Shown: positions 1 through 64,000 of the stretch, in pieces | How the letters are laid out: each line of letters starts with the position of its first letter | How positions within the stretch are numbered: position 1 is the first letter of the stretch | Assembly (NCBI RefSeq): GCF_900186995.1 | Contig: NZ_LT906463.1 | Coordinates: 1,302,001 to 1,366,000, forward strand | Length of the DNA: 64,000 bases | Direction: 5' to 3' | Source: Haemophilus pittmaniae | GTDB taxonomy: Bacteria > Pseudomonadota > Gammaproteobacteria > Enterobacterales > Pasteurellaceae | Made by a program: the position numbers and the translations under genes | Notes under the pieces: generated by a model | The model's input: the letters and a program-made list of their open reading frames with translations, nothing else | Told to the model about the DNA's origin: nothing | Databases searched by the model: none

Positions 1-19
1 TAGCCCTGTGCTTTCCCTT

Positions 20-36
20 AAAATGGCCGCCATTTT
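20..36. repeat. Palindrome upstream of rnhA
   Basis: AAAATGGC and GCCATTTT form perfect 8-base arms around a single C. It lies about 20 bp before the rnhA start. It could be an operator or the tail of a terminator for a gene left of the window. The sequence does not decide between these. Confidence 0.35.
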
Positions 37-55
37 ACACAAACTCCCTTTCTTT

Positions 56-520
56 ATGCAAAAACGAATCGACATTTTTACCGACGGCTCTTGCTTGGGA
101 AATCCCGGCGCCGGCGGCATCGGTGTTTTATTGCGCTATAAACAGCATGAAAAGCAAATTTCCCAAGGCTATTTTCAAACGACCAATAATCGGATGGAGT
201 TGCGGGCGGTGATCGAAGCGTTGAATGCGCTGACCGAAGCTTGCACGGTGACCCTTTATTCCGATAGCCAATATATGAAAAACGGCATTACTCAGTGGAT
301 TTTCAATTGGAAAAAAAACAATTGGAAAGCCAGCACCGGTAAACCGGTGAAAAATAAGGATTTATGGCAATTGTTGGAGCAAGCTATTGCCCGCCACCAT
401 ATTGAATGGCGTTGGGTGAAAGGGCATTCAGGGCATCGGGAGAATGAAATTTGTGATGAATTGGCCAAAAAAGGAGCGGAAAATCCGACATTAGAAGATA
501 TTGGCTATCTCGCCGAATAG
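56..520 (+). CDS. rnhA: Ribonuclease HI
   Basis: Cytoplasmic endonuclease that cuts the RNA strand of RNA-DNA hybrids, removing R-loops and Okazaki primers. With the start at position 56 ([12 protein letters not shown]) the protein has 154 residues, the usual family length. The catalytic residues then fall at the classical E. coli positions: D10 in FTDGS, E48 in NNRMEL, D70 in YSDSQ, H124 in KGHSGH and D134 in ICDELA. The open frame continues upstream to position 8, but those extra 16 residues have no family counterpart, so I reject them. No strong Shine-Dalgarno precedes position 56. The next gene, the porin, has its own promoter. Confidence 0.95.
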
Positions 521-569
521 GTTTTTTTGGCCAATACTTCCTAAAAAATACACTGTTTGTATTTAAAAG

Positions 570-585
570 TGTGATCTGGATCAGA
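570..585 (+). promoter_or_regulatory. CRP-like site upstream of the porin
   Basis: TGTGATCTGGATCAGA matches TGTGA-N6-TCACA at 9 of 10 conserved positions. Its centre is about 70 bp before the likely porin transcription start, a spacing used by class I CRP promoters. Binding is inferred. Confidence 0.5.
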
Positions 586-612
586 TATTTATAACTCAAT
601 TCGAACTCCCCG

Positions 613-640
613 TTGACAGCTAAAAAGGCTTTTGTAATGA
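613..640 (+). promoter_or_regulatory. Porin promoter
   Basis: A consensus -35 (TTGACA, 613-618) is followed after 16 bp by TAATGA (635-640). The predicted RNA begins almost at once with a GC-rich hairpin at 643-664 (CGCTCGCC / GGCGAGCG), which may protect the 5' end of this abundant mRNA. Confidence 0.6.
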
Positions 641-726
641 TGCGCTCGCCAATCTAGGCGAGCGGACATTTCCTGTGGGGGAAAGTTCAATCAATCTAGC
701 ATCGTTAAACCATAAGGAATAACAAA

Positions 727-1788
727 ATGAAAAAAACACTAGCAGCGTTAATCGTATCAGCAATCGCAGCAGGCTCCGCAAATGCTGCAGTCATTTATGA
801 TAATGAAGGAACTAAAGTTGATTTGAACGGTTCCCTTCGTTTAATTCTTGAAAAAACTAACAAAGAAGGTGCAGGTCACACTCACTCCGGTTTACGTAAT
901 GCCGGTTCTCGTGTTGCTTTAAAAGTAACTCACGATTTAGGTGATGATTTCTATGCTCTTGGCCGTTTTGAACTTCGTTTCAACGGTAAAACATCAAGTA
1001 CTGAAGATAGTTTCGGTGATGTTTATGTGAAACGTGCTTATGTTGGTTTAGGTAACAAAGCATTAGGTGAAGTGACTTTCGGTCGTCAATTATTAATCGC
1101 GGATGATTTAAGCACCGCTAACGACTACGAATACGGTCTTCTTAACAAGAAACACTATATTCCAACTGACGCAAACTCTGCGATCCGTTATGACTATCGT
1201 GGTGTGAAAGATCTTCAACTTGGTGCAAGCTATCAATTCGCTGACAAACGTGATGCTCACAATGAAGTAACATCAGGTACTGTATCTAACGGTTACCAAT
1301 TCGGTGCTGTTTATGATGGTAAATTTGATGATGTAAACGGCTTAATCGCTAAATTCGGTTACGGTCGTACTGTGTATAAAACAGATTTAACCAACACCAA
1401 AAAACATACCGACGGTTTCTTAGCAAGCTTAGGTTACAGACATGCTGATTTAGTACTTTCTGTAGACGGTGGTTATGCACGTGATAAACACGCTCAAGGT
1501 GAAAACTCTGTAAGACGTTACTTTGTATCTCCAGGCTTTAGCTTCCCTGTAATCGCAGATAAAAGCAACTTCTACGGTAACTACAAATACGAACAAGAAA
1601 AAGATGGTGCATCTAAAGATAAAACCCACGGTTTCTTGTTAGGTGTTGACTACAAACTTCACAAACAAGTAGTTACTTTCATCGAAGGTAAATACCAAGT
1701 TACTAAATCCTACGTTAACGGTGATTACGTGAACGGTAGCAAAGTTAAAGATAAAGCTATCGGTGTAGGTATGCGCGTATTCTTCTAA
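727..1788 (+). CDS. OmpP2-like general porin
   Basis: Outer-membrane beta-barrel porin for diffusion of small hydrophilic solutes. The 353-residue precursor begins with a signal peptide (MKKTLAALIV...GSANA, cleaved before AVIYDNEG) and ends in phenylalanine (VGMRVFF), the usual insertion signal for Bam substrates. The mature N-terminus (AVIYDNEGTKVDLNGSLRL) and the GSR...THDLGDDFYALGRFELRF block resemble H. influenzae P2 as I recall it. Codon use is strongly biased, as expected for an abundant protein. Start ATG follows AAGGAAT. It is monocistronic, with a terminator directly after it. P2-type porins vary in their surface loops, so the species cannot be read from this gene alone. Confidence 0.9.
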   Translation: MKKTLAALIVSAIAAGSANAAVIYDNEGTKVDLNGSLRLILEKTNKEGAGHTHSGLRNAGSRVALKVTHDLGDDFYALGRFELRFNGKTSSTEDSFGDVYVKRAYVGLGNKALGEVTFGRQLLIADDLSTANDYEYGLLNKKHYIPTDANSAIRYDYRGVKDLQLGASYQFADKRDAHNEVTSGTVSNGYQFGAVYDGKFDDVNGLIAKFGYGRTVYKTDLTNTKKHTDGFLASLGYRHADLVLSVDGGYARDKHAQGENSVRRYFVSPGFSFPVIADKSNFYGNYKYEQEKDGASKDKTHGFLLGVDYKLHKQVVTFIEGKYQVTKSYVNGDYVNGSKVKDKAIGVGMRVFF

Positions 1789-1808
1789 TCCTTCCGGATT
1801 ATTTAATG

Positions 1809-1837
1809 AGGCAAGCTGTGAGGCTTGCCTTTTTTTA
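1809..1837 (+). terminator. Rho-independent terminator of the porin
   Basis: Stem AGGCAAGC / GCTTGCCT with a six-base loop, then a run of eight T, 20 bp after the porin stop codon. Confidence 0.85.
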
Positions 1838-1884
1838 TGCTGTTTTTTAGTAATTTCCGCACTTAATATTAGGTTTTGAAACTA

Positions 1885-1948
1885 ATGCTAATAAAATCAA
1901 TGGGTTAGATGCTGTTTTTGGAAAAACTCTGATTTTCGGTAGGGCGTT
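1885..1948 (-). repeat. Copy 1 of 65-bp dispersed intergenic repeat
   Basis: On the minus strand it begins AAACGCCCTACCGAAAATCA and ends near ATTGATTTTATTAG, the two conserved ends of the family. It lies between the convergent 3' ends of the porin gene and hemH. Confidence 0.8.
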
Positions 1949-2015
1949 TGGAATATTAAGGTAGGATTGTCAAGAATCATCGGGCGGAGGTGAATCCGTC
2001 CGATGGATGTGCGCT

Positions 2016-2990
2016 TTATTGATGGCAATGCTGCAAAATAATGTTTTTCATCATTTCGATATGCAGCGGTTCGGCATTGAGCGCCGGAATATATTGATAT
2101 TGTTCCCCGCCATGGGAAAGGAAAATTTCCCGATTTTCTTCGTTGATTTCCTCTAGCGTTTCTAAACAGTCCACGGAAAAGCCCGGACAAATAACCGCTA
2201 GTTTTTTAATACCTTGCGCAGCCGCCTGTTGCATAAAATGATCGGTGTAAGGTTGTAACCATTCTTCACGTCCAAAACGTGATTGAAAACTGATGGCCCA
2301 TTGGGTTTCTGCTAAGCCTAATTTATCCACGATGGCTAGGGTTGTTTGTTTGCAATGTTGACGGTAATAATCACCTTTTTCCTCATAGCGCAATGGAATG
2401 CCATGGTAGGAAAACAGCAGAAATTCATCCTCTTGCATGCGCGCTTTAATTGATTGGCAGAGGGCGCTTAGATAATCTGGGTGTAAATGATAGGAATGTA
2501 CAAATTCAAAGGGCAGAATATTGCGTTGATTTTTCAAGGCATTTGCAAAGGCATCAAATAAAGCGCCGGTGGTTGTACTGGAATATTGCGGGAAAAGCGG
2601 GAGTACGATCATTTTTTCAACATTTTGAGCCATCAGGTTTTGAATGGCCTGTGACATCGACGGATTACCGTAGCTCATAGCGATTTCTACCGTAACATCC
2701 TCACCGGCACTCCACAATGCCTGTTGTAATGCTTGTTGCTGCTGACGGGTAATCGCCAACAGCGGCGAGCCGCTTGGTGTCCAAATAGCCTGGTAGTTGC
2801 CGGCAATTCGTTTAGAACGTAACGGTAAAATAATGCTTCTAAGCAACGGATACCATTTGTAACGAGGTAAATCAACCACGCGCGGATCAGTTAAAAATTG
2901 CCATAGATAACGGGAAATTGCAGATGGAGTTGCGGCATCCGGAGTGCCAAGGTTGGCTAATAAAACGCCAATTTTTGTTTTTTTTGTCAT
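2016..2990 (-). CDS. hemH: Ferrochelatase
   Basis: Inserts Fe2+ into protoporphyrin IX, the last step of haem synthesis, at the inner face of the cytoplasmic membrane. The 324-residue frame starts [19 protein letters not shown], the standard family opening. It carries QYSSTTTGA in the porphyrin-binding region and FSYHGIP with the metal-binding histidine. The longer frame from 3029 adds 13 residues without family support. The chosen ATG overlaps the stop of the upstream thioesterase gene in an ATGA junction, so the two are probably translationally coupled. It is the last gene of the ydiJ-thioesterase-hemH operon. H. influenzae, which I recall as needing exogenous haem, also keeps a hemH. Confidence 0.95.
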
Positions 2991-3403
2991 AAATTTATCA
3001 GAGACAGGGTCAATCTTGAAACGCAGCAAAGTTTATCTTGCTCATTGCGAATGTCAATTTGCCAAACTTGGGTATTTTTTCCTAAGGCAATTGGTGAGGC
3101 TTTGGCAATAACCCGGCCGGCGCTGACCGGGCGTAAATGATTGGCGTTAATTTCTAGTCCTACTGCGGCGCGGCCTTCCTCTAAGGTGAGAAAAGCACCG
3201 AGGGAACCGAGGGTTTCCGCTAAGGCGCAGGAAATCCCCCCGTGTAATAGACCGAAGGGTTGGGTGGTTCGGTGATCCACGGGCATGCTGGCTTCTAACC
3301 AATTATCACCAAGCGCGGTGATTTCAATGCCGAGATGGCCGACGGCGCAATTGCGCCCCATTGTATTGAGTTGTGCGAGACTGAGTTGTTTTTTCCAGAT
3401 CAT
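2987..3403 (-). CDS. Hotdog-fold thioesterase, MenI/YdiI-like
   Basis: Small acyl-CoA thioesterase of 138 residues. The motif [20 protein letters not shown] holds the conserved HGG turn and the glutamate-bearing helix of the YdiI/EntH/MenI group. Family members hydrolyse DHNA-CoA in menaquinone synthesis or proofread aryl-CoA. Which substrate applies here cannot be seen. It starts two bases after the ydiJ stop and ends in an ATGA overlap with hemH, so the three genes form a tight operon. From memory H. influenzae has the same neighbours (HI1161 beside hemH and ydiJ), so the arrangement looks ancestral. Confidence 0.88.
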
Positions 3404-3405
3404 AA

Positions 3406-6400
3406 TTAATCCAACAGCGTTAATAATGCTTGTACCGGGTGTTTTAAGGTACGGTGGGCAAAACGTTTTACTTGGCTACGGCAGGAATAGCCGGTGGCCA
3501 AGCAAAATTCAGCATTTTGGCGTGAAAGTTTTTCGCCCCAGGACATGGCATAAATGTCGTGGCTCATTTCTTGGTTTTGAACTTCATGGCCAAATACCCC
3601 AGCCATACCGCAACAACCTACTTTTTCCACTTCCAATTGTTGCCCGAAAGCGGCAAAGATTTGTTGCCATTCCTTCGGACTGTTTGGTAATTGGGTGGAT
3701 TCGGTACAATGTGGGAAGAAATGCCATTCGGTATTTTTTGATTTAACTTCCACATGGAGTTTTTCCTGCCGATCGGTTTGCTTTATTTGTGCAAGTAGCC
3801 ATTCATGGGCGGTAAGTACATGGAACGTTCCGCGTTTTTCCGCCAAGATTTCCTGATATTCATCCCGATAGGACAGCACTATGGCCGGATCTACACCAAC
3901 CATTGGAATATCTAATTGTGCAAGGCGATTTAAAAAATCCGCCTGATTTTCAGCAATGTGGCTAAAATGCCCCAAAAAGCCTTTGATGTGCATGGCTTTG
4001 CCATTTGGTTTGAATGGCAGCAAAATTGGTGTAAAGCCTAATTTTCGACAGAGCGCAATAAAATCGGCAACCACTTTGGCATCATAATAAGAGGTGTAAG
4101 GATCTTGCACGATTAACAGCATCTTGGCTTTTTCCGCGGCACTTTTTTGTGCCAATGCATCGAGATTCGGCGCCTGATAACCTTGTTCATTTAGCTGGCT
4201 TTGCAAATTTGGCTGGGACAGGAGCGGTAAATCCGTCATGCCGATGGTTTTTTCGACTAAATTTTGAGTAAATTTCAACGAGGTAATGCGATTGAATAAT
4301 CCGGGTTGTTTAGCCAACCAAGGCGCAGCAATTTCTAAATTGGCAACCACGTAATCTTTTAATGGGCGCAAATAACGTTGATGATAAAAATAGAAGAACT
4401 TCGCGCGGAAACTCGGTACATCGATTTTAATTGGACATTGTGAGGCACAGGCCTTGCAGGCGAGGCAACTATCCATCGCGGCTTTTACTTCATGGGAAAA
4501 ATCATAATCGCCACGTTGTTTTCCTAAACTATTGCGCAGTTTGCCGACGAATTCGCTTAATTTGATTTTCGATTGACGGAAGTCCAGTTGTTCCGGTTGT
4601 ACATTTTCGTTAGCCATAAGGCGTAACCATTCACGCACCATCGCAGCCCGGCCTTTTGGTGAGAATACCCGATTGCGGCTAACCTTCATTGATGGACACA
4701 TGGTGCTGTGTTGATCAAAATTGAAGCACAAGCCGTTACCGTTACAATTCATCGCACCTTTGAATTCATCGCGTATCGCAATAGGAATTTGGCGGTCCTG
4801 ATCGGCTCGCATGGGCGAAAGAATGGAGTAGAGCTCATCTTCGCATTCTAGCGGTGTGCAAATTTTGCCCGGATTTAGGCGATTATGCGGATCAAATAGG
4901 AATTTGATGTAGCGTAGTTCACGCCATAATTCTGGGGTGAAGAAGGTTTCTCCATAGTGGGAACGTACACCTTTACCATGCTCCCCCCATAATAAACCGC
5001 CATATTTCGCCGTAAGTTCGGCGACTTGGTCAGAAATTGTTTTAAATAGCGCGACCTGTTCTTTGTCGCATAGGTCAAGTGCCGGCCGAACATGTAATAC
5101 ACCAGCATCCACGTGACCGAACATACCATATTGCAGATTGTGGGCATCCAATAGTGCGCGAAATTCGGCAATATAATCGGCCAAATGCTGTGGCGGTACG
5201 CAGGTATCTTCCACAAACGGAATAGGTTTAGCTGTGCCTTTGGCGTTACCCAATAAACCTACCGCTTTTTTACGCATGGCATAAATACGCTCAATCGATG
5301 GTAGATCATCACAAATTTGATAGCCAATAATGCCATCACTACCGGCAGCTATTTTTTCGTCCAATGCCTGGCATAACTTTTGCAACTGATGACTGATTTT
5401 ACTTTTATTATTGCCGGCAAACTCCACAATGTTGAGTCCAAGAATTGGGGCTTGTTCGTCTTCGTGTAATAGCTCTTTGACCGAATGCCAAATGATGTCT
5501 TGTTTGGCAAGATTCAACACTTTGGAATCTACGGTTTCTACGGATAGTGCATTAGCCTCTACCATAAAAGGAGCGCTGCGCAATGCAGCATCAAAGGAAT
5601 TGTATTTAATATTGATTAAGGTGCGATATTGCGGAATTGGTAATAAATTCAGTTTGGCTTCACAAACAAATGCCAATGAACCTTCTGAGCCGGTAATGAT
5701 GCGGGTGAGATTAAATTCGCTTAAATCATCATTAAAGACATTTTTTAAATCATAACCGGTAAGAAAACGGTTCAGCTGCGGCATATCATCGAGAATCGCT
5801 TGGCGTTTCTTTTTGCAACGATTGAAAATCAGCTGTGGCAAATTTTTACTAGTGCTTTGTTCCTGAGGGACATCATTAACTTGTTCTAATTGCTGGCTAG
5901 AAATCGAATCAGTATCTAACACTTCGCCATTAATTAATACGCTACGTAAGGCTAATACATGATTAGAGGTTTTGCCGTATTGTAATGAACCTTGACCGGA
6001 AGCATCGGTATTAATCATACCGCCTAAGGTTGCGCGGTTACTGGTGGATAGCTCCGGAGCAAAAAATAAACCATGGGGCTTTAAAAATTGATTGAGTTGA
6101 TCTTTTACTACACCAGCCTGTACCCGTACCCAACGTTCTTGCACATTGAGTTCAAGAATTTCGGTCATATGGCGGGAGAGATCAACAATAATATTGTGGT
6201 TAAGTGATTGTCCGTTGGTTCCGGTACCGCCACCACGCGGAGTGAAGGTTAAGGATTGGTATGTTTCCCGATTAGCTAATTTTGTTAGACGCACCACGTC
6301 TGCGACAGTTTTGGGAAACAAAATAGCTTGTGGTAATTGTTGGTAGACACTGTTATCGGTAGCTAAACTCAGGCGTGAAGCATAATCGGTGGCAATATCG

Positions 6401-6486
6401 CCTTCGAAGTGTTGTTTTTTTAATGCGTCAAGATAGTCAATAACAACAGGCTCAAGTTGAGGAACAGCGGCAAGACGGGGTAGCAT
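3406..6486 (-). CDS. ydiJ: YdiJ family FAD/Fe-S D-2-hydroxyacid (hydroxyglutarate) dehydrogenase
   Basis: Large cytoplasmic flavoprotein of 1026 residues, close to the E. coli YdiJ length. An N-terminal FAD-binding PCMH-type domain shows FTPRGGGTGTNGQSL, and the FAD-oxidase C-terminal cap includes GHVDAGVLHVRP. A 4Fe-4S ferredoxin motif follows (CLACKACASQCPI), and then a cysteine-rich CCG-type domain (GCCGMAGVFGHE). Related proteins oxidise D-2-hydroxyglutarate or D-lactate and pass electrons to an unidentified acceptor. First gene of a three-gene operon. It starts at ATG 6486 after a weak GAGGAG-type ribosome site and shares a 497-bp divergent spacer with ompA. Confidence 0.9.
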   Translation of the reverse strand: MLPRLAAVPQLEPVVIDYLDALKKQHFEGDIATDYASRLSLATDNSVYQQLPQAILFPKTVADVVRLTKLANRETYQSLTFTPRGGGTGTNGQSLNHNIIVDLSRHMTEILELNVQERWVRVQAGVVKDQLNQFLKPHGLFFAPELSTSNRATLGGMINTDASGQGSLQYGKTSNHVLALRSVLINGEVLDTDSISSQQLEQVNDVPQEQSTSKNLPQLIFNRCKKKRQAILDDMPQLNRFLTGYDLKNVFNDDLSEFNLTRIITGSEGSLAFVCEAKLNLLPIPQYRTLINIKYNSFDAALRSAPFMVEANALSVETVDSKVLNLAKQDIIWHSVKELLHEDEQAPILGLNIVEFAGNNKSKISHQLQKLCQALDEKIAAGSDGIIGYQICDDLPSIERIYAMRKKAVGLLGNAKGTAKPIPFVEDTCVPPQHLADYIAEFRALLDAHNLQYGMFGHVDAGVLHVRPALDLCDKEQVALFKTISDQVAELTAKYGGLLWGEHGKGVRSHYGETFFTPELWRELRYIKFLFDPHNRLNPGKICTPLECEDELYSILSPMRADQDRQIPIAIRDEFKGAMNCNGNGLCFNFDQHSTMCPSMKVSRNRVFSPKGRAAMVREWLRLMANENVQPEQLDFRQSKIKLSEFVGKLRNSLGKQRGDYDFSHEVKAAMDSCLACKACASQCPIKIDVPSFRAKFFYFYHQRYLRPLKDYVVANLEIAAPWLAKQPGLFNRITSLKFTQNLVEKTIGMTDLPLLSQPNLQSQLNEQGYQAPNLDALAQKSAAEKAKMLLIVQDPYTSYYDAKVVADFIALCRKLGFTPILLPFKPNGKAMHIKGFLGHFSHIAENQADFLNRLAQLDIPMVGVDPAIVLSYRDEYQEILAEKRGTFHVLTAHEWLLAQIKQTDRQEKLHVEVKSKNTEWHFFPHCTESTQLPNSPKEWQQIFAAFGQQLEVEKVGCCGMAGVFGHEVQNQEMSHDIYAMSWGEKLSRQNAEFCLATGYSCRSQVKRFAHRTLKHPVQALLTLLD

Positions 6487-6983
6487 ATAACTCCTCTTAT
6501 ATATAGCAAAAGAATGAGCAAGATAATATATGAAGCGCTTTTGAATGTCGAACCTTGATCGGAGATTTTAAGGAAGAGAATTTTTAAATTAAAGGTGTAT
6601 AATTTACTCGTTTATTTGAATTTGGAGTGTATTAAATTGTTTTTTTCGATGAAAAAAGGGAAAAGAAAATTTGTGCTAGATTGACAAAATATCTCTTTTT
6701 AACCCATAAAATAAGCTGAATGTGCGTTCATTTTGGGGGTTAATTGGTTACAAAATAACCAAAATAGGCAAAAAAAGTTTGATCTTTGACTTTTTTATAG
6801 GATAATAGCCCCACTTTTGAACGTTCCTTTGGCTATGCAAAGGAATTGAATTTGTCAAAAGGTACAAGTTAGGGCAAATTCAAAACCCTAGTTAAGCAAT
6901 GTTTAGGATGAATTTATTATAAAAAAGTTCATAATAAACAAGGAAACTTTTCTTATTACGATGACTAAATAGAGGACATCAAA
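6487..6983. other. Divergent spacer between ydiJ and ompA
   Basis: No gene is visible. It holds the ompA promoter (separate entry) and a roughly 175-nt ompA leader. The leader contains a stem-loop TTCCTTTG/CAAAGGAA at about 6821-6842. Long structured leaders are typical of ompA and often serve as mRNA stabilisers or sRNA targets. The left half (6490-6770) is AT-rich with no clear feature beyond presumed ydiJ promoter elements. Confidence 0.6.
6779..6806 (+). promoter_or_regulatory. ompA promoter
   Basis: TTGATC (6779-6784), a 16-bp spacer and GATAAT (6801-6806). This predicts a start near 6813 and a leader of about 170 nt before the ompA ATG. Confidence 0.6.
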
Positions 6984-8078
6984 ATGAAAAAAACTGCAAT
7001 CGCATTAGTAGTTGCTGGCTTAGCCGCAGCTTCTGTAGCTCAAGCAGCTCCACAAGAAAACACTTTCTACGCTGGTGCTAAAGCTGGTTGGGCATCTTTC
7101 CACGATGGTATCAAATACACAGCTGATCATTTTGTATATACACAAAATGGTGTTGCGTATGAGCTTGGTTTCAACCGTAACTCTGTAACTTACGGTGTAT
7201 TCGGTGGTTACCAAATCTTAAACCGTGACAACTTAGGTTTAGCGGTAGAATTAGGTTACGATGATTTCGGTCGTGCTAAATTCCGTGCTGAAGGTCAAAA
7301 CGTACTTAAACACACTAACCACGGTGCTCACTTAACCTTAAAAGGTAGCTATGATTTAGGCGGTGTTGCTTCTGCATTACAAGGCTTAGACGTTTATGGT
7401 CGTGCAGGGGTTGCTTTAGTTCGTTCTGACTACAAATTCTACAACTTAGAAGGCGAAAAATGGCATAAAGAACACAGCTTGAAAGCATCTCCAGTGTTCG
7501 CTGCTGGTTTAGAGTATGCATTACCATCTCTTCCAGAGTTAGCATTACGTCTTGAATACCAATGGGTTAACAAAGTTGGTAAATTAAAAGATCAAAATGG
7601 TGATCGCGTAGATTACGCTCCATGGATCGGTTCTGTAACTGCAGGTTTATCTTACCGTTTCGGTCAAGGTGCTGCTCCAGTAGTTGCTCCTGAAGTTGTA
7701 AACAAAACTTTCAGCTTGAACTCTGATGTAACTTTCGCTTTCGGTAAAGCAAACTTAAAACCAGAAGCTAAAGGTGCTTTAGACGGTATCTACGGCGAAA
7801 TCGCTCAAGTTAAAAGCGCTAAAGTAGCTGTTGCTGGTTATACTGACCGCATCGGTTCTGAAAAATTTAACTTAAAATTATCTCAACATCGTGCTGACAC
7901 CGTTGCTAACTACTTAGTAGCTAAAGGTGTTGCTGCACAAGACATCACTGCTACAGGTTACGGTAAAGCTAACCCTGTAACTGGCGCAACTTGTGACGCA
8001 GTTAAAGGTCGTAAAGCTCTTATCGCTTGTTTAGCACCAGATCGTCGTGTTGAAATCGCAGTAAACGGTACTAAATAA
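6984..8078 (+). CDS. ompA: OmpA family outer membrane protein (P5-like)
   Basis: Structural outer-membrane protein of 364 residues that ties the outer membrane to peptidoglycan. It has a signal peptide (MKKTAIALVVAG...VAQA, cut before APQENTFYAG) and an N-terminal eight-stranded barrel to about residue 230. A short hinge (GAAPVVAPEVV) leads to an OmpA-like peptidoglycan-binding domain with VTFAFGKANLKPEAK, GYTDRIGS and LSQHRADTVANYL. Two cysteines near the end (ATCDAVKG and ALIACLAP) match the disulphide of the family. Codon bias is extreme, as for the porin. A TTCG-tetraloop terminator follows it. In H. influenzae the homologue is adhesin/porin P5. Confidence 0.95.
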   Translation: MKKTAIALVVAGLAAASVAQAAPQENTFYAGAKAGWASFHDGIKYTADHFVYTQNGVAYELGFNRNSVTYGVFGGYQILNRDNLGLAVELGYDDFGRAKFRAEGQNVLKHTNHGAHLTLKGSYDLGGVASALQGLDVYGRAGVALVRSDYKFYNLEGEKWHKEHSLKASPVFAAGLEYALPSLPELALRLEYQWVNKVGKLKDQNGDRVDYAPWIGSVTAGLSYRFGQGAAPVVAPEVVNKTFSLNSDVTFAFGKANLKPEAKGALDGIYGEIAQVKSAKVAVAGYTDRIGSEKFNLKLSQHRADTVANYLVAKGVAAQDITATGYGKANPVTGATCDAVKGRKALIACLAPDRRVEIAVNGTK

Positions 8079-8109
8079 TTAATACCTTTGCGAAATAAAG
8101 CATAACGTA

Positions 8110-8139
8110 GAAAGACCTAAACTTCGGTTTAGGTCTTTT
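8110..8139 (+). terminator. Terminator of ompA
   Basis: A 12-bp perfect stem AAAGACCTAAAC/GTTTAGGTCTTT closed by the very stable TTCG tetraloop, with T-rich sequence after it. Confidence 0.9.
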
Positions 8140-8179
8140 CTTTATATGTAATTTATCGTTCATTTTATAGGAACTTTAT

Positions 8180-8761
8180 ATGAAAAAGTGGATTGCTATT
8201 ATTGTGGCAGCGGTTGCCATTGGAATGACTTTAATGTCCAGCTATAACGGTTTAGTTAAAGCTGAAACCGAAATTGACGCTGTTTGGGCTAACGTGGAAT
8301 CAGCCTACCAACGTCGTGCCGATTTAATTCCTAACTTGGTGAATACGGTGAAAGGACAGGCCAATTTTGAGCAACAAACCTTAACCAATGTGATCGAAGC
8401 CCGCGCTAAAGCCACTCAAACTCAAATTGATCCATCCAATTTAACGGAAGAGCAATTAGAACAATTCCAACAAAATCAAAATCAGGTCGGATCTGCCTTA
8501 TCTCGTTTATTGGTAACCGTTGAGCAATATCCAGAATTGAAAGCCAATGAAGGTTTTATGAATTTACAGGCACAATTGGAAGGCACTGAAAACCGCATTA
8601 ATGTAGCGCGTAATAAATTTAATGAAGCGGCTAAAGTATATAACCAAAAAGTGCGCGAATTCCCAGCAAAAATTACTGCAATGCTCTTTGGCTTTAAAGC
8701 TAAACCTTATTTTAAAGCAGCTGCAGGTGCGGAAAATGCACCGGTTGTGAATTTTAACTAA
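8180..8761 (+). CDS. lemA: LemA family protein
   Basis: A 193-residue inner-membrane protein with one N-terminal membrane segment (WIAIIVAAVAIGMTLM) and a long helical domain. The conserved stretch AVWANVESAYQRRADLIPNL is diagnostic of LemA. The biochemical role of LemA is unknown. The genes often travel with TPM-domain genes, as here: two TPM proteins follow, 10 bp and then an 8-bp overlap downstream. From memory H. influenzae has ompA and grxD adjacent, so this three-gene cluster may be extra material in this lineage. Confidence 0.9.
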   Translation: MKKWIAIIVAAVAIGMTLMSSYNGLVKAETEIDAVWANVESAYQRRADLIPNLVNTVKGQANFEQQTLTNVIEARAKATQTQIDPSNLTEEQLEQFQQNQNQVGSALSRLLVTVEQYPELKANEGFMNLQAQLEGTENRINVARNKFNEAAKVYNQKVREFPAKITAMLFGFKAKPYFKAAAGAENAPVVNFN

Positions 8762-8771
8762 GGATCCAATC

Positions 8772-9221
8772 ATGGGATTTTTCTCACGCATTCCCGTGGA
8801 TAAAAAGCAAATCGAGGCGGCTATTAGTCGCCTTGAAAGCCACACCTCAGCCGAGCTACGGGTTTATATCGAACGTAAATATCCCAAAGCAAGTCGCGAT
8901 TTATCTGTGATGGAGCGAGCATTACAGGTTTTTGATGAATTAAATATGGCAAATACTGCTGAGAAAAATGGTGTATTAATTTATCTCAACTATAAGCAGC
9001 ACCTATGTGCCATTATCGGCGATCAGGGTATTGATCAGCATCTTGATGCGGCCTACTGGCAAACTCAATGTGACTTAATGACCGCTGATTTTAAACAGCG
9101 CCAATACACTGCCGGGATTGTTGCCGCCATTGCACGAATTACTGATGTGTTAGCTAAACATTTTCCTATTCAGGCAAATGATCAAAACGAATTACCAAAT
9201 GAGGTAATTGTCCATGAATAA
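8772..9221 (+). CDS. TPM-domain protein without signal peptide
   Basis: 149 residues with no signal peptide or membrane segment. The body (SAELRVYIER, EKNGVLIYLNYKQHLCAIIGDQGID) follows the TPM fold pattern, although the acidic residues differ from the secreted homologue next door. TPM proteins have been reported as phosphatases or as photosystem repair factors. No enzymatic role can be assigned here. It starts 10 bp after lemA and its stop overlaps the next start, indicating one operon. Confidence 0.75.
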   Translation: MGFFSRIPVDKKQIEAAISRLESHTSAELRVYIERKYPKASRDLSVMERALQVFDELNMANTAEKNGVLIYLNYKQHLCAIIGDQGIDQHLDAAYWQTQCDLMTADFKQRQYTAGIVAAIARITDVLAKHFPIQANDQNELPNEVIVHE

Positions 9222-10011
9222 TGCTGTTAAGAAGATTTTTGGCTTTTTTCTGCTTTGTTTTGTGCTGAGTTTTTCCAGTCAGGCAGCGTATTTTCCACCA
9301 AAACCTAGCCCGTTTCATTATGTGAATGATTACACGAAAACACTCACTACAGCAGAAACGCAAACATTGGAAAATAAACTAATTCACTATGGCCAACAAA
9401 CCAGTTCACAAATAGCTGTCGTATTAGTACCGACAACCAATGAATATGAAATTGCTGAATATACCTTTGCATTAGGCGATAAATGGGGGATCGGCCGTAA
9501 GGAACTCAATAATGGCGTATTGATGCTTATTGCGAAAAATGATCGCAAGGTATTTATCGCTACCGGGCAAGGTTTGGAGGCCGTATTGCCCGATGCTTTT
9601 TTATCTTCGGTCATTCGCAATGCGATTTTGCCGCAATTTAAGCAGGAACAATACGCACAAGGTATTAGCGATGGTTTAGATGCCATCATTGCGGCTAGCC
9701 AAGGTGAATATGGTGCTTACCAAGCGGAAGAAGAAAGCACATTCGATCAATATATTCCATTGCTGATGATCCTGGTATTTTTTACTTTTGTCGCATTTGG
9801 TGAATATCAATATCATAAAAATGAAGTTTATGTTAGCCCATCGCAACGTGATCAATTGGAACAAATTATTCGTCAAGTTGGCCGCTCTCGACGCAATAAT
9901 AATGGTGATGGTTTTGGTGGAGGCTTCGGAGGCGGTTTTGGCGGAGGCTCATCCGGTGGAGGCTTCGGCGGAGGTGGTTTTGGTGGCGGTGGAGCCGGCG
10001 GTAGTTGGTAA
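9214..10011 (+). CDS. Secreted/membrane TPM-domain protein, YgcG-like
   Basis: 265 residues. A signal peptide (KKIFGFFLLCFVLSFSSQAA) leads to a TPM domain with YVNDYTKTL, SSQIAVVLVP and GVLMLIAKNDRKVFIATGQGLE. One membrane helix (PLLMILVFFTFVAFG) lies near residue 190, and the tail is made almost wholly of glycine, phenylalanine and serine. I chose ATG 9214 over a TTG at 9208 because GAGGT sits 8 bp upstream and the ATG overlaps the previous stop region. The topology is a periplasmic TPM domain anchored by the helix with a cytoplasmic Gly-rich tail. It is the partner of the LemA protein encoded upstream, and its function is unknown. Confidence 0.85.
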   Translation: MNNAVKKIFGFFLLCFVLSFSSQAAYFPPKPSPFHYVNDYTKTLTTAETQTLENKLIHYGQQTSSQIAVVLVPTTNEYEIAEYTFALGDKWGIGRKELNNGVLMLIAKNDRKVFIATGQGLEAVLPDAFLSSVIRNAILPQFKQEQYAQGISDGLDAIIAASQGEYGAYQAEEESTFDQYIPLLMILVFFTFVAFGEYQYHKNEVYVSPSQRDQLEQIIRQVGRSRRNNNGDGFGGGFGGGFGGGSSGGGFGGGGFGGGGAGGSW

Positions 10012-10080
10012 AACCTACTCTTTCACTCGACTTCTATCTTGTGATAGAATGCACGCTCTTTTTACATCACAAGGAACATT

Positions 10081-10410
10081 ATGGAAACTTTAGAGAAAAT
10101 TAAAAAGCAGATCGCTGAAAACCCAATTTTAATCTACATGAAAGGCTCGCCTAAATTACCTGCTTGTGGATTTTCTGCGCGTGCGGTAGAAGCGTTGATT
10201 AATTGTAACGTACCATTTGGTTATGTTGATATTCTGCAACACGCGGATATTCGTGCTGAATTACCGGGCTATGCAAATTGGCCAACCTTCCCACAATTAT
10301 GGGTTGAAGGTGAGTTAATCGGCGGCTGCGACATCGTGTTGGAAATGTTCCAAGCCGGCGAATTACAAACGTTGTTGAAAGAAGTTGCCGAACGCCATAA
10401 AAACGCATAA
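10081..10410 (+). CDS. grxD: Monothiol glutaredoxin (CGFS type)
   Basis: 109-residue cytoplasmic glutaredoxin. The active site CGFS (KLPACGFSARAVEAL) is preceded by MKGSP. The glutathione-binding TFPQLWVEGELIGGCDIV block is present. CGFS glutaredoxins carry and transfer 2Fe-2S clusters, usually with BolA partners, rather than reducing disulphides. It is transcribed alone: the ygcG-like gene ends 69 bp upstream and a terminator follows. Confidence 0.95.
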   Translation: METLEKIKKQIAENPILIYMKGSPKLPACGFSARAVEALINCNVPFGYVDILQHADIRAELPGYANWPTFPQLWVEGELIGGCDIVLEMFQAGELQTLLKEVAERHKNA

Positions 10411-10420
10411 TAAAGCCAAA

Positions 10421-10452
10421 GAACGCCGTCATTGATATCACGGCGTTTTTTA
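10421..10452 (+). terminator. Terminator of grxD
   Basis: Stem AACGCCG / CGGCGTT around a 12-base loop, followed by TTTTTATT. Confidence 0.75.
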
Positions 10453-10469
10453 TTGCTCAAAGTTATGGC

Positions 10470-10545
10470 AAACGCCCCTATGATTTTCAGAGTTTTCTTA
10501 AAAATCACATGTAACTCATTGATTTTATTAGAATTGATTTTAAAA
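10470..10545 (+). repeat. Copy 2 of the dispersed intergenic repeat
   Basis: Starts AAACGCCCCTATGATTTTCA and ends TTGATTTTATTAGAATTGAT. In this copy AAAATCA and TGATTTT also make an internal inverted repeat. It lies between the grxD terminator and the thiamine operon promoter. Confidence 0.85.
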
Positions 10546-10576
10546 ACAAATTTTTAACATTTTTTTCTAAAAGCGC

Positions 10577-10605
10577 TTGTCTCAGATGCCCGCTTTCGTT
10601 AGACT
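10577..10605 (+). promoter_or_regulatory. thiB operon promoter
   Basis: TTGTCT (10577-10582), a 17-bp spacer and TAGACT (10600-10605). Transcription would begin just before the TPP aptamer. Confidence 0.65.
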
Positions 10606-10614
10606 TTGTCACTG

Positions 10615-10688
10615 TTAGTCGGGGTGTCAGATGATGGCTGAGAAATACCCGTGAACCTGAGACAGATAATGCTGGCGTAGGAAACTAA
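10615..10688 (+). promoter_or_regulatory. TPP (thiamine pyrophosphate) riboswitch
   Basis: P1 pairs TTAGT (10615-10619) with ACTAA (10684-10688). Between them are the conserved thi-box segments GGGGTG, CTGAGAAATACCCG, GAACCTGA and ATAATGCTGGCGTAG. There is no obvious terminator between the aptamer and thiB, which suggests control of translation. The ligand fits the downstream thiamine transporter. Confidence 0.95.
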
Positions 10689-10740
10689 TCTAATCGTTCA
10701 TTATGCTGTTTCTTTTTTCATCTTCAACAAGGAGCACATA

Positions 10741-11751
10741 GTGAAAAATCTAAAGAAACTCAGCGTATTACTTACCGTATCCATTCTTCCTTTGCAATCT
10801 TTTGCCGCACAACCACAGCCCTTAAACGTCTATACCTATGATTCGTTTTCGGCAGATTGGGGCGCTGGTCCACAGATTAAAAGTGCCTTTGAAAAGGCTT
10901 ATCCGCAATGCCAGGTTAATTACACATCCTTCGATAATAACGGTACCTTATTTAATCGGGTTCGTTTGGAAGGCAAAAAACTCAAAGCCGACATCGTATT
11001 GGGGCTCGATCAACACCAAATTGATGAGGCTGAAAAACTGGCTGTATTTGTACCGAATAAGGTCGATTTGAATGCCTTGGCATTGCCATTAAAATGGCAA
11101 AATCAAACCTTCTTACCTTATGATTTTGCGGAATATGCGTTTATTTACGATAAAAATAAACTTGCCAATCCACCAAAAAGTTTTCAGGAATTAATCAATA
11201 ACCAAGAATTAAAAATTCTTTATCAGGATCCACGTACCAGCAGTATTGGGCGTGGTCTATTGTTGTGGCTAAATCAAGTGTATCCAAATCCGCAAGAGGC
11301 GGCACAGGCGTGGCAAACCTTGCAAAAACACACGGTGACCGTGACTAAAGGCTGGACCGAAGCCTATGGTGCCTTTTTAAAAGGGGAGGGCGATTTGGTA
11401 TTAAGTGAAAATACTTCCCCGATTTATCATCGCTTAGCTGAAAATAAAACCCATTATGCTGCAACTGATTTCCCAGAAGGTGGTGTATTGCAAATCGAAG
11501 TGGTGGCGAAAACCCAAAATGCCCCGGCAGAATGTAGCGATGCCTTTTTGAATTTCCTTTTAACACCGCAGGCACAAGCCGATTTAGCGAAAAAAAATGT
11601 GATGTTACCGGTTATTAAAACCACAATTGAACCTCACATAGACGCTCTGGCGGAACAAACCCGCAATGCTAAAATTTTTGATACCTCAAAGATTGATGGA
11701 GCTGAATTGAAAAAACTCATTAATCAATGGCAAAAAGCGTTGTCGCAGTAA
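10741..11751 (+). CDS. thiB: Thiamine/TPP periplasmic binding protein
   Basis: Solute-binding protein of 336 residues with a Sec signal peptide (LLTVSILPLQSFA, cut before AQPQPL). The start is GTG at 10741, 8 bp after AAGGAG. The mature protein opens with LNVYTYDSFSADWGAGP, typical of TbpA/ThiB. It contains KADIVLGLDQ and SSIGRGLLLWL. It captures thiamine, TMP or TPP in the periplasm and hands it to ThiPQ. First gene of thiB-thiP-thiQ-bioB, under the TPP riboswitch. Confidence 0.95.
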   Translation: MKNLKKLSVLLTVSILPLQSFAAQPQPLNVYTYDSFSADWGAGPQIKSAFEKAYPQCQVNYTSFDNNGTLFNRVRLEGKKLKADIVLGLDQHQIDEAEKLAVFVPNKVDLNALALPLKWQNQTFLPYDFAEYAFIYDKNKLANPPKSFQELINNQELKILYQDPRTSSIGRGLLLWLNQVYPNPQEAAQAWQTLQKHTVTVTKGWTEAYGAFLKGEGDLVLSENTSPIYHRLAENKTHYAATDFPEGGVLQIEVVAKTQNAPAECSDAFLNFLLTPQAQADLAKKNVMLPVIKTTIEPHIDALAEQTRNAKIFDTSKIDGAELKKLINQWQKALSQ

Positions 11752-11758
11752 TTAATGC

Positions 11759-13369
11759 ATGTTGTCATTATTTGCTAACCCACGCTTTCGCTTACCGGAG
11801 GTATTGCTCGGAAGCGTGGTGATCATCGCCATTTTTAGCTTGTATGCGGGGGCTTTAGGGACGCTTTTTACCGTTGGACAGGAAGCCTCTTTGCATAGCT
11901 TATGGGAGGATGCATATCTTCATCGGGTAATCCGATTTAGCCTTACGCAAGCAGCCTTATCAGCCTTGTTATCGGTGCTATTGGGTGGGCTGCTGGCGCG
12001 CATATTATTTTTCCTATCATTTCCCGGAAAGGCTTTTATATTACGGTTATTTTCCCTCACTTTTGTGTTACCGGCATTGATTGCCATTTTTGGACTGTTA
12101 GGCATTTATGGTCAACAAGGGTGGTTGACAGAATTATGCCAATGGTTTGGTTTGGATTGGCAACCTCGTTTGTATGGCCTGACAGGAATCCTCTTGGCAC
12201 ATCTTTTTTTCAATATTCCCTTAGCCGCGAAGGTCGGCTTGCAAGCACTTGAAGCAATTCCTTCAGAGCAACGTTGTCTGGCGGCCCAACTGAATATTCG
12301 TGGCTGTAATTTTTTTCGTTTAATTGAATGGCCTTATCTGAAAACTCAATTATTACCTACTTTTGCGCTGATTTTTTTGCTCTGCTTCAGTAGTTTTACG
12401 ATTGTGTTGGCACTTGGCGGCGGCCCCCAATACAGTACGTTGGAAGTGGCTGTGTATCAGGCGATCTTCTTTGAGTTTGATTTACCAAAAGCGGCACTTT
12501 TTGCATTGGTACAATTTGTCCTTGGGGCGATTTTGTTTAGTATCTTGCAGTTTTTCAGTCCACCGCCGGAAAGCCATCTTTCCACACGTTATATTTGGAA
12601 GCCTAAAGCCAAACCGGCTCAGATATGCTTGCATTGGATGTTATTTTTGCCATTTTTACTGTTTATTTTTACGCCCTTGCTACATATTGTGTGGCAGGGG
12701 ATACGCGCCTCAAATTGGTGGAACGCCTTACTTAATAAGGACCTATGGCAGGCATTAGGCTTTTCCTTAAGTTTGGCGCCAACGGCAGCAATTCTTGCGC
12801 TAACCCTAGGAATAGCTATTTTGTTTACGGTGCGGCGATTGATGTGGCTGAATCAGATGACGGCTGCAAACACCTTATTAACTGCCGGCATGGTAGTGTT
12901 AGCGATTCCAACGCTCATTTTGGCGGTGGGATTATTTATTTGGTTGCAAGACAGGGAACTTACCAATTGGCAGCTTTTTGGTTTGGTTGCGCTATGTAAT
13001 GCGTTGGCTGCATTGCCCTTTGTATTGCGGATTTTGCATCCACCGATGTGGCGTAATCTGCAATCCTATGAACATTTGTGTCAATCCTTGGGCTTACGTG
13101 GCTATAGTCGATGGCGTTTGGTGGAATATCCGTTATTAAAACCGGCCTTAAAATATGCTTTTGCTTTAGTGGCCACCTTATCCCTAGGGGATTTTACCGC
13201 GATTGCCTTATTTGGTAGTCCGGATTTTACTTCGCTACCGGCGCTGCTGTATCGTCAGATTGGCCAATATCGCACGGAGGACGGAGCAATTACAGCATTG
13301 ATTTTATTATTGTTGTGCGTGCTGTTATTTATTTTTATCGAACGCAATAAAGGAGGGCAATATGATTGA
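11759..13369 (+). CDS. thiP: Thiamine ABC transporter permease
   Basis: Inner-membrane permease of 536 residues, a fused duplication of two six-helix halves as in other ThiP proteins. Each half carries an EAA-type coupling loop: [18 protein letters not shown] and, in the second half, the region around [20 protein letters not shown]. It starts 8 bp after thiB and overlaps thiQ by 8 bp, so the transporter subunits are translationally coupled. Confidence 0.93.
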
Positions 13370-13997
13370 GTTACACCAAGTAAAATTTGCCTATAAAGAA
13401 ATGCAAATGTGCTTTGACTTGCAATTAGCCCGTGGTGAAAAAGCAGCAGTGATCGGAGAAAGCGGGGCAGGCAAGAGCACCTTGCTTAATTTAATTGCCG
13501 GTTTTGAATATGCTGACTCCGGGCGAATTCTACTGAATGGCGAAGATCATAGTCGTAGCGCAGTACATCAACGGCCGGTTTCCATGTTATTTCAGGAGAA
13601 TAATTTATTTACCCATTTAACCGTAGAGCAAAATATAGCCCTGGGCTTAAAACCCAATTTATCGTTGAATACGACTGAGCAGCAACTTGTAGTTGATGCC
13701 GCAGCGGCCGTAGGGTTAGGGGATTTTTTAAAGCGTCAGCCGACAGCATTATCTGGCGGGCAAAAACAACGGGTTGCGTTGGCTCGTTGTTTATTACGCG
13801 ATAAACCGATCCTATTACTGGATGAACCTTTTTCCGCACTAGATCCACAATTGCGCCAAGAAATGCAGCAATTAATTTTTCAACTTTGCGATGAAAAGCA
13901 ATTAACCCTGCTGTTGGTGACTCACCAACCGCAGGAAATTAGTCAATCCGTCGATCTTGTACTTCGTTTACATAACGGACGGATCTTAGATAATTAA
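13362..13997 (+). CDS. thiQ: Thiamine ABC transporter ATPase
   Basis: 211-residue ATP-binding subunit. Walker [10 protein letters not shown] is at residues 32-40, the signature LSGGQ at 130-134, Walker B LLLDEP at 151-156, and the switch histidine in VTHQP. It powers ThiBP import of thiamine compounds. It ends 11 bp before bioB, so read-through into biotin synthase is likely. Confidence 0.94.
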
Positions 13998-14008
13998 CGG
14001 GGAACTCG

Positions 14009-15031
14009 ATGACTTGTCATAACCATAATCACACCCATGAACTACAACTTTCTTCAGTTACACCACATCAATCCGTGGAATATTGGTCGGTTTGTAAAGT
14101 AGAAGCGTTATTTGAAACGCCTTTTTTAGAATTGATTTATCGTGCTGCACAAATTCATCGTGAGCATTTCAATCCACAGGCGATCCAACTTTCCACCCTC
14201 ATGTCGATTAAAACCGGTGGATGTCCGGAGGATTGTGGCTATTGCCCACAATCCGCGCGTTATCAAACCGGCGTACAAAACCAACAATTATTGGATGTAG
14301 AGGAAATTATCGCCAAGGCCAAGATCGCCAAATCACGCGGTGCAGGCCGTTTTTGTATGGGGGCCGCATGGCGTGGCCCTAAGCCGAAGGATATGGAAAA
14401 AGTCACCCAAATTATCCGCGCAGTAAAAGATTTAGGGTTGGAAACTTGCGGTACATTTGGTTTATTGCAGGATGGCATGGCCGAAGAGCTCAAGGAAGCA
14501 GGCTTAGATTACTACAATCATAATTTGGATACCGCGCCGGAGCATTATAAAGAAGTGATCGGTACTCGCCGTTTTGATGATCGTTTAAGTACCTTAGGAA
14601 AAGTACGCAACGCTGGCTTAAAAGTATGTTGCGGTGGTATTGTCGGTATGAACGAGACCCGCAAGGAGCGTGCTGGTTTGATTGCTAGCCTTGCTAATTT
14701 AGATCCCCAGCCTGAATCAGTACCCATTAATCAATTGGTGAAAATTGAAGGAACTCCATTGGCTGATGCGGAAGAATTAGACTGGACGGAGTTTGTACGA
14801 ACCATTGCGGTTGCTAGGATTACTATGCCAAAAAGCTATGTGCGTTTATCGGCCGGACGTAGTGAAATGAACGAACAAATGCAGGCGATGTGCTTTATGG
14901 CCGGTGCGAATTCTATTTTCTATGGCGACAAGCTATTGGTAACGGGCAATCCGGAAGAGGATGGCGATCGCCTGTTGATGGCTAAATTGGATTTAGAACC
15001 GGAAACGGAAGAGAATAAAAAACGAGACTAA
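14009..15031 (+). CDS. bioB: Biotin synthase
   Basis: Radical-SAM enzyme of 340 residues that inserts sulphur into dethiobiotin. The cluster motif CPEDCGYC (C72, C76, C79) binds the 4Fe-4S/SAM centre. YNHNLDT and [13 protein letters not shown] also match BioB. The N-terminus has a short His-rich run (CHNHNHTHE) before the barrel, which could bind metal non-specifically. It lies 11 bp behind thiQ after a GGGGA ribosome site. The same thiQ-bioB linkage exists in H. influenzae as I recall, placing biotin synthesis under partial thiamine riboswitch control. Confidence 0.95.
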
Positions 15032-15033
15032 AT

Positions 15034-15062
15034 AAAAAGGCATCTGAAAGATGCCTTTTTTA
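15034..15062. terminator. Bidirectional terminator between bioB and ppa
   Basis: AAAAAGGCATCT and AGATGCCTTTTT form a 12-bp stem with a three-base GAA loop. Both strands show T tracts, serving bioB (+) and ppa (-). Confidence 0.85.
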
Positions 15063-15081
15063 ATTGGGTAATGAATCGAAA

Positions 15082-15612
15082 TTAACGTTCGTTCCAACGT
15101 TTAATGGATTCGCGAATGACTTCTTTCGCTTCTTCCACATCGCCCCAGTGAGTTACTTTGGTTGAACCCGGTTTTTTCAAGGCTTTGTAGTTGTTGAAGT
15201 GGAATTCAATTTGTTTGATTAATTGCGCTGGGACATCCGCAAGGCTGTTGTAGGCATTGCCGGTGTCGCGATCATCGGCCGGTACACAAACAATTTTGTC
15301 GTCCACTTCGCCATCATCAACGAATTTCATTACACCGATCACTTTAGCTTCAAGGAATACGCCGGTTGCTAACGGTTGACGGGTTAGCAATAACACATCC
15401 AATTCATCGCCGTCTTCATCTAAGGTTTGTGGAATAAAACCGTAGTTGGTTGGTTTGGCGAAAATAGCCGGTTCAACACGATCCAATTGGAATGCCGCAA
15501 CTTTACGGTTCCATTCGATTTTATGGCAGCTGCCTTCCGGAATTTCGTTTACCACATTGATGATACCGGCATCGACATTGCCCGGGGTTAAAATTTGATT
15601 AAAATCAGCCAT
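15082..15612 (-). CDS. ppa: Inorganic pyrophosphatase (family I)
   Basis: 176-residue soluble enzyme hydrolysing PPi to phosphate, which pulls biosynthetic reactions forward. The metal-binding cluster DEDGDELD (residues 65-72), the substrate region ENPTNYGFIP-like AKPTNYGFIP, and the lysines in KALKKPGSTKV match the hexameric bacterial family. Standard length. ATG preceded by AAGGAAA on the minus strand. Divergent from the purine permease gene, with a 185-bp spacer. Confidence 0.96.
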   Translation of the reverse strand: MADFNQILTPGNVDAGIINVVNEIPEGSCHKIEWNRKVAAFQLDRVEPAIFAKPTNYGFIPQTLDEDGDELDVLLLTRQPLATGVFLEAKVIGVMKFVDDGEVDDKIVCVPADDRDTGNAYNSLADVPAQLIKQIEFHFNNYKALKKPGSTKVTHWGDVEEAKEVIRESIKRWNER

Positions 15613-15730
15613 GTTGTTTCCTTTTTAGTTGACGTTAAAAAACGCCGCGAGTATAGCAGTTTTTCCCTCGCCAATGTAGTGAAATTGCGCACGCCGGCAA
15701 AAGGGCTAAGATTTGTTGATAAATAGAATG

Positions 15731-15767
15731 GCGCAAACGTTTACTTGGGCTGTTTTTTCGGTAAAAT
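15731..15767 (+). promoter_or_regulatory. PurR-like operator and promoter of the purine permease
   Basis: GCGCAAACGTTTACTT (15731-15746) matches the E. coli PurR operator ACGCAAACGTTTGCGT at 13 of 16 positions. It overlaps the -35 TTTACT (15740-15745). TAAAAT (15762-15767) follows after 16 bp. A repressor bound here would block RNA polymerase. This placement supports a purine role for the permease. Confidence 0.6.
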
Positions 15768-15797
15768 AGCGCCTCTTTTTTACCCTCAAGGAACATT

Positions 15798-17114
15798 ATG
15801 GCTAATTTAGCAAAATTTTTTGAGCTTGAATCCCGCGGCTCAAACCTCCGTCAAGAATTGATTGCCGGATTGACTACATTCTTGGCAATGGTTTATTCGG
15901 TCATTGTTGTACCTAATATGTTAAGCAGTGCCGGTTTCCCGGCCGAATCAGTGTTTATCGCTACCTGTTTGGTGGCCGGTCTCGGTTCCATTTTAATGGG
16001 GCTGTGGGCGAATACCCCAATGGCCATTGGTTGTGCGATTTCGTTAACCGCGTTTACGGCATTTAGTTTGGTTAGCGGCCAGAATGTACCTATTCCTGTT
16101 GCGTTGGGTGCCGTTTTTTTAATGGGGGTGGTTTTTACCCTTATTTCTGCGACCGGTATTCGTGCTTGGATTTTACGTAATTTACCGGAAAGCATCGCGC
16201 ATGGCGCTGGTATCGGTATTGGTCTTTTCCTGTTGCTCATCGCCTCCAATGGCGTTGGCTTGATCGTTGGCAGTACAAAAGGTATTCCGGTTAAAATGGG
16301 CGAATTCACATCCTTCCCGGTACTGATGTCATTGATTGGATTGGCCTGCATTATCGGTTTGGAAAGAATGCGCGTAAAAGGGGCTATTCTATGGGTGATC
16401 ATTGCGATCACGATCATCGGTTTAATTTTCGATCCAAAGGTGACCTTCGGTGGACAAGTTTTCAAAATGCCATCATTTGGTGAAAATTCCTTATTCCTAC
16501 AATTAGATTTAGCAGGCGCTTTACAAGCCACCATTTTACCTGCGGTGTTTGCCTTAGTGATGACAGCAGTATTCGATGCCACAGGGACGATTCGTGCGGT
16601 GGCCGGGCAAGGTAATTTATTGGACAAAAACGGACAAATCATCAATGGCGGTAAAGCCTTAACCTCCGACTCTTTAAGTAGCTTGCTTTCCGGTCTATTT
16701 GGTACCGCGCCGGCGGCTGTGTATATCGAATCTGCAGCTGGTACTGCAGCTGGTGGTAAAACCGGCATCACCGCGATTGTAGTGGGCGTATTGTTCCTCT
16801 TGATGTTATTTTTCCAACCATTGGCTTTCTTAGTGCCGAGTTACGCTACTGCGCCGGCGTTGATGTATGTTGGTTTATTAATGTTAAGCAATGTTAGCAA
16901 ATTGGATTTCAATGACTTCGTTGGCGCCATGAGCGGATTGATTTGTGCAGTCTTTATCGTCCTCAGCGCAAACATCGTGACAGGCATCATGTTAGGTTTC
17001 GCTTCTTTGGTTATCGGTCGAGTGGTCAGCGGCGAATTTAAACGCCTCAACATTGGTACTGTCGCCATCGCAATTATTCTTGTTGCCTTCTATGCCGGCG
17101 GCTGGGCAATTTAA
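15798..17114 (+). CDS. NCS2-family purine (adenine/guanine/hypoxanthine) permease
   Basis: Inner-membrane proton symporter of 438 residues with about 12-14 hydrophobic segments. It starts [28 protein letters not shown], the AzgA-like opening. [21 protein letters not shown] and [16 protein letters not shown] carry the substrate- and ion-binding signatures of the AzgA/GhxP/PurP branch rather than the uracil/xanthine branch. Which purine base is preferred is not readable. A PurR-like box overlaps its promoter, which fits purine salvage. A strong terminator follows. Confidence 0.85.
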
Positions 17115-17130
17115 GCCATCATCTCCCGAC

Positions 17131-17158
17131 AAAAAACACGGCGCTTGCCGTGTTTTTT
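17131..17158 (+). terminator. Terminator of the purine permease gene
   Basis: AAAAAACACGGC / GCCGTGTTTTTT, a 12-bp stem with a GCTT loop and a T tract. Confidence 0.85.
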
Positions 17159-17173
17159 CTTTTTTAAAGGTAA

Positions 17174-17237
17174 CTATAATAAAATCAATGGGTTATAGGG
17201 TATTTTAGCAAAAACTCTAAAAACTGAGAGGGCGTTT
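17174..17237 (-). repeat. Copy 3 of the dispersed intergenic repeat (right of the permease, left flank of the hsd island)
   Basis: On the minus strand it begins AAACGCCCTCTCAGTTTTTA and ends CATTGATTTTATTAT. It has the same orientation as copy 4 at the other end of the restriction-modification locus. Confidence 0.85.
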
Positions 17238-17254
17238 GAAGAATGGATATCAAT

Positions 17255-17278
17255 TAAAAGGCCGGTATAAACCGGCCC
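17255..17278 (-). terminator. Terminator of hsdR
   Basis: On the minus strand GGGCCGGT / ACCGGCC with a short loop is followed by TTTTAATT, about 45 bp after the hsdR stop codon. Confidence 0.7.
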
Positions 17279-17320
17279 ATAGAGAGTTTACACAACACCA
17301 CAAGTGTAGAAAAATATATT

Positions 17321-20300
17321 TTAAACAGCTAATTCTTCCGCAATTTCCTCCGCTTGCTTAATCACATAGCTTACGGCTTCTTCCTGTTTATCCGGTGGGT
17401 ATTTATAACGCTGTAAAGCTCGTTTCACGAGAATACGCATTTTGGCGCGTACCCCTTCTTTATATTGCCAGTCGATGGTAACCGAGCGTCTTAAAGTATC
17501 GGTAATTTCTTTAGCGAGTTTACTCAATACTTCATCACCCATCAGTTCGCGGGCGCTTTGGTTTTGGGCGAGGGCTTCGTAGAAGGCGAGCTCTTCTTTT
17601 TTCAGACCCAGCTTTTCACCTAAAGCTAAGCGTTCTTGGAAGTCTTGGCTCATTTTGAAAAGCTCATCCAAAATTTCTACCACGCTTAAATTGTGGTTGT
17701 GATATTGATTTAGGGCTTCTTTTAAGCGCTGCTCGAAGTCTTTTTGCAATGTTAGATTCGCGCCTGATTTGGCTTTGATTTCGCTTGCCAAATAACGCTC
17801 CACCGCGCTAACCCATAAGTTCTTGGTCGGGCTGTTTTTAATAGTCTGCAAAAACTCTTCAGAAAGTAGACTAATTTGTGGTTGCGGTTTTTCCAACAGG
17901 TCAAATAAATCAATCACGCCTTCGGAATAGACGGCCTGATTGACCAATTTTTTCAATAAAATCTGTCTTTCATTAGAACCTGTACCATTTTGTTTGCTCT
18001 TCGTGAGAATAGCGCGTACGGCATCATAAAAGGCAATTTCTTGGTTGTATGGCTCAACTTCAGCCAATGCACCACATAGCATATAGCCTTTTTTCACCAA
18101 TCCCGCCGCTTTCAAAAAGGCTTTTTTGCGTGGCTCGGTTTCTTTTTTATTAAACCAGTGTTGTTCGTGCACTTTGCAATCAAACGGTAATTGATCGATG
18201 CTCAAAATATGGTTAGCGGCAAAACGAATTGCCATTAAAAGATCATGCGGATTATCTTTTTCTAAGGCCGTCTGAACATCAAAGGTTTTCCCTTCAACCG
18301 GCGTTGCAAACAGGCTGCGGACAAACTCTAAATGCTCTTTCATTTTAAAGAACACATCAATTACGTTATCCGTCAGCTTGCCCTTGCCTTGCGAATTAGT
18401 GTATTGCTGGGTTGCTTCTTTGAGTTTTGCGGCAATACCGACATAATCCACAATCAAGCCGCCATTTTCTCGGCTTTTATTACGGAATACACGGTTAACC
18501 CGCGCAATCGCCTGCATCAGGTTATGCCCCTGCATCGGCTTATCGATATACATCGTATTACAGCAAGGCGCATCAAAACCTGTCAGCCACATATCGCGCA
18601 CAATCACGACTTTCAGCGGATCGTTCGGGTCTTTAAAGCGGCGTTCCAGCGTTTGTTTTTCCTGTTTACTGTAAACGTGTTTCTGCATTTCCGGCGCATC
18701 GGAAGCAGAACCCGTCATCACAATTTTAATCGCCCCTTCGTTAATATTGTCCGAATGCCATTCAGGACGCAGTTTGATGATTTCATTGTATAAGTCCACG
18801 CAAATCTGACGGCTGGAAACCACCATCATTGCTTTGCTGTCGACGACTTCATTGCGTTTGGCAAAATGCTGCACAAAATCCGCGGCTAAATCAGCCAGGC
18901 GGGCTTGCGAACCCAGCAATTTTTCCTGCAAACGCAGGGCAGGGGATTGCTCCTCTTCCAGCAAATCATCAATTTCTTTGAATAGCTCATCGTGTTCTTT
19001 TTCGTTTAAGCGGATTTGGCGCGCTTCATACACAATCGGCACCGTTGCGCCATCTTCCACCGCATCTTGCAAGTCATAAATCGACACATAACGCCCGAAC
19101 ACATCTTGCGTGTCCTTATCTTCTAAGCTAATCGGCGTGCCGGTAAAACCGATAAACGAAGCATTAGGCAGCGCATCGCGCAAATGGCGGGCGTAGCCTG
19201 CCTGAAATTTGCCTTTATGCAATTTTTGCGTAAAGCCGTATTGGCTGCGGTGTGCCTCATCACTGATTACAATAATATTGCTGCGCTCATTTAAAACAGG
19301 GAAGCGGCTTTCTTCCTCATTTAGGGCGAATTTTTGAATCGTGGTAAAAAACACACCGCCCACTTCATTTTGCGCGAGCAGTTGGCGTAGTTGATCGCGG
19401 TCTTCCACTTGTTGTGGTGTTTGTTTGATTAAATCTTTTCCGGAAGAAAAGGTTTGGAAAAGCTGACCGTCCAAATCGTTGCGGTCGGTGACCACCACAA
19501 TAGTGGGATTTTTCAATTCAGGCTGCGCAAGCAGTTTGCCGGCATAAAACAACATGGAAATCGATTTACCCGAACCTTGCGTGTGCCACATCACACCAAT
19601 GCGGCGGTCGCCTTTTTCTGAAGTCGCCCAAATGGTGGAATCTACAGCTTCATTTACGCCGTAATATTGATGGTATGCCGCGATTTTTTTAATGGTTTTA
19701 CCGTTGGAATCCCGCTCAAATAAGACGAAATAGCGGATATAGTCCAATAAATCCTCAGGCTTCATCAAGCCATTGAGCAGGCTTTGCAATTCATCGTCAA
19801 AATATAAGCGCGCGCTTTGATTTTTTTCATCCACCACTTTCCACGGCGTAAAGCGTTGGAAATCAGCCGAAAGCGAGCCCAAACGTGCGGCAATGCCGTC
19901 TGAAATAATCAGGGTTTGGTTGTAAACAAATAGCTCGGCAATTTCATCTTTATAGGTTTCAAATTGATTAAACGCCTGCAACAAATCCGCCGATTCGCGC
20001 AACGGATTTTTCAGCTCAAATACCACCAAGGGCAGACCATTTACAAAGCCGATAATATCGGGAATCCGTTTGCCCCCTTTACGGCTGCGGATTTCCAGCT
20101 GATTGACGGCAACAAAACGGTTGTTTTCCCAATGCTCAAAATCCACCAAGCGCGCCATCTCGATTTTTTGCTCGCCGTCAGCCTGATATTCCACCCGCAC
20201 GCCATCGCGCAACAGTTTATAAAACGCCTGATTACGCACCACCAAGTCGCCAATATCGCTTTTTGTCGCGGCTTTGACCACAGAATCAACCGCACTTTCA

Positions 20301-20482
20301 GGCAGTTGCGGATTAAGTTTACGCACCGCCTCACGCAGTTGCTCAATAAAAACTACACCGCTCAAATCGCCACGGACAAACTCGCCTTCATGAACAGGCA
20401 AGTCTTTACCGTAGCGATATTCCCAACCGAGGGATTGCAGGCGTTGAAGGGTGAGTTGTTCGATATCGTTTTCGTTGAGCAT
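17321..20482 (-). CDS. hsdR: Type I restriction enzyme, R (endonuclease/translocase) subunit
   Basis: 1053-residue motor and nuclease subunit of the HsdR2M2S complex. It has an N-terminal PD-(D/E)xK nuclease (PD at 141-142, ELK at 156-158) and SF2 helicase motifs: Walker A GSGKS at 303-307 and DEAH at 408-411. A C-terminal helical region binds HsdM. The frame is intact. Two Neisseria-type uptake sequences lie in the coding region (18267-18276 and 19895-19904), the second extended to the 12-mer. That strongly suggests ancestry in a Neisseria genome. It lies downstream of the HEPN-like cargo gene with a 198-bp spacer, so it may have its own promoter. Confidence 0.95.
18267..18276 (+). repeat. 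Neisseria DNA uptake sequence core (GCCGTCTGAA) in hsdR
   Basis: Exact 10-mer of the neisserial DUS, foreign to the uptake dialect of this genome. Confidence 0.9.
19893..19904 (+). repeat. Neisseria 12-mer DUS (ATGCCGTCTGAA) in hsdR
   Basis: Exact match to the extended AT-DUS of N. meningitidis and N. gonorrhoeae. Confidence 0.9.
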
Positions 20483-20514
20483 GATAAGCTCCTTAGTGTA
20501 TTGGTTTTAAATAT

Positions 20515-20649
20515 CCCCTTTACGAAAGAGGAAAATAGTATTGGGCTTAATTTGGATTTATATGTTTTTTATTGGCAAATTTTTCTGCAAATCCGACCGC
20601 TTGTAATCAACAAACCTTCCAAATAATCTCCCTCTTTAGCAAAGAGAGG
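20515..20649. repeat. Paired CCTCTTT/AAAGAGG hairpins in the spacer before hsdR
   Basis: Two similar small hairpins, CCCCTTT-ACG-AAAGAGG (20515-20531) and CCTCTTT-AGC-AAAGAG (20631-20646), bracket an Apl-type uptake core (20596-20604, minus strand). The second is nested within AATCTC...GAGATT. Such hairpins resemble short intergenic repeats I recall from Haemophilus and Actinobacillus. They suggest the spacer was reworked after the island entered Pasteurellaceae. Confidence 0.5.
20596..20604 (-). repeat. Apl-type uptake signal (ACAAGCGGT)
   Basis: Minus-strand ACAAGCGGT followed by CGGATTTGCAGAAAAATTTG, matching the extended AT-rich pattern of the Actinobacillus-type signal. Confidence 0.75.
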
Positions 20650-20680
20650 ATAGGAGAGATTTGGTAAAGTTCATGAAATC

Positions 20681-21280
20681 TTATAACTGGTATTCGGTTT
20701 CTATTTCTTTCAATAATTCACATAAAATGATCTGCTGTTTTTCAATCAATTCTTTAATGTCAATGATTAGATCATTATAGTTTGTTTTATTACTGGCTAA
20801 ATTTTTGACTTTTTCATACAAACTTAATCCATTATCACTTTGATAATCATCGTTTTCAAAAGAGTAAGGCGAAAAGCTAAAAGTTGATAAGTAGCTAGCA
20901 ACAATACCAAAACCTTGTTTACCGTGTCGTTGACTTAAATCGACAGGATGAGCAAATATTTTATTTCTGAGTAATCTCACTATATCTAAATCGGGAATTG
21001 AGGCTATATCTAAATCTTTATTAAGCAATATTTTATAAATTACTTTTATTGCATGGGCTTCAGTTTCTGCCAAAGATATAATTCCATAACAATATATGTA
21101 ATTAAGACCTCTACCATTTTCATTTTTTAAATTTAGATAGCTATAAATTCCATCTTCAGCATCAGAAACAATATCCAACGCAGAACAAAGTAATCTATAA
21201 TTAGGTATATCGGTAGAAATTTTGTCATGCAAAATTCCATTTCTGATCTTATCAATGTAATCAATTACATTTTTATTCAT
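20681..21280 (-). CDS. HEPN-like protein encoded inside the type I RM operon (candidate anti-phage RNase)
   Basis: Predicted 199 residues, not matched to a named protein. I chose ATG 21280 over 21295 because GGAG lies 9 bp upstream and the start overlaps the hsdS stop by 8 bp. The protein is largely helical with no signal peptide. It contains RNGILH (R13-H18) and RNKIFAHP (R105-H111), the latter fitting the R-x4-6-H motif with a following Asn that defines HEPN ribonucleases. The segment YGIISLAETEAHAIKVIYK before it fits the helix preceding that motif in HEPN proteins. It is markedly AT-rich compared with hsdR and hsdM. The position between hsdS and hsdR is that of the anticodon nuclease gene prrC in E. 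coli. Nuclease activity is inferred; it could also be a non-catalytic HEPN. Confidence 0.7.
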   Translation of the reverse strand: MNKNVIDYIDKIRNGILHDKISTDIPNYRLLCSALDIVSDAEDGIYSYLNLKNENGRGLNYIYCYGIISLAETEAHAIKVIYKILLNKDLDIASIPDLDIVRLLRNKIFAHPVDLSQRHGKQGFGIVASYLSTFSFSPYSFENDDYQSDNGLSLYEKVKNLASNKTNYNDLIIDIKELIEKQQIILCELLKEIETEYQL

Positions 21281-22532
21281 TTTGAATATCTCCATTTAAT
21301 AATCTAGGCAATAATAAATCTCTTGTATCTTGAAGATTGAAATTTTCTAGCCTGTTAAAAATAATTTTTTCTAAAATATTTTCTAATGTTTTATTTGCTA
21401 ATAATTCATCATTTGGCACGATGCATTTCGCAGCAGATAAATGCTCACGTTTAATATGCCCCATTGTTACGGCTTTGTCGTAGGCAATACGCTGAAATTC
21501 AGCTAAATGATATTTGGTATAAAAATAGTAAAACCATTTAGGATATCTTTTAGATGTGACTTTGAATAAATGTTGGTTTAGTGCAGCTTTTCCACCACAC
21601 CAAATATCCACTAATAAACTTCCTGACCAAGAAAAAATCACATCGCCATTATCAATAATACATTCAGGCTTAATACTTGCTTTAGCTTTCTCTTCACCGT
21701 CGGCATAACCTTGTCTTAATTGGGCAATTTTCACAACAGGTAAAAATGGTTCGTCATCTTCAGGACGGAATTTTTGCAATGCTAAACCATTCTGATAATT
21801 TGCAATTTTATCCAAGGCTTTCAAATTCCACCCCTTCGGCACTTCAACCCCATCAATCTCCACTATCTCACACGGAAACGCTTTGGCGGTTTCGGCTAAT
21901 TCTGCGTAGCGGTCAGGCTGTGTTTGTGAAAGTGCGGTCAGTTCTTCGGGGGTTTTTCCGCTGATTGCCTGCATGGCTGCCAGCTCTGCTTGTTCAAGGC
22001 TAAGGCCGTCTGAAAGAGCTTGGACTTTGGCACGCACGGGATCGAAATCGACAAACCAACTTTTAAACAGGGCTTGGGCGATTTGTTCCAAGGTTTGGTT
22101 GATTTGGGTGTTGAGATCTATTTTTTGGTCAAAACTAAGCAAAATTTCCCCAACTTTTATTTTGTTGATATTTAAATCAGGAAGAGAAATAGATTTTAAA
22201 ATAGTTTGATTTAAAAGAGGTTGGCCAGATCCTACACGCATGCTATTTAAATTTAAGGATTTTAAATAATAAAACCAAAAAATACTTTCTTTTAAATTCA
22301 TACTTCTTGCAGATATTGCATTATCTGTTACCCAACATTTCTTATCTGAAAAATGTACACTTCCACAATATGAGCCAACTCTTCCAATAATAATTGTATT
22401 TTCATCAGAGTTATATTCAGATGAATAACCAATTATTCCGTTAGCCCCATAGACAGGATAAAAACCAGTATCAGTTCTGTTTGGTGAAGTTTTTCCATTA
22501 GAAAATTTCAGGTGTTGCCCTAAGTTACTCAT
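21273..22532 (-). CDS. hsdS: Type I RM specificity subunit
   Basis: 419 residues in the usual two-repeat layout. A first target-recognition domain (1 to about 130) is followed by a conserved helical spacer (ILLSFDQKIDLNTQINQTLE...KSWFVDFDPV). The second recognition domain spans about 225-375, and the closing helix ends DLLLPRLLNGDIQNE. Each half dictates one part of a bipartite target, which cannot be predicted here. It overlaps hsdM by 8 bp and the HEPN-like gene by 8 bp, so all three are translationally coupled. It contains a neisserial DUS at 22005 and a Hin-type uptake core at 21930. Recognition-domain sequences are more AT-rich than the central region, as expected for shuffled domains. 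Confidence 0.92.
   Translation of the reverse strand: MSNLGQHLKFSNGKTSPNRTDTGFYPVYGANGIIGYSSEYNSDENTIIIGRVGSYCGSVHFSDKKCWVTDNAISARSMNLKESIFWFYYLKSLNLNSMRVGSGQPLLNQTILKSISLPDLNINKIKVGEILLSFDQKIDLNTQINQTLEQIAQALFKSWFVDFDPVRAKVQALSDGLSLEQAELAAMQAISGKTPEELTALSQTQPDRYAELAETAKAFPCEIVEIDGVEVPKGWNLKALDKIANYQNGLALQKFRPEDDEPFLPVVKIAQLRQGYADGEEKAKASIKPECIIDNGDVIFSWSGSLLVDIWCGGKAALNQHLFKVTSKRYPKWFYYFYTKYHLAEFQRIAYDKAVTMGHIKREHLSAAKCIVPNDELLANKTLENILEKIIFNRLENFNLQDTRDLLLPRLLNGDIQNE
21930..21938 (+). repeat. Hin-type uptake signal (AAGTGCGGT) in hsdS
   Basis: Exact 9-mer, 67 bp from a neisserial DUS, so both dialects occur within one gene. Confidence 0.85.
22005..22014 (+). repeat. Neisseria DUS core in hsdS
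   Basis: Exact GCCGTCTGAA in the conserved central region of hsdS. Confidence 0.9.
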
Positions 22533-24285
22533 ACCCCAATCCCCCTAAATTCTTCTTAATCTCCGCTTCCAATTCCGCACTTTTCGCAAATTGTTCCTTC
22601 AAAAGAGCGGTCAGATTTTGCATTTTTTCTGCAAAAGGTACGCCGTCGTCTTCTTGTTCTGCGGTGCCGACATAGCGTCCCGGTGTGAGGACGAAGTCGT
22701 TGTCTTTCATCTCTTCTAAAGTGGCGGATTTGCAGAAAGCGGCTTGGTCTTCATAGCCGTCTGATTGTTGCCAAGTGTGGAGGGTATCGGCGATTTTGGC
22801 GATGTCGTCAGCGGTGAAATCACGCAATACGCGGTCTTTCATATAGCCGATTTGGCGGGCGTCGATAAACAATACTTTGCCTTGACGCTTTTTGTTGCGG
22901 TTTAAGAACCAAATACAGGCGGGGATTTGGGTATTGGTGAAGAGCTGGCCGGGCAGGGCGACCATACATTCCACCAAGTCGGCATTGATGATGGCTTTGC
23001 GGATTTCGCCTTCGTTGTTGGTTTGGCTGCTCATGGAGCCGTTGGCAAGCAACAATGCCATTTTGCCTTTTGGCGAGAGGTGGTAAATCATGTGTTGCAG
23101 CCAAGCGAAGTTGGCGTTGCCTTTCGGCGGTGTACCGTATGCCCAACGTGGGTCGTCGGCCAGGGATTCTCTCCACCAATCGCTGATATTGAAGGGTGGG
23201 TTTGCCATGATGAAATCCATCTTTTTGTCGATGTGTTGCGGCTGGGTGAAGCTGTCGGCGTTGTGTTTGCCGAAGTCGTAATCAATGCCGCGAATCGCCA
23301 TATTCATGGCGGCGAGTTTCCATGTGGTTGGGTTGAATTCTTGCCCGTAGATGGAAACGTTGTTGATGTTGCCTTGATGAGCGGTGATAAAGCGTTCGGT
23401 TTGCACGAAAAAGCCGCCGCTGCCCATGGCCGGGTCATATACGCGGCCGGAGTATGGCTCGAGCATTTCGACAATCAGGGAAACAATGGATTTCGGCGTA
23501 AAATATTGTCCGCCGCGCTTGCCTTCGGCTTGGGCAAAGCGACCGAGGAAGTATTCGTAAACGTGGCCGAGAATGTCTTTTGCGCCCAAATGTACAGGCT
23601 CGCCGTTGTAAGTCGGACGGGTAAAGTTGGTATCGGAGAAGAGGATAATCAGCCCGCGCAGGGTGTCTTCGTTTACGGCATAGCCGCTGATGCGTTGGAG
23701 TACGCCTTTGAGTTTTTCGTTGTCTTTTTCAATGGCATCGAAGGCATCGTCAATCAGTTTGGCTACGCCGGAAAATTTCCCGCCCCAAGGCAGCTCTGCG
23801 CCAATGTTTAAGATGGAAACGGCTTTAATCTCGTCCCAACGGGCTTGCTGCGGCACCCAGAACACATTGTCGGCGGTGTAGTAGTCGCGGTTTTCCAGTT
23901 CGGCTGTTAAGGCTTCTTGATATTCTTCTTCGGTGTCGTAAAAAGTGCGGTCAAGATAGAGTGGATTTTCGGGATCGCTCAGCTCCGCCTGAATTTTTTC
24001 CTGCTGATGAGTGAAGCTGTCGGAGATGTATTTAAGGAAAATTAAGCCGAGTACGATGTGTTTGTAATTGGCGGCATCAAGCTGCTGGCGCAGTTTATCG
24101 GCAGATGACCAAAGTTTTTCGTCTAGATCGTTTAGGAAGGCTTGTTGTAAAGCGGGGTTATCAAGCGCATTTTTAGTGGTTTCTGCATAAAATTTATCCT
24201 CGGTAAAGTATTTTTTGCTAAAAATCTGAGATGGATCGCAATTCAGGTATGATTGCCGGTTATTTTCGGTGATTAAGACGGGCAT
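22525..24285 (-). CDS. hsdM: Type I RM DNA adenine methyltransferase subunit
   Basis: N6-adenine methyltransferase subunit. The N-terminal helical domain (NPALQQAFLNDLDEKLWSSADKLR) is followed by the SAM-binding motif DPAMGSGGF and the catalytic motif NPPF. The ATG at 24285 gives 586 residues; the frame runs on to a TTG at 24321. Even from 24285 about 40 residues precede the usual family start near ALDNPALQQ, so the N-terminus is either extended or its start is uncertain. First gene of hsdM-hsdS-HEPN-hsdR. A Hin-type uptake core lies at 23943, and a partial DUS (GCCGTCTGAT) near 22755. Confidence 0.92.
   Translation of the reverse strand: MPVLITENNRQSYLNCDPSQIFSKKYFTEDKFYAETTKNALDNPALQQAFLNDLDEKLWSSADKLRQQLDAANYKHIVLGLIFLKYISDSFTHQQEKIQAELSDPENPLYLDRTFYDTEEEYQEALTAELENRDYYTADNVFWVPQQARWDEIKAVSILNIGAELPWGGKFSGVAKLIDDAFDAIEKDNEKLKGVLQRISGYAVNEDTLRGLIILFSDTNFTRPTYNGEPVHLGAKDILGHVYEYFLGRFAQAEGKRGGQYFTPKSIVSLIVEMLEPYSGRVYDPAMGSGGFFVQTERFITAHQGNINNVSIYGQEFNPTTWKLAAMNMAIRGIDYDFGKHNADSFTQPQHIDKKMDFIMANPPFNISDWWRESLADDPRWAYGTPPKGNANFAWLQHMIYHLSPKGKMALLLANGSMSSQTNNEGEIRKAIINADLVECMVALPGQLFTNTQIPACIWFLNRNKKRQGKVLFIDARQIGYMKDRVLRDFTADDIAKIADTLHTWQQSDGYEDQAAFCKSATLEEMKDNDFVLTPGRYVGTAEQEDDGVPFAEKMQNLTALLKEQFAKSAELEAEIKKNLGGLGYE
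23943..23951 (+). repeat. Hin-type uptake signal in hsdM
   Basis: Exact AAGTGCGGT followed by C. A one-mismatch version (AAGAGCGGTC) with an AT-rich tail lies near 22605. Confidence 0.8.
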
Positions 24286-24426
24286 TATTCTATAGAAAAA
24301 ACAAAGGGTAACAAATAGCAATTGGCTGAAACAGGAAAATAAATAGAGTCAATAGGGAGAATTGGAATGCGCCATGGCTAAGGCTGGAAGACTTGATTGT
24401 TGCTAAATGTTTATTTTTTAAATCAA

Positions 24427-24490
24427 CCCTAATAAAATCAATAGGTTAAGTTGATTTTTAGCAAAAACTCTGAAAACTGAGGGGGCGTTT
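24427..24490 (-). repeat. Copy 4 of the dispersed intergenic repeat (right flank of the hsd island)
   Basis: On the minus strand it begins AAACGCCCCCTCAGTTTTCA and ends CTATTGATTTTATTAG. Direct repeat of copy 3, with the whole hsd locus between them. Confidence 0.87.
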
Positions 24491-24547
24491 TCCATGGGCG
24501 GGGAATAAACTATTGGAAATTTTAGGTTTTTTAGAGTAATCTTGTGC

Positions 24548-24771
24548 CCGCAACGTAGAGGTGCGGACATTATAAGTAGTTATTTGGAGCGGATAGCGGA
24601 GATGAATAACGAAAGGAATGGCCGCCGAAATCGGTTGAAAGTCATTTTGACTGGTTGGTAGCGTCTTCGAAAGGAACGTTACTGTCATAGTTTTTCACTA
24701 TGGAGCGCTACGGTGAGTCTTTTCTTTGTTTTCTTGCCTGCCCGCGCTCCATTAAGTTATAGGATAACCTA
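24548..24771 (+). promoter_or_regulatory. Lysine riboswitch (L box) with expression platform
   Basis: P1 pairs CGTAG (24554-24558) with CTACG (24708-24712). Conserved core segments appear in order: GTAGAGGTGCGGAC, AAGTAG, TTTGGAG, AACGAAAGGAATGGCCGCCGAA, GACTGG and CTGTCATAG...CTATGGAG. Downstream, GCGCTCCAT (24744-24752) can pair with ATGGAGCGC (24700-24708) in the aptamer 3' side, an evident switching helix. GTTATAGGATAAC places the ribosome site in a small hairpin next to the start, pointing to control of translation. Confidence 0.9.
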
Positions 24772-26292
24772 ATGGATCTTATCGATTATTCTTCTTCAAT
24801 TTGGTCTATCGTACCGCCTTTATTGGCGATCGTGTTGGCCATCGCAACCCGTCGTGTATTAATTTCACTGAGTGCGGGGATCGTTATTGGTGCATTGATG
24901 TTGGCGGGTTTTAATCCGTTGAATGCATTCACCTATTTAGCCAAAAACGTGGCGGCGTTGGTGTATGCCGATGGCGAAATCAACTCCAATATGAACATTA
25001 TTCTGTTCTTATTATTGCTTGGAGTGTTAACGGCATTGTTAACCGTTTCGGGCAGTAATCGTGCATTTGCCGAATGGGCACAAAGTAAGATCAGAAGTCG
25101 TCGCGGTGCGAAATTATTAGCCGCCTGCTTGGTGTTTGTTACCTTTATCGACGATTATTTCCACAGCTTGGCGGTGGGGGCAATTGCCCGTCCGGTGACC
25201 GACCGTTTCCGCGTTTCACGAGCGAAATTGGCCTATATTTTAGACTCCACCGCAGCACCAATGTGTGTAATGATGCCGGTATCCAGTTGGGGGGCGTATA
25301 TCATTTCATTGGTTGGTGGTTTATTGGTGACTTATGGAATCACTGAATATACCCCAATGGGCGCCTTCGTAGCGATGAGTTCAATGAACTTCTACGCCAT
25401 TTTCTCTTTATTAATGGTGTTCTTTGTCGCTTACTTTTCCTTTGATATCGGCACCATGGCGCGTCATGAGAGCTTGGCCATGGAACGTAGCGATGACGAG
25501 GAAGAGGCAATTGATGGCGTGAAAGGTAAAGTGATTAATTTGATTTTGCCAATTGTAGTGTTAATCATTACCACGGTATTTATGATGCTATTCACCGGTT
25601 ATGAAGCCTTAGCTGCCGATGGTAAAGCTTTTAGTATTTTAGGCGCATTTGAAAATACCACGGTGGGAATTTCATTGGTCTTTGGTTCATCCTGCGCGGT
25701 ATTAGTATCTACCTTGTTGATTATTTGGGAACGTCAAGTTGGCGTGAGCGAATATTTCAAATCTTGGTGGATCGGTATCAAATCCATGTCTGGCGCGATT
25801 GCGATTTTATTCTTCGCTTGGACTATTAATAAAGTGGTGGGCGATGCGCAAACCGGTAAATATCTCTCTTCACTAGTTACCGGCAATATTCCGGTAGAAT
25901 TCCTACCAGTGTTGTTGTTTATTTTGGGTTGCTTAATGGCATTCTCCACCGGTACCAGCTGGGGAACCTTCGGGATTATGCTACCGATTGCCGCTGCTAT
26001 GGCTAGCAATAGTGCACCGGAATTGTTATTACCTTGTCTTTCTGCGGTGATGGCAGGAGCGGTGTGTGGTGACCATTGTTCTCCGGTTTCCGATACTACG
26101 ATTTTGTCTTCAACCGGTGCGAAATGTAATCACATTGATCACGTTACCACTCAATTACCTTACGCGGGTGCGGTTGCTGCAGCAACGGCGATTGGCTATG
26201 TGGTTGTTGGGTTTAGTCTGTCAGGTTTGGCAGGATTCATTGCCACAGGTGTAAGCTTGGCATTAATCGTATTCATTGTGAAAAAACGCTAA
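24772..26292 (+). CDS. lysW: NhaC-superfamily transporter, probable lysine transporter LysW
   Basis: 506-residue inner-membrane protein with about 12 membrane segments. It shows the NhaC-family blocks DDYFHSLAVGAIARPVTDRF, STGTSWGTFGIM and CGDHCSPVSDTTILSSTGAKC. By sequence alone it would be called a Na+/H+ antiporter. The lysine riboswitch directly upstream argues that it moves lysine: comparative genomics of the L box assigned the name LysW to riboswitch-linked NhaC-like transporters in gamma-proteobacteria including Pasteurellaceae (established knowledge, recalled). Expression should rise when lysine is scarce. Monocistronic, with a terminator following. Confidence 0.82.
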   Translation: MDLIDYSSSIWSIVPPLLAIVLAIATRRVLISLSAGIVIGALMLAGFNPLNAFTYLAKNVAALVYADGEINSNMNIILFLLLLGVLTALLTVSGSNRAFAEWAQSKIRSRRGAKLLAACLVFVTFIDDYFHSLAVGAIARPVTDRFRVSRAKLAYILDSTAAPMCVMMPVSSWGAYIISLVGGLLVTYGITEYTPMGAFVAMSSMNFYAIFSLLMVFFVAYFSFDIGTMARHESLAMERSDDEEEAIDGVKGKVINLILPIVVLIITTVFMMLFTGYEALAADGKAFSILGAFENTTVGISLVFGSSCAVLVSTLLIIWERQVGVSEYFKSWWIGIKSMSGAIAILFFAWTINKVVGDAQTGKYLSSLVTGNIPVEFLPVLLFILGCLMAFSTGTSWGTFGIMLPIAAAMASNSAPELLLPCLSAVMAGAVCGDHCSPVSDTTILSSTGAKCNHIDHVTTQLPYAGAVAAATAIGYVVVGFSLSGLAGFIATGVSLALIVFIVKKR

Positions 26293-26347
26293 AAATGTGA
26301 TCTGGCTCAAACTTTAAAATAAAAATTAAAAAAGTTTATATTTTTAT

Positions 26348-26371
26348 AAAATGCGGCATAAAGTCGCATTT
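26348..26371 (+). terminator. Terminator of lysW
   Basis: AAATGCG / CGCATTT stem, nine-base loop and an eight-T tail. Confidence 0.75.
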
Positions 26372-26550
26372 TTTTTGTATTTAAATAAATATACTTTATA
26401 AAAAACCAATATTTAAATGTTTATTGGAATTTAAATCTATTTCGTTGGTCTTGTTAGCCATTTTGTTGCCTTTACAACGACTTTGTCTTCGGTATTATGT
26501 GCCTCACGTCAAACAAATTCGCCATAAACGAAAGATTTTAGGAGAGAGTT

Positions 26551-28278
26551 ATGAAGAAATTATCCGGTGCGGAAATGGTGGTGCAATCCTTACGCGATGA
26601 GGGCGTAGAATATGTCTTTGGTTATCCTGGCGGTGCGGTGTTGGATATTTATGATGCGATTCATACCCTAGGCGGTATTGAACATATTTTAGTGCGTCAT
26701 GAACAAGCAGCGGTGCATATGGCCGATGGTTATGCGCGTGCTACCGGCAAAGTGGGTTGTGTATTGGTGACATCCGGTCCGGGCGCAACGAATGCGATTA
26801 CCGGTATTTTAACCGCCTATACGGATTCTGTGCCGTTGGTTATTCTTTCCGGTCAGGTTATGAGTAATTTGATCGGTAGTGATGCTTTCCAAGAATGCGA
26901 TATGGTGGGGATTTCTCGCCCGGTGGTGAAACATAGCTTTATCGTGAAAAAAGCAGAAGATATTCCGGAAACCTTGAAAAAAGCCTTTTATATCGCTTCG
27001 ACCGGTCGCCCTGGCCCGGTAGTAGTAGATATTCCGAAGGATACGGTCAATCCAAATAATAAATTCCCGTATGAATATCCAAGCTCGGTAGAATTGCGTT
27101 CCTATAATCCGACAACACAAGGCCATAAAGGACAAATCAAAAAAGCGTTAAAAGCATTGTTGGTGGCGAAAAAACCGGTATTGTTCGTTGGTGGTGGCGC
27201 GGTAGCGGCAGAATGTCACGAGCAATTAACCCAATTTGCCCAACAATTGAATTTACCGGTAACCTCTTCTTTGATGGGCTTAGGCGCTTATCCGGGCTCG
27301 GATAAACAGTTCCTTGGCATGCTTGGTATGCATGGTACTTACGAAGCCAATAATACAATGCATGAAAGTGATTTAATCTTTGGTGTGGGCGTACGTTTCG
27401 ATGACCGTACCACCAATAATTTGGCTAAATATTGCCCGAATGCCAAAGTTGTTCAAATTGATATCGATCCGACTTCTATTTCGAAAAATGTTCATGTGGA
27501 TATTCCAATTGTCGGCGATGCGAAAAATGTATTAAATGAATTTTTAAGTTTACTCGGAGAGCAAGGCACTTCCCGTCCGGCCAATTATCTTGCCGACTGG
27601 TGGCAACAAATTGAGGGATGGCGGGCGAAAAAATGCTTGGATTACGATCGTAATTCCGGCGTAATCAAACCACAACAGGTAATGGAAATTGTACATCGCA
27701 TTACCAAGGGCGATGCCTATATTGCATCTGATGTGGGACAACACCAAATGTTTGCGGCACTGCACTATGCCTTTGATAAACCGCGTCGTTGGATCAATTC
27801 TGGTGGCGCAGGTACTATGGGCTTCGGCTTGCCGGCCGCACTTGGCGTGAAATTAGCCCATCCGAAGAAAACCGTGGTTTGTGTCACCGGTGACGGTAGT
27901 ATTCAAATGAATATTCAAGAACTTTCCACGGCGATCCAATATGGCATTACGGTGGTGGTGATTTGTTTGAACAACCATTTCCTTGGCATGGTAAAACAAT
28001 GGCAGGATTTGATTTATTCCGGACGTCATTCACAAACCTACATGAATTCCTTACCGGATTTCGTGAAATTGGCGGAGTCTTACGGACATGTCGGTATTCA
28101 AATTTCATCACCGGATGAATTACAAAGTAAATTGGAAGAAGCCTTTAAAATTAAAAATAAATTGGTATTTGTTGATGTTAATGTGGATGAAACGGAACAC
28201 GTTTACCCAATGCAAGTACGCGGCGGGGCAATGAACGAAATGATTTTGTCCAAACCACAAGAAGGGGAGAATAAATAA
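26551..28278 (+). CDS. ilvI: Acetolactate synthase large subunit
   Basis: 575-residue thiamine-pyrophosphate enzyme that joins two pyruvates, or pyruvate and 2-ketobutyrate, in branched-chain amino-acid synthesis. Visible motifs are [11 protein letters not shown] with the HEQAA catalytic glutamate region, [13 protein letters not shown], and the TPP-binding GDGSIQMN...CLNN. Start ATG follows GGAGAG. It overlaps ilvH by one base. The 258-bp leader after lysW shows no convincing leader peptide or attenuator. A TGTGA-type half site lies at 26296, too far upstream to interpret. Confidence 0.95.
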
Positions 28279-28769
28279 TGCGTAGAATTTTATCCGTTTT
28301 ACTGGAAAATGAATCCGGTGCTTTATCACGCGTGGTCGGCTTGTTCTCCCAGCGTGCCTTTAATATCGAAAGCCTTACCGTGGCACCGACCGATGATCCA
28401 ACCCTATCTCGCATGACCATTGCTGCAGTGGGGGATGAGCAAGTGTTGGAACAAATCGAGAAACAATTGCATAAATTGGTGGATGTGTTCAAGGTGATTA
28501 GCCTCAGCGAGCATGAGCACGTGGAACGCGAAGTGATGTTGTTAAAAGTGCGTGCGACCGGCACCTCACGCGATGAAATCAAACGTTTGGCCGATATTTT
28601 CCGTGGGCAGATTGTGGATGTCACACCGAAATCCTATACCATTCAATTGACCGGTACTAAGGACAAACTGGATGCCTTTGTCAATGCGGTGAAAGAGGAT
28701 ACGTCTGTGATCGAAATCGTCCGTTCCGGTTTAGTCAGCCTTTCTCGTGGCGAGAAAAATGTACTGTAA
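28278..28769 (+). CDS. ilvH: Acetolactate synthase regulatory subunit
   Basis: 163 residues. An N-terminal ACT domain (RRILSVLLENESGALSRVVGLFSQRAFNIESL) is followed by a C-terminal ALS_ss domain. It binds valine and confers feedback inhibition on IlvI. TAATG overlap with ilvI gives coupled translation. Standard length. Confidence 0.95.
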   Translation: MRRILSVLLENESGALSRVVGLFSQRAFNIESLTVAPTDDPTLSRMTIAAVGDEQVLEQIEKQLHKLVDVFKVISLSEHEHVEREVMLLKVRATGTSRDEIKRLADIFRGQIVDVTPKSYTIQLTGTKDKLDAFVNAVKEDTSVIEIVRSGLVSLSRGEKNVL

Positions 28770-28783
28770 TTTTTTATCTTGAA

Positions 28784-28810
28784 AAAGGCCGTCAATTGAC
28801 GGCCTTTCTT
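28784..28810 (+). terminator. Terminator of ilvIH
   Basis: AAAGGCCGTCAATTGACGGCCTTT is a perfect 24-bp palindrome, followed by CTTTT. Confidence 0.85.
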
Positions 28811-28828
28811 TTCGCCAATCACTTCCCC

Positions 28829-28866
28829 AACGCTCTCTAGAAAACAGAAGTTTTAAAAATAGAATA
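28829..28866 (+). repeat. Truncated copy 9 of the dispersed repeat
   Basis: AACGCTCTCTAGAAAACAGA and GTTTTAAAAATAGAA match the first half of the family. The second half (ATTGATTTTATTAG) is absent, replaced by the remnant gene that follows. Confidence 0.55.
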
Positions 28867-29095
28867 TTTATTAAAAAATAACTATGCCGAGATGATGTTG
28901 GGCTATGGACATTATCGTCTTCGCTTGCAAGAAGATGGGCTGCTTTGTCACGATTTGCCGGAAAAGTTACAAATTCGAGTCGAGTATATGGCAGCCCGGT
29001 TAACGGAAAAAACGGATGTGGTGAGGCTATTTAATTTTTTAATCAGTAAAGCCGCGCGAGAAATTATACAGCGCCACGGCTTTTTGATGATTTAA
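28841..29095 (+). pseudogene. 3' remnant of a ModA-like substrate-binding protein gene
   Basis: The frame is open from 28841 (after TAG at 28838) to the stop at 29093-29095; an internal ATG lies at 28892. The deduced tail YAEMMLGYGHYRLRLQEDG, DLPEKLQIRVEY and FLISKAAREIIQRHGF follows the C-terminal pattern of molybdate-type periplasmic binding proteins, where a final helix L-S-x-A-x-x-x-I-x-x-x-GF is standard. There is no signal peptide, N-domain or ribosome site, so it is a decayed remnant rather than a functional gene. The 5' edge abuts a truncated repeat, suggesting a deletion. The stop codon overlaps that of the convergent shikimate-dehydrogenase-like gene. Confidence 0.65.
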
Positions 29096-29898
29096 CCACG
29101 AGCGAAAGCAGCCGCTTCTTCAATTAGAGACTGCTCAGGTCGTATGCCGGTATATAACTCAAATTGTTCTACGGCTTGCAACACAATCACTTCCGCACCG
29201 GAAATAACCTGTTTGCCTAAGCGTTGGGCAGTGCAGATAAACGGTGTTTCTGCCGGCAAGGCTACCACATCAAAAGCTGTTTTGGCTTGTTCAATGAGTT
29301 CTTCACTAAATGCTAAATCATTAGCTTCTGCGCCGCCTTGCATACCGATTGGGGTGACATTCACTAAAATATCCGCCGGTGTTAATACATGGCTATATTG
29401 ATAGCCATAAAGCGCCGCTAAATGCTGGCCTGTTACGGCATTACGAGCATAAATTTGGACATTTTCAAAGCCACTATGCTTAAATGCTGCGGTGACTGCT
29501 TTGGCCATTCCGCCGCTGCCTTGAATAATAACGGAATCCTGCGGATTTAATTGGTATTTTTCGATTAACTTCACAATGGCGATATAGTCCGTATTGTAGG
29601 CGCGCAAAAAGCCTTGATCATTGACGATCGTATTGACCGATTGAATTGCTTGTGCGGAAGGGGCGATTTTATCTAAAAATGCCATACAGCTTTCTTTAAA
29701 TGGCATAGAAACTGCACAACCGCGAATACCTAAGGCGCGAATGCCTTTTACTGCGTGTTCAATATCTTGAGTAGTAAAGGCTTTGTAAATAAAGTTTAGA
29801 CCCAGTTTTTGGTAAAGATAATTGTGAAAACGGGTCCCGAAGTTGCCAGGGCGGCCGGAAAGGGACATGCACAGTTGGGTATCTTTATTGATTAACAT
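29092..29898 (-). CDS. Shikimate dehydrogenase-like protein (SdhL/HI0607 type)
   Basis: 268 residues from ATG 29898 (GGAGAA five bases upstream); the frame to 29931 lacks family support. It has an AroE-like two-domain fold with the substrate-side SLSGRPGNFG, the catalytic-region VSMPFKES (Lys in the AroE position), and AYNTDY. The nucleotide-binding GSGGMAKA follows. It closely resembles the H. influenzae shikimate dehydrogenase-like protein HI0607, a paralogue reported as slow on shikimate. Its physiological substrate is not known. Divergent from rpsO. Confidence 0.85.
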   Translation of the reverse strand: MLINKDTQLCMSLSGRPGNFGTRFHNYLYQKLGLNFIYKAFTTQDIEHAVKGIRALGIRGCAVSMPFKESCMAFLDKIAPSAQAIQSVNTIVNDQGFLRAYNTDYIAIVKLIEKYQLNPQDSVIIQGSGGMAKAVTAAFKHSGFENVQIYARNAVTGQHLAALYGYQYSHVLTPADILVNVTPIGMQGGAEANDLAFSEELIEQAKTAFDVVALPAETPFICTAQRLGKQVISGAEVIVLQAVEQFELYTGIRPEQSLIEEAAAFARG

Positions 29899-29976
29899 AA
29901 TGTTTCTCCGAAATGAATTTTCCCTAACCATACCGCTTTTTTGTGATATTGAGAAGTAAAGATTAGCATCAAGCTA

Positions 29977-30043
29977 AACGCCCCTTCAGTTTTTGGAGTT
30001 TTGCTAAAAATAACACGTAAGTCATTGATTTTATTAGAGTTGG
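29977..30043 (+). repeat. Copy 5 of the dispersed intergenic repeat
   Basis: Begins AAACGCCCCTTCAGTTTTTG and ends GTCATTGATTTTATTAGAGT. It sits between two divergent genes, upstream of the rpsO promoter. Confidence 0.87.
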
Positions 30044-30130
30044 TTGGAGAATTCATTATTTTTATCATATTTTGTGCCGATTGGCTTTTTTATATGGAAA
30101 AGGCTTTTACCGAAAAGTTGGAAATTCGCC

Positions 30131-30159
30131 TTGCGTTTGGCGCAATTGCTCAGTAGAAT
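30131..30159 (+). promoter_or_regulatory. rpsO promoter
   Basis: TTGCGT (30131-30136), exactly 17 bp, then TAGAAT (30154-30159), about 74 bp before the rpsO start. Confidence 0.65.
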
Positions 30160-30232
30160 GCCCGCTCCTGTCATCGCTGAGTTAGAGATCGGCGAATGAT
30201 GTATTAATAACACTACCTTTTAGGAGTAAAAA

Positions 30233-30502
30233 ATGTCTCTAAGTACTGAAAAAAAAGCAGCAATCGTTGCTGAATTTGGTCGCGATGCGAAAGATACTGG
30301 TTCTTCCGAAGTTCAAATCGCATTATTAACTGCACAAATCAACCACTTACAAGCTCACTTTGCTGAGCATAAAAAAGACCACCATGGTCGTCGTGGTTTA
30401 TTACGTATGGTTTCCCGTCGTCGTAAATTATTAGACTACTTAAAACGTACCGATTTAGCTTTATACCAAAGCACTATCGCACGTCTTGGTTTACGTCGCT
30501 AA
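30233..30502 (+). CDS. rpsO: 30S ribosomal protein S15
   Basis: 89 residues, exactly the standard length. The body [22 protein letters not shown] and [22 protein letters not shown] binds 16S rRNA helix h22 in the central domain of the 30S subunit. TTTTAGGAG ribosome site. S15 usually represses its own translation through a leader structure; the roughly 65-nt leader here could do so. The usual downstream partner pnp is absent because a strong terminator and the convergent putP follow. Confidence 0.98.
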
Positions 30503-30520
30503 TTTAAAGACAATAAAAAA

Positions 30521-30546
30521 GCACGCAATGAAGCGTGCTTTTTTTA
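30521..30546 (+). terminator. Terminator of rpsO
   Basis: GCACGC / GCGTGC stem with AATGAA loop, flanked by A and T runs, so it could also serve putP on the other strand. Confidence 0.8.
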
Positions 30547-30556
30547 TGTCTGAATC

Positions 30557-32047
30557 CTAGCGACGGGATTCATATTCGGCCAAGGCTTCATCAAATTGCT
30601 CGATGACTTTCGGATGAGCTTGGGCAAACAAGGATGAAGTAATGGTAATGAAGGAACACATTAAGAATCCTGGAATGATCTCATAGAGATTGGACAAATC
30701 AATCCAACCAAGGAAACGCATTAGCGGACTCCAAGCCACTACGGTTATTGCCCCGGAAATCATGCCCCATAGCGCGGCTTTAGAACTGATGTTGCGGTTA
30801 AAGAGCGATAAAATCACCACTGGACCAAAGGTTGCACCGAATCCGGCCCAGGCGTAAGACACCAATCCCATCACTTTGGAGTTTGGATCTTGGGCAATCG
30901 CAATGGCGACTAGCGCAATAACCAATACCATTCCACGACCAACCCATACTAACTCTCTGCTGCCTGCATTTTTGCGTAAGAACCCTTTATAGAAGTCTTC
31001 GGTGATCGCTGCAGAACACATTAACAGCTGAGCGGAAAGGGTACTCATTACCGCTGCTAAGATAGCGGAGAGTACGATACCGACAATCCATGGGTTAAAT
31101 AAGGTTTTGGTTAGCTCGATAAAGACGGTTTCCGCATTTGTTAATTCAATACCTTCTGCAGAGAAGTAGGCCAAACCGAAGTATCCTACAGCCACGGCAC
31201 TACCTAAGCATATTGCCATCCAAGTAATACCGATACGACGGGCTTTTTCCAATGAGACAACGGAATCAGCCGCCATGAAACGTGCCAAAATATGCGGTTG
31301 GCCGAAATAGCCTAAGCCCCATGCCAAGGCGGAGATTACCCCAATCCCGGAGACATTATGTAGCCAGTTGCTGTAAGGAATATTGGTTAATGCGGATTTA
31401 GCGGTAAGTGCGTTTTGGATATCATCCCAACTGAAGTGTAGTAACACCATAATTGGCGCTAATAATAGCGCGAAGATCATCAATGATGCCTGAATGGTAT
31501 CACTCCAAGACACTGCCAAATAACCACCGATAAAGGTGTAACTGATGGTGGCAAATGCGCCAAGCCAAAGCGCGGTGGAATAATCCAAGCCTAAGAAACT
31601 TTGGAATAATTTAGCACCCGCTACAACACCGGAGGCGCAGTAGATGGTGAAAAAGAACAAAATAATGGCGGAGGAAATGATCTTTAACGCTTTTTTCTGA
31701 CGTGGAAAACGTTGCGCAAAGAATTCCGGTAAAGTGAGGGCGTTATTGTATTTTTCCGTAAAAATACGTAATCGACCGGCAACCACCCGATAGTTCATAT
31801 AGGCACCGATTGTTAAACCAACGGCAATCCAGGCTTCGGAAAGTCCGGAAAGGAAGATGGCACCAGGGAGTCCCATCAATAACCAGCCGGACATATCCGA
31901 TGCACCGGCTGACATCGCAGTCACGAAACTGCCCATTTTACGGCCGCCTAAAATGTAGTCATCGAAGTTCTTAGTCGAATAATAGGCATAGAAGCCGATA
32001 CTAAGAATGATGAGAAGATACAGCCCGAAGGTAATGTAAATTTGCAT
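30557..32047 (-). CDS. putP: Sodium/proline symporter
   Basis: 496-residue inner-membrane sodium:solute symporter with about 13 helices. It opens FGLYLLIILSIGFYAYYSTKNFDDYILGGRKMGSF, and MSAGASDMSGWLLMGLPGA contains the sodium- and proline-binding positions of PutP. FGQPHILARFMA is also characteristic. It supplies proline to PutA, whose gene ends only 9 bp upstream, so putA-putP form one operon. Confidence 0.95.
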   Translation of the reverse strand: MQIYITFGLYLLIILSIGFYAYYSTKNFDDYILGGRKMGSFVTAMSAGASDMSGWLLMGLPGAIFLSGLSEAWIAVGLTIGAYMNYRVVAGRLRIFTEKYNNALTLPEFFAQRFPRQKKALKIISSAIILFFFTIYCASGVVAGAKLFQSFLGLDYSTALWLGAFATISYTFIGGYLAVSWSDTIQASLMIFALLLAPIMVLLHFSWDDIQNALTAKSALTNIPYSNWLHNVSGIGVISALAWGLGYFGQPHILARFMAADSVVSLEKARRIGITWMAICLGSAVAVGYFGLAYFSAEGIELTNAETVFIELTKTLFNPWIVGIVLSAILAAVMSTLSAQLLMCSAAITEDFYKGFLRKNAGSRELVWVGRGMVLVIALVAIAIAQDPNSKVMGLVSYAWAGFGATFGPVVILSLFNRNISSKAALWGMISGAITVVAWSPLMRFLGWIDLSNLYEIIPGFLMCSFITITSSLFAQAHPKVIEQFDEALAEYESRR

Positions 32048-32056
32048 AATGCCTCC

Positions 32057-35000
32057 TTATTCTTCTTGTGCTGCCATTAATGATGTATTTCCACCGGCAG
32101 CGGTAGTGTTATAGCTGCGGGAGAACTCGTCATAAAGCGGTAATAGATCTTGTACGGTTTGCCAGTCAAAGCATTTGAAAATTGCTCGACTATTGGCGGC
32201 TAACCATTGACGTTGCGCTTGGGCAAGCGGAGCAAGATAGATACCTTTCTGACAGCTGTCAAGAGTAGTAGCAACCCGAATGCCTGTTTTTGCCGCTTTC
32301 GCTAAAGGATGGCTTGGCTCAACTAATACACTAAAGCCGTTCGCCAATAATTTTTCAGCAGCAGCCTGTGCTTGGGTTAATTCCCCATTAAGAATAGCAA
32401 CTTCACAAGGCAAATAAGCCAAAGTATTGTCTTCACCGGTGATACTTTCTAAACGCGGTTTGGTTTTTGCCAAATTATCCGCATCAGCAAATTCACTGTA
32501 AAAACGAGGGGTTTTGGTGAGGCGTTGTAAATAAAACTCACCGCCGGCTTTTGGTCCGGTACCGGAAAGTCCGTGTCCACCGAATGGTTGTACACCAACC
32601 ACGGCACCAACGATATTGCGATTGATATAGAAGTTACCGCAATGTAGGTGTTTTTCAACCAATTCAATGTGTTTACGAATTCGGCTGTGGCAACCGCCGG
32701 TTAATGCATATCCCTTGGCGTTGACTTGGTTAAGCACATTCACCAAATCATCTTTACGATAACGAATAATATGCAAAATCGGTCCAAATACTTCCCGTTG
32801 TAGTTGATCTAGATTATCTAGTAGATATATCGCAGGGGAGACGAAATGGCCGCCACTTGGGGTTGGCAATTCGCTGTAATTTACTGCTACCTTACGCATC
32901 ACTTCTTTATGATTTTCTAGATTTTTACGCGCTTCATCATCAATAACCGGGCCAATATCCGTTGCGAGTTGGCTCGGATCGCCGAGGGCAAGCTCTTTAA
33001 CTGCATCTCGGATCATTGGGTAGTAGTGATCGGCAACTTCTTCTTGTAGCAATAATACACGCAATGCAGAACAACGTTGGCCTGCGGAGTCAAAGGCCGA
33101 ACTTAATACATCGGCAACCACTTGTTCCGGTAAGGCGGAGGAGTCGGCAACTAGGACATTTTGGCCGCCTGTTTCAGCGATTAATACCGGATCGTTATCA
33201 GCCTCGGCCAGACGTTTTTCAATCAATTTGGCCACTTCGGTTGAACCGGTGAATACGACACCATCAAAGGCTTGTTGAACTAAGGCCGCTCCTAATTCAC
33301 CCGCACCTAATACCAATTGCAAAGCCGCCTGCGGAATACCGGCTTGATGTAACAATTTAACTGCTGCATAGGCAATTAATGAGGTTTGTTCGGCCGGTTT
33401 AGCCACAACTGCATTTCCTGCAGCCAGAGAGGCGGCCACTTGGCCGGTGAAAATGGCTAATGGGAAGTTCCAAGGCGAAATACATAGGATCTTACCGCGC
33501 GCCTCAGCCAATTGTTGATGATTAGCCAAGCGCTCCAATTGATTGGCGTAATAGCGTAGGAAATCGACGGCTTCGCGCAGTTCTGCAATGGCATTTGGCA
33601 AGGTTTTGCCGGCTTCGGTGACAGCCAACTTCATTAATAAACCGTGATTTTCTTCATAAAGATCGGCGGCTTTGCGTAATATATTGGCCTTTTCAGCTGC
33701 ACTTGTGGCTTGCCATTGTTGATTATCCGCAGCCTCGAATACGCGCGCAGCTTCAGCGGTTTGCAAGAATGAGGCTTCACCAACGATGTCAGCCAGATTG
33801 GCTGGATTTACTACTTGATGAGGCGGTTCATGTTTGGCATCGCTGAGTAAGGTTAAGGATGTGGCATTTTCTATCTTGGCTTGATTCAGCGCTTGTTCCA
33901 GTTTGGCTAGTACAAACTCATTGGTTAGATCAAAACCGGCCGAGTTACGGCGATCTCTAAAAATTTCCAATGGTTTTCTCACCAATTTATTTGGTTCGCC
34001 GTGGGATTTTTCATAAAGCTTCCAAGGCGGAGTGACTAGGCGTTCAACCGGAATGTTTTCATCCACCAATTGGTGTACGAAAGAAGAGTTAGCGCCATTT
34101 TCCAATAAGCGGCGCACCAAGTAAGCCAATAATGTGGCATGCGTACCGACAGGGGCGTAGGCGCGTACTTGGCGATCAAAGTTTTCCTTACCGACGATAT
34201 TGTCGTAAAGGCTTTCACCCATGCCTTGCAGACATTGGAATTCATATTGTTTGCCTTGACCCAATTCATAAATGGTACACATGGTTTGTACGTTATGGGT
34301 GGCAAATTGTGGGTAAATCACATCCTGGGCGGCTAATAGTTTTTTAGCACAGGCAATGTAGGAAATATCGGTATGATTTTTTCGGGTATATAGAGGGAAT
34401 CCCTCTAAACCATCGGTTTGTGCCCATTTGATTTCACTATCCCAGTAAGCACCTTTGACTAAGCGGATCATCAAATAGCCTTGTTTTTCGCGTGCTAAAT
34501 GAATCAAATAATCTAATACGAATGGGCAACGTTTAGAGTAAGCTTGTACTACGTAACCAATACCTTTATAGCCCTTCAATTCCGGTTCATCGAGCAGTTT
34601 TTCCACTAAATCTAAGGATAATTCAAGGCGGGAGGCTTCTTCCGCATCAATATTCACGCTGATGTTGTATTTTTGAGCTAAAACAAATAGTTGCTTGACT
34701 CGTGGATAAAGCTCATCCATCACGCGATCATATTTGGCACGCCAATATTTTGGATGGATTGCTGAGAGTTTGACCGATACGCTGTTACTGTTGTAAATGG
34801 TGCGTCCAACGGCATTTTTACCCACTTCTTCGATAGCGTGTAAATAATCATTGAAATAACGATCCGCATCGGCTTGGGTCATGGCCGCTTCCCCCAACAT
34901 ATCGAAGGAGAAGGTGAATCCTTTATTGTAGCGTGGTTGAATATTTTTCAACGCTTCCGGCATGGTCACACCAGTCACAAATTGTTTACCTAGGATTTTC

Positions 35001-35509
35001 ATGGATTGCATAACCGCGGCTCGCATAAAAGGAGTTGAGAGGCGAGCAAGTAGCTTGGTGAGGGTATTGGATAACGCCTGTTCATCGAGGGCGCTACTCA
35101 TTTTTTGGCCGAATAATAAACCGTAGCTGGCAGCGTTAATGAAAAACGAGCGAGCATTGCCAATATGGGATTTCCAGTTGCCGGCTTGTAGTTTTTCATG
35201 AATCAGATCGTCACGGGTTTCATCATCAGGAATACGCAATAAGGCTTCGGCCAAACACATTAAAGCTACGCCTTCTTCGCTACTTAAGGAAAATTCCTCC
35301 ATTAACGCATCGGCGCCGTGTTGGTTTTGTTTATCTTTGCGCAATTTTTTAATGAGTTTGATCGCATTATCGGTGATGCGTTGCTCTTGCTCTGGAGTGA
35401 AATCTAAGGTCGCCATCAACTGATCGACAGCGGTCTTTTCATCCAGTCGATAGTTTTTCGTGATGTTTTGGCGGGCGGGGCTGTATTGTTTGGATAGTGT
35501 GAATTGCAT
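32057..35509 (-). CDS. putA: Bifunctional proline dehydrogenase / P5C dehydrogenase (short PutA)
   Basis: Oxidises proline to glutamate at the membrane, passing electrons to quinone and then NAD+. 1150 residues, against about 1320 in E. coli. The N-terminus starts directly with the alpha domain, with no ribbon-helix-helix DNA-binding domain. The proline dehydrogenase barrel spans roughly 200-470 (MIRLVKGAYWDSEIKWAQ). The aldehyde dehydrogenase domain includes CISPWNFPLAIFTGQ, E779 in AETGGQN and the catalytic C813 in GQRCSALR. A C-terminal domain of about 120 residues follows. Without the DNA-binding domain it cannot autorepress as E. coli PutA does. A perfect CRP site 100 bp upstream suggests catabolite control instead. 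Confidence 0.94.
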   Translation of the reverse strand: MQFTLSKQYSPARQNITKNYRLDEKTAVDQLMATLDFTPEQEQRITDNAIKLIKKLRKDKQNQHGADALMEEFSLSSEEGVALMCLAEALLRIPDDETRDDLIHEKLQAGNWKSHIGNARSFFINAASYGLLFGQKMSSALDEQALSNTLTKLLARLSTPFMRAAVMQSMKILGKQFVTGVTMPEALKNIQPRYNKGFTFSFDMLGEAAMTQADADRYFNDYLHAIEEVGKNAVGRTIYNSNSVSVKLSAIHPKYWRAKYDRVMDELYPRVKQLFVLAQKYNISVNIDAEEASRLELSLDLVEKLLDEPELKGYKGIGYVVQAYSKRCPFVLDYLIHLAREKQGYLMIRLVKGAYWDSEIKWAQTDGLEGFPLYTRKNHTDISYIACAKKLLAAQDVIYPQFATHNVQTMCTIYELGQGKQYEFQCLQGMGESLYDNIVGKENFDRQVRAYAPVGTHATLLAYLVRRLLENGANSSFVHQLVDENIPVERLVTPPWKLYEKSHGEPNKLVRKPLEIFRDRRNSAGFDLTNEFVLAKLEQALNQAKIENATSLTLLSDAKHEPPHQVVNPANLADIVGEASFLQTAEAARVFEAADNQQWQATSAAEKANILRKAADLYEENHGLLMKLAVTEAGKTLPNAIAELREAVDFLRYYANQLERLANHQQLAEARGKILCISPWNFPLAIFTGQVAASLAAGNAVVAKPAEQTSLIAYAAVKLLHQAGIPQAALQLVLGAGELGAALVQQAFDGVVFTGSTEVAKLIEKRLAEADNDPVLIAETGGQNVLVADSSALPEQVVADVLSSAFDSAGQRCSALRVLLLQEEVADHYYPMIRDAVKELALGDPSQLATDIGPVIDDEARKNLENHKEVMRKVAVNYSELPTPSGGHFVSPAIYLLDNLDQLQREVFGPILHIIRYRKDDLVNVLNQVNAKGYALTGGCHSRIRKHIELVEKHLHCGNFYINRNIVGAVVGVQPFGGHGLSGTGPKAGGEFYLQRLTKTPRFYSEFADADNLAKTKPRLESITGEDNTLAYLPCEVAILNGELTQAQAAAEKLLANGFSVLVEPSHPLAKAAKTGIRVATTLDSCQKGIYLAPLAQAQRQWLAANSRAIFKCFDWQTVQDLLPLYDEFSRSYNTTAAGGNTSLMAAQEE

Positions 35510-35608
35510 AGCGATACTCCTTATTATGTAATTTGAGCCGGTGTAATGTTATGAATATGTTAAAAAATAAAGTAAAAAGGTGAAATGTAAATCGCTTTTT
35601 GATGAATA

Positions 35609-35624
35609 TGTGAGCAAAGTCACA
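35609..35624. promoter_or_regulatory. Perfect CRP-binding site upstream of putA
   Basis: TGTGAGCAAAGTCACA matches TGTGA-N6-TCACA at all ten conserved positions. It is centred 107 bp before the putA start and should activate putAP when cAMP is high. Confidence 0.85.
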
Positions 35625-35704
35625 TTAAAAATATGGAAATAATGACGAATGGAGAGCCCGCAGGAGGCGAAGGGGAGCGTTTGAATTTGCGTTTAAGGAT
35701 TTTT

Positions 35705-35769
35705 AAAACGCCATCCTGAAATATAGAGTTTTGCTAAAAATTTATTCTAAGTTATTGATTTTATTGATG
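35705..35769 (+). repeat. Copy 6 of the dispersed intergenic repeat (diverged)
   Basis: Begins AAACGCCATCCTGAAATATA and ends AGTTATTGATTTTATTGATG. It is the most diverged full-length copy. Confidence 0.75.
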
Positions 35770-35880
35770 TATGTTGAAAAACATAAAATATGAACGAAAA
35801 AATATTTGCATAGAGTAAAAACTTACAATGCAAATGAAAACACTGTTCCAGCTCCTTTTAGTGTTGTTCCCATAAAAACA

Positions 35881-35905
35881 TAAAGCCCCATAAACAGGGG
35901 CTTTA
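35881..35905 (-). terminator. Terminator of the GntR-type regulator gene
   Basis: TAAAGCCCC / GGGGCTTTA, a 9-bp stem; on the minus strand a T-rich tail follows. Confidence 0.6.
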
Positions 35906-35993
35906 TCGTATTTCTTGCATCAAATTTCTATCCATATGAATATCATCACTCTAGAGAAGCTTGTTAAGCTTAAAATAAGATGATAGATAAAAA

Positions 35994-36707
35994 TTATACA
36001 TTTCGTTTTGCGGTTGAAGTAAACGCAATTTTATCCGGACGGTAGCTAATGCTTCCATATTGAAAAGGTCGCCCATCCGCTAAATAAGTTGTACTGGTGA
36101 CATTTACAACCATTTCATACTCCCCAAGATTTATCGCATTTTTTTCTTCTTCATTTGCATAACGAAAGACAATTTTTCGTTGTGAGTGGCTAATTTTTAA
36201 TTTTAATTCGTTTTCCAAATAGTGATAAATAGAGTGTTCAGCAATTTCTCGGCTAATAAAAGGCACGATGCGGCGATCAAAATAGGAAACTTCATACTCA
36301 ACGGCTTCGCCATCAATTTCACGCAGACGAGCAATGCGGTAGAAATCGATCTGATCATTTACGTTAAAGAACTGCATCAATTCTTCTTCGCCTTGCACAA
36401 TATACAAGCTGGTTAATGTGGTTTTCACTTGATGTGTTGAAGCGCTATTTAATTCGCTGACGGTTTTAATTTCAGAAAGCATTTGTGGTTTCGATAAGTC
36501 ATGTTCTAAAACGATCGAATTTCGGCCCTGTTGCTTTTGAATATAGCCATCAATTTCAAGTAAAGAAAGCGCTCTGCGGATAGTATCTTTAGAAAAACCA
36601 TAGCTTTGCATGAGCTCATTTTCGCTTGGGAGTTCTTGTAACGGCGCTAAATTACCATTGTTAATTTGGTTTTTTATTTCATTATAAACCTGCTTGTACT
36701 TGCTCAT
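35994..36707 (-). CDS. GntR/HutC-family regulator, TreR-like, of the maltose operon
   Basis: 237 residues. An N-terminal winged helix (YKQVYNEIKNQINNGNLAPL...LPSENELMQSYGFSKDTIRRAL) is joined to a UTRA effector domain (VEYEVSYFDRRIVPFISREI, RPFQYGSISYRPDKIAF). Length and layout match trehalose-operon repressors of Firmicutes, which sense sugar 6-phosphates. No trehalose gene is nearby, so the effector here may be maltose 6'-phosphate (inference). It is divergent from malQ, and three TATACGTATA-like palindromes fill the spacer. AT-rich like the operon it faces. Confidence 0.85.
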   Translation of the reverse strand: MSKYKQVYNEIKNQINNGNLAPLQELPSENELMQSYGFSKDTIRRALSLLEIDGYIQKQQGRNSIVLEHDLSKPQMLSEIKTVSELNSASTHQVKTTLTSLYIVQGEEELMQFFNVNDQIDFYRIARLREIDGEAVEYEVSYFDRRIVPFISREIAEHSIYHYLENELKLKISHSQRKIVFRYANEEEKNAINLGEYEMVVNVTSTTYLADGRPFQYGSISYRPDKIAFTSTAKRNV

Positions 36708-36741
36708 TTTTAATCTCTTTATCTGCCGTTTGTTCCATAGG

Positions 36742-36837
36742 TATAGCTATAGCATATCATAAAATCCCAAATGCTATACGTATAAAATATGATGAACATC
36801 ACTCTTTTACGAAAAAGTTTTAAACTTTTACGTATAA
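36742..36837. promoter_or_regulatory. Three operator-like palindromes between the regulator and malQ
   Basis: TATAGCTATA (36742-36751), TATACGTATA (36775-36784) and TTACGTATAA (36828-36837) share the core TA-N-CGTATA style expected for a GntR-type dimer. The third abuts the malQ -35. A separate inverted repeat, AAAAGTTT/AAACTTTT, lies at about 36813-36829. Confidence 0.6.
36788..36803. promoter_or_regulatory. CRP-like site upstream of malQ
   Basis: TATGATGAACATCACT matches TGTGA-N6-TCACA at 8 of 10 positions. It is centred about 82 bp before the predicted malQ transcription start. Confidence 0.5.
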
Positions 36838-36841
36838 GTTG

Positions 36842-36870
36842 TTGCATGTAAAATATGTTTAAGTTAGAAT
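36842..36870 (+). promoter_or_regulatory. malQ operon promoter
   Basis: TTGCAT (36842-36847), 17-bp spacer, TAGAAT (36865-36870), 33 bp before the ATG. Confidence 0.7.
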
Positions 36871-36903
36871 GCGCCAAAATGATGGCTTTCTAGAGGAAAT
36901 ATT

Positions 36904-38409
36904 ATGTCTACTCGTTCAAGTGGTGTTTTAATGCACATAACTTCGCTACCAAATGCATTCGGAATTGGTAGTTTTGGGCAATCGGCTTATGATTTTGTCG
37001 ATTTTTTAGTTGAAACCAAACAAACCTATTGGCAAATTCTTCCACTTACCACCACCAGTTATGGTGATTCGCCTTATCAATCTTTCTCTGCAATTGCAGG
37101 CAATACCCACCTTATTGATTTTGACTTATTAACCCAAATGGGCTTGTTGAAAGAAGCGGATTATGCATCAGTCAATTTTGGTGATGATCCAACTAACGTG
37201 GATTATGAACGCATCTTCTATGCGCGCCGCCCGATTTTAGAAACAGCCGTGAAAAATTTTTTAGCGAATCAAGCATTCCAAGCGGATTTCCAAAATTTTG
37301 AAAAAAACAACCGCTTGTGGTTAGACGATTTTGCTGAGTTTATGGCGATTAAAGAGCATTTCGGTAATCAAGCATTGCAAAAATGGGATGATAAAAAAGT
37401 TGTGGCTCGTGATCCAAGTGCATTGGAAAAATATCGCAGCATGTTGGCGGAGCAAATTCACTACTTTAAAGTGACGCAATATTTCTTCTTCAAACAATGG
37501 ACTGAATTAAAAAATTACGCAAATCAAAAAGGCATTCAGATCATCGGTGATATGCCGATTTACGTGGCTGCAGATAGCGTAGAGGTTTGGACAAAACCAG
37601 AACTCTTCCAATTAGATGAAGAACGTAATCCACTTGTTGTTGCTGGGGTTCCAGCGGATCAATTCAGTGCAACAGGACAACTTTGGGGCAATCCACTTTA
37701 TGCTTGGGAAGAGCATAAAAAACAAGGCTACGCTTGGTGGATTCACCGCATTGAGGAAAGCTTCAAGATTTATGATGTGTTGCGTATCGACCATTTCAAA
37801 GGTTTCTCTGATTATTGGCAGGTAGATGGAAAAGCAGAGGTTGCTAAAGATGGTAGCTGGCAGCCAGGCCCTGGTTATGACTTATTTAAAGCCGTTAAAG
37901 AGCAATTAGGTGATTTACCGATTATTGCCGAAGATTTAGGTAATATTGATGATAAAGCCAGAAAATTGCTTGCAGACTGTAACTATCCTGGCATGAAGAT
38001 TCTGCAGTTTGGTTTTGAAGATGTTAACGGAGAAAGCTTAGATAGCCCGCATTATTGCATCCCGCACTCCATTGTTTATACCGGCACACATGATAATGAT
38101 GTGACCAATGGTTGGTATAACAGCCTGACTGAACAACAACAGCAGTATACCAATGATTATACGCACCGTCGTGAGGATGAATCGATTTGCCAAGCAATGA
38201 TTCGTCAGCTCTTTGCGACGGTCAGCAATACTGCGATTGCAACAATGCAAGATGTTTTAGATTTGCCAGCGAGTTCAAGAATGAATGTTCCTTCAACAAT
38301 TGGTGGAAACTGGCAATGGAGAATGCAGCAATCCGATCTAACTCAAGATAAAAAAGACTTTTTAGCAAAAATGACCATGTTATATCAACGTGCTAATCAG
38401 GAAAAATAA
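36904..38409 (+). CDS. malQ: 4-alpha-glucanotransferase (amylomaltase)
   Basis: 501-residue cytoplasmic GH77 enzyme that disproportionates maltose and maltodextrins, releasing glucose. The family blocks [47 protein letters not shown] with the nucleophile Asp, IAEDLG and GTHDND are all present. The length and the opening match the short Gram-positive type; E. coli MalQ is near 690 residues. The stop overlaps malP by one base. AT-rich with heavy use of A/T-ending codons. Confidence 0.93.
37310..37318 (-). repeat. Apl-type uptake core in malQ
   Basis: Minus-strand ACAAGCGGT. It shows the operon has been in a Pasteurellaceae background long enough to gain one signal, or by chance. Confidence 0.5.
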
Positions 38410-40676
38410 TGATGAAATTTAGTACATTTGTAAAAAATGAAACTAACAAATCGCTTGAACAATTAAGCGATAAAGAAACTTATATTCAATTATTAAATTA
38501 CGTAAAAACACTCTCGGCAGATAAACCTAAAAACACAGGTAAACGTAAGGTTTATTATATTTCTGCAGAATTCTTAATTGGTAAATTACTTTCTAATAAC
38601 CTGATTAACCTTGGTGTGTATCAAGATATCAAAACAGAATTAGCAAGTTCGGGTAAATCATTAAGTCATATTGAAGATATTGAGCCAGAACCGTCTTTAG
38701 GAAATGGTGGGTTAGGTCGTTTGGCTTCTTGTTTTATTGATTCAATGTCTACGCTTGGCTTAAATGCTGAGGGGGTAGGTTTAAATTATCATTATGGTTT
38801 ATTCAAACAAGTCTTTAAAAAGAATGAACAACATGCTGAACCTAATGATTGGATTGAAGATAATTCTTGGTTAATTCCAACGGATATTAGCTATGAGGTG
38901 CCATTTAAGAAATTTACGTTAACTTCTAAATTAGATCGTATTGATATTCTAGGTTATAAGAAAGACACGAAAAACTATCTCAATTTATTTGATATTAAAT
39001 CAGTAAATTCTAAACTGATTAAAAAGGGTATCGAGTTTGATAAAACTGCGATTGAAGAAAACCTGACTTTATTCCTTTATCCAGATGATTCAGATAAAAA
39101 TGGCGAATTATTGCGTATTTATCAACAATACTTCATGGTATCAAATGCGGCACAATTATTAATTGATGAAGCAATTGCGCGTGGTAGTAATTTACATGAT
39201 TTAGATGATTATGCGTATGTACAGATCAATGATACTCACCCTTCAATGGTGATTCCTGAATTAATTCGTTTATTAACGGAAAAACATCAGATTAAATTTG
39301 CAGAAGCGGTTGAAATTGTACGTAATATGGTGGGTTATACAAACCATACGATTTTGGCTGAAGCGCTAGAAAAATGGCCACTCGATTATCTAGATGAAGT
39401 CGTGCCGCATTTAGTAGTGATCATTAAAAAATTAGATGAATTAGTGCATGCTGAATATCAAGATCCAGCCGTACAAATTATTGATAAACAAAAACGTGTG
39501 CATATGGCGCATATGGACATCCATTTTTCAAATTCAGTGAATGGTGTGGCGGCATTACATACAGAGATTTTGAAAAATTCAGAACTTAAAGCGTTCTATG
39601 CGTTATATCCAGAAAAATTCAATAATAAGACAAACGGCATTACCTTCCGCCGTTGGTTAGAATTTTCTAACCAACCATTAGCCGCTTATATTAAAGAATT
39701 GATTGGTGATGAGTATTTGCATGATGCAACCAAATTAGAAAAATTGTTAGCCTTTAAAGATGATAAAAAAGTTCATCAACAATTAGTGAAAATTAAGTTT
39801 GAAAATAAATTGGCATTAAAAACCTACCTTAAAGAAAATAAAGGTATTGAGTTAGATGAAAATTCAATCATTGATACGCAAATTAAGCGTTTCCATGAAT
39901 ATAAACGCCAACAGATGAATGCGCTTTATGTTATTCACAAATACTTAGAAATTAAAGCAGGTAAATTACCAAAACGTAAAATTACCGTGATTTTCGGCGG
40001 AAAAGCCGCTCCTGCCTATGTGATTGCTCAGGATATTATTCACTTAATTCTTTGTTTATCTGAGTTAATCAATAATGATCCTGAAGTGAACAAGTATTTA
40101 AACGTGCATTTAGTGGAAAACTATAATGTGAGCGTGGCGGAAAAACTGATTCCAGCAACCGATATTTCAGAACAAATTTCACTTGCCTCTAAAGAAGCTT
40201 CCGGTACAGGTAATATGAAGTTTATGCTGAATGGAGCATTAACTTTAGGCACAATGGATGGCGCCAATGTTGAAATTGCAGAATTAGCCGGCGCTGAAAA
40301 TATCTATACATTCGGTAAAGACTCAGAAAGCATTATTAAACTTTATGAGACATCAGGTTATGTTTCAAAAGAGTATTATGAAAACGACAAAGATATTAAA
40401 AGAGCGGTTGATTTTATTCTGAATCCAGCCATGGTGAAATTAGGCAATAAAACACGCTTAGAACGTCTTTATAACGAATTATTGAATAAAGACTGGTTTA
40501 TGACGTTGATTGACTTTAATGCTTATGTCGAAGCGAAAGAACAAATCTTAGCCGATTATGAAGATCAAGATAGTTGGAATGAGAAAGTGGTGCACAATAT
40601 CGCAAAAGCGGGCTTCTTCTCATCAGATCGCACTATTGCTCAATATAATGCAGACATTTGGCATTGTGAGGGCTAA
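38409..40676 (+). CDS. malP: Maltodextrin/glycogen phosphorylase, Gram-positive MalP type
   Basis: 755-residue GT35 phosphorylase releasing glucose 1-phosphate from alpha-glucans. PLP is bound at the lysine of [37 protein letters not shown] appears here as [20 protein letters not shown]. Gram-negative MalP/GlgP are about 800-815 residues. The shorter length and stretches such as [23 protein letters not shown] and [20 protein letters not shown] are what I recall from streptococcal MalP. Coupled to malQ by a one-base overlap. Together they turn maltose and maltodextrins into glucose and glucose 1-phosphate. Confidence 0.93.
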
Positions 40677-40685
40677 GGGGAAGCC

Positions 40686-41477
40686 ATGAAACTACTTACC
40701 CTGAATGTACACGCTTGGTTAGAGGCTAACCAAGCGGAAAAAATAGAGATTCTTGCGGAGACTATTATCGAAAAGGGCTATGACATCATTGCCTTACAAG
40801 AGGTTAATCAATTGATGTCTGCTACTGCTATTTCGCCAACATTAAAGCAAGATAACTATGGTGTCATTCTGTTAAATAAAATCAATCAACGTGTCGCACA
40901 AAAATACTCGCTTTTTTGGAGCAATTCACATATTGGTTACGATAAATATGATGAAGGCATTGCATTTTTAACGCGTTTGCCTGTTTATGATGTTGATGCG
41001 TTTTATTGTAGCCAACACCAACGTCTTGACTCGATTCTTTCACGTAAAATCATTGGTTTGACGGTAGAGTATCAAGGACAGTTAATTGAATGTTATTCTT
41101 GCCATATCAATTTGCCAAATTGTGATGGGGAAAACCAACTCGATAATGTTCATTATATTGTAGAGCGAAGTCAAAGTGCGAATCTTAAAATCTTAATGGG
41201 CGATTTCAATACTGATGCAATAAGCGACCAACAAGCTTACCAACAAATTAAATCCTTAGGCTTATTCGATACGTTTGAAATGGCAGAGCAGAAGGATAGT
41301 GGCATCACCGTGGAGAAAGCAATTGACGGCTGGAAAGGCCATAGTCAAGAAAAGCGATTAGATTATATTTTTTTAAACCAAGCAAAAAGGGTTTTATCCA
41401 GTCAGGTTATTTTTAATGGGAAAAATAAACCGATTGTTTCCGACCATTTTGGCGTAGAAGTAGATCTCATCTTGTAG
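40686..41477 (+). CDS. mapP: Endonuclease/exonuclease/phosphatase-fold protein, probable maltose 6'-phosphate phosphatase
   Basis: 263 residues of the EEP fold. N7 lies in LTLNVHAW and E39 in ALQEVNQ. GDFNTD carries the catalytic Asp/Asn, and the terminal SDHFG gives the catalytic histidine. It is not a typical nuclease: it lacks DNA-binding extensions and sits between malP and a PTS gene. Enterococcus faecalis MapP, a phosphatase acting on maltose 6'-phosphate, is encoded beside its maltose PTS gene malT, and I believe it belongs to this fold. The same job here would connect PTS import to MalQ/MalP. Substrate is inferred from context. GGGGAAG ribosome site; 9 bp after malP. Confidence 0.75.
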   Translation: MKLLTLNVHAWLEANQAEKIEILAETIIEKGYDIIALQEVNQLMSATAISPTLKQDNYGVILLNKINQRVAQKYSLFWSNSHIGYDKYDEGIAFLTRLPVYDVDAFYCSQHQRLDSILSRKIIGLTVEYQGQLIECYSCHINLPNCDGENQLDNVHYIVERSQSANLKILMGDFNTDAISDQQAYQQIKSLGLFDTFEMAEQKDSGITVEKAIDGWKGHSQEKRLDYIFLNQAKRVLSSQVIFNGKNKPIVSDHFGVEVDLIL

Positions 41478-41487
41478 GAGGATTGAT

Positions 41488-43152
41488 ATGAAAAAACTAC
41501 TCAGTTTTGAGTTTTGGCAAAAATTCGGTAAATGCCTAATGGTTGTGATTGCCGTAATGCCAGCTGCGGGTTTAATGGTGAGTATTGGTAACTCACTGCC
41601 TTTGATTAGCGATGCGGAATGGCTAGCGCGTGTTGGAAACATTATCGCCCAAATTGGTTGGGGGATTATCGGTAATCTCCATCTATTATTTGCTTTAGCG
41701 ATTGGTGGTAGTTGGGCAAATGAACGTGCAGGTGGTGCATTTGCCGCAGGCTTGGCTTTCATTTTAATTAATTTAATCACCGGTAACTTTTTCGGTGTGA
41801 AGCTTGAAATGCTAGCCGATCCAAATGCTCACGTAAGTACCGTATTTGCCGGTGAAATTCCCGTTGCACATTACTTTGTGAATGTACTTGGACAACCTGC
41901 GTTAAATATGGGGGTATTCGTCGGTATTATCGCCGGTTTTGTTGGTGCGACAACCTTCAATAGTTACTACAATTTCCGTAAATTACCTGAAGTACTCACT
42001 TTCTTTAATGGTAAACGTTTTGTTCCTTTCGTTGTCATTTATCGTTCTGTATTGGTCGCTATCGTTTTATCGCTATTCTGGCCTTTAGTTCAAACAGGCA
42101 TTAACCACTTTGGTCAATGGATTGCCAACTCTCAAAACTCAGCGCCAATTCTAGCGCCATTTATTTATGGTACCTTAGAGCGTCTATTACTTCCGTTTGG
42201 TTTACACCACATGTTGACTATCCCAATGAACTACACTTCATTAGGCGGTACTTATGAGTTCTTAACCGGTGCACAACAAGGTAAACAAGTCTTTGGTCAA
42301 GATCCACTTTGGCTTGCCTGGGTGACTGACTTAATCAACTTAAAAGATGCAGGTAATTTAACCCAATATAACGACCTTCTTTCAACAGTGACACCAGCTC
42401 GCTTCAAAGTAGGACAAATGATTGGTTCAACTGGTATCTTAATGGGCTTGACACTCGCGATGTATATCAACGTAGATGAAGACAAGAAAAAACTTTATAA
42501 AGGTATTTTCCTTTCATCTGCACTTGCCGTGTTCTTAACAGGCGTAACAGAGCCAATCGAATACATGTTTATGTTTGTCGCATTACCGCTTTATATTGTT
42601 TATGCCTTAGTACAAGGTTGTGCTTTCGCAATGGCAGATATCGTGGACTTACGTGTGCATTCATTCGGTAACATTGAATTCTTAACACGTACACCAATGG
42701 CGATTAAGGCCGGTATTGGTATGGATGTGATCAACTTTATTTGGGTATCTATCCTGTTTGCAGTTGCCATGTTCTTTATTGCAAACTTTATGATTAAGAA
42801 ATTTAATCTTGCAACAGCAGGACGTAATGGTAACTATGATGCGAAAGGTTCAGATGAAACTTCTCGCGATGAACCAAAAGTTGCGAATGCTAGCACGCAA
42901 GTTATTCAAATCATCAACTTACTTGGTGGGCGTAATAACATTGCAGATGTTGATGCTTGTATGACACGTTTACGTATCACCGTACATAATCCAGAGTTAG
43001 TGGGTGATGAAGCAAGCTGGAAACAAGCGGGCGCAATGGGCTTTATTGTGAAAGGCTCTGGTATCCAAGCGATTTATGGACCAAAAGCAGATGTCTTAAA
43101 ATCAGATATTCAAGACGTGCTTTCATCTGGCGTTGAAATTCCTAAAATGTAA
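41488..43152 (+). CDS. PTS IICB permease, maltose/glucose family
   Basis: 554 residues. The membrane IIC domain (1 to about 440) belongs to the glucose-maltose family, with AVMPAAGLMVSIGNSLP, LPFGLHHMLTIPM and GVTEPIEYMF. A linker leads to the IIB domain with the phosphorylated Cys491 in VDACMTRLR. There is no IIA domain, so the host IIA-Glc (crr) would have to donate phosphate. With MapP, MalP and MalQ in the same operon, maltose is the likeliest substrate, delivered as maltose 6'-phosphate. E. coli MalX is a paralogue of unclear role. Last gene of the operon. Confidence 0.88.
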   Translation: MKKLLSFEFWQKFGKCLMVVIAVMPAAGLMVSIGNSLPLISDAEWLARVGNIIAQIGWGIIGNLHLLFALAIGGSWANERAGGAFAAGLAFILINLITGNFFGVKLEMLADPNAHVSTVFAGEIPVAHYFVNVLGQPALNMGVFVGIIAGFVGATTFNSYYNFRKLPEVLTFFNGKRFVPFVVIYRSVLVAIVLSLFWPLVQTGINHFGQWIANSQNSAPILAPFIYGTLERLLLPFGLHHMLTIPMNYTSLGGTYEFLTGAQQGKQVFGQDPLWLAWVTDLINLKDAGNLTQYNDLLSTVTPARFKVGQMIGSTGILMGLTLAMYINVDEDKKKLYKGIFLSSALAVFLTGVTEPIEYMFMFVALPLYIVYALVQGCAFAMADIVDLRVHSFGNIEFLTRTPMAIKAGIGMDVINFIWVSILFAVAMFFIANFMIKKFNLATAGRNGNYDAKGSDETSRDEPKVANASTQVIQIINLLGGRNNIADVDACMTRLRITVHNPELVGDEASWKQAGAMGFIVKGSGIQAIYGPKADVLKSDIQDVLSSGVEIPKM

Positions 43153-43173
43153 TTCTGCCTAAATGTTAATTTT

Positions 43174-43197
43174 ATCCCCGCTCTTTAAGGCGGGGAT
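43174..43197 (+). repeat. Stem-loop after the maltose operon
   Basis: ATCCCCGC / GCGGGGAT with an eight-base loop and no T tract. It may be a weak terminator or an mRNA-stabilising hairpin. Confidence 0.5.
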
Positions 43198-43307
43198 ATC
43201 ATATCAATACCTCATCTCGATATTGTTCATCTTCACTCTATCCCAAGAATCCTTTTATTTGATATTATCAACGTACAAAATGTTGTCACAACTTCGGCGC
43301 TATAAAA

Positions 43308-43338
43308 AAATACCGCCCGTTGTGCAACAGCGGTATTT
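43308..43338 (-). terminator. Terminator of rnb
   Basis: On the minus strand AATACCGC...GCGGTATT forms a stem followed by TTTTTTTA, about 25 bp after the rnb stop. Confidence 0.75.
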
Positions 43339-43362
43339 ATAGTATTAGAAGAGAAGTAGTTA

Positions 43363-45342
43363 TTAAATGATTAACTGACCGATAATACTGCGAGTTTCTT
43401 CTCGTACTTCAGTAAGTTTCACTTTCACCAAATCGCCGATTTTGTAACGGCGTTCCCCTTGAATATACAGTGCCAATTCATCAGCATTCACTTGCATTTC
43501 ATCTTTATTTGGATGCAATGTGGAGGCTGGTACGAACAGGGATGCGCCATTTTCCAACAGTTCCAAGCGTAATCCACCACGGCTTACATCGCGTACTTCA
43601 GCAGTAAATTCAGCACCTTCGGCCACTTTATCCGCCAAATAACGACAATATAACCAATCGGCGATATCCCGTTCGACTAAACGATTTTGACGACGGGCTT
43701 CTTGTAAGCGCGCAAGAACTTCATCTTGTGGCTTTTCACAAGCTTGCTGTGTGAGCACTGCTTTGATTAAGCGATGGTTCACCATATCGGAATATTTACG
43801 GATAGGCGATGTCCATGTCGCATAACCTTCTAATCCAAGCCCAAAATGTGGAGCGAGTTCGGATTTAAACTCCGCAAAGGTTAAATAACGACGTAAACGG
43901 AATTCTAAATAATCACCTTCAATCGGTTCAATATCATGACGCATTTGGCAATAACCTTTTAAGGTTGCCAAATTTTCCACCGAATAACGTTCAGTAAGTT
44001 CAGCTTGATTTTCTTCATTGGCTAAATTTGCCATTAAGAAATTATGCGCATTTTCTAAGAATTTCTTATCAAAACCTGCGTGTGTATTAAAAATCCCTGT
44101 TTTGGCATGCTCAGCTAAGAATTGTGCAGCACAGATATTGGCAATAATCATGGATTCTTCCACGATTTGATTTGCAATACGACGATATTCCGCTTTAATT
44201 TCTTTCACTTTGCCATTTTCTGCGAGAATAAAGGAGTAATCTGGTTTCTCTTTAAATAACAATGAATGGGTTTTACGCCATTGAATACGCGCTAGAGTAA
44301 ATTGATGTAACCAATCAATTTGCTGGGCAATTTCAGGTGTTTCCGGTTGCCATGCATCCGGTACTTGTTCTAAATAATCTGAAATCTTGTTATAGGCTAA
44401 TTTTGCTTTAGATTGCACATAAGCGGACACAAAATGCGGTTTAGCCGTGATGTTACCTTCAAGATCCGTTTCAATGTAACACACTAACGCAGGACGAGTT
44501 TCATTTGCCATTAATGAACATAATTCATCAGATAATTCACGTGGCAACATTGGGATGTTGAAGCCTGGCAAATAATTGGTGAAACAACGCTGTTTCGCAT
44601 CTTTTTCAATTTGTGAATCTAATGCAATGTAAGCTGTGGGATCCGCAATGGCAACGACTAACCGCCAGCCGGTTTGTGTACCATTTTGCTCGATAGGTTC
44701 GATGTAAAGGGCATCGTCCATATCCAGTGTGCTTTCAGAGTCAATAGTGACAAAATGAAGTGCGGTCAGATCTTCACGTGTTTGTTGATCTAACATCTCA
44801 TAGCTTTCTGCACCTTGCACAGGATGACGAGATTGTTCATGGCGTGCCAGCGTGACCCACCAGGGGGCTAATTCATCGTCAGCACGGCAGATAAATTGAT
44901 TGATGGTGGCATAGAAAAAGCGATCATCGCGTAATGGGTGGGTTTTTAAATTTGCTACAACCCAATCACCCTCTTGTAATTCTTCTTTTACAGATTTAGC
45001 TTGTTGTGCACCAATGGGTTGGTTGATATTTGGATGATCAACTAATACCTGCAGTTTGTTGTCTTTGTTAAAGCGCACTTTAGCGATAAAGCGTGTCAGC
45101 ATCGGCTCAATTAACTCATACGGCTCAGCTTGTTCTTTATCGCCTTGTTTTTCAATGGTGGCTTTAATTTTGTCGCCATGCATAACCTTTTTCATGGCCG
45201 GAGGAGCTAAAAAGTAGCTTTTCTTATCGCACTCTAAAAAGCCGTAGGCTTTGTCGGTGCCTTTTACCACGCCTTCAACGTGTTCTTTACTGTCATGAAT
45301 TTGTTGTTTGAGTTGCGCGAGTAGTGGATTGTCTTGGAACAT
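43363..45342 (-). CDS. rnb: Exoribonuclease II
   Basis: 659-residue 3'-5' hydrolytic exoribonuclease with N-terminal cold-shock domains. The catalytic RNB domain carries acidic residues in DSESTLDMDDALYIEP, and a C-terminal S1 domain ends the protein. It degrades unstructured mRNA tails. ATG at 45342. It is followed on the same strand by no further gene: the maltose operon converges on it. fabI lies 68 bp upstream with a terminator between, as I recall for H. influenzae. One Hin-type uptake core sits at 44758. Confidence 0.95.
   Translation of the reverse strand: MFQDNPLLAQLKQQIHDSKEHVEGVVKGTDKAYGFLECDKKSYFLAPPAMKKVMHGDKIKATIEKQGDKEQAEPYELIEPMLTRFIAKVRFNKDNKLQVLVDHPNINQPIGAQQAKSVKEELQEGDWVVANLKTHPLRDDRFFYATINQFICRADDELAPWWVTLARHEQSRHPVQGAESYEMLDQQTREDLTALHFVTIDSESTLDMDDALYIEPIEQNGTQTGWRLVVAIADPTAYIALDSQIEKDAKQRCFTNYLPGFNIPMLPRELSDELCSLMANETRPALVCYIETDLEGNITAKPHFVSAYVQSKAKLAYNKISDYLEQVPDAWQPETPEIAQQIDWLHQFTLARIQWRKTHSLLFKEKPDYSFILAENGKVKEIKAEYRRIANQIVEESMIIANICAAQFLAEHAKTGIFNTHAGFDKKFLENAHNFLMANLANEENQAELTERYSVENLATLKGYCQMRHDIEPIEGDYLEFRLRRYLTFAEFKSELAPHFGLGLEGYATWTSPIRKYSDMVNHRLIKAVLTQQACEKPQDEVLARLQEARRQNRLVERDIADWLYCRYLADKVAEGAEFTAEVRDVSRGGLRLELLENGASLFVPASTLHPNKDEMQVNADELALYIQGERRYKIGDLVKVKLTEVREETRSIIGQLII
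44758..44766 (+). repeat. Hin-type uptake signal in rnb
   Basis: Exact AAGTGCGGT followed by CAGAT. Confidence 0.8.
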
Positions 45343-45367
45343 AGTGATATTTCAAAAAAAGAGAAAA

Positions 45368-45391
45368 GGCAGACTGAAAAGTCTGCCTAAA
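45368..45391 (-). terminator. Terminator of fabI
   Basis: GGCAGACT / AGTCTGCC stem with a four-base loop; minus-strand tail TTTTC. Confidence 0.75.
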
Positions 45392-45410
45392 AATAGTTTG
45401 TGCAAGGAAA

Positions 45411-46199
45411 TTATTCTTCGCCTAATTCGCCCATTGCAGTGATGCTGAAGCCGGCATCGACGTGAACGATTTCACCGGTAATGCCGGATGCTAAATCAGA
45501 GCATAAGAATGCAGCGGAGTTGCCCACATCTTCGATAGTGACAGTGCGGCGTAATGCTGCGGTTTTCTCGAATGCAGAAAGCATTTTCTTGAAGTTTTTA
45601 ATACCTGATGCCGCTAAAGTACGGATTGGACCTGCAGAGATCGCATTTACACGAATACCTTCTTTACCTAAATCGGCTGCCATTACGCGAGTTGCCGCTT
45701 CAAGAGATGCTTTCGCTAAACACATGACGTTGTAGTTAGGAATTGCGCGTTCTGCACCTAAGTAAGAAAGAGTTAATAACGCGGCATTTGGATTTAAGTA
45801 AGGGCGTGCTGCTTGTGCCATTGCAACGAAGCTGAATGCACTGATGTCGTGAGCAATACGGTAGCCTTCACGAGTTGCTGCATTTACGTAATCACCATCT
45901 AATTGATCGCCTGGTGCAAATGCGATTGCATGCACGAAACCATCAAATTTTTCCCAACGTTTGCTTAATTCTGCAAAGCAGTTCTGGATGCTTTCATCAG
46001 TAGCCACATCTAAAGGAAGTACGATGTCAGAACCAAATTCTTTTGCAAATTCTTCTACACGTGGTTGTAATTTATCGTTTAAATAAGTGAAAGCAAGTTC
46101 AGCGCCTTGTTCTTTCATTGCTTTTGCAATCCCGTAAGCGATAGAACGATTGCTTGCAAGACCTGTTACTAAAATACGTTTACCAGTTAAGAAACCCAT
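45411..46199 (-). CDS. fabI: Enoyl-ACP reductase (NADH)
   Basis: 262-residue SDR enzyme for the last step of each fatty-acid elongation cycle. The active residues fall at the E. coli positions: Y146 (LSYLGAE), Y156 and K163 in the Y-x6-K arrangement NYNVMCLAK. The opening [20 protein letters not shown] is the cofactor site. It has a near-consensus promoter with a palindrome between -35 and -10 (separate entry). Confidence 0.96.
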
Positions 46200-46234
46200 A
46201 ATTTTTCCTGTGTTGGAGTTAAAAAATTCGCGCT

Positions 46235-46263
46235 AGTATAGCGGAAATTCCGTTTAATGACAA
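46235..46263 (-). promoter_or_regulatory. fabI promoter with embedded palindrome
   Basis: On the minus strand TTGTCA, a 17-bp spacer and TATACT. Inside the spacer CGGAA-T-TTCCG is a perfect palindrome (46242-46252), well placed for a repressor of fatty-acid synthesis. Confidence 0.65.
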
Positions 46264-46279
46264 AGCGGAGGAGGCTTAT

Positions 46280-47038
46280 TTAAGCCGGATTATCAATATC
46301 TTTAAATTCTACATTCAAGCCATATTCAGCAGCTAACCATTCACCTAATGCTTTAATCCCATAGCGTTCTGTTGCATGGTGGCCTGCCGCAAAGAAATGA
46401 ATGCCTTGTTCGCGAGCAGAATGAATGGTTTTCTCTGAGACCTCACCAGTGATAAACGCATCACAACCTTGTAAGGCGGCTAAATCAATATAGCTTTGTC
46501 CTCCACCGGTACAAATGCCAATTTTACGGATTAAGTTAGGTCCGTTGTCGATACAAATTAATGGCTTGCGTTGAAGTACTTGTTCAATACGTCTAGCAAA
46601 TTCTTCAGCTGTAACAGGTTCTTTTAAGGTGCCCCAGACTGGAATGCTGATTGCATTATTTTCTAAGGGTTGAAGATTTTCGATATCTAATAATTGAGCA
46701 AGCTTCGCGTTGTTGCCTAAGTCAGGATGAACATCTAAAGGTAAATGGTAGCCGTATAAATTAATGTCATTTATAAGCAAGGTTTTGATGCGTTTTCCTT
46801 TCATACCGCGAATGCAAGGATCTTCATTTTTCCAAAGATAGCCATGATGGACAAGCACAGCATCAGCTTGTTGTGAAACCGCATAATCAAGCAAAGCTTG
46901 GCTTGCTGTGACGCCAGTAATGATTTTTTTGATCTCCGCTTTGCCTTCTACTTGCAAGCCGTTAGGCGCGTAATCATTAATTTTATTTGTACTAAGTTTT
47001 TCGTTTAGTAGACGTTCAAGTTCTAGATTGTTCATCAT
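46280..47038 (-). CDS. NIF3-family metal-binding protein (YbgI-like)
   Basis: 252 residues. The family metal site is visible in ADAVLVHHGYLW, HLPLDVHP and, near the end, SEKTIHSAREQGIHFFAAGHHATERYG. Reported roles of NIF3 proteins include GTP cyclohydrolase type 1-like activity and metal-ion insertion; neither is certain. Two ATG codons are adjacent at the start. The fabI promoter region lies 80 bp downstream, and the candidate sRNA terminator lies 43 bp upstream. Confidence 0.88.
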   Translation of the reverse strand: MMNNLELERLLNEKLSTNKINDYAPNGLQVEGKAEIKKIITGVTASQALLDYAVSQQADAVLVHHGYLWKNEDPCIRGMKGKRIKTLLINDINLYGYHLPLDVHPDLGNNAKLAQLLDIENLQPLENNAISIPVWGTLKEPVTAEEFARRIEQVLQRKPLICIDNGPNLIRKIGICTGGGQSYIDLAALQGCDAFITGEVSEKTIHSAREQGIHFFAAGHHATERYGIKALGEWLAAEYGLNVEFKDIDNPA

Positions 47039-47080
47039 TTTTAAGAAAAAAAGAAAAGGGTGAGTTATGGTAAGAGATTT

Positions 47081-47160
47081 AAAAAAAAATGGCTAGTGCC
47101 AAAGGAGTGGGGGTGCACTAGCCATAATGTGTTTGATGAACACAAGTACTATCTAAAACG
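47081..47160 (-). ncRNA. Candidate small RNA (about 80 nt) with C-rich anti-Shine-Dalgarno loop
   Basis: On the minus strand a good promoter (TTGATC at 47194-47189, 16-bp spacer, TATAAT at 47172-47167) predicts a start near 47160. A small hairpin GTGTT-CATCA-AACAC follows. Then comes an 11-bp perfect terminator stem ATGGCTAGTGC/GCACTAGCCAT (47125-47115 with 47099-47089) and nine T. The terminator loop reads ACCCCCACTCCTTTG, complementary to Shine-Dalgarno sequences (AAAGGAG). There is no open frame of note. This is the anatomy of an Hfq-type trans-acting sRNA. The alternative is a promoter-terminator relic downstream of queE. Confidence 0.65.
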
Positions 47161-47327
47161 GATTTCATTATATATTAAAGTAAATAACGATCAAGGGGAT
47201 TTTTTAAAATTGTTTTAGAAGGCAGGAAAAGGGGATGCAGAAATTATTGAGGGAGTGTTTTTTATGTGGCTGACTATCTGATTTTTTTGAGGGAACGCTA
47301 TAAGAATATTGAATAAGGCGAAATGCC
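47161..47327. other. Spacer downstream of queE
   Basis: Holds the sRNA promoter and an otherwise unassigned stretch with several short G- or T-rich runs. A 13-bp inverted repeat TATTGAATAAGGC/GCCTTATTCAATA (47306-47336) overlaps the last codons and stop of queE but lacks a T tract. Confidence 0.5.
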
Positions 47328-47957
47328 TTATTCAATACCGATTAACTTATGGGTTTGTAGGCTCAATTGCCATTTGGGTTTATGTGCGCGCTGATTTAGT
47401 TTTCCTAATTGGGTAATGGTTTCCAATAAATTCATTTGGCCATCGATCTCACAGGGAGAAAGGTAATAATGTTGGGCGCAGATTTTCTCTTCAATCATTT
47501 CACAGAAGGGCAAAATATTTTCATCTGCCACAATACGCACTTCGTGGGCGAATGAAATACAACGCTTAGCGTATTTATGGGCATACAGTCGTTTCGGGCT
47601 GGTTGCGATAAAATCAATTTGTGGTGGTACGGGCTTTAAACCATTGGTTTCGATGGCCAGAAAATAACCCAAGGTTTTTAATTGGCTAAGTAAGATTTCC
47701 AATTTTGGCACGATAGTTGGTTCGCCACCGGTGATAATAATATTACGAGCGGAAAATGAGCGTACTTTATCGAGAATTTGCGACATTGACCAACGGGTAA
47801 ATTGATTGTAATGGGTATCGCACCAAGGGCAGGCCAGATTGCATTTGCCGAAGCGGATAAAAATGCTTGGCATGCCCGTATTAGCTCCCTCGCCTTGCAG
47901 ACTTTCGAAAATTTCAACGATGTTATACTGTGGCTCTAACAGGTTTTGTTTTTCCAC
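47328..47957 (-). CDS. queE: 7-carboxy-7-deazaguanine synthase
   Basis: 209-residue radical-SAM enzyme in queuosine and preQ0 synthesis, making 7-carboxy-7-deazaguanine from the QueD product. The modified cluster motif lies in FGKCNLACPWCDTHYNQF, and ITGGEPTI matches the SAM-binding GGEP. It starts 5 bp after queD and ends under a 13-bp inverted repeat. Third gene of the preQ1-controlled queC-queD-queE operon. Confidence 0.94.
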   Translation of the reverse strand: MEKQNLLEPQYNIVEIFESLQGEGANTGMPSIFIRFGKCNLACPWCDTHYNQFTRWSMSQILDKVRSFSARNIIITGGEPTIVPKLEILLSQLKTLGYFLAIETNGLKPVPPQIDFIATSPKRLYAHKYAKRCISFAHEVRIVADENILPFCEMIEEKICAQHYYLSPCEIDGQMNLLETITQLGKLNQRAHKPKWQLSLQTHKLIGIE

Positions 47958-47962
47958 TGCGT

Positions 47963-48388
47963 TTATTCCCCATACTCACAAAATGAAGTTGGGGTTTCCC
48001 ATAAACGAATTGCTGAAATCGGTAGCTTTTCATCATATTTCAGCCGTTGAAAAATAAAACGTGCCATTTCTTCTGCGGTGGTTCGGAAATTGACACCAAA
48101 GGTTTTTGATTGTAATTCCTGGAGCAGCATAGCAATTTTACTTTCTCGCTCGCTGGTTTGATCATAAATAAAAGCGTGATCCATCGGATCCAAAATAGCT
48201 TTTTTCACTACCACCTTTAAGTCAGAAAAGTCCATCACCATGGATTTCTTAGCACCATCTACAAGCAAATCACCCGCCACCTCAACCTGCAATTTATAGG
48301 TATGGCCGTGTAGATTCTGACATTTACCATCGTGCCCATCCAGTAGGTGTGCCATATCAAAACTAAATTCTTTAGATACTCTAAACAC
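47963..48388 (-). CDS. queD: 6-carboxytetrahydropterin synthase
   Basis: 141 residues from a GTG start at 48388. The longer frame to 48511 runs within queC and is rejected. With this start the protein begins V(M)[20 protein letters not shown], as expected for QueD. Zinc-binding histidines occur in FDMAHLL and NLHGHTY, and the catalytic Cys in GKCQNLHGH. The GTG overlaps the queC stop by 8 bp, giving coupled translation. It converts dihydroneopterin triphosphate to 6-carboxytetrahydropterin. Confidence 0.92.
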
Positions 48389-49067
48389 AGTTGGCCTCCG
48401 CTTTAGTGGCCAAATATTCCTGTAAACCATTATCACGCAATTTGCAACTTGGACATTCACCACAACCGCCTTCCACACCTTCATAGCACGTGTGACTGTG
48501 TTGGCGCACATAATCCAAAGCGCCTAATTCATCGGCGAGCGCCCAAGTTTGTGCTTTGGTTAAGTACATTAACGGCGTTTTCAGATTAAACGGATAATCC
48601 ATCGCCAAATTTAGCGTCACATTCATGGATTTTACGAATACATCACGGCAGTCGGGATAACCGCTGAAATCCGTTTCGCAAACGCCGGTAATAATGTCAT
48701 GGATGCCTTGCCCCTTGGCATAAATTGCCGCATACAATAAAAAGAGGGCATTGCGGCCATCCACAAAGGTATTCGGTAATTCACCGTCTTTTTGCTCGAT
48801 AGTGGCGTTTTCATCCATTAAGGCATTATGGGTGATGGATTTAATAACAGAGGTGTCAATCAAGGTTTGTTTCACGCCGAGATCTTGGGCTATCCAACGG
48901 GCTTTGGCTAATTCAATGGCGTGGCGTTGCCCGTATTGGAAGGTAACGGTTTCCACGTTTTCTACACCATATTCGGCGATGGCTTGAATGAGACAGGTGG
49001 TGGAGTCTTGTCCACCGGAAAAGATCACAAGCGCTTTACGATTGCGATTAGGATTTGCAATATTCAT
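48381..49067 (-). CDS. queC: 7-cyano-7-deazaguanine (preQ0) synthase
   Basis: 228-residue ATP-dependent enzyme that converts 7-carboxy-7-deazaguanine to preQ0. The N-terminal PP-loop [10 protein letters not shown] binds ATP. The zinc knuckle [18 protein letters not shown] near residue 190 is characteristic. First gene of queCDE. A preQ1 riboswitch ends 6 nt before its start codon. Confidence 0.95.
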
Positions 49068-49072
49068 AAGAT

Positions 49073-49108
49073 ACCTAGTTTTTTTATGTAGGAGGTTTGC
49101 GAACTACG
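49073..49108 (-). promoter_or_regulatory. preQ1-I riboswitch controlling queCDE
   Basis: On the minus strand GTAG pairs with CTAC (P1), the loop holds TTCGCAAACCTC, and an A-rich tail ATAAAAAAACTAGGT follows. ACCT in the loop can pair with the terminal AGGT to form the H-type pseudoknot of class I preQ1 aptamers. That AGG is also the ribosome-binding site, 6 nt from the queC ATG, so ligand would block translation. Confidence 0.85.
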
Positions 49109-49178
49109 AGCGCGCATTGTAGGGAGCGATGTTGATTTTTGCAAGGTCAGGATCGGAAATTCCTTGGATAGCTTGAGC

Positions 49179-49250
49179 AAACGCCCTCTAGAAAATCAGA
49201 GTTTTTGCCAAAATAACATGTAAGTTATTGATTTTATTAGAGATGATTTT
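49179..49250 (+). repeat. Copy 7 of the dispersed intergenic repeat
   Basis: Begins AAACGCCCTCTAGAAAATCA and ends TTGATTTTATTAGAGATGAT. It contains AATAAC-ATGTAA-GTTATT, a perfect inner palindrome. Located between the dnaJ terminator and the queC leader. Confidence 0.9.
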
Positions 49251-49298
49251 AAAACCGGAAATTTGGCCGGTTTATGGGGCGGGAGAATAATGAGAGAA

Positions 49299-49327
49299 TA
49301 AAAAAGCGGTCGAAGGAGCGACCGCTT
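49299..49327 (-). terminator. Terminator of dnaJ
   Basis: AAGCGGTCG / CGACCGCTT stem with a six-base loop; minus-strand T tract. The arms resemble the Apl-type uptake core but differ at the end. Confidence 0.8.
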
Positions 49328-49332
49328 GAGGA

Positions 49333-50466
49333 TTATTTACCGAGATTATCAAAGAATTTCTTCACGCCATCAAGGAAGCCGGTACTTTTCGGACTGTGTT
49401 TTTCTTTTAAGCTGTTCTCGAATTGTTCCAACAATTCTTTTTGCTTGTCACTCAAATTGACCGGGGTTTCCACAATCACTTTGCAAATTAAATCGCCGGC
49501 GTAACTGTTACGGGTGGATGTTACTCCTTTGCCGCGAACGCGGAAGAATTTTCCGGTTTGGGTTTCTGCCGGAATTTTGAGTTTGACTTTACCATCCAAG
49601 GTCGGTACTTCAATTTCACCGCCCAAGGCCGCTTTAGCAAAGGTAATTGGCACTTCGCAGTATAAATTGTTACCGTCACGTTCAAAAATTGCGTGTTCTT
49701 TAACGTGGATTACCACATATAAATCACCGGCCGGAGCGCCATTTTCGCCGGCGGCACCTTCACCGCTTAAGCGTAATTGGTTGCCGGTATCGACCCCTGC
49801 CGGGATGCGTACGGCAAGATTGCGTTTTTTATGTACGCGACCTTCGCCATGACAACTGCGGCAAGGTTTTTCGATTTTTTTACCGCTACCATGACAAGTC
49901 GGACAAATTGTTTCAGTAACAAAGAAGCCTTGTTGGCGTTGAATACGTCCGGAACCGTGGCAGGTTGGGCAGGTTTCCACCTTAGAATCGGCTTCTGCAC
50001 CGCTACCGTGACAGCTTTCACATGCTACCAAGGTGCTGATCTGGATATCTTTGGTGGTACCTTTGACAGCCTCTTCCAATGTAATTTCCAAATCGTAACG
50101 TAAATCATCACCACGCACGACGCGTTGACGGCCGCCACGCCCACCAGCACCGAAAATATCACCAAAAATATCTTCAAAACCACCGAACCCGCCAAACCCG
50201 TCGAATCCGCCAAACCCGCTGCCGTTACCCGCACCACCTTGTTCAAAGGCGGAATGACCGTATTGATCGTAAGCAGCCCGTTTTTCTTTATCGCCTAAGA
50301 TCTCATAGGCTTCTTGAATTTCTTTAAATTTTTCTTCTTTGGTTTTATCACCCTTTGTTCTATCAGGGTGATATTGCATAGCGAGCTTTTTGTAAGCTCG
50401 CTTAATTTCTTTTTCATCGGCTGATTTCGAGATGCCGAGAAGTTCGTAATAGTCTTGTTTTGCCAT
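49333..50466 (-). CDS. dnaJ: Hsp40 co-chaperone
   Basis: 377 residues: J-domain with HPD (MQYHPDRTK), Gly/Phe-rich linker (residues about 75-110), four zinc-finger repeats ([32 protein letters not shown]) and the C-terminal substrate domains. It stimulates DnaK ATPase and delivers unfolded clients. It is separated from dnaK by metY, an unusual order, and a possible sigma32 promoter lies in its own 280-bp leader. Confidence 0.96.
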
Positions 50467-50640
50467 AATGTTTCAGTTTTCCGTTTAAAATATAAAATTA
50501 AATAATTCTATTTTGTGACTTTGTTAAGTTTGTTAAACCATGCAAACAACATGGCTAAAAATAAAAACGCTCCCATGCAGGAGAATTGAAATATTGCTTC
50601 TCCTTTGAATCCATGAGGGCTCTGTTTTTTCGCATAATAC

Positions 50641-50669
50641 AAATGATGTCACAGGGCAGAAATATCAAG
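50641..50669 (-). promoter_or_regulatory. Possible sigma32 promoter of dnaJ
   Basis: On the minus strand CTTGATA, a 14-bp spacer and CATCATTT, against consensus CTTGAAA and CCCCATnT. Weaker than the dnaK promoter, but placed between metY and dnaJ where one is needed. A GGAGAA/TTCTCC hairpin lies in the leader. Confidence 0.4.
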
Positions 50670-50747
50670 GGAAAAGCGTTAATTTATAATGCTTTCTTAG
50701 GTTTGCGTATGAGCTAAGGGCAGACTTACTGCCAGCCTTGTTAGCCG

Positions 50748-52016
50748 CTATTGGGCTGCTGTAAACGCCTGTTTTAAGTCAGCTAAAATATCTTGAATGC
50801 TTTCAATACCGCAGGAAAGACGAATCAGTCCAGCAGAAATACCGGATTTTTCTAATTCGGTTTCGCTTAATTGGCGGTGTGTTGAAGTGGCCGGATGTAA
50901 TGCACAAGTGCGAATATCGGCCACATGCACCTCACGGGAAATGAGTTGTAAGGCATTTAACCATTTTGCCGCGGCTTCTTTGCCACCTTTAATTTCAAAG
51001 GAAATCACCCCGCATAAACCGTTCGGTAAGTATTTTTGTTTAAGAGCGTAATCCGGCGAGCTTGCTAACCCTGGATAATTGACTTTTTCTACTTGGGAAT
51101 GTTTTTCTAAAAACTCCGCGACAGCTTGTGCATTTTCGTAATGACGTTGCATGCGTAATGCAAGGGTTTCCATGCCTACATTGAGCAAGAAACTATTTTG
51201 TGGTGCCGGAGTTGCTCCTAAATCACGCATTAATTGCACACGTGCTTTCACAACATAGGCTGCCGGGCCAAAGGTTTCGGTATAAACCAAGCCGTGGTAG
51301 GTCTGATCCGGTGTACTTAATTGTGGATATTTGCCGTTATTCCAATCGAAATTGCCACCATCCGTAATCGAACCGCCAAGGGCAATGGCATGTCCGTCTA
51401 AATATTTGGACGTACTATGGATTACCACATTCGCACCGAATTCGGTTGGACGACAGAAATACGGAGTAGCGAAGGTGTTATCAATTAATAAGGGAGCCTG
51501 TGCAGCCAGCGCTAAGGCGGCAAATTTTTCAATATCTAACACTCGTAATGCAGGGTTGGCAATGGTTTCGGCAAATACCGCTTTGGTATTTGGGCGAATG
51601 GCTTTTTTGAGTTCTTCAAGCGGTAAATCTTGATCCACAAAACTCACCTCAATCCCCATTTTTTTGAATGTGTGTGCAAATAAATTGTAAGTGCCGCCAT
51701 ATACATAAGATGACGAAATAAAATGATCACCTGCTTCTAAAATATTCAACATGGCGTAAAACACAGCAGCTTGCCCCGATGCGGTACACATTGTTGCTAC
51801 GCCACCTTCAAGTGCGGTAATTTTTTCTTCAGCAGCATTAGTCGTTGGATTAGCAAGACGGGTATAGAAATAACCTGGAGCTTGCAAATCAAATAACTTG
51901 CCAATTTCTTCCGCAGAATCGTAAGTATAAGTGGTGCTTTGTACGATAGGTTGAACGCGAGGTTCTCCATTTTTAGGCGTGTAGCCGGCATGTAGGCATT
52001 TAGTTGCAAATTCCAT
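50748..52016 (-). CDS. metY: O-acetylhomoserine sulfhydrylase (PLP-dependent)
   Basis: 422 residues of the Cys/Met-metabolism PLP family. The PLP lysine lies in HSTSKYLDGHAIALGG; TKCLHAGYTP, YTRLANPTT and SGQAA also fit the OAH/OAS sulfhydrylase branch. The length near 420 favours MetY over MetB/MetC (about 390). It would make homocysteine directly from acetylhomoserine and sulphide. It stands between dnaK and dnaJ with terminator and promoter space on both sides, so it is not part of the heat-shock operon. One Hin-type uptake core lies at 51810. Confidence 0.9.
   Translation of the reverse strand: MEFATKCLHAGYTPKNGEPRVQPIVQSTTYTYDSAEEIGKLFDLQAPGYFYTRLANPTTNAAEEKITALEGGVATMCTASGQAAVFYAMLNILEAGDHFISSSYVYGGTYNLFAHTFKKMGIEVSFVDQDLPLEELKKAIRPNTKAVFAETIANPALRVLDIEKFAALALAAQAPLLIDNTFATPYFCRPTEFGANVVIHSTSKYLDGHAIALGGSITDGGNFDWNNGKYPQLSTPDQTYHGLVYTETFGPAAYVVKARVQLMRDLGATPAPQNSFLLNVGMETLALRMQRHYENAQAVAEFLEKHSQVEKVNYPGLASSPDYALKQKYLPNGLCGVISFEIKGGKEAAAKWLNALQLISREVHVADIRTCALHPATSTHRQLSETELEKSGISAGLIRLSCGIESIQDILADLKQAFTAAQ
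51810..51818 (+). repeat. Hin-type uptake signal in metY
   Basis: Exact AAGTGCGGT. Confidence 0.75.
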
Positions 52017-52168
52017 GATATTTTCCTTGGTTGTGTTTGGTGCAAAGAGCGATCACTTATAACATTTGAACGCATCTTGGCTTAATCATCTTTAGGGGAT
52101 TGGATATAAAGTCTATCCCAGCAAAACGATTAGAAATTTAATAGCGCCTTTCTATATAAATGCACAAA

Positions 52169-52190
52169 AAGGGCGTATTCCTACGCCCTT
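52169..52190 (-). terminator. Terminator of dnaK
   Basis: AAGGGCGTA / TACGCCCTT-type stem; on the minus strand TTTTTG follows. It separates dnaK from metY. Confidence 0.75.
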
Positions 52191-52207
52191 AATCTAATTA
52201 AGATAAA

Positions 52208-54109
52208 TTACTTATTATCTTTCACTTCTTCAAACTCAGCATCGACAACATCGTCATTTGCTTTGTTTGCGCCTTGTGCTTGTTGTGCATCACCTTGTGA
52301 TTGTGCGGTTTGCGCTAATTTTTGGGCTACGCTAGCAAGCGCTTGAAGTTTAGCTTCAATTGCTGCTTTATCCTCGCCTTTCGCTGCAGTTTCCAAATTG
52401 CTTAATGCGCTTTCAATTTCTGCACGATCTGCCGCTGGAACTTTATCACCAGCTTCTTCTAATTGTTTACGGGTGCTGTGTACAAGATGATCCGCTTGGT
52501 TACGGGCTTGTACTAATTCTTCAAATTTACGGTCTGCTTCAGCATTTGCTTCGGCATCACGAACCATTTGTTGAATTTCATCATCACTTAAACCGGAAGA
52601 GGCTTTGATAGTGATTTGTTGTTCTTTACCAGTACCTTTATCTTTCGCAGACACGTGGATAATACCGTCAGCATCGATATCAAAAGTTACTTCAATTTGT
52701 GGTAAACCGCGTGGTGCCGGATTAATTCCTTCTAGGTTGAATTGACCTAAGGATTTATTGGCCGAAGCTTGTTTACGTTCACCTTGCAACACATGGATAG
52801 TTACCGCACTTTGGTTATCTTCTGCAGTGGAGAACACTTGCGATTTTTTAGTTGGGATAGTGGTGTTTTTCTCAATAAGAGTCGTCATCACACCGCCCAT
52901 GGTTTCGATACCTAAAGATAATGGAGTTACGTCTAACAATAATACATCAGTTACATCACCGGCCAATACACCGCCTTGTACAGCTGCACCAATGGCCACA
53001 GCTTCATCTGGGTTAACATCTTTACGTGGTGCTTTACCGAAGAATTTTTCTACTTCTTGTTGTACTAAAGGCATACGGGTTTGGCCACCGACTAAAATCA
53101 CATCATCGATTTCAGAGGCTGATTTACCGGCGTCTTTTAATGCAATACGTACAGGTTCAAGGGATTTTGCAACTAAATCTTCAACCAAAGATTCTAATTT
53201 AGCACGGGTCAATTTAATGTTTAAGTGTTTTGGACCTGTTGCATCTGCTGTGATGTAAGGAAGGTTTACATCAGTTTGTTGTGCGGAAGAAAGTTCGATT
53301 TTGGCTTTCTCTGCAGCTTCTTTCAAACGTTGCATAGCAAGTGGGTCATTACGTAAATCTACACCTTGTTCTTTTTTGAATTCGTCAACCAAGTAATTGA
53401 TGATACGGTTATCGAAGTCTTCACCACCTAAGTGAGTATCACCGTTAGTTGCTAATACTTCAAAAGTCTTTTCGCCACCTACTTCATCGATTTCGATAAT
53501 GGATAAGTCGAATGTACCGCCACCTAAGTCGTATACTGCGATGGTTTTGTTGCCTTGACCTTTATCTAAACCATAAGCTAGTGCGGCAGCCGTTGGTTCA
53601 TTGATAATACGTTTAACATCAAGACCCGCGATACGGCCGGCATCTTTAGTTGCTTGGCGTTGCGCATCGTTAAAGTAAGCCGGTACGGTAATTACCGCTT
53701 CAGTAACGGTTTCGCCTAAGAAATCTTCGGCTGCTTTTTTCATTTTTTTCAACACTTCAGCAGAAATTTGCGGAGGTGCTAATTTATCGCCTTTTACTTC
53801 AACCCATGCATCACCGTTATCTGCTTTAGTAATGGCAAATGGCATGATATCGATGTCACGTTTAACTTCTTCATCTTCAAAACGACGACCGATTAAACGT
53901 TTGATAGCAAATAAGGTATTTTTCGGATTGGTCACAGCTTGGCGTTTTGCCGGTTGACCGACTAAAATTTCATTATCATTTGTATAAGCAATAATTGACG
54001 GAGTAGTGCGATCACCCTCGGCATTTTCAATTACGCGCGGTTTGTCACCATCCATTACAGCGACACAAGAGTTGGTTGTACCTAAGTCAATACCAATAAT
54101 TTTTCCCAT
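52208..54109 (-). CDS. dnaK: Hsp70 chaperone
   Basis: 633 residues. The nucleotide-binding domain ([44 protein letters not shown]) is joined through [16 protein letters not shown] to the substrate domain and a helical lid. The C-terminal peptide ends [14 protein letters not shown], the usual EEVKD-type tail. A good sigma32 promoter lies 54 bp upstream. One Hin-type uptake core is at 52803. Confidence 0.98.
52803..52811 (-). repeat. Hin-type uptake signal in dnaK
   Basis: Exact ACCGCACTT on the plus strand. Confidence 0.75.
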
Positions 54110-54162
54110 TTTGTTACTCCTAGTTCAAATTTTTAATCTGTTGTTTCTCAACACGCTTGCTA

Positions 54163-54190
54163 AGATGTGGCTAGTTTTTTACATTTCAAG
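54163..54190 (-). promoter_or_regulatory. Sigma32 heat-shock promoter of dnaK
   Basis: On the minus strand CTTGAAA (exact), a 13-bp spacer and CCACATCT, one mismatch from CCCCATnT. Confidence 0.85.
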
Positions 54191-54267
54191 AGAAATTTTT
54201 AAAAATTTTTAAACCAGCAAGCGGCCTTTGACGTGATGGAAAATAAGGACGCTGAAGCGAAGTTCAA

Positions 54268-54276
54268 GGGGGGGGG
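54268..54276 (+). repeat. G9 homopolymer tract between dnaK and ydgA-like gene
   Basis: Nine consecutive G followed by ATAAAAAAA. It lies 84 bp before the ydgA-like start and about 80 bp beyond the dnaK -35. Poly-G tracts of this length are prone to slipped-strand change. Confidence 0.8.
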
Positions 54277-54303
54277 ATAAAAAAATTTGAAAAAACTGTA
54301 AAA

Positions 54304-54312
54304 ACAAGCGGT
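54304..54312 (+). repeat. Apl-type uptake core upstream of the ydgA-like gene
   Basis: Exact ACAAGCGGT in the promoter region. Confidence 0.65.
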
Positions 54313-54359
54313 TGTTATGATAAATTGCGCGCCGAATTATTAATCAAAAAGGAATCAAT

Positions 54360-55868
54360 ATGAAAAAATCAACGATTGCATTAGGTGTGATTGTCGCGCT
54401 TGGCGCAGCAAGTGTCGGTGGTGCCTGGTTTACCGGACAAAAAGCAGAGAGCGAATATCTGCGTCAGATCGAACAGGCAAATCAGCAGTTCCAAACCTTG
54501 AATTTATCCGATTCGGTTAAACTGATTTATAAAAATAAACAATTTGAACGTGGATTTTTTACCTCTCAAGTTGAAGATGAGGTTGTAATTTCCTTACCAA
54601 AAGAAGGAAAAGTATGGACCATTCCGCTTTCAACCAAACTGTATCACGGCCCATTCCCACTCGATCAGTTAGCCAAATTTAATCTTGTGCCGACCATGTA
54701 TTCAGCCCAAGGGGTTGTGGGTAAAAATGAAAGCACACAACCTTTATTTGATTTTCTTAAATCCGATAAACCGATTCAATATCGTGCTGCGACCAGCTAT
54801 GCGTTGAACACCAAAGGAGCAGTGGAATTGGCCGGCGGTGAGTTCGCTGATCCAAATAATCCTGAGAGCAAGATCGCTTGGTCAAATATCAATTGGGGCT
54901 TTGATTTTGGCAAGGATCTTACCGGCAAATATGATATGACTTTGGATGAGTTGAGCCTGAATCTAATAGAGGATGCTGATGCTGATGGAGAAGAGGAAGC
55001 CGATGAAGTCAGTTTCGAATCCATGAAAATGAAGATGAAGGGGATGAAAATAGAAGGTTCATTTACACCGACTAAATGGAACTACCTATATACCGCTAAA
55101 GCTGCTTCTTCAACTGATTATTTTGAAATGAACGGAGTGTATCATGACGGTAGTACCACATCTGTTGTAGAGAAAGGTATTAAAGGTACTTCCGATATTT
55201 CCCTCAACGGCGACTTTTTGAATGTGAAAAGCGAAAATAGCCTCGATTCACTCAGTATTGATGGAAAAGAGTTAGGTAAATTAACCTACAATAGTGAATT
55301 GAATCATATCGAAGCAAATGCCGCTAACGCATTGATTGAAGCCTTTGTTGACATTTTAAAAGCAACACCAGAGGCGGATGAAGAGGAATATGACAGTGTT
55401 GTGGCGATGATCATGGATAACTGGCTTGAAAAACACGGTATGGCGATTTTCAGCAATCAACCGCAAATCAAGCTCAATCCGATTGCTATTTCAGATAAGC
55501 AAGGCAAATTGGCTTTGGATTTGAATGTAGCATTGGCGCCAAATCCTGAGTTTGATTTGATGCGTGAAGGTTTATACAAACAGTTCACTGATTTTGCCAT
55601 CAATTTCCAATTGGATAAGGCGACCGCTGAAAACCTCGTGAAAACCTTCGCACCGGAAGGAGAATCCGTAAATGCGGCAGAAGCTGTTGAGAAATTTGCT
55701 CAAGAAGGGGCGAGTAGTGGCATGTTGGTAAACGGAGATCGTTCCGTGACCATGCAATTAGTGTTAGAAAATGGTGGATTGAAACTCAATGGTCAGCCGA
55801 TTCCGGAAGAGCAAGCGCGTAATGCATTAATGATGTTGGCAATTGGTGCCATGATGCAAATGCACTAA
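54360..55868 (+). CDS. YdgA/DUF945 family envelope protein
   Basis: 502 residues. An N-terminal membrane anchor or uncleaved signal (STIALGVIVALGAASVGGAWFTG) is followed by EYLRQIEQANQQF and FERGFFTSQ, the conserved DUF945 opening. The rest is beta-rich with an acidic patch (IEDADADGEEEADE) near residue 205 and a C-terminal helical segment. DUF945 proteins are periplasmic, inner-membrane anchored and of unknown function. Divergent from dnaK, with the G9 tract between. From memory the H. influenzae homologue is also next to dnaK. Confidence 0.85.
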   Translation: MKKSTIALGVIVALGAASVGGAWFTGQKAESEYLRQIEQANQQFQTLNLSDSVKLIYKNKQFERGFFTSQVEDEVVISLPKEGKVWTIPLSTKLYHGPFPLDQLAKFNLVPTMYSAQGVVGKNESTQPLFDFLKSDKPIQYRAATSYALNTKGAVELAGGEFADPNNPESKIAWSNINWGFDFGKDLTGKYDMTLDELSLNLIEDADADGEEEADEVSFESMKMKMKGMKIEGSFTPTKWNYLYTAKAASSTDYFEMNGVYHDGSTTSVVEKGIKGTSDISLNGDFLNVKSENSLDSLSIDGKELGKLTYNSELNHIEANAANALIEAFVDILKATPEADEEEYDSVVAMIMDNWLEKHGMAIFSNQPQIKLNPIAISDKQGKLALDLNVALAPNPEFDLMREGLYKQFTDFAINFQLDKATAENLVKTFAPEGESVNAAEAVEKFAQEGASSGMLVNGDRSVTMQLVLENGGLKLNGQPIPEEQARNALMMLAIGAMMQMH

Positions 55869-55886
55869 TAATTTTATATTGAAACA

Positions 55887-55917
55887 AAGGATAACCTGCG
55901 GGTTATCCTTTTTTTGT
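55887..55917 (+). terminator. Terminator of the ydgA-like gene
   Basis: AAGGATAACC / GGTTATCCTT stem with a short loop and a seven-T tail. Confidence 0.85.
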
Positions 55918-55921
55918 GCTA

Positions 55922-55993
55922 AAACGCCCTATCGAAAATGAAAGTTTTTCTAAAAATGCGATGTAACTCATTGATTTTATTAAGGTTGATTTG
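55922..55993 (+). repeat. Copy 8 of the dispersed intergenic repeat
   Basis: Begins AAACGCCCTATCGAAAATGA and ends CATTGATTTTATTAAGGTTG. Just after the ydgA-like terminator, upstream of aceE. Confidence 0.88.
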
Positions 55994-56280
55994 AAAATCA
56001 AAAAAGCTCAGCTTCCTATAGATTAGTGGGATTCGAATGAGGCAATGTTAAATTTGAAAATGTTCATTGGTATTGTATTTCGTTTCAATAGCTAAGCCTG
56101 ATAATGCTTTTACCTCAATTGGGGTAAAATGTGTCGGGTTCTTGTCTTACCGTAAAATTCACTATCTTTCTTACAAAAAATCTTCTAAAATTTGTTAGAT
56201 TTGTTAAATCTTTGTAACAAAGATTCATTACCGCTTAGCTTCGGCTAGGTTCATTTTTACTCAATAGATGGGGAAAGACT
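55994..56280 (+). promoter_or_regulatory. aceE leader with two inverted repeats
   Basis: No gene visible. TTTTACC/GGTAAAA (56108-56129) and AATCTTTG-TAA-CAAAGATT (56207-56225) are perfect inverted repeats in the region where a pyruvate-dehydrogenase repressor would bind. Neither matches the E. coli PdhR box that I recall (ATTGGTnnnACCAAT). A clear -35/-10 pair was not found. Confidence 0.45.
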
Positions 56281-58947
56281 ATGTCAGATACCTTACTCAA
56301 TGATATTGACCCAATTGAAACTCAAGATTGGTTGTCAGCTGTTGATTCATTAATTCGCGCTGAAGGTGTAGAGCGCGCTCAATATATTATCAGTCAAGTG
56401 ATTGACCAAGCTCGCAACGGTGGCGTTAATATCGCAAAAGGCGGCGTAACCACTCCTTATGTGAATACTATTCCGGTATCCGAACAGCCGGTATATCCAG
56501 GGGATAAAGCCATTGAGCGTCGTATTCGTAGTGCGGTTCGTTGGAATGCCATTATGGCGGTATTACGTGGCCAGAAAAAAGATCTTGAATTAGGTGGTCA
56601 TATTTCAACTTATCAATCTGCAGCAAGCATGTATGAAGTCTGTTTTAACCACTTCTTCAAAGCTGCAACGGATAAAAACGGTGGCGATTTAGTCTTTTTC
56701 CAAGGTCATGCGGCGCCGGGGATGTATGCCCGTGCATTCATTGAAGGCCGTATTACCGAAGACCAAATGAATAATTTCCGTCAGGAATGTGAACCGGGTA
56801 AAGGTCTTTCTTCTTATCCTCATCCGAAATTGATGCCTGAATTCTGGCAATTCTCTACCGTATCTATGGGATTAGGTCCGGTCAATGCAATCCGTTCTGC
56901 ACGTTTCTTAAAATACCTAGATAACCGTGGCTTAAAAGACACCAAAGATCAAAAGGTTTATGCTTTCCTTGGTGACGGTGAGATGGACGAAATTGAAGCA
57001 AAAGGTGACTTAACATTTGCAGCACGTGAAGGCTTGGATAACTTAATTTTCGTAGTAAGTTGTAACTTGCAACGCTTAGATGGCCCTGTAACCGGTAACG
57101 GTAAAATTGTTCAAGAATTAGAAGGTTTATTTGCTGGTGCCGGTTGGGAAGTAATCAAAGTAATGTGGGGTTCTAACTGGGATAAATTATTCGCTAAAGA
57201 TACTTCCGGTAAATTAACCCAATTAATGATGGAAGTGCTTGATGGTGATTACTTAACCTTCAAATCTAAAGATGGTGCCTATGTTCGCGAACACTTCTTC
57301 GGTCGTTATCCGGAAACTGCGGCATTAGTAGCGGATATGACAGATGATGAAATCTGGGCATTAAGACGTGGTGGTCACGATTCAGAAAAACTATATGCTG
57401 CATTCCATAAAGCGCAAACTGCGGGTAAACCGGTGGTGATTTTAGCGCATATGGTTAAAGGCTATAAAATCCCTGAAGCAGAAAGTAAAAACACTGCGCA
57501 CCAATCCAAAAAAATGTCGATCGAAAGTCTTAAATACTTCCGTGATCATTTCCAATTAGACATTAAAGATGAAGATATTCCTAACTATCCGTACATCACC
57601 TTCCCAGAGGGTTCGGAGGAGTACAACTATCTTCACGGCAAACGTAAAGCGTTAAATGGTTATTTACCAAAACGTTTACCTAAATTCACTACTGAATTTA
57701 AAGTGCCGGCTTTAGAAGAATTCGCACCATTATTGGAAGCTCAAGCACGTCCAATTTCAACTACAATGGCATTTGTACGTTTCTTAAATACCTTATTAAA
57801 AGATAAAAATATTGGTAAACAAATTGTGCCAATTATTGCGGATGAAGCCCGTACCTTTGGTATGGAAGGGTTATTCCGTCAAATTGGTATTTACAACCCA
57901 CACGGCCAAAACTATGTGCCTTCAGACCGTGACTTAGTGGCTTACTATCGTGAAGCGAAAGATGGTCAAGTATTACAAGAAGGTATCAATGAATTAGGTG
58001 CAGCATCCTCTTGGTTAGCTGCAGCGAACTCATACTCTGTAAATAACCTTCCGATGATTCCATTTTTCATTTACTACTCAATGTTTGGTTTCCAACGTGT
58101 GGGTGACTTAATGTGGGCAGCAGGTGACCAATTAGCACGTGGTTTCATGATCGGTGGTACTTCTGGCCGTACAACCTTAAATGGTGAAGGTTTACAACAC
58201 GAAGATGGTCACAGCCATATTCAATCTCTTGTTATTCCTAACTGTGTGTCTTATGACCCTGCTTACGTTTATGAAGTGGCAGTTATTCTACAAGACGGTA
58301 TCAACCGTATGTACGGTGAAAAACAAGAAGATGTGTTCTATTACATCACTACATTGAATGAAACCTATGAACAACCGGCAATGCCTGCAGGTGTTGAAGA
58401 GGGTATTCGTAAAGGTATCTATAAATTTGAAACCGTTGAAGCGAAAGGCAACAAAGGTCATGTTCAATTATTAGGTTCCGGTGCGATTTTCCGTCACGTT
58501 CGTGAAGCGGCACAAATCCTTGCCAATGAATATGGCGTAAGCTCAGATGTATATAGTGTGCCTTCATTCACTGAAGTCGCTCGCGAAGGCGCGGATGCTG
58601 TACGTTGGAATATGTTACACCCAACAGAAACACCTCGCGTACCTTATATTGCACAAGTAATGAACGATGCACCGGCTGTTGCGGCTACAGACTACATGAA
58701 ATTGTTCGCAGAACAAGTTCGTGCATTCATTCCTGCACAAAGCTATCACGTATTGGGTACCGATGGTTTTGGTCGTTCAGACAGCCGTGAAAACTTACGT
58801 GAACATTTCGAAGTGGATGCGCGTTACGTGGTGGTTGCTGCATTACATGAACTTGCTAAACAAGGTAAGTTTGATGCGAAAGTGGTAGCTGATGCGATTG
58901 CAAAATTTGGTTTGAAAACTGAGATTTTAAATCCACTTTACGCGTAA
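56281..58947 (+). CDS. aceE: Pyruvate dehydrogenase E1
   Basis: 888 residues, homodimeric gamma-proteobacterial E1. It decarboxylates pyruvate with thiamine pyrophosphate and acetylates the lipoyl groups of AceF. TPP binding is seen in FLGDGEMDEIEAKG...NLIFVVSCNLQ. The N-terminal ANGGVNIAKGG-like NGGVNIAKGGVTTPYVNTI, and HISTYQSAASMYEVCFNHFF, match AceE. Start ATG follows GGGGAAAG. First gene of aceE-aceF-lpdA. Confidence 0.97.
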   Translation: MSDTLLNDIDPIETQDWLSAVDSLIRAEGVERAQYIISQVIDQARNGGVNIAKGGVTTPYVNTIPVSEQPVYPGDKAIERRIRSAVRWNAIMAVLRGQKKDLELGGHISTYQSAASMYEVCFNHFFKAATDKNGGDLVFFQGHAAPGMYARAFIEGRITEDQMNNFRQECEPGKGLSSYPHPKLMPEFWQFSTVSMGLGPVNAIRSARFLKYLDNRGLKDTKDQKVYAFLGDGEMDEIEAKGDLTFAAREGLDNLIFVVSCNLQRLDGPVTGNGKIVQELEGLFAGAGWEVIKVMWGSNWDKLFAKDTSGKLTQLMMEVLDGDYLTFKSKDGAYVREHFFGRYPETAALVADMTDDEIWALRRGGHDSEKLYAAFHKAQTAGKPVVILAHMVKGYKIPEAESKNTAHQSKKMSIESLKYFRDHFQLDIKDEDIPNYPYITFPEGSEEYNYLHGKRKALNGYLPKRLPKFTTEFKVPALEEFAPLLEAQARPISTTMAFVRFLNTLLKDKNIGKQIVPIIADEARTFGMEGLFRQIGIYNPHGQNYVPSDRDLVAYYREAKDGQVLQEGINELGAASSWLAAANSYSVNNLPMIPFFIYYSMFGFQRVGDLMWAAGDQLARGFMIGGTSGRTTLNGEGLQHEDGHSHIQSLVIPNCVSYDPAYVYEVAVILQDGINRMYGEKQEDVFYYITTLNETYEQPAMPAGVEEGIRKGIYKFETVEAKGNKGHVQLLGSGAIFRHVREAAQILANEYGVSSDVYSVPSFTEVAREGADAVRWNMLHPTETPRVPYIAQVMNDAPAVAATDYMKLFAEQVRAFIPAQSYHVLGTDGFGRSDSRENLREHFEVDARYVVVAALHELAKQGKFDAKVVADAIAKFGLKTEILNPLYA

Positions 58948-58995
58948 TTTCCCTTGGCCTGATGGTTAGTACAGGCCTCTCGAGATAAATAAAGT

Positions 58996-59020
58996 GCGAT
59001 GGTTCGCATCGCGTTTTTTT
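58996..59020 (+). terminator. Intercistronic terminator-like hairpin between aceE and aceF
   Basis: GCGATG / CATCGC with a five-base loop then GTTTTTTT, 14 bp before the aceF start. It is probably an attenuating terminator that sets the E1:E2 ratio, since aceF has no other clear promoter. Confidence 0.6.
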
Positions 59021-59033
59021 AAGGTTAGATAAC

Positions 59034-60935
59034 ATGTCAAAACAAATTCAAATTCCTGATATCGGTAGTGATGAAGTTACCGTAACAGAAGTAATGGTGA
59101 AAGTAGGCGATACCATTACTGCAGAACAAAGTATTATCAACGTTGAAGGTGATAAAGCCTCAATGGAAGTGCCAGCCCCTGAGGCCGGTGTGGTCAAAGA
59201 AGTATTAGTTAAAGTTGGCGATAAAGTAACCACTGGTACGCCAATGCTTGTTTTAGAATCTGCAGATGCCGCAGCGTCTGCTCCAGCTGCAGCAGCACCA
59301 GCGCCGGCTGCAACACCAGCCGCTGCAAGTGTAGTTGAAGTCAATGTACCAGATATCGGTTCTGACGAAGTGAACGTGACAGATATTATGGTGAAAGTAG
59401 GCGATACCGTTGAAGTTGACCAATCAATCATCAATGTTGAAGGTGATAAAGCGTCAATGGAAGTGCCAGCTCCCGTTGCCGGCGTAGTAAAAGAAATTTT
59501 AATCAACGTGGGCGATAAAGTTGTTACTGGCAAATTAATCATGAAATTTGAAGTGGCCGGGGCAGCACCAGCCGCAGCGCCAGCTCAACAGGTAGCAGCA
59601 CCTGTAGCAGCACCAACTGCTTCCGCGATTAAAGAAGTGAATGTACCAGATATCGGTGGTGATGAAGTTAACGTAACTGAAATCATGGTTGCCGTTGGCG
59701 ACAGCGTTTCTGAAGAGCAATCTTTAATCACCGTTGAGGGCGATAAAGCTTCAATGGAAGTGCCAGCTCCGTTTGCGGGTGTGGTAAAAGAAATTTTAGT
59801 GAAATCAGGTGATAAGGTTTCAACTGGTTCATTAATTATGAAATTTGAAGTCGTGGGTGCTGCACCAGCTCCAGCAGCGGCTCCAGTGGCGGCAGCTCCA
59901 GCTCCTCAAGCAGCACCTGCAGCAGCGCCGGCAGCACAATCAGCTAATGTATCTGGCTTAAGCCAAGAACAAGTTGTAGCAAGTGCAGGCTATGCACACG
60001 CAACACCGGTGATTCGTCGTTTAGCGCGTGAATACGGTATTAACCTTGATCGCGTAAAAGGTACGGGTCGTAAAGGTCGTGTTGTGAAAGAAGATATTCA
60101 AGCTTACGTGAAAACCGCTGTTAAAGCGTTTGAAACAGGTAGCGTTTCTTCTTCTGCAGCAGCGGGTAATGGTGTGGCAAATGGCGCAGGCTTAGGTTTA
60201 TTACCATGGCCAAAAGTTGACTTCAGCAAATTTGGTGAAGTCGAAGAAGTTGAATTAAGCCGTATTAACAAAATTTCAGGTGCTAACTTACATCGTAACT
60301 GGGTTATGATTCCACATGTTACCCATTTTGATCGTACGGATATCACCGATTTAGAAGCATTCCGTAAAGAACAGAACAAGATTGTTGAAAAACAAAAATT
60401 GGATGTGAAAATTACTCCAGTTGTGTTTATTATGAAAGCGGTTGCGAAAGCATTAGAAGCGTTCCCTCGTTTCAATAGCTCAATTTCTGAAGATGGCCAA
60501 AAATTAACGCTTAAAAAATACATTAATATTGGCGTAGCGGTGGATACACCAAACGGCTTAGTAGTACCTGTATTTAAAAACGTGAACAAAAAAGGCATTA
60601 TCGAACTATCTCGTGAATTAATGGAAGTCTCCAAGAAAGCACGTGACGGTAAACTTTCAGGTTCTGATATGCAAGGTGGCTGTTTCACTATTTCAAGCTT
60701 AGGTGGTATTGGTACAACTCACTTCACACCAATCGTAAATGCGCCTGAAGTGGCAATCTTAGGTGTGTCTAAATCAGAAATGCAACCGATTTGGAATGGT
60801 AAAGAATTTGAGCCACGCTTGATGCTTCCATTATCATTATCCTTTGATCACCGCGTGATCGATGGGGCTGATGGTGCTCGTTTCTTAAGCTATATCAATG
60901 GCGTATTAGCTGACTTACGTCGCTTAGTGATGTAA
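59034..60935 (+). CDS. aceF: Dihydrolipoamide acetyltransferase (three lipoyl domains)
   Basis: 633 residues. Three lipoyl domains in tandem, each with the lipoylated lysine in [11 protein letters not shown], at roughly residues 2-75, 101-175 and 202-276. They are joined by Ala/Pro-rich flexible linkers. A peripheral-subunit-binding domain ([20 protein letters not shown]) and the catalytic domain follow, with the active-site histidine in [14 protein letters not shown]. The lipoyl repeats are also near-identical DNA repeats, making copy-number change by recombination possible. Confidence 0.97.
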
Positions 60936-60945
60936 TTAACGCGGT

Positions 60946-60970
60946 AAGATGCGGGATAACCCCGCATCTT
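60946..60970 (+). repeat. Stem-loop between aceF and lpdA
   Basis: AAGATGCGGG / CCCGCATCTT, ten perfect pairs with no T tract. It probably stabilises the upstream mRNA. A one-mismatch uptake core (AAGTACGGTC) follows near 60986. Confidence 0.6.
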
Positions 60971-61024
60971 GCAGACAAGATCGTAAAGTACGGTCAAAAA
61001 TTTAAACGTTTTTACGAGGTAAAA

Positions 61025-62449
61025 ATGAGTAAAGAAATTAAAACCCAAGTTGTGGTACTTGGTGCAGGCCCAGCAGGTTATTCAGCAGCATTCCGTTGTG
61101 CGGACTTAGGTTTAGAAACTGTGCTTGTTGAACGTTATTCAACATTAGGTGGGGTATGCTTAAATGTAGGTTGTATTCCATCTAAAGCATTACTTCATGT
61201 AGCTAAAGTGATTGAAGAAGCAAAACACGCAAGCAAAAACGGTGTGTATTTTGCAGAACCTCGCATTGATTTAGACGAAGTGCGTGCGGGTAAAGAAGCC
61301 GTCGTTGCAAAATTAACCGGTGGTCTTGCTGGTATGGCAAAACAACGTAAAGTGACCGTTGTTGAAGGGTTGGCGACATTTACTGATCCGCATACCTTAG
61401 TTGCGCGCGATCGTGATGGTAACCCAACTACAGTTAAATTTGATAATGCGATTATTGCAGCCGGTTCCCGTCCGATTCAATTACCATTTATTCCGCACGA
61501 AGATCCACGAGTGTGGGATTCAACGGATGCACTTAAACTAAAAGAAGTACCGAAAAAACTTTTAATTATGGGCGGTGGCATTATCGGTTTAGAGATGGGT
61601 ACCGTGTATGATGCCTTAGGTTCTGAAGTTGAAGTGGTTGAAATGTTCGACCAAGTGATTCCAGCGGCAGATAAAGACGTTGTTGCAATCTACACCAAAC
61701 AAGTCGAGAAAAAATTCAAGTTGATGCTTGAAACTAAAGTAACGGCAGTTGAAGCAAAAGATGATGGTATCTATGTTTCAATGGAAGGGAAAGCATGCAA
61801 CGACACCAAACGTTATGATGCCGTATTAGTGGCAATCGGTCGTACGCCAAATGGTAAATTGATCGATGCAGGTAAAGCAGGTGTTGAAGTGGATGAGCGT
61901 GGTTTCATTCATGTTGATAAACAAATGCGCACTAATGTGCCTCATATCTTTGCAATCGGTGATATCGTTGGCCAACCAATGTTAGCACATAAAGGTGTTC
62001 ACGAAGGTCACGTTGCGGCAGAAGTGATCGCAGGGAAAAAACATTACTTTGATCCAAAAGTTATTCCTTCTATTGCTTATACTGAACCAGAAGTGGCTTG
62101 GGTAGGTAAAACTGAGAAAGAATGTAAACAAGAAGGTTTAAACTACGAAGTGGCTAAATTCCCTTGGGCAGCTTCAGGTCGTGCGATCGCTTCAGAATGT
62201 GCGGAAGGTATGACTAAATTAATCTTCGATAAAGATACTCACCGTGTACTTGGTGGGGCAATCGTTGGTTCTAACGGTGGTGAATTATTAGGTGAAATTG
62301 GTCTGGCGATTGAAATGGGTTGTGATGCAGAAGATATTGCATTAACTATCCATGCTCACCCAACACTTCACGAATCTGTTGGTCTTGCAGCTGAAGTGTT
62401 TGAAGGTTCGATTACTGACCTTCCAAACGCAAAAGCGAAGAAAAAATAA
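61025..62449 (+). CDS. lpdA: Dihydrolipoamide dehydrogenase
   Basis: 474-residue FAD disulphide reductase, E3 of the pyruvate and 2-oxoglutarate dehydrogenase complexes. It has an FAD site VVLGAGPAGYSAAFRC, the redox cysteines GGVCLNVGCIPSK, an NAD site IMGGGIIGLEMG and the C-terminal HAHPTLHESV with the catalytic histidine. The protein is anomalously short of nothing: length equals the E. coli enzyme. Last gene of the operon. Confidence 0.97.
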   Translation: MSKEIKTQVVVLGAGPAGYSAAFRCADLGLETVLVERYSTLGGVCLNVGCIPSKALLHVAKVIEEAKHASKNGVYFAEPRIDLDEVRAGKEAVVAKLTGGLAGMAKQRKVTVVEGLATFTDPHTLVARDRDGNPTTVKFDNAIIAAGSRPIQLPFIPHEDPRVWDSTDALKLKEVPKKLLIMGGGIIGLEMGTVYDALGSEVEVVEMFDQVIPAADKDVVAIYTKQVEKKFKLMLETKVTAVEAKDDGIYVSMEGKACNDTKRYDAVLVAIGRTPNGKLIDAGKAGVEVDERGFIHVDKQMRTNVPHIFAIGDIVGQPMLAHKGVHEGHVAAEVIAGKKHYFDPKVIPSIAYTEPEVAWVGKTEKECKQEGLNYEVAKFPWAASGRAIASECAEGMTKLIFDKDTHRVLGGAIVGSNGGELLGEIGLAIEMGCDAEDIALTIHAHPTLHESVGLAAEVFEGSITDLPNAKAKKK

Positions 62450-62465
62450 TTGAAATCTGATAATC

Positions 62466-62495
62466 AAAAGGCAAATTCAATGAATTTGCCTTTTT
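62466..62495 (+). terminator. Terminator of the aceEF-lpdA operon
   Basis: AAAAGGCAAATTC / GAATTTGCCTTTTT, a 12-13 bp stem with an AAT loop. Confidence 0.9.
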
Positions 62496-62617
62496 CTTTG
62501 AAGTAATTCACATATCTGCATAAAAAATGCATAAAAATTCAAATTCAGCTAGAAAAAAACAGCTTATTTTGATATCCTGCGCGCCGTATTTTTTAGCTTA
62601 TTTGATTATTTAGAACA

Positions 62618-63169
62618 ATGTTAAAGAGATTTTTAATTATTATGGGCTTAGCTGTGTTCACCACAGCCTGTTCAAATGGCCCGAGTACGGCAGGTAATTC
62701 GGTGATTTCCGAAAGTGATGATGCCCAACTTTCTGGCTTAATTGCCGATATTCAACAAGGTAAAAACGGTATTCGTAGCCGTATCCGTACTAACCGACCA
62801 CAATCCGCATTAGTTGACGATAAAGCATTAGCAGCAGTATATAACGAATGGGTGGGTACCCGTTATCGTATGGGCGGTACAGGAAAAGGTGGTATTGATT
62901 GTTCTGCCTTTATGCAAACCGCGTTTGCCGATGCTTTTGGCATTGACCTACCGCGCTCTACTTCGGAACAACGTTATTTAGGACGTAAAATCCAAAAACA
63001 TGAATTGCGTAAAGGCGATTTAGTTTTCTTCCGCGGCAATAATCATGTCGGAGTATATGTGGGACATAATCAATTTATGCATGCCAGTACCAGTCAAGGC
63101 GTTACGATCAGTTCGTTGGATGAAGATTATTGGTCAAGAACCTATACCCAATCCCGTCGTGTAATGTAA
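62618..63169 (+). CDS. NlpC/P60 family lipoprotein (peptidoglycan endopeptidase)
   Basis: 183 residues. The lipoprotein signal peptide ends in TTAC, with the lipidated Cys18. The C-terminal NlpC/P60 domain (about 75-183) shows the catalytic Cys in GIDCSAFMQ, the His in NNHVGVYVG and a third polar residue in FMHAST. Such enzymes cut D-iGlu-mDAP or mDAP cross-links during wall growth, as MepS/Spr does. Asn after the lipidated Cys region does not indicate inner-membrane retention (residue +2 is Ser), so outer-membrane anchoring is likely. Monocistronic. Confidence 0.9.
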   Translation: MLKRFLIIMGLAVFTTACSNGPSTAGNSVISESDDAQLSGLIADIQQGKNGIRSRIRTNRPQSALVDDKALAAVYNEWVGTRYRMGGTGKGGIDCSAFMQTAFADAFGIDLPRSTSEQRYLGRKIQKHELRKGDLVFFRGNNHVGVYVGHNQFMHASTSQGVTISSLDEDYWSRTYTQSRRVM

Positions 63170-63185
63170 TTTGAATCCAATAAAA

Positions 63186-63213
63186 AAGTGCGGTAAGTAA
63201 CCGCACTTTTTTT
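63186..63213 (+). terminator. Terminator built from inverted Hin-type uptake signals
   Basis: AAGTGCGGT (63186-63194) and ACCGCACTT (63200-63208) are exact uptake cores in inverted orientation separated by five bases, followed by seven or eight T. This is the classic Haemophilus-type USS terminator. Confidence 0.92.
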
Positions 63214-63266
63214 TATGTATTCGAGATTGAGTTTTTCTAACTTTGCTCTAAATGTTATCTTACCGG

Positions 63267-63716
63267 TCAAGCAACGAAACGCATTTGGCCACGACGTGGT
63301 TTCATTTGGTGGATACAATTAGTCACAGTACCTACCAATGGTAAATCATGCCAGTCGGCAATACTGATATTAGCCATTTGTGAATCTAACGACATAAACA
63401 GAAATTCATTACGATTCATTCCTGCAAATTCGTAAATGCGAAAATTCGCCCCATCACCAAGTACAATTAAATCACCTACAAATAATTCATCGCTTTTTTC
63501 AACGACCAACATATCGCCACATTCAATTCCCCAAGCCAGCATATTCGGATTGGTTACCCGCACGAAACAGGTTTGTTGTGGGCGTTTGATGCAATATAAA
63601 TTCAGATCCAATTTTTTATTAAATGTGGATTTTTCAGCGATATCATTAAAAAACGGCATTGGATGATAAGAGAATGTATTGTCGTTTTGAGCAACGTGGT
63701 TAGCATAGTTCATCAT
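63267..63716 (-). CDS. UmuD/LexA-like S24 family protein lacking catalytic Ser and Lys
   Basis: 149 residues. The segment TNPNMLAWGIECGDMLVVEKSDELFVGDLIV aligns with the UmuD stretch G-D-S-M...GI-x-x-GD-x-L-x-V, but the nucleophile serine is Asn58 and the general-base lysine position is Tyr95 (FRIYEF). Self-cleavage should therefore be impossible. The N-terminal arm (about 40 residues) has no DNA-binding helix-turn-helix, so it is UmuD-like rather than a phage repressor. No umuC is in the window. Expression is controlled by a LexA box within its promoter, so it is an SOS gene. AAGGAAA ribosome site; ATG at 63716 or 63713. Confidence 0.8.
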   Translation of the reverse strand: MMNYANHVAQNDNTFSYHPMPFFNDIAEKSTFNKKLDLNLYCIKRPQQTCFVRVTNPNMLAWGIECGDMLVVEKSDELFVGDLIVLGDGANFRIYEFAGMNRNEFLFMSLDSQMANISIADWHDLPLVGTVTNCIHQMKPRRGQMRFVA

Positions 63717-63749
63717 CTTGATTTCCTTTTGTACTGGATAAATTAATTG

Positions 63750-63805
63750 TTAACATGGTTGTTTGTACAGTTGTTAATATACTGATGTTGTATACAGTGT
63801 GTCAA
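63750..63805 (-). promoter_or_regulatory. LexA-controlled promoter of the UmuD-like gene
   Basis: On the minus strand TTGACA (63805-63800), an 18-bp spacer and TATATT (63781-63776). TACTGATGTTGTATACAGTG (63780-63799) has CTG-N10-CAG, the LexA half-sites, filling the spacer. A second near-match (ATG-N10-CAG) lies at 63755-63770 downstream of the start. Confidence 0.8.
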
Positions 63806-64000
63806 TAGTCTAAAAAAAATTTTTTTATAGCCCGATTTTTTAGAAAAAATTTAGTGAGATAGAAAAAATTTCACTTTTGATTGAAAAATAATAGAAAACG
63901 TTTTCTTTTGATATTGATTTAAGCTATCTTTGCTCGCGCTTAGGTGGATCTTAATGATCTGAAGTTTAACTTAACATTTATATAATAATCCTTATGAACA
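63806..64000 (+). other. Leader of a gene cut by the right window edge
   Basis: AGAAAACGTTTTCT (63893-63906) is a perfect 14-bp palindrome with the central CG of LacI/PurR-family operators. TTGATATTGATTTAAGCTATCTT may be a promoter. An ATG at 63995 could be the start of the truncated gene, but no ribosome site is clear. Nothing more can be said. Confidence 0.4.

What the first reader, a model, noticed from the sequence alone, without database searches (positions are those of the whole stretch)
20681..21280. HEPN-like cargo gene in the prrC position of a type I RM operon
The gene order hsdM-hsdS-cargo-hsdR is the order of the E. coli prr locus, where PrrC is a tRNA anticodon nuclease kept silent by the restriction complex. 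The cargo here is small (199 residues) and unlike PrrC, with no ATPase domain. It has two R-x4-5-H motifs (RNGILH, RNKIFAHP) of the HEPN ribonuclease type, is translationally coupled to hsdS, and is much more AT-rich than hsdR/hsdM. It could be a compact guard toxin released when phages inhibit the restriction enzyme, or a separate defence protein.
Basis: partly seen in the sequence, partly recalled or inferred. Interest (0 to 1): 0.78.

Follow-up and report, generated by a model that had tools for sequence, protein, structure and literature searches.

The report
Swappable HEPN-like gene inside restriction operon
Between two genes of a bacterial DNA-cutting defence operon sits a small gene that looks like a metal-free RNA-cutting (HEPN) enzyme, and related bacteria carry different defence-type genes at that same spot, so the operon seems to hold a plug-in socket for extra anti-virus weapons.

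Summary
The gene is real: 199 aa, minus strand, 20681-21280, overlapping hsdS by 8 nt with a Shine-Dalgarno inside hsdS, then hsdR. No Pfam or NCBIfam family fits it. In 127 family members the second motif (R105-N106-x4-H111) is near-invariant; the first (RNGILH) is not conserved. A confident model puts R105/H111 at the end of helix 3, the HEPN position; fold and profile comparisons favour HEPN but are weak. So probably a HEPN RNase of an undescribed family. Wider finding: the hsdS-hsdR gap holds a gene in 57 of 58 readable related operons, from unrelated families (FRG, SIR2, ThsB-TIR, Fic, AbiU2-HEPN, Abi_C, Gabija, SIR2-HerA); 14 genomes with HsdR at least 92% identical hold nine. The gene is one allele of an embedded defence slot. 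The four members seen in the slot fall in one clade with a ~20-residue insert and a lost QQD triad; relatives whose context I read outside it stand alone or in a his operon. PrrC-like release on RM inhibition is possible, unshown. HEPN-RM linkage and hsdS-hsdR embedding are published; the family, its slot form and the always-filled slot look new.

The parts
20681..21280 (-). Embedded cargo gene, 199 aa, HEPN-like family without a Pfam model
20948..20977 (-). Codons of R102 to H111: predicted catalytic segment R105-N106-x4-H111
   Evidence: R105 in 125/127, H111 in 126/127, N106 in 119/127, R102 in 125/127; end of helix 96-110 in the model
20765..20872 (-). Residues 137-172 between F136 and I173: contains the ~20-residue insert of the clade that includes the RM-slot members
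   Evidence: 33-38 residues in 16 members, at most 20 in the other 111
21053..21061 (-). Codons 74-76 (E-A-H), where the members without the insert have QQD
   Evidence: QQD in 111 of 111 members without the insert, in 0 of 16 with it
21290..21293 (-). Shine-Dalgarno GGAG for the cargo, lying inside the 3' end of hsdS
21273..21280 (-). 8-nt overlap of the hsdS end and the cargo start
21273..22532 (-). hsdS, specificity subunit (PF01420, two stretches)
22525..24321 (-). hsdM, methyltransferase subunit (PF02384, PF12161); true start uncertain
17321..20482 (-). hsdR, restriction subunit (PF04313, PF18766, PF11867)
20483..20680 (-). 198-nt cargo-hsdR spacer; weak terminator-like hairpin at 20628-20648 (number of such sites in the region within the spread of shuffles)

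Best explanation
The gene encodes a compact HEPN-type, metal-independent RNase used as an anti-phage effector, probably by cutting host and/or phage RNA and stopping growth. It is carried as an exchangeable cassette in the hsdS-hsdR slot of a HindI-like type I restriction operon and is translated from a ribosome-binding site inside the hsdS 3' end. Shown here: the position, the overlap and RBS, the near-invariant R-N-x4-H motif, its place at the end of helix 3 in a confident model, occupation of the same slot by known or candidate defence genes in related genomes, and a clade (holding all four members seen in the slot) with an insert and a lost QQD triad. Inferred: HEPN fold, RNase activity, anti-phage role, toxicity. 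The trigger is open: about 45% on a trigger of its own (phage component or infection stress), about 30% on release when HsdRMS is inhibited or titrated (PrrC-like guard), the rest on other or no activity. The two trigger models are listed below as rivals; they are sub-cases of this statement.
Confidence: 0.6

Rival explanations
1. Guard (sub-case): HsdRMS binds the protein, perhaps through the clade-specific insert, and keeps the RNase off; phage inhibition of the restriction complex frees it, and it stops translation or growth.
For: The slot members lie in one clade (15 rows, support 92/92, which the program does not star) with a ~20-residue insert and loss of the QQD triad that 111 of 111 members without the insert keep; overlap with hsdS and RBS inside it; PrrC precedent (PMC3710099 section 10; PMC12707154 passages).
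Against: The slot also holds Gabija and SIR2-HerA, which are thought to work on their own (recalled). The C-terminal part of the window's HsdS is shared (92-94% over 150-160 residues) with operons holding other cargos. Insert and residue changes could be descent in one clade. Relatives exist without this RM type.
Confidence: 0.3
2. Autonomous effector (sub-case): the HEPN protein senses a phage component or infection stress itself, and the RM operon only gives it a promoter, an RBS and a ride.
For: Family members stand elsewhere: ~308-aa forms in varied neighbourhoods at six loci, a shorter form between hisB and hisH in three genomes without a match to this HsdR at E <= 1e-100. The slot also holds Gabija and SIR2-HerA. 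TgvAB embedded in a V. cholerae type I RM protects without HsdR cleavage (PMC11411939 passages).
Against: The slot form differs from the forms elsewhere (insert, lost QQD; no C-terminal helical bundle as in the long form), suggesting adaptation to the slot.
Confidence: 0.45
3. Non-catalytic HEPN-like RNA-binding or regulatory protein, for example a modulator of hsdR expression.
For: Loss of the helix-2 acidic residue in the insert clade; [quoted passage not shown]
Against: R105, N106 and H111 are kept in 16 of 16 insert-clade members.
Confidence: 0.12
4. Passenger gene without a function in defence.
For: No characterised homologue among the hits.
Against: Near-invariant residues across 127 members; open frames without stops in 7 of 7 family genomes; direct position after hsdS in four operons.
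Confidence: 0.05

Closest known systems
PrrC in the E. coli prr (EcoprrI) locus
   Same: Embedded in a type I RM operon; predicted HEPN RNase; possible guard role
   Different: PrrC has an N-terminal ABC ATPase and a C-terminal HEPN nuclease; this protein is 199 aa with no ATPase match, and no silencing by HsdRMS has been shown
HepT (PF01934) of HEPN-MNT toxin-antitoxin pairs
   Same: Best structural rows (7ae6/7ae8/7ae9) and best profile match; R-N of the motif aligned with R-N/R-D of HepT
   Different: Neighbours are hsdS and hsdR, not a nucleotidyltransferase; short strands and an extra helix after the motif; weak similarity
HEPN_AbiU2 (PF18734) and Abi_C (PF14355) proteins
   Same: AbiU2 motif aligns in register including H; AbiU2 and Abi_C proteins occupy the same slot in related genomes
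   Different: Different sequence families (3 of 87 members reach AbiU2, best E 0.011, below the cut-off level)
DarTG2 between hsdS and hsdR in EPEC (RRDM island) and TgvAB within the V. cholerae VPI-2 type I RM
   Same: Defence genes embedded in type I RM operons; the hsdS-hsdR site called a potential recombination hotspot (PMC12255303 passages)
   Different: Different proteins; here a slot filled in 57 of 58 readable operons of one family, usually with an RBS-like word for the cargo inside hsdS

Membership tests
HEPN superfamily | Conserved Rx4-6H motif, typically with a polar residue after R | tested here: met
   R105-N106-x4-H111: R 125/127, N 119/127, H 126/127; definition from PMC3710099 section 6
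HEPN superfamily | Motif at the end of helix 3, histidine at the start of the loop to helix 4 | tested here: met
   Model helix 96-110, then H111; definition from PMC3710099 section 7. Which model helix is helix 3 is my reading
HEPN superfamily | Four-helical up-down HEPN fold | tested here: inconclusive
HEPN superfamily | Profile similarity to known HEPN families | tested here: inconclusive
   No Pfam hit for the cargo; AbiU2 weakly in 3 of 87 members; HepT, AbiU2, Abi_C and DUF4145 best of 14 in hhalign but probabilities under 5%
HEPN superfamily | Acidic residue in helix 2 near the motif (in many HEPN families, not all) | tested here: inconclusive
   D in 111/111 members without the insert, 1/16 with it; E74 could stand in (E in 10/16), not tested
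HEPN superfamily | Metal-independent RNase activity | not testable with these tools
   needs a bench assay
PrrC | Gene embedded in a type I RM operon | tested here: met
PrrC | N-terminal ABC ATPase domain | tested here: not met
   199 aa, no ATPase match
PrrC | Silenced by HsdRMS, released by an anti-restriction peptide, cuts tRNA-Lys | not testable with these tools
   needs a bench assay
HEPN-MNT toxin-antitoxin | Adjacent nucleotidyltransferase antitoxin gene | tested here: not met
   neighbours in the window are hsdS and hsdR; neighbours of the other slot members were read by eye, not scanned for MNT
Defence genes embedded in type I RM (hsdS-hsdR) | Gene lies between hsdS and hsdR in the same orientation | tested here: met
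   own locus and three relatives
Defence genes embedded in type I RM (hsdS-hsdR) | Anti-phage activity of the embedded gene | not testable with these tools
   needs phage challenge

The most novel reading that the evidence does not exclude
The HindI-like type I RM complex is a shared sensor with a plug-in effector socket: unrelated effectors (HEPN, SIR2, TIR, FRG, Fic) placed after the ribosome-binding site in the hsdS tail are held and released by HsdRMS. The HEPN family here shows how a free-living HEPN protein was rewired for it: it has no C-terminal helical bundle, lost the QQD triad and gained an insert that docks on the complex.
Probability: 0.12. Interest if true: 0.85.

Novelty: new variant of a known kind. 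Interest (0 to 1): 0.52.

Why it matters
If right, it adds an unnamed HEPN-like family and shows that a common restriction operon of one bacterial family nearly always carries an extra, quickly exchanged defence-type gene. That gives a list of untested candidate defence genes at one fixed address, and a clean pair (slot form against forms elsewhere) for testing how a ribonuclease might be put under control of a restriction enzyme.

Tried and rejected
First motif RNGILH as a catalytic motif: rejected, H18 in 6 of 127. DNA uptake sequences as the driver of cassette exchange: not supported; two 9-mers (recalled) occur at 0.33 per kb in the slots against 0.56 per kb upstream, 22 of 58 slots have one. 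Tandem repeats in the window operon: none. Promoter- and terminator-like sites: counts within the spread of shuffles. Plasmids with the cargo: no match. Viral contigs with A1: none. Phage records were searched only with the long form P0022: none. Genome contigs with A1: none. Solved structures by sequence with the A3 profile: best E 0.04, not HEPN. BFVD: none at E <= 0.001. Long-form model: its C-terminal ~120 residues match general four-helix bundles. No HEPN among the 30 Foldseek rows of the cargo model or the 50 shown of 363 for the long form. Class surveys with A2 and A3: 2 of 369 genomes each, own included. PMC9577141, one of two papers with 'between hsds and hsdr', concerns a laboratory cassette.

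Limits. The QQD count may be inflated, because relatives were found through shared 5-residue words and LQQDA is one. Slot survey: HsdR matches at E <= 1e-100 in 70 of 140 family genomes; I fetched stretches from 65 and left out G012, G015, G084, G117 and G120 (partial or contig-edge matches) and the second match of G068. Of 65, one had no HsdR start found (L109) and six lacked hsdS at a contig end, leaving 58. ORFs under 80 aa were not counted. Some hsdS ends were set by profile hits and look wrong or odd (L053, L057, L065, L091, L094). The RBS scan used a loose set of seven 4-mers and no shuffle control. Only 20 slot proteins were scanned with Pfam and 10 with PADLOC. hhalign used 23 of 30 HepT loci (L115, L134-L139 left out), 3 of 4 AbiU2 loci plus 3 slot proteins, and 14 of 18 DUF4145 loci. 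The tree has 47 rows, cut to their first 230 residues, midpoint root. Of 129 proteins found, 120 were listed; 86 of these are in A3.

Full report
WHAT IS THERE. The minus strand of the window carries hsdM (22525-24321), hsdS (21273-22532), a 199-aa gene (20681-21280) and hsdR (17321-20482). Pfam confirms the three hsd genes and finds nothing in the 199-aa protein; PADLOC (E 0.0057, 0.013) and NCBIfam (E 0.07) give only weak hits of unrelated kinds. The cargo ATG lies inside hsdS (8-nt overlap) and has GGAG 9 nt upstream, in the G-D codons of the hsdS tail LLNGD. Cargo GC is 0.277 against 0.455 for hsdR. The gene is single-copy in its genome.

THE FAMILY. A single-sequence search of 5.8 billion proteins found 11 relatives; with an alignment that included six distant relatives from the same bacterial family it found 129, of which 120 were listed. 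In an alignment of 127 members (own, the 120 listed proteins, 6 locus proteins) A77 is A in 127, H111 is H in 126, R105 and R102 are R in 125, D40 is D in 124, D36 in 121, N106 in 119. The catalytic-looking motif is therefore R-N-x4-H (105-111) alone.

THE SLOT. HsdR relatives (E <= 1e-100) occur in 70 of 140 genomes of the family. I fetched operon stretches from 65; 58 have both hsdS and the hsdR start, and 57 of those 58 have an ORF of at least 80 aa between them. The shortest hsdS-hsdR distance is 791 nt, the median 1396; no empty slot was seen. In 50 of 57 the first slot gene can start between -31 and +20 nt of the hsdS stop with a Shine-Dalgarno-like word in front of it, in 48 of these 50 inside the hsdS tail (loose word set, no shuffle control); 53 of 57 tails have an LLPxLL[NS]G-like pattern. 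That tail is common in HsdS proteins (recalled), so the RBS may be incidental; I did not test operons without cargo. Representatives of the slot genes match FRG (PDC-S15), Fic, SIR2_2, ThsB-TIR next to a membrane-type partner, HEPN_AbiU2, Abi_C, Abi_2, GajA plus GajB (Gabija), SIR2 plus HerA, and, below cut-off, PF05168 HEPN and DUF3644; others match nothing or only weakly. Fourteen genomes (L045-L057, L086; HsdR of G128 in two pieces of 94-95%) whose HsdR is at least 92% identical to the window's hold nine different first-gene families (my tally). The C-terminal part of the window's HsdS is 92.5% (160 residues) and 94% (150 residues) identical in G081 (L017/L048) and G063 (L025/L056), which carry AbiU2-type and SIR2 cargos; G064 and G063 share the SIR2 cargo but not that part of HsdS. 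Cargo and specificity thus reassort.

SLOT FORM AND FORMS ELSEWHERE. Cargo homologues were found in 7 of 140 genomes of the family: own and G121, G088, G134 directly after hsdS, and G003, G008, G009 between hisB and hisH. The last three have no match to this HsdR at E <= 1e-100; other RM systems were not excluded. Longer forms (about 308 aa) in six named genomes (Enterovibrio, Psychromonas, Thalassolituus, Methylophaga and two cyanobacteria; two of the six are short or interrupted ORFs) stand in varied neighbourhoods, one about 5 kb from an hsdM-like gene; one lies on plasmid pMAQU01, about 3 kb from a SIR2 family gene. The long-form model has a similar N-terminal part plus a C-terminal helical bundle. 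The four slot members and P0001-P0012 (context not read) have 33-38 residues between F136 and I173; the 111 others have at most 20. The same 16 lack the QQD triad (D in 1, first Q in 5, second Q in 0 of 16) present in 111 of 111 others, while R105, N106 and H111 are kept in 16 of 16. In a tree of 47 rows the slot members lie in one clade of 15 rows, support 92/92. This is what adaptation to the RM context would look like, but one clade cannot separate adaptation from descent, and the QQD count may be inflated by the word-based search.

MECHANISM. Committed view: a HEPN RNase effector, expressed with the restriction operon, acting on RNA during infection. Shown: location, overlap with hsdS, motif, turnover of the slot. 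Inferred: RNase activity, toxicity, phage trigger. On the trigger I favour autonomy slightly over RM release: the slot also takes Gabija and SIR2-HerA, relatives live without this RM, and cargo is not tied to specificity; the special slot form keeps the guard idea alive.

KNOWN AND NEW. PMC3710099 section 10 reports at least 16 HEPN clades linked to RM systems and proposes PrrC-like release for them. PMC12255303 (passages) describes DarTG2 between hsdS and hsdR and calls the site a potential recombination hotspot. PMC11411939 (passages) shows that TgvAB inside a type I RM protects also when HsdR cleavage is disabled. PMC12707154 (passages) describes PrrC as an RM guardian. The work of Payne and colleagues on embedded defence genes was seen only as a citation. 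Searches for Pasteurellaceae + HEPN + restriction-modification (0 papers), 'between hsds and hsdr' (2 papers) and the wider searches (listings) showed no description of this family or slot in the held library; most subscription papers and preprints are not covered. The kind is therefore known; the family, its slot form and the nearly always filled slot appear new.

Noticed in passing
L011 7839-8372, L012 8071-8610, L013 7959-8417: A shorter relative of the cargo stands alone between hisB and hisH inside the histidine operon in three genomes of one genus; an odd home for a predicted toxin.
   Followed up: partly
L009 4631-4827: 39 copies of a 5-bp repeat (ACAGC) in the 5' part of the hsdM ORF of another operon that carries a cargo homologue: probably a phase-variable RM, which would make any HsdM-dependent silencing of the cargo risky in OFF cells.
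   Followed up: no
L045-L108, hsdS-hsdR gaps: The slot holds genes with no or only weak family matches (e.g. L051 498-1151, L068 518-1489, L076 6450-7178, L089 318-1145), candidate new defence genes.
   Followed up: partly
L073 3056-6172 and L075 1579-4202: GajA+GajB (Gabija) and SIR2+HerA pairs between hsdS and hsdR, each followed by a gene that clusters with the Fic genes of the slot.
   Followed up: partly
P0023 residues 186-306 (model mf05acdd98a2b): The long form carries an extra C-terminal four-helix bundle of unknown role.
   Followed up: partly
window 24548-24718 (+): Lysine riboswitch (RF00168, 130.9 bits) upstream of the gene at 24772, next to the hsd operon.
   Followed up: no
G114, G111, G128: hsdR interrupted by a stop codon, or split, in three related genomes; described only.
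   Followed up: no
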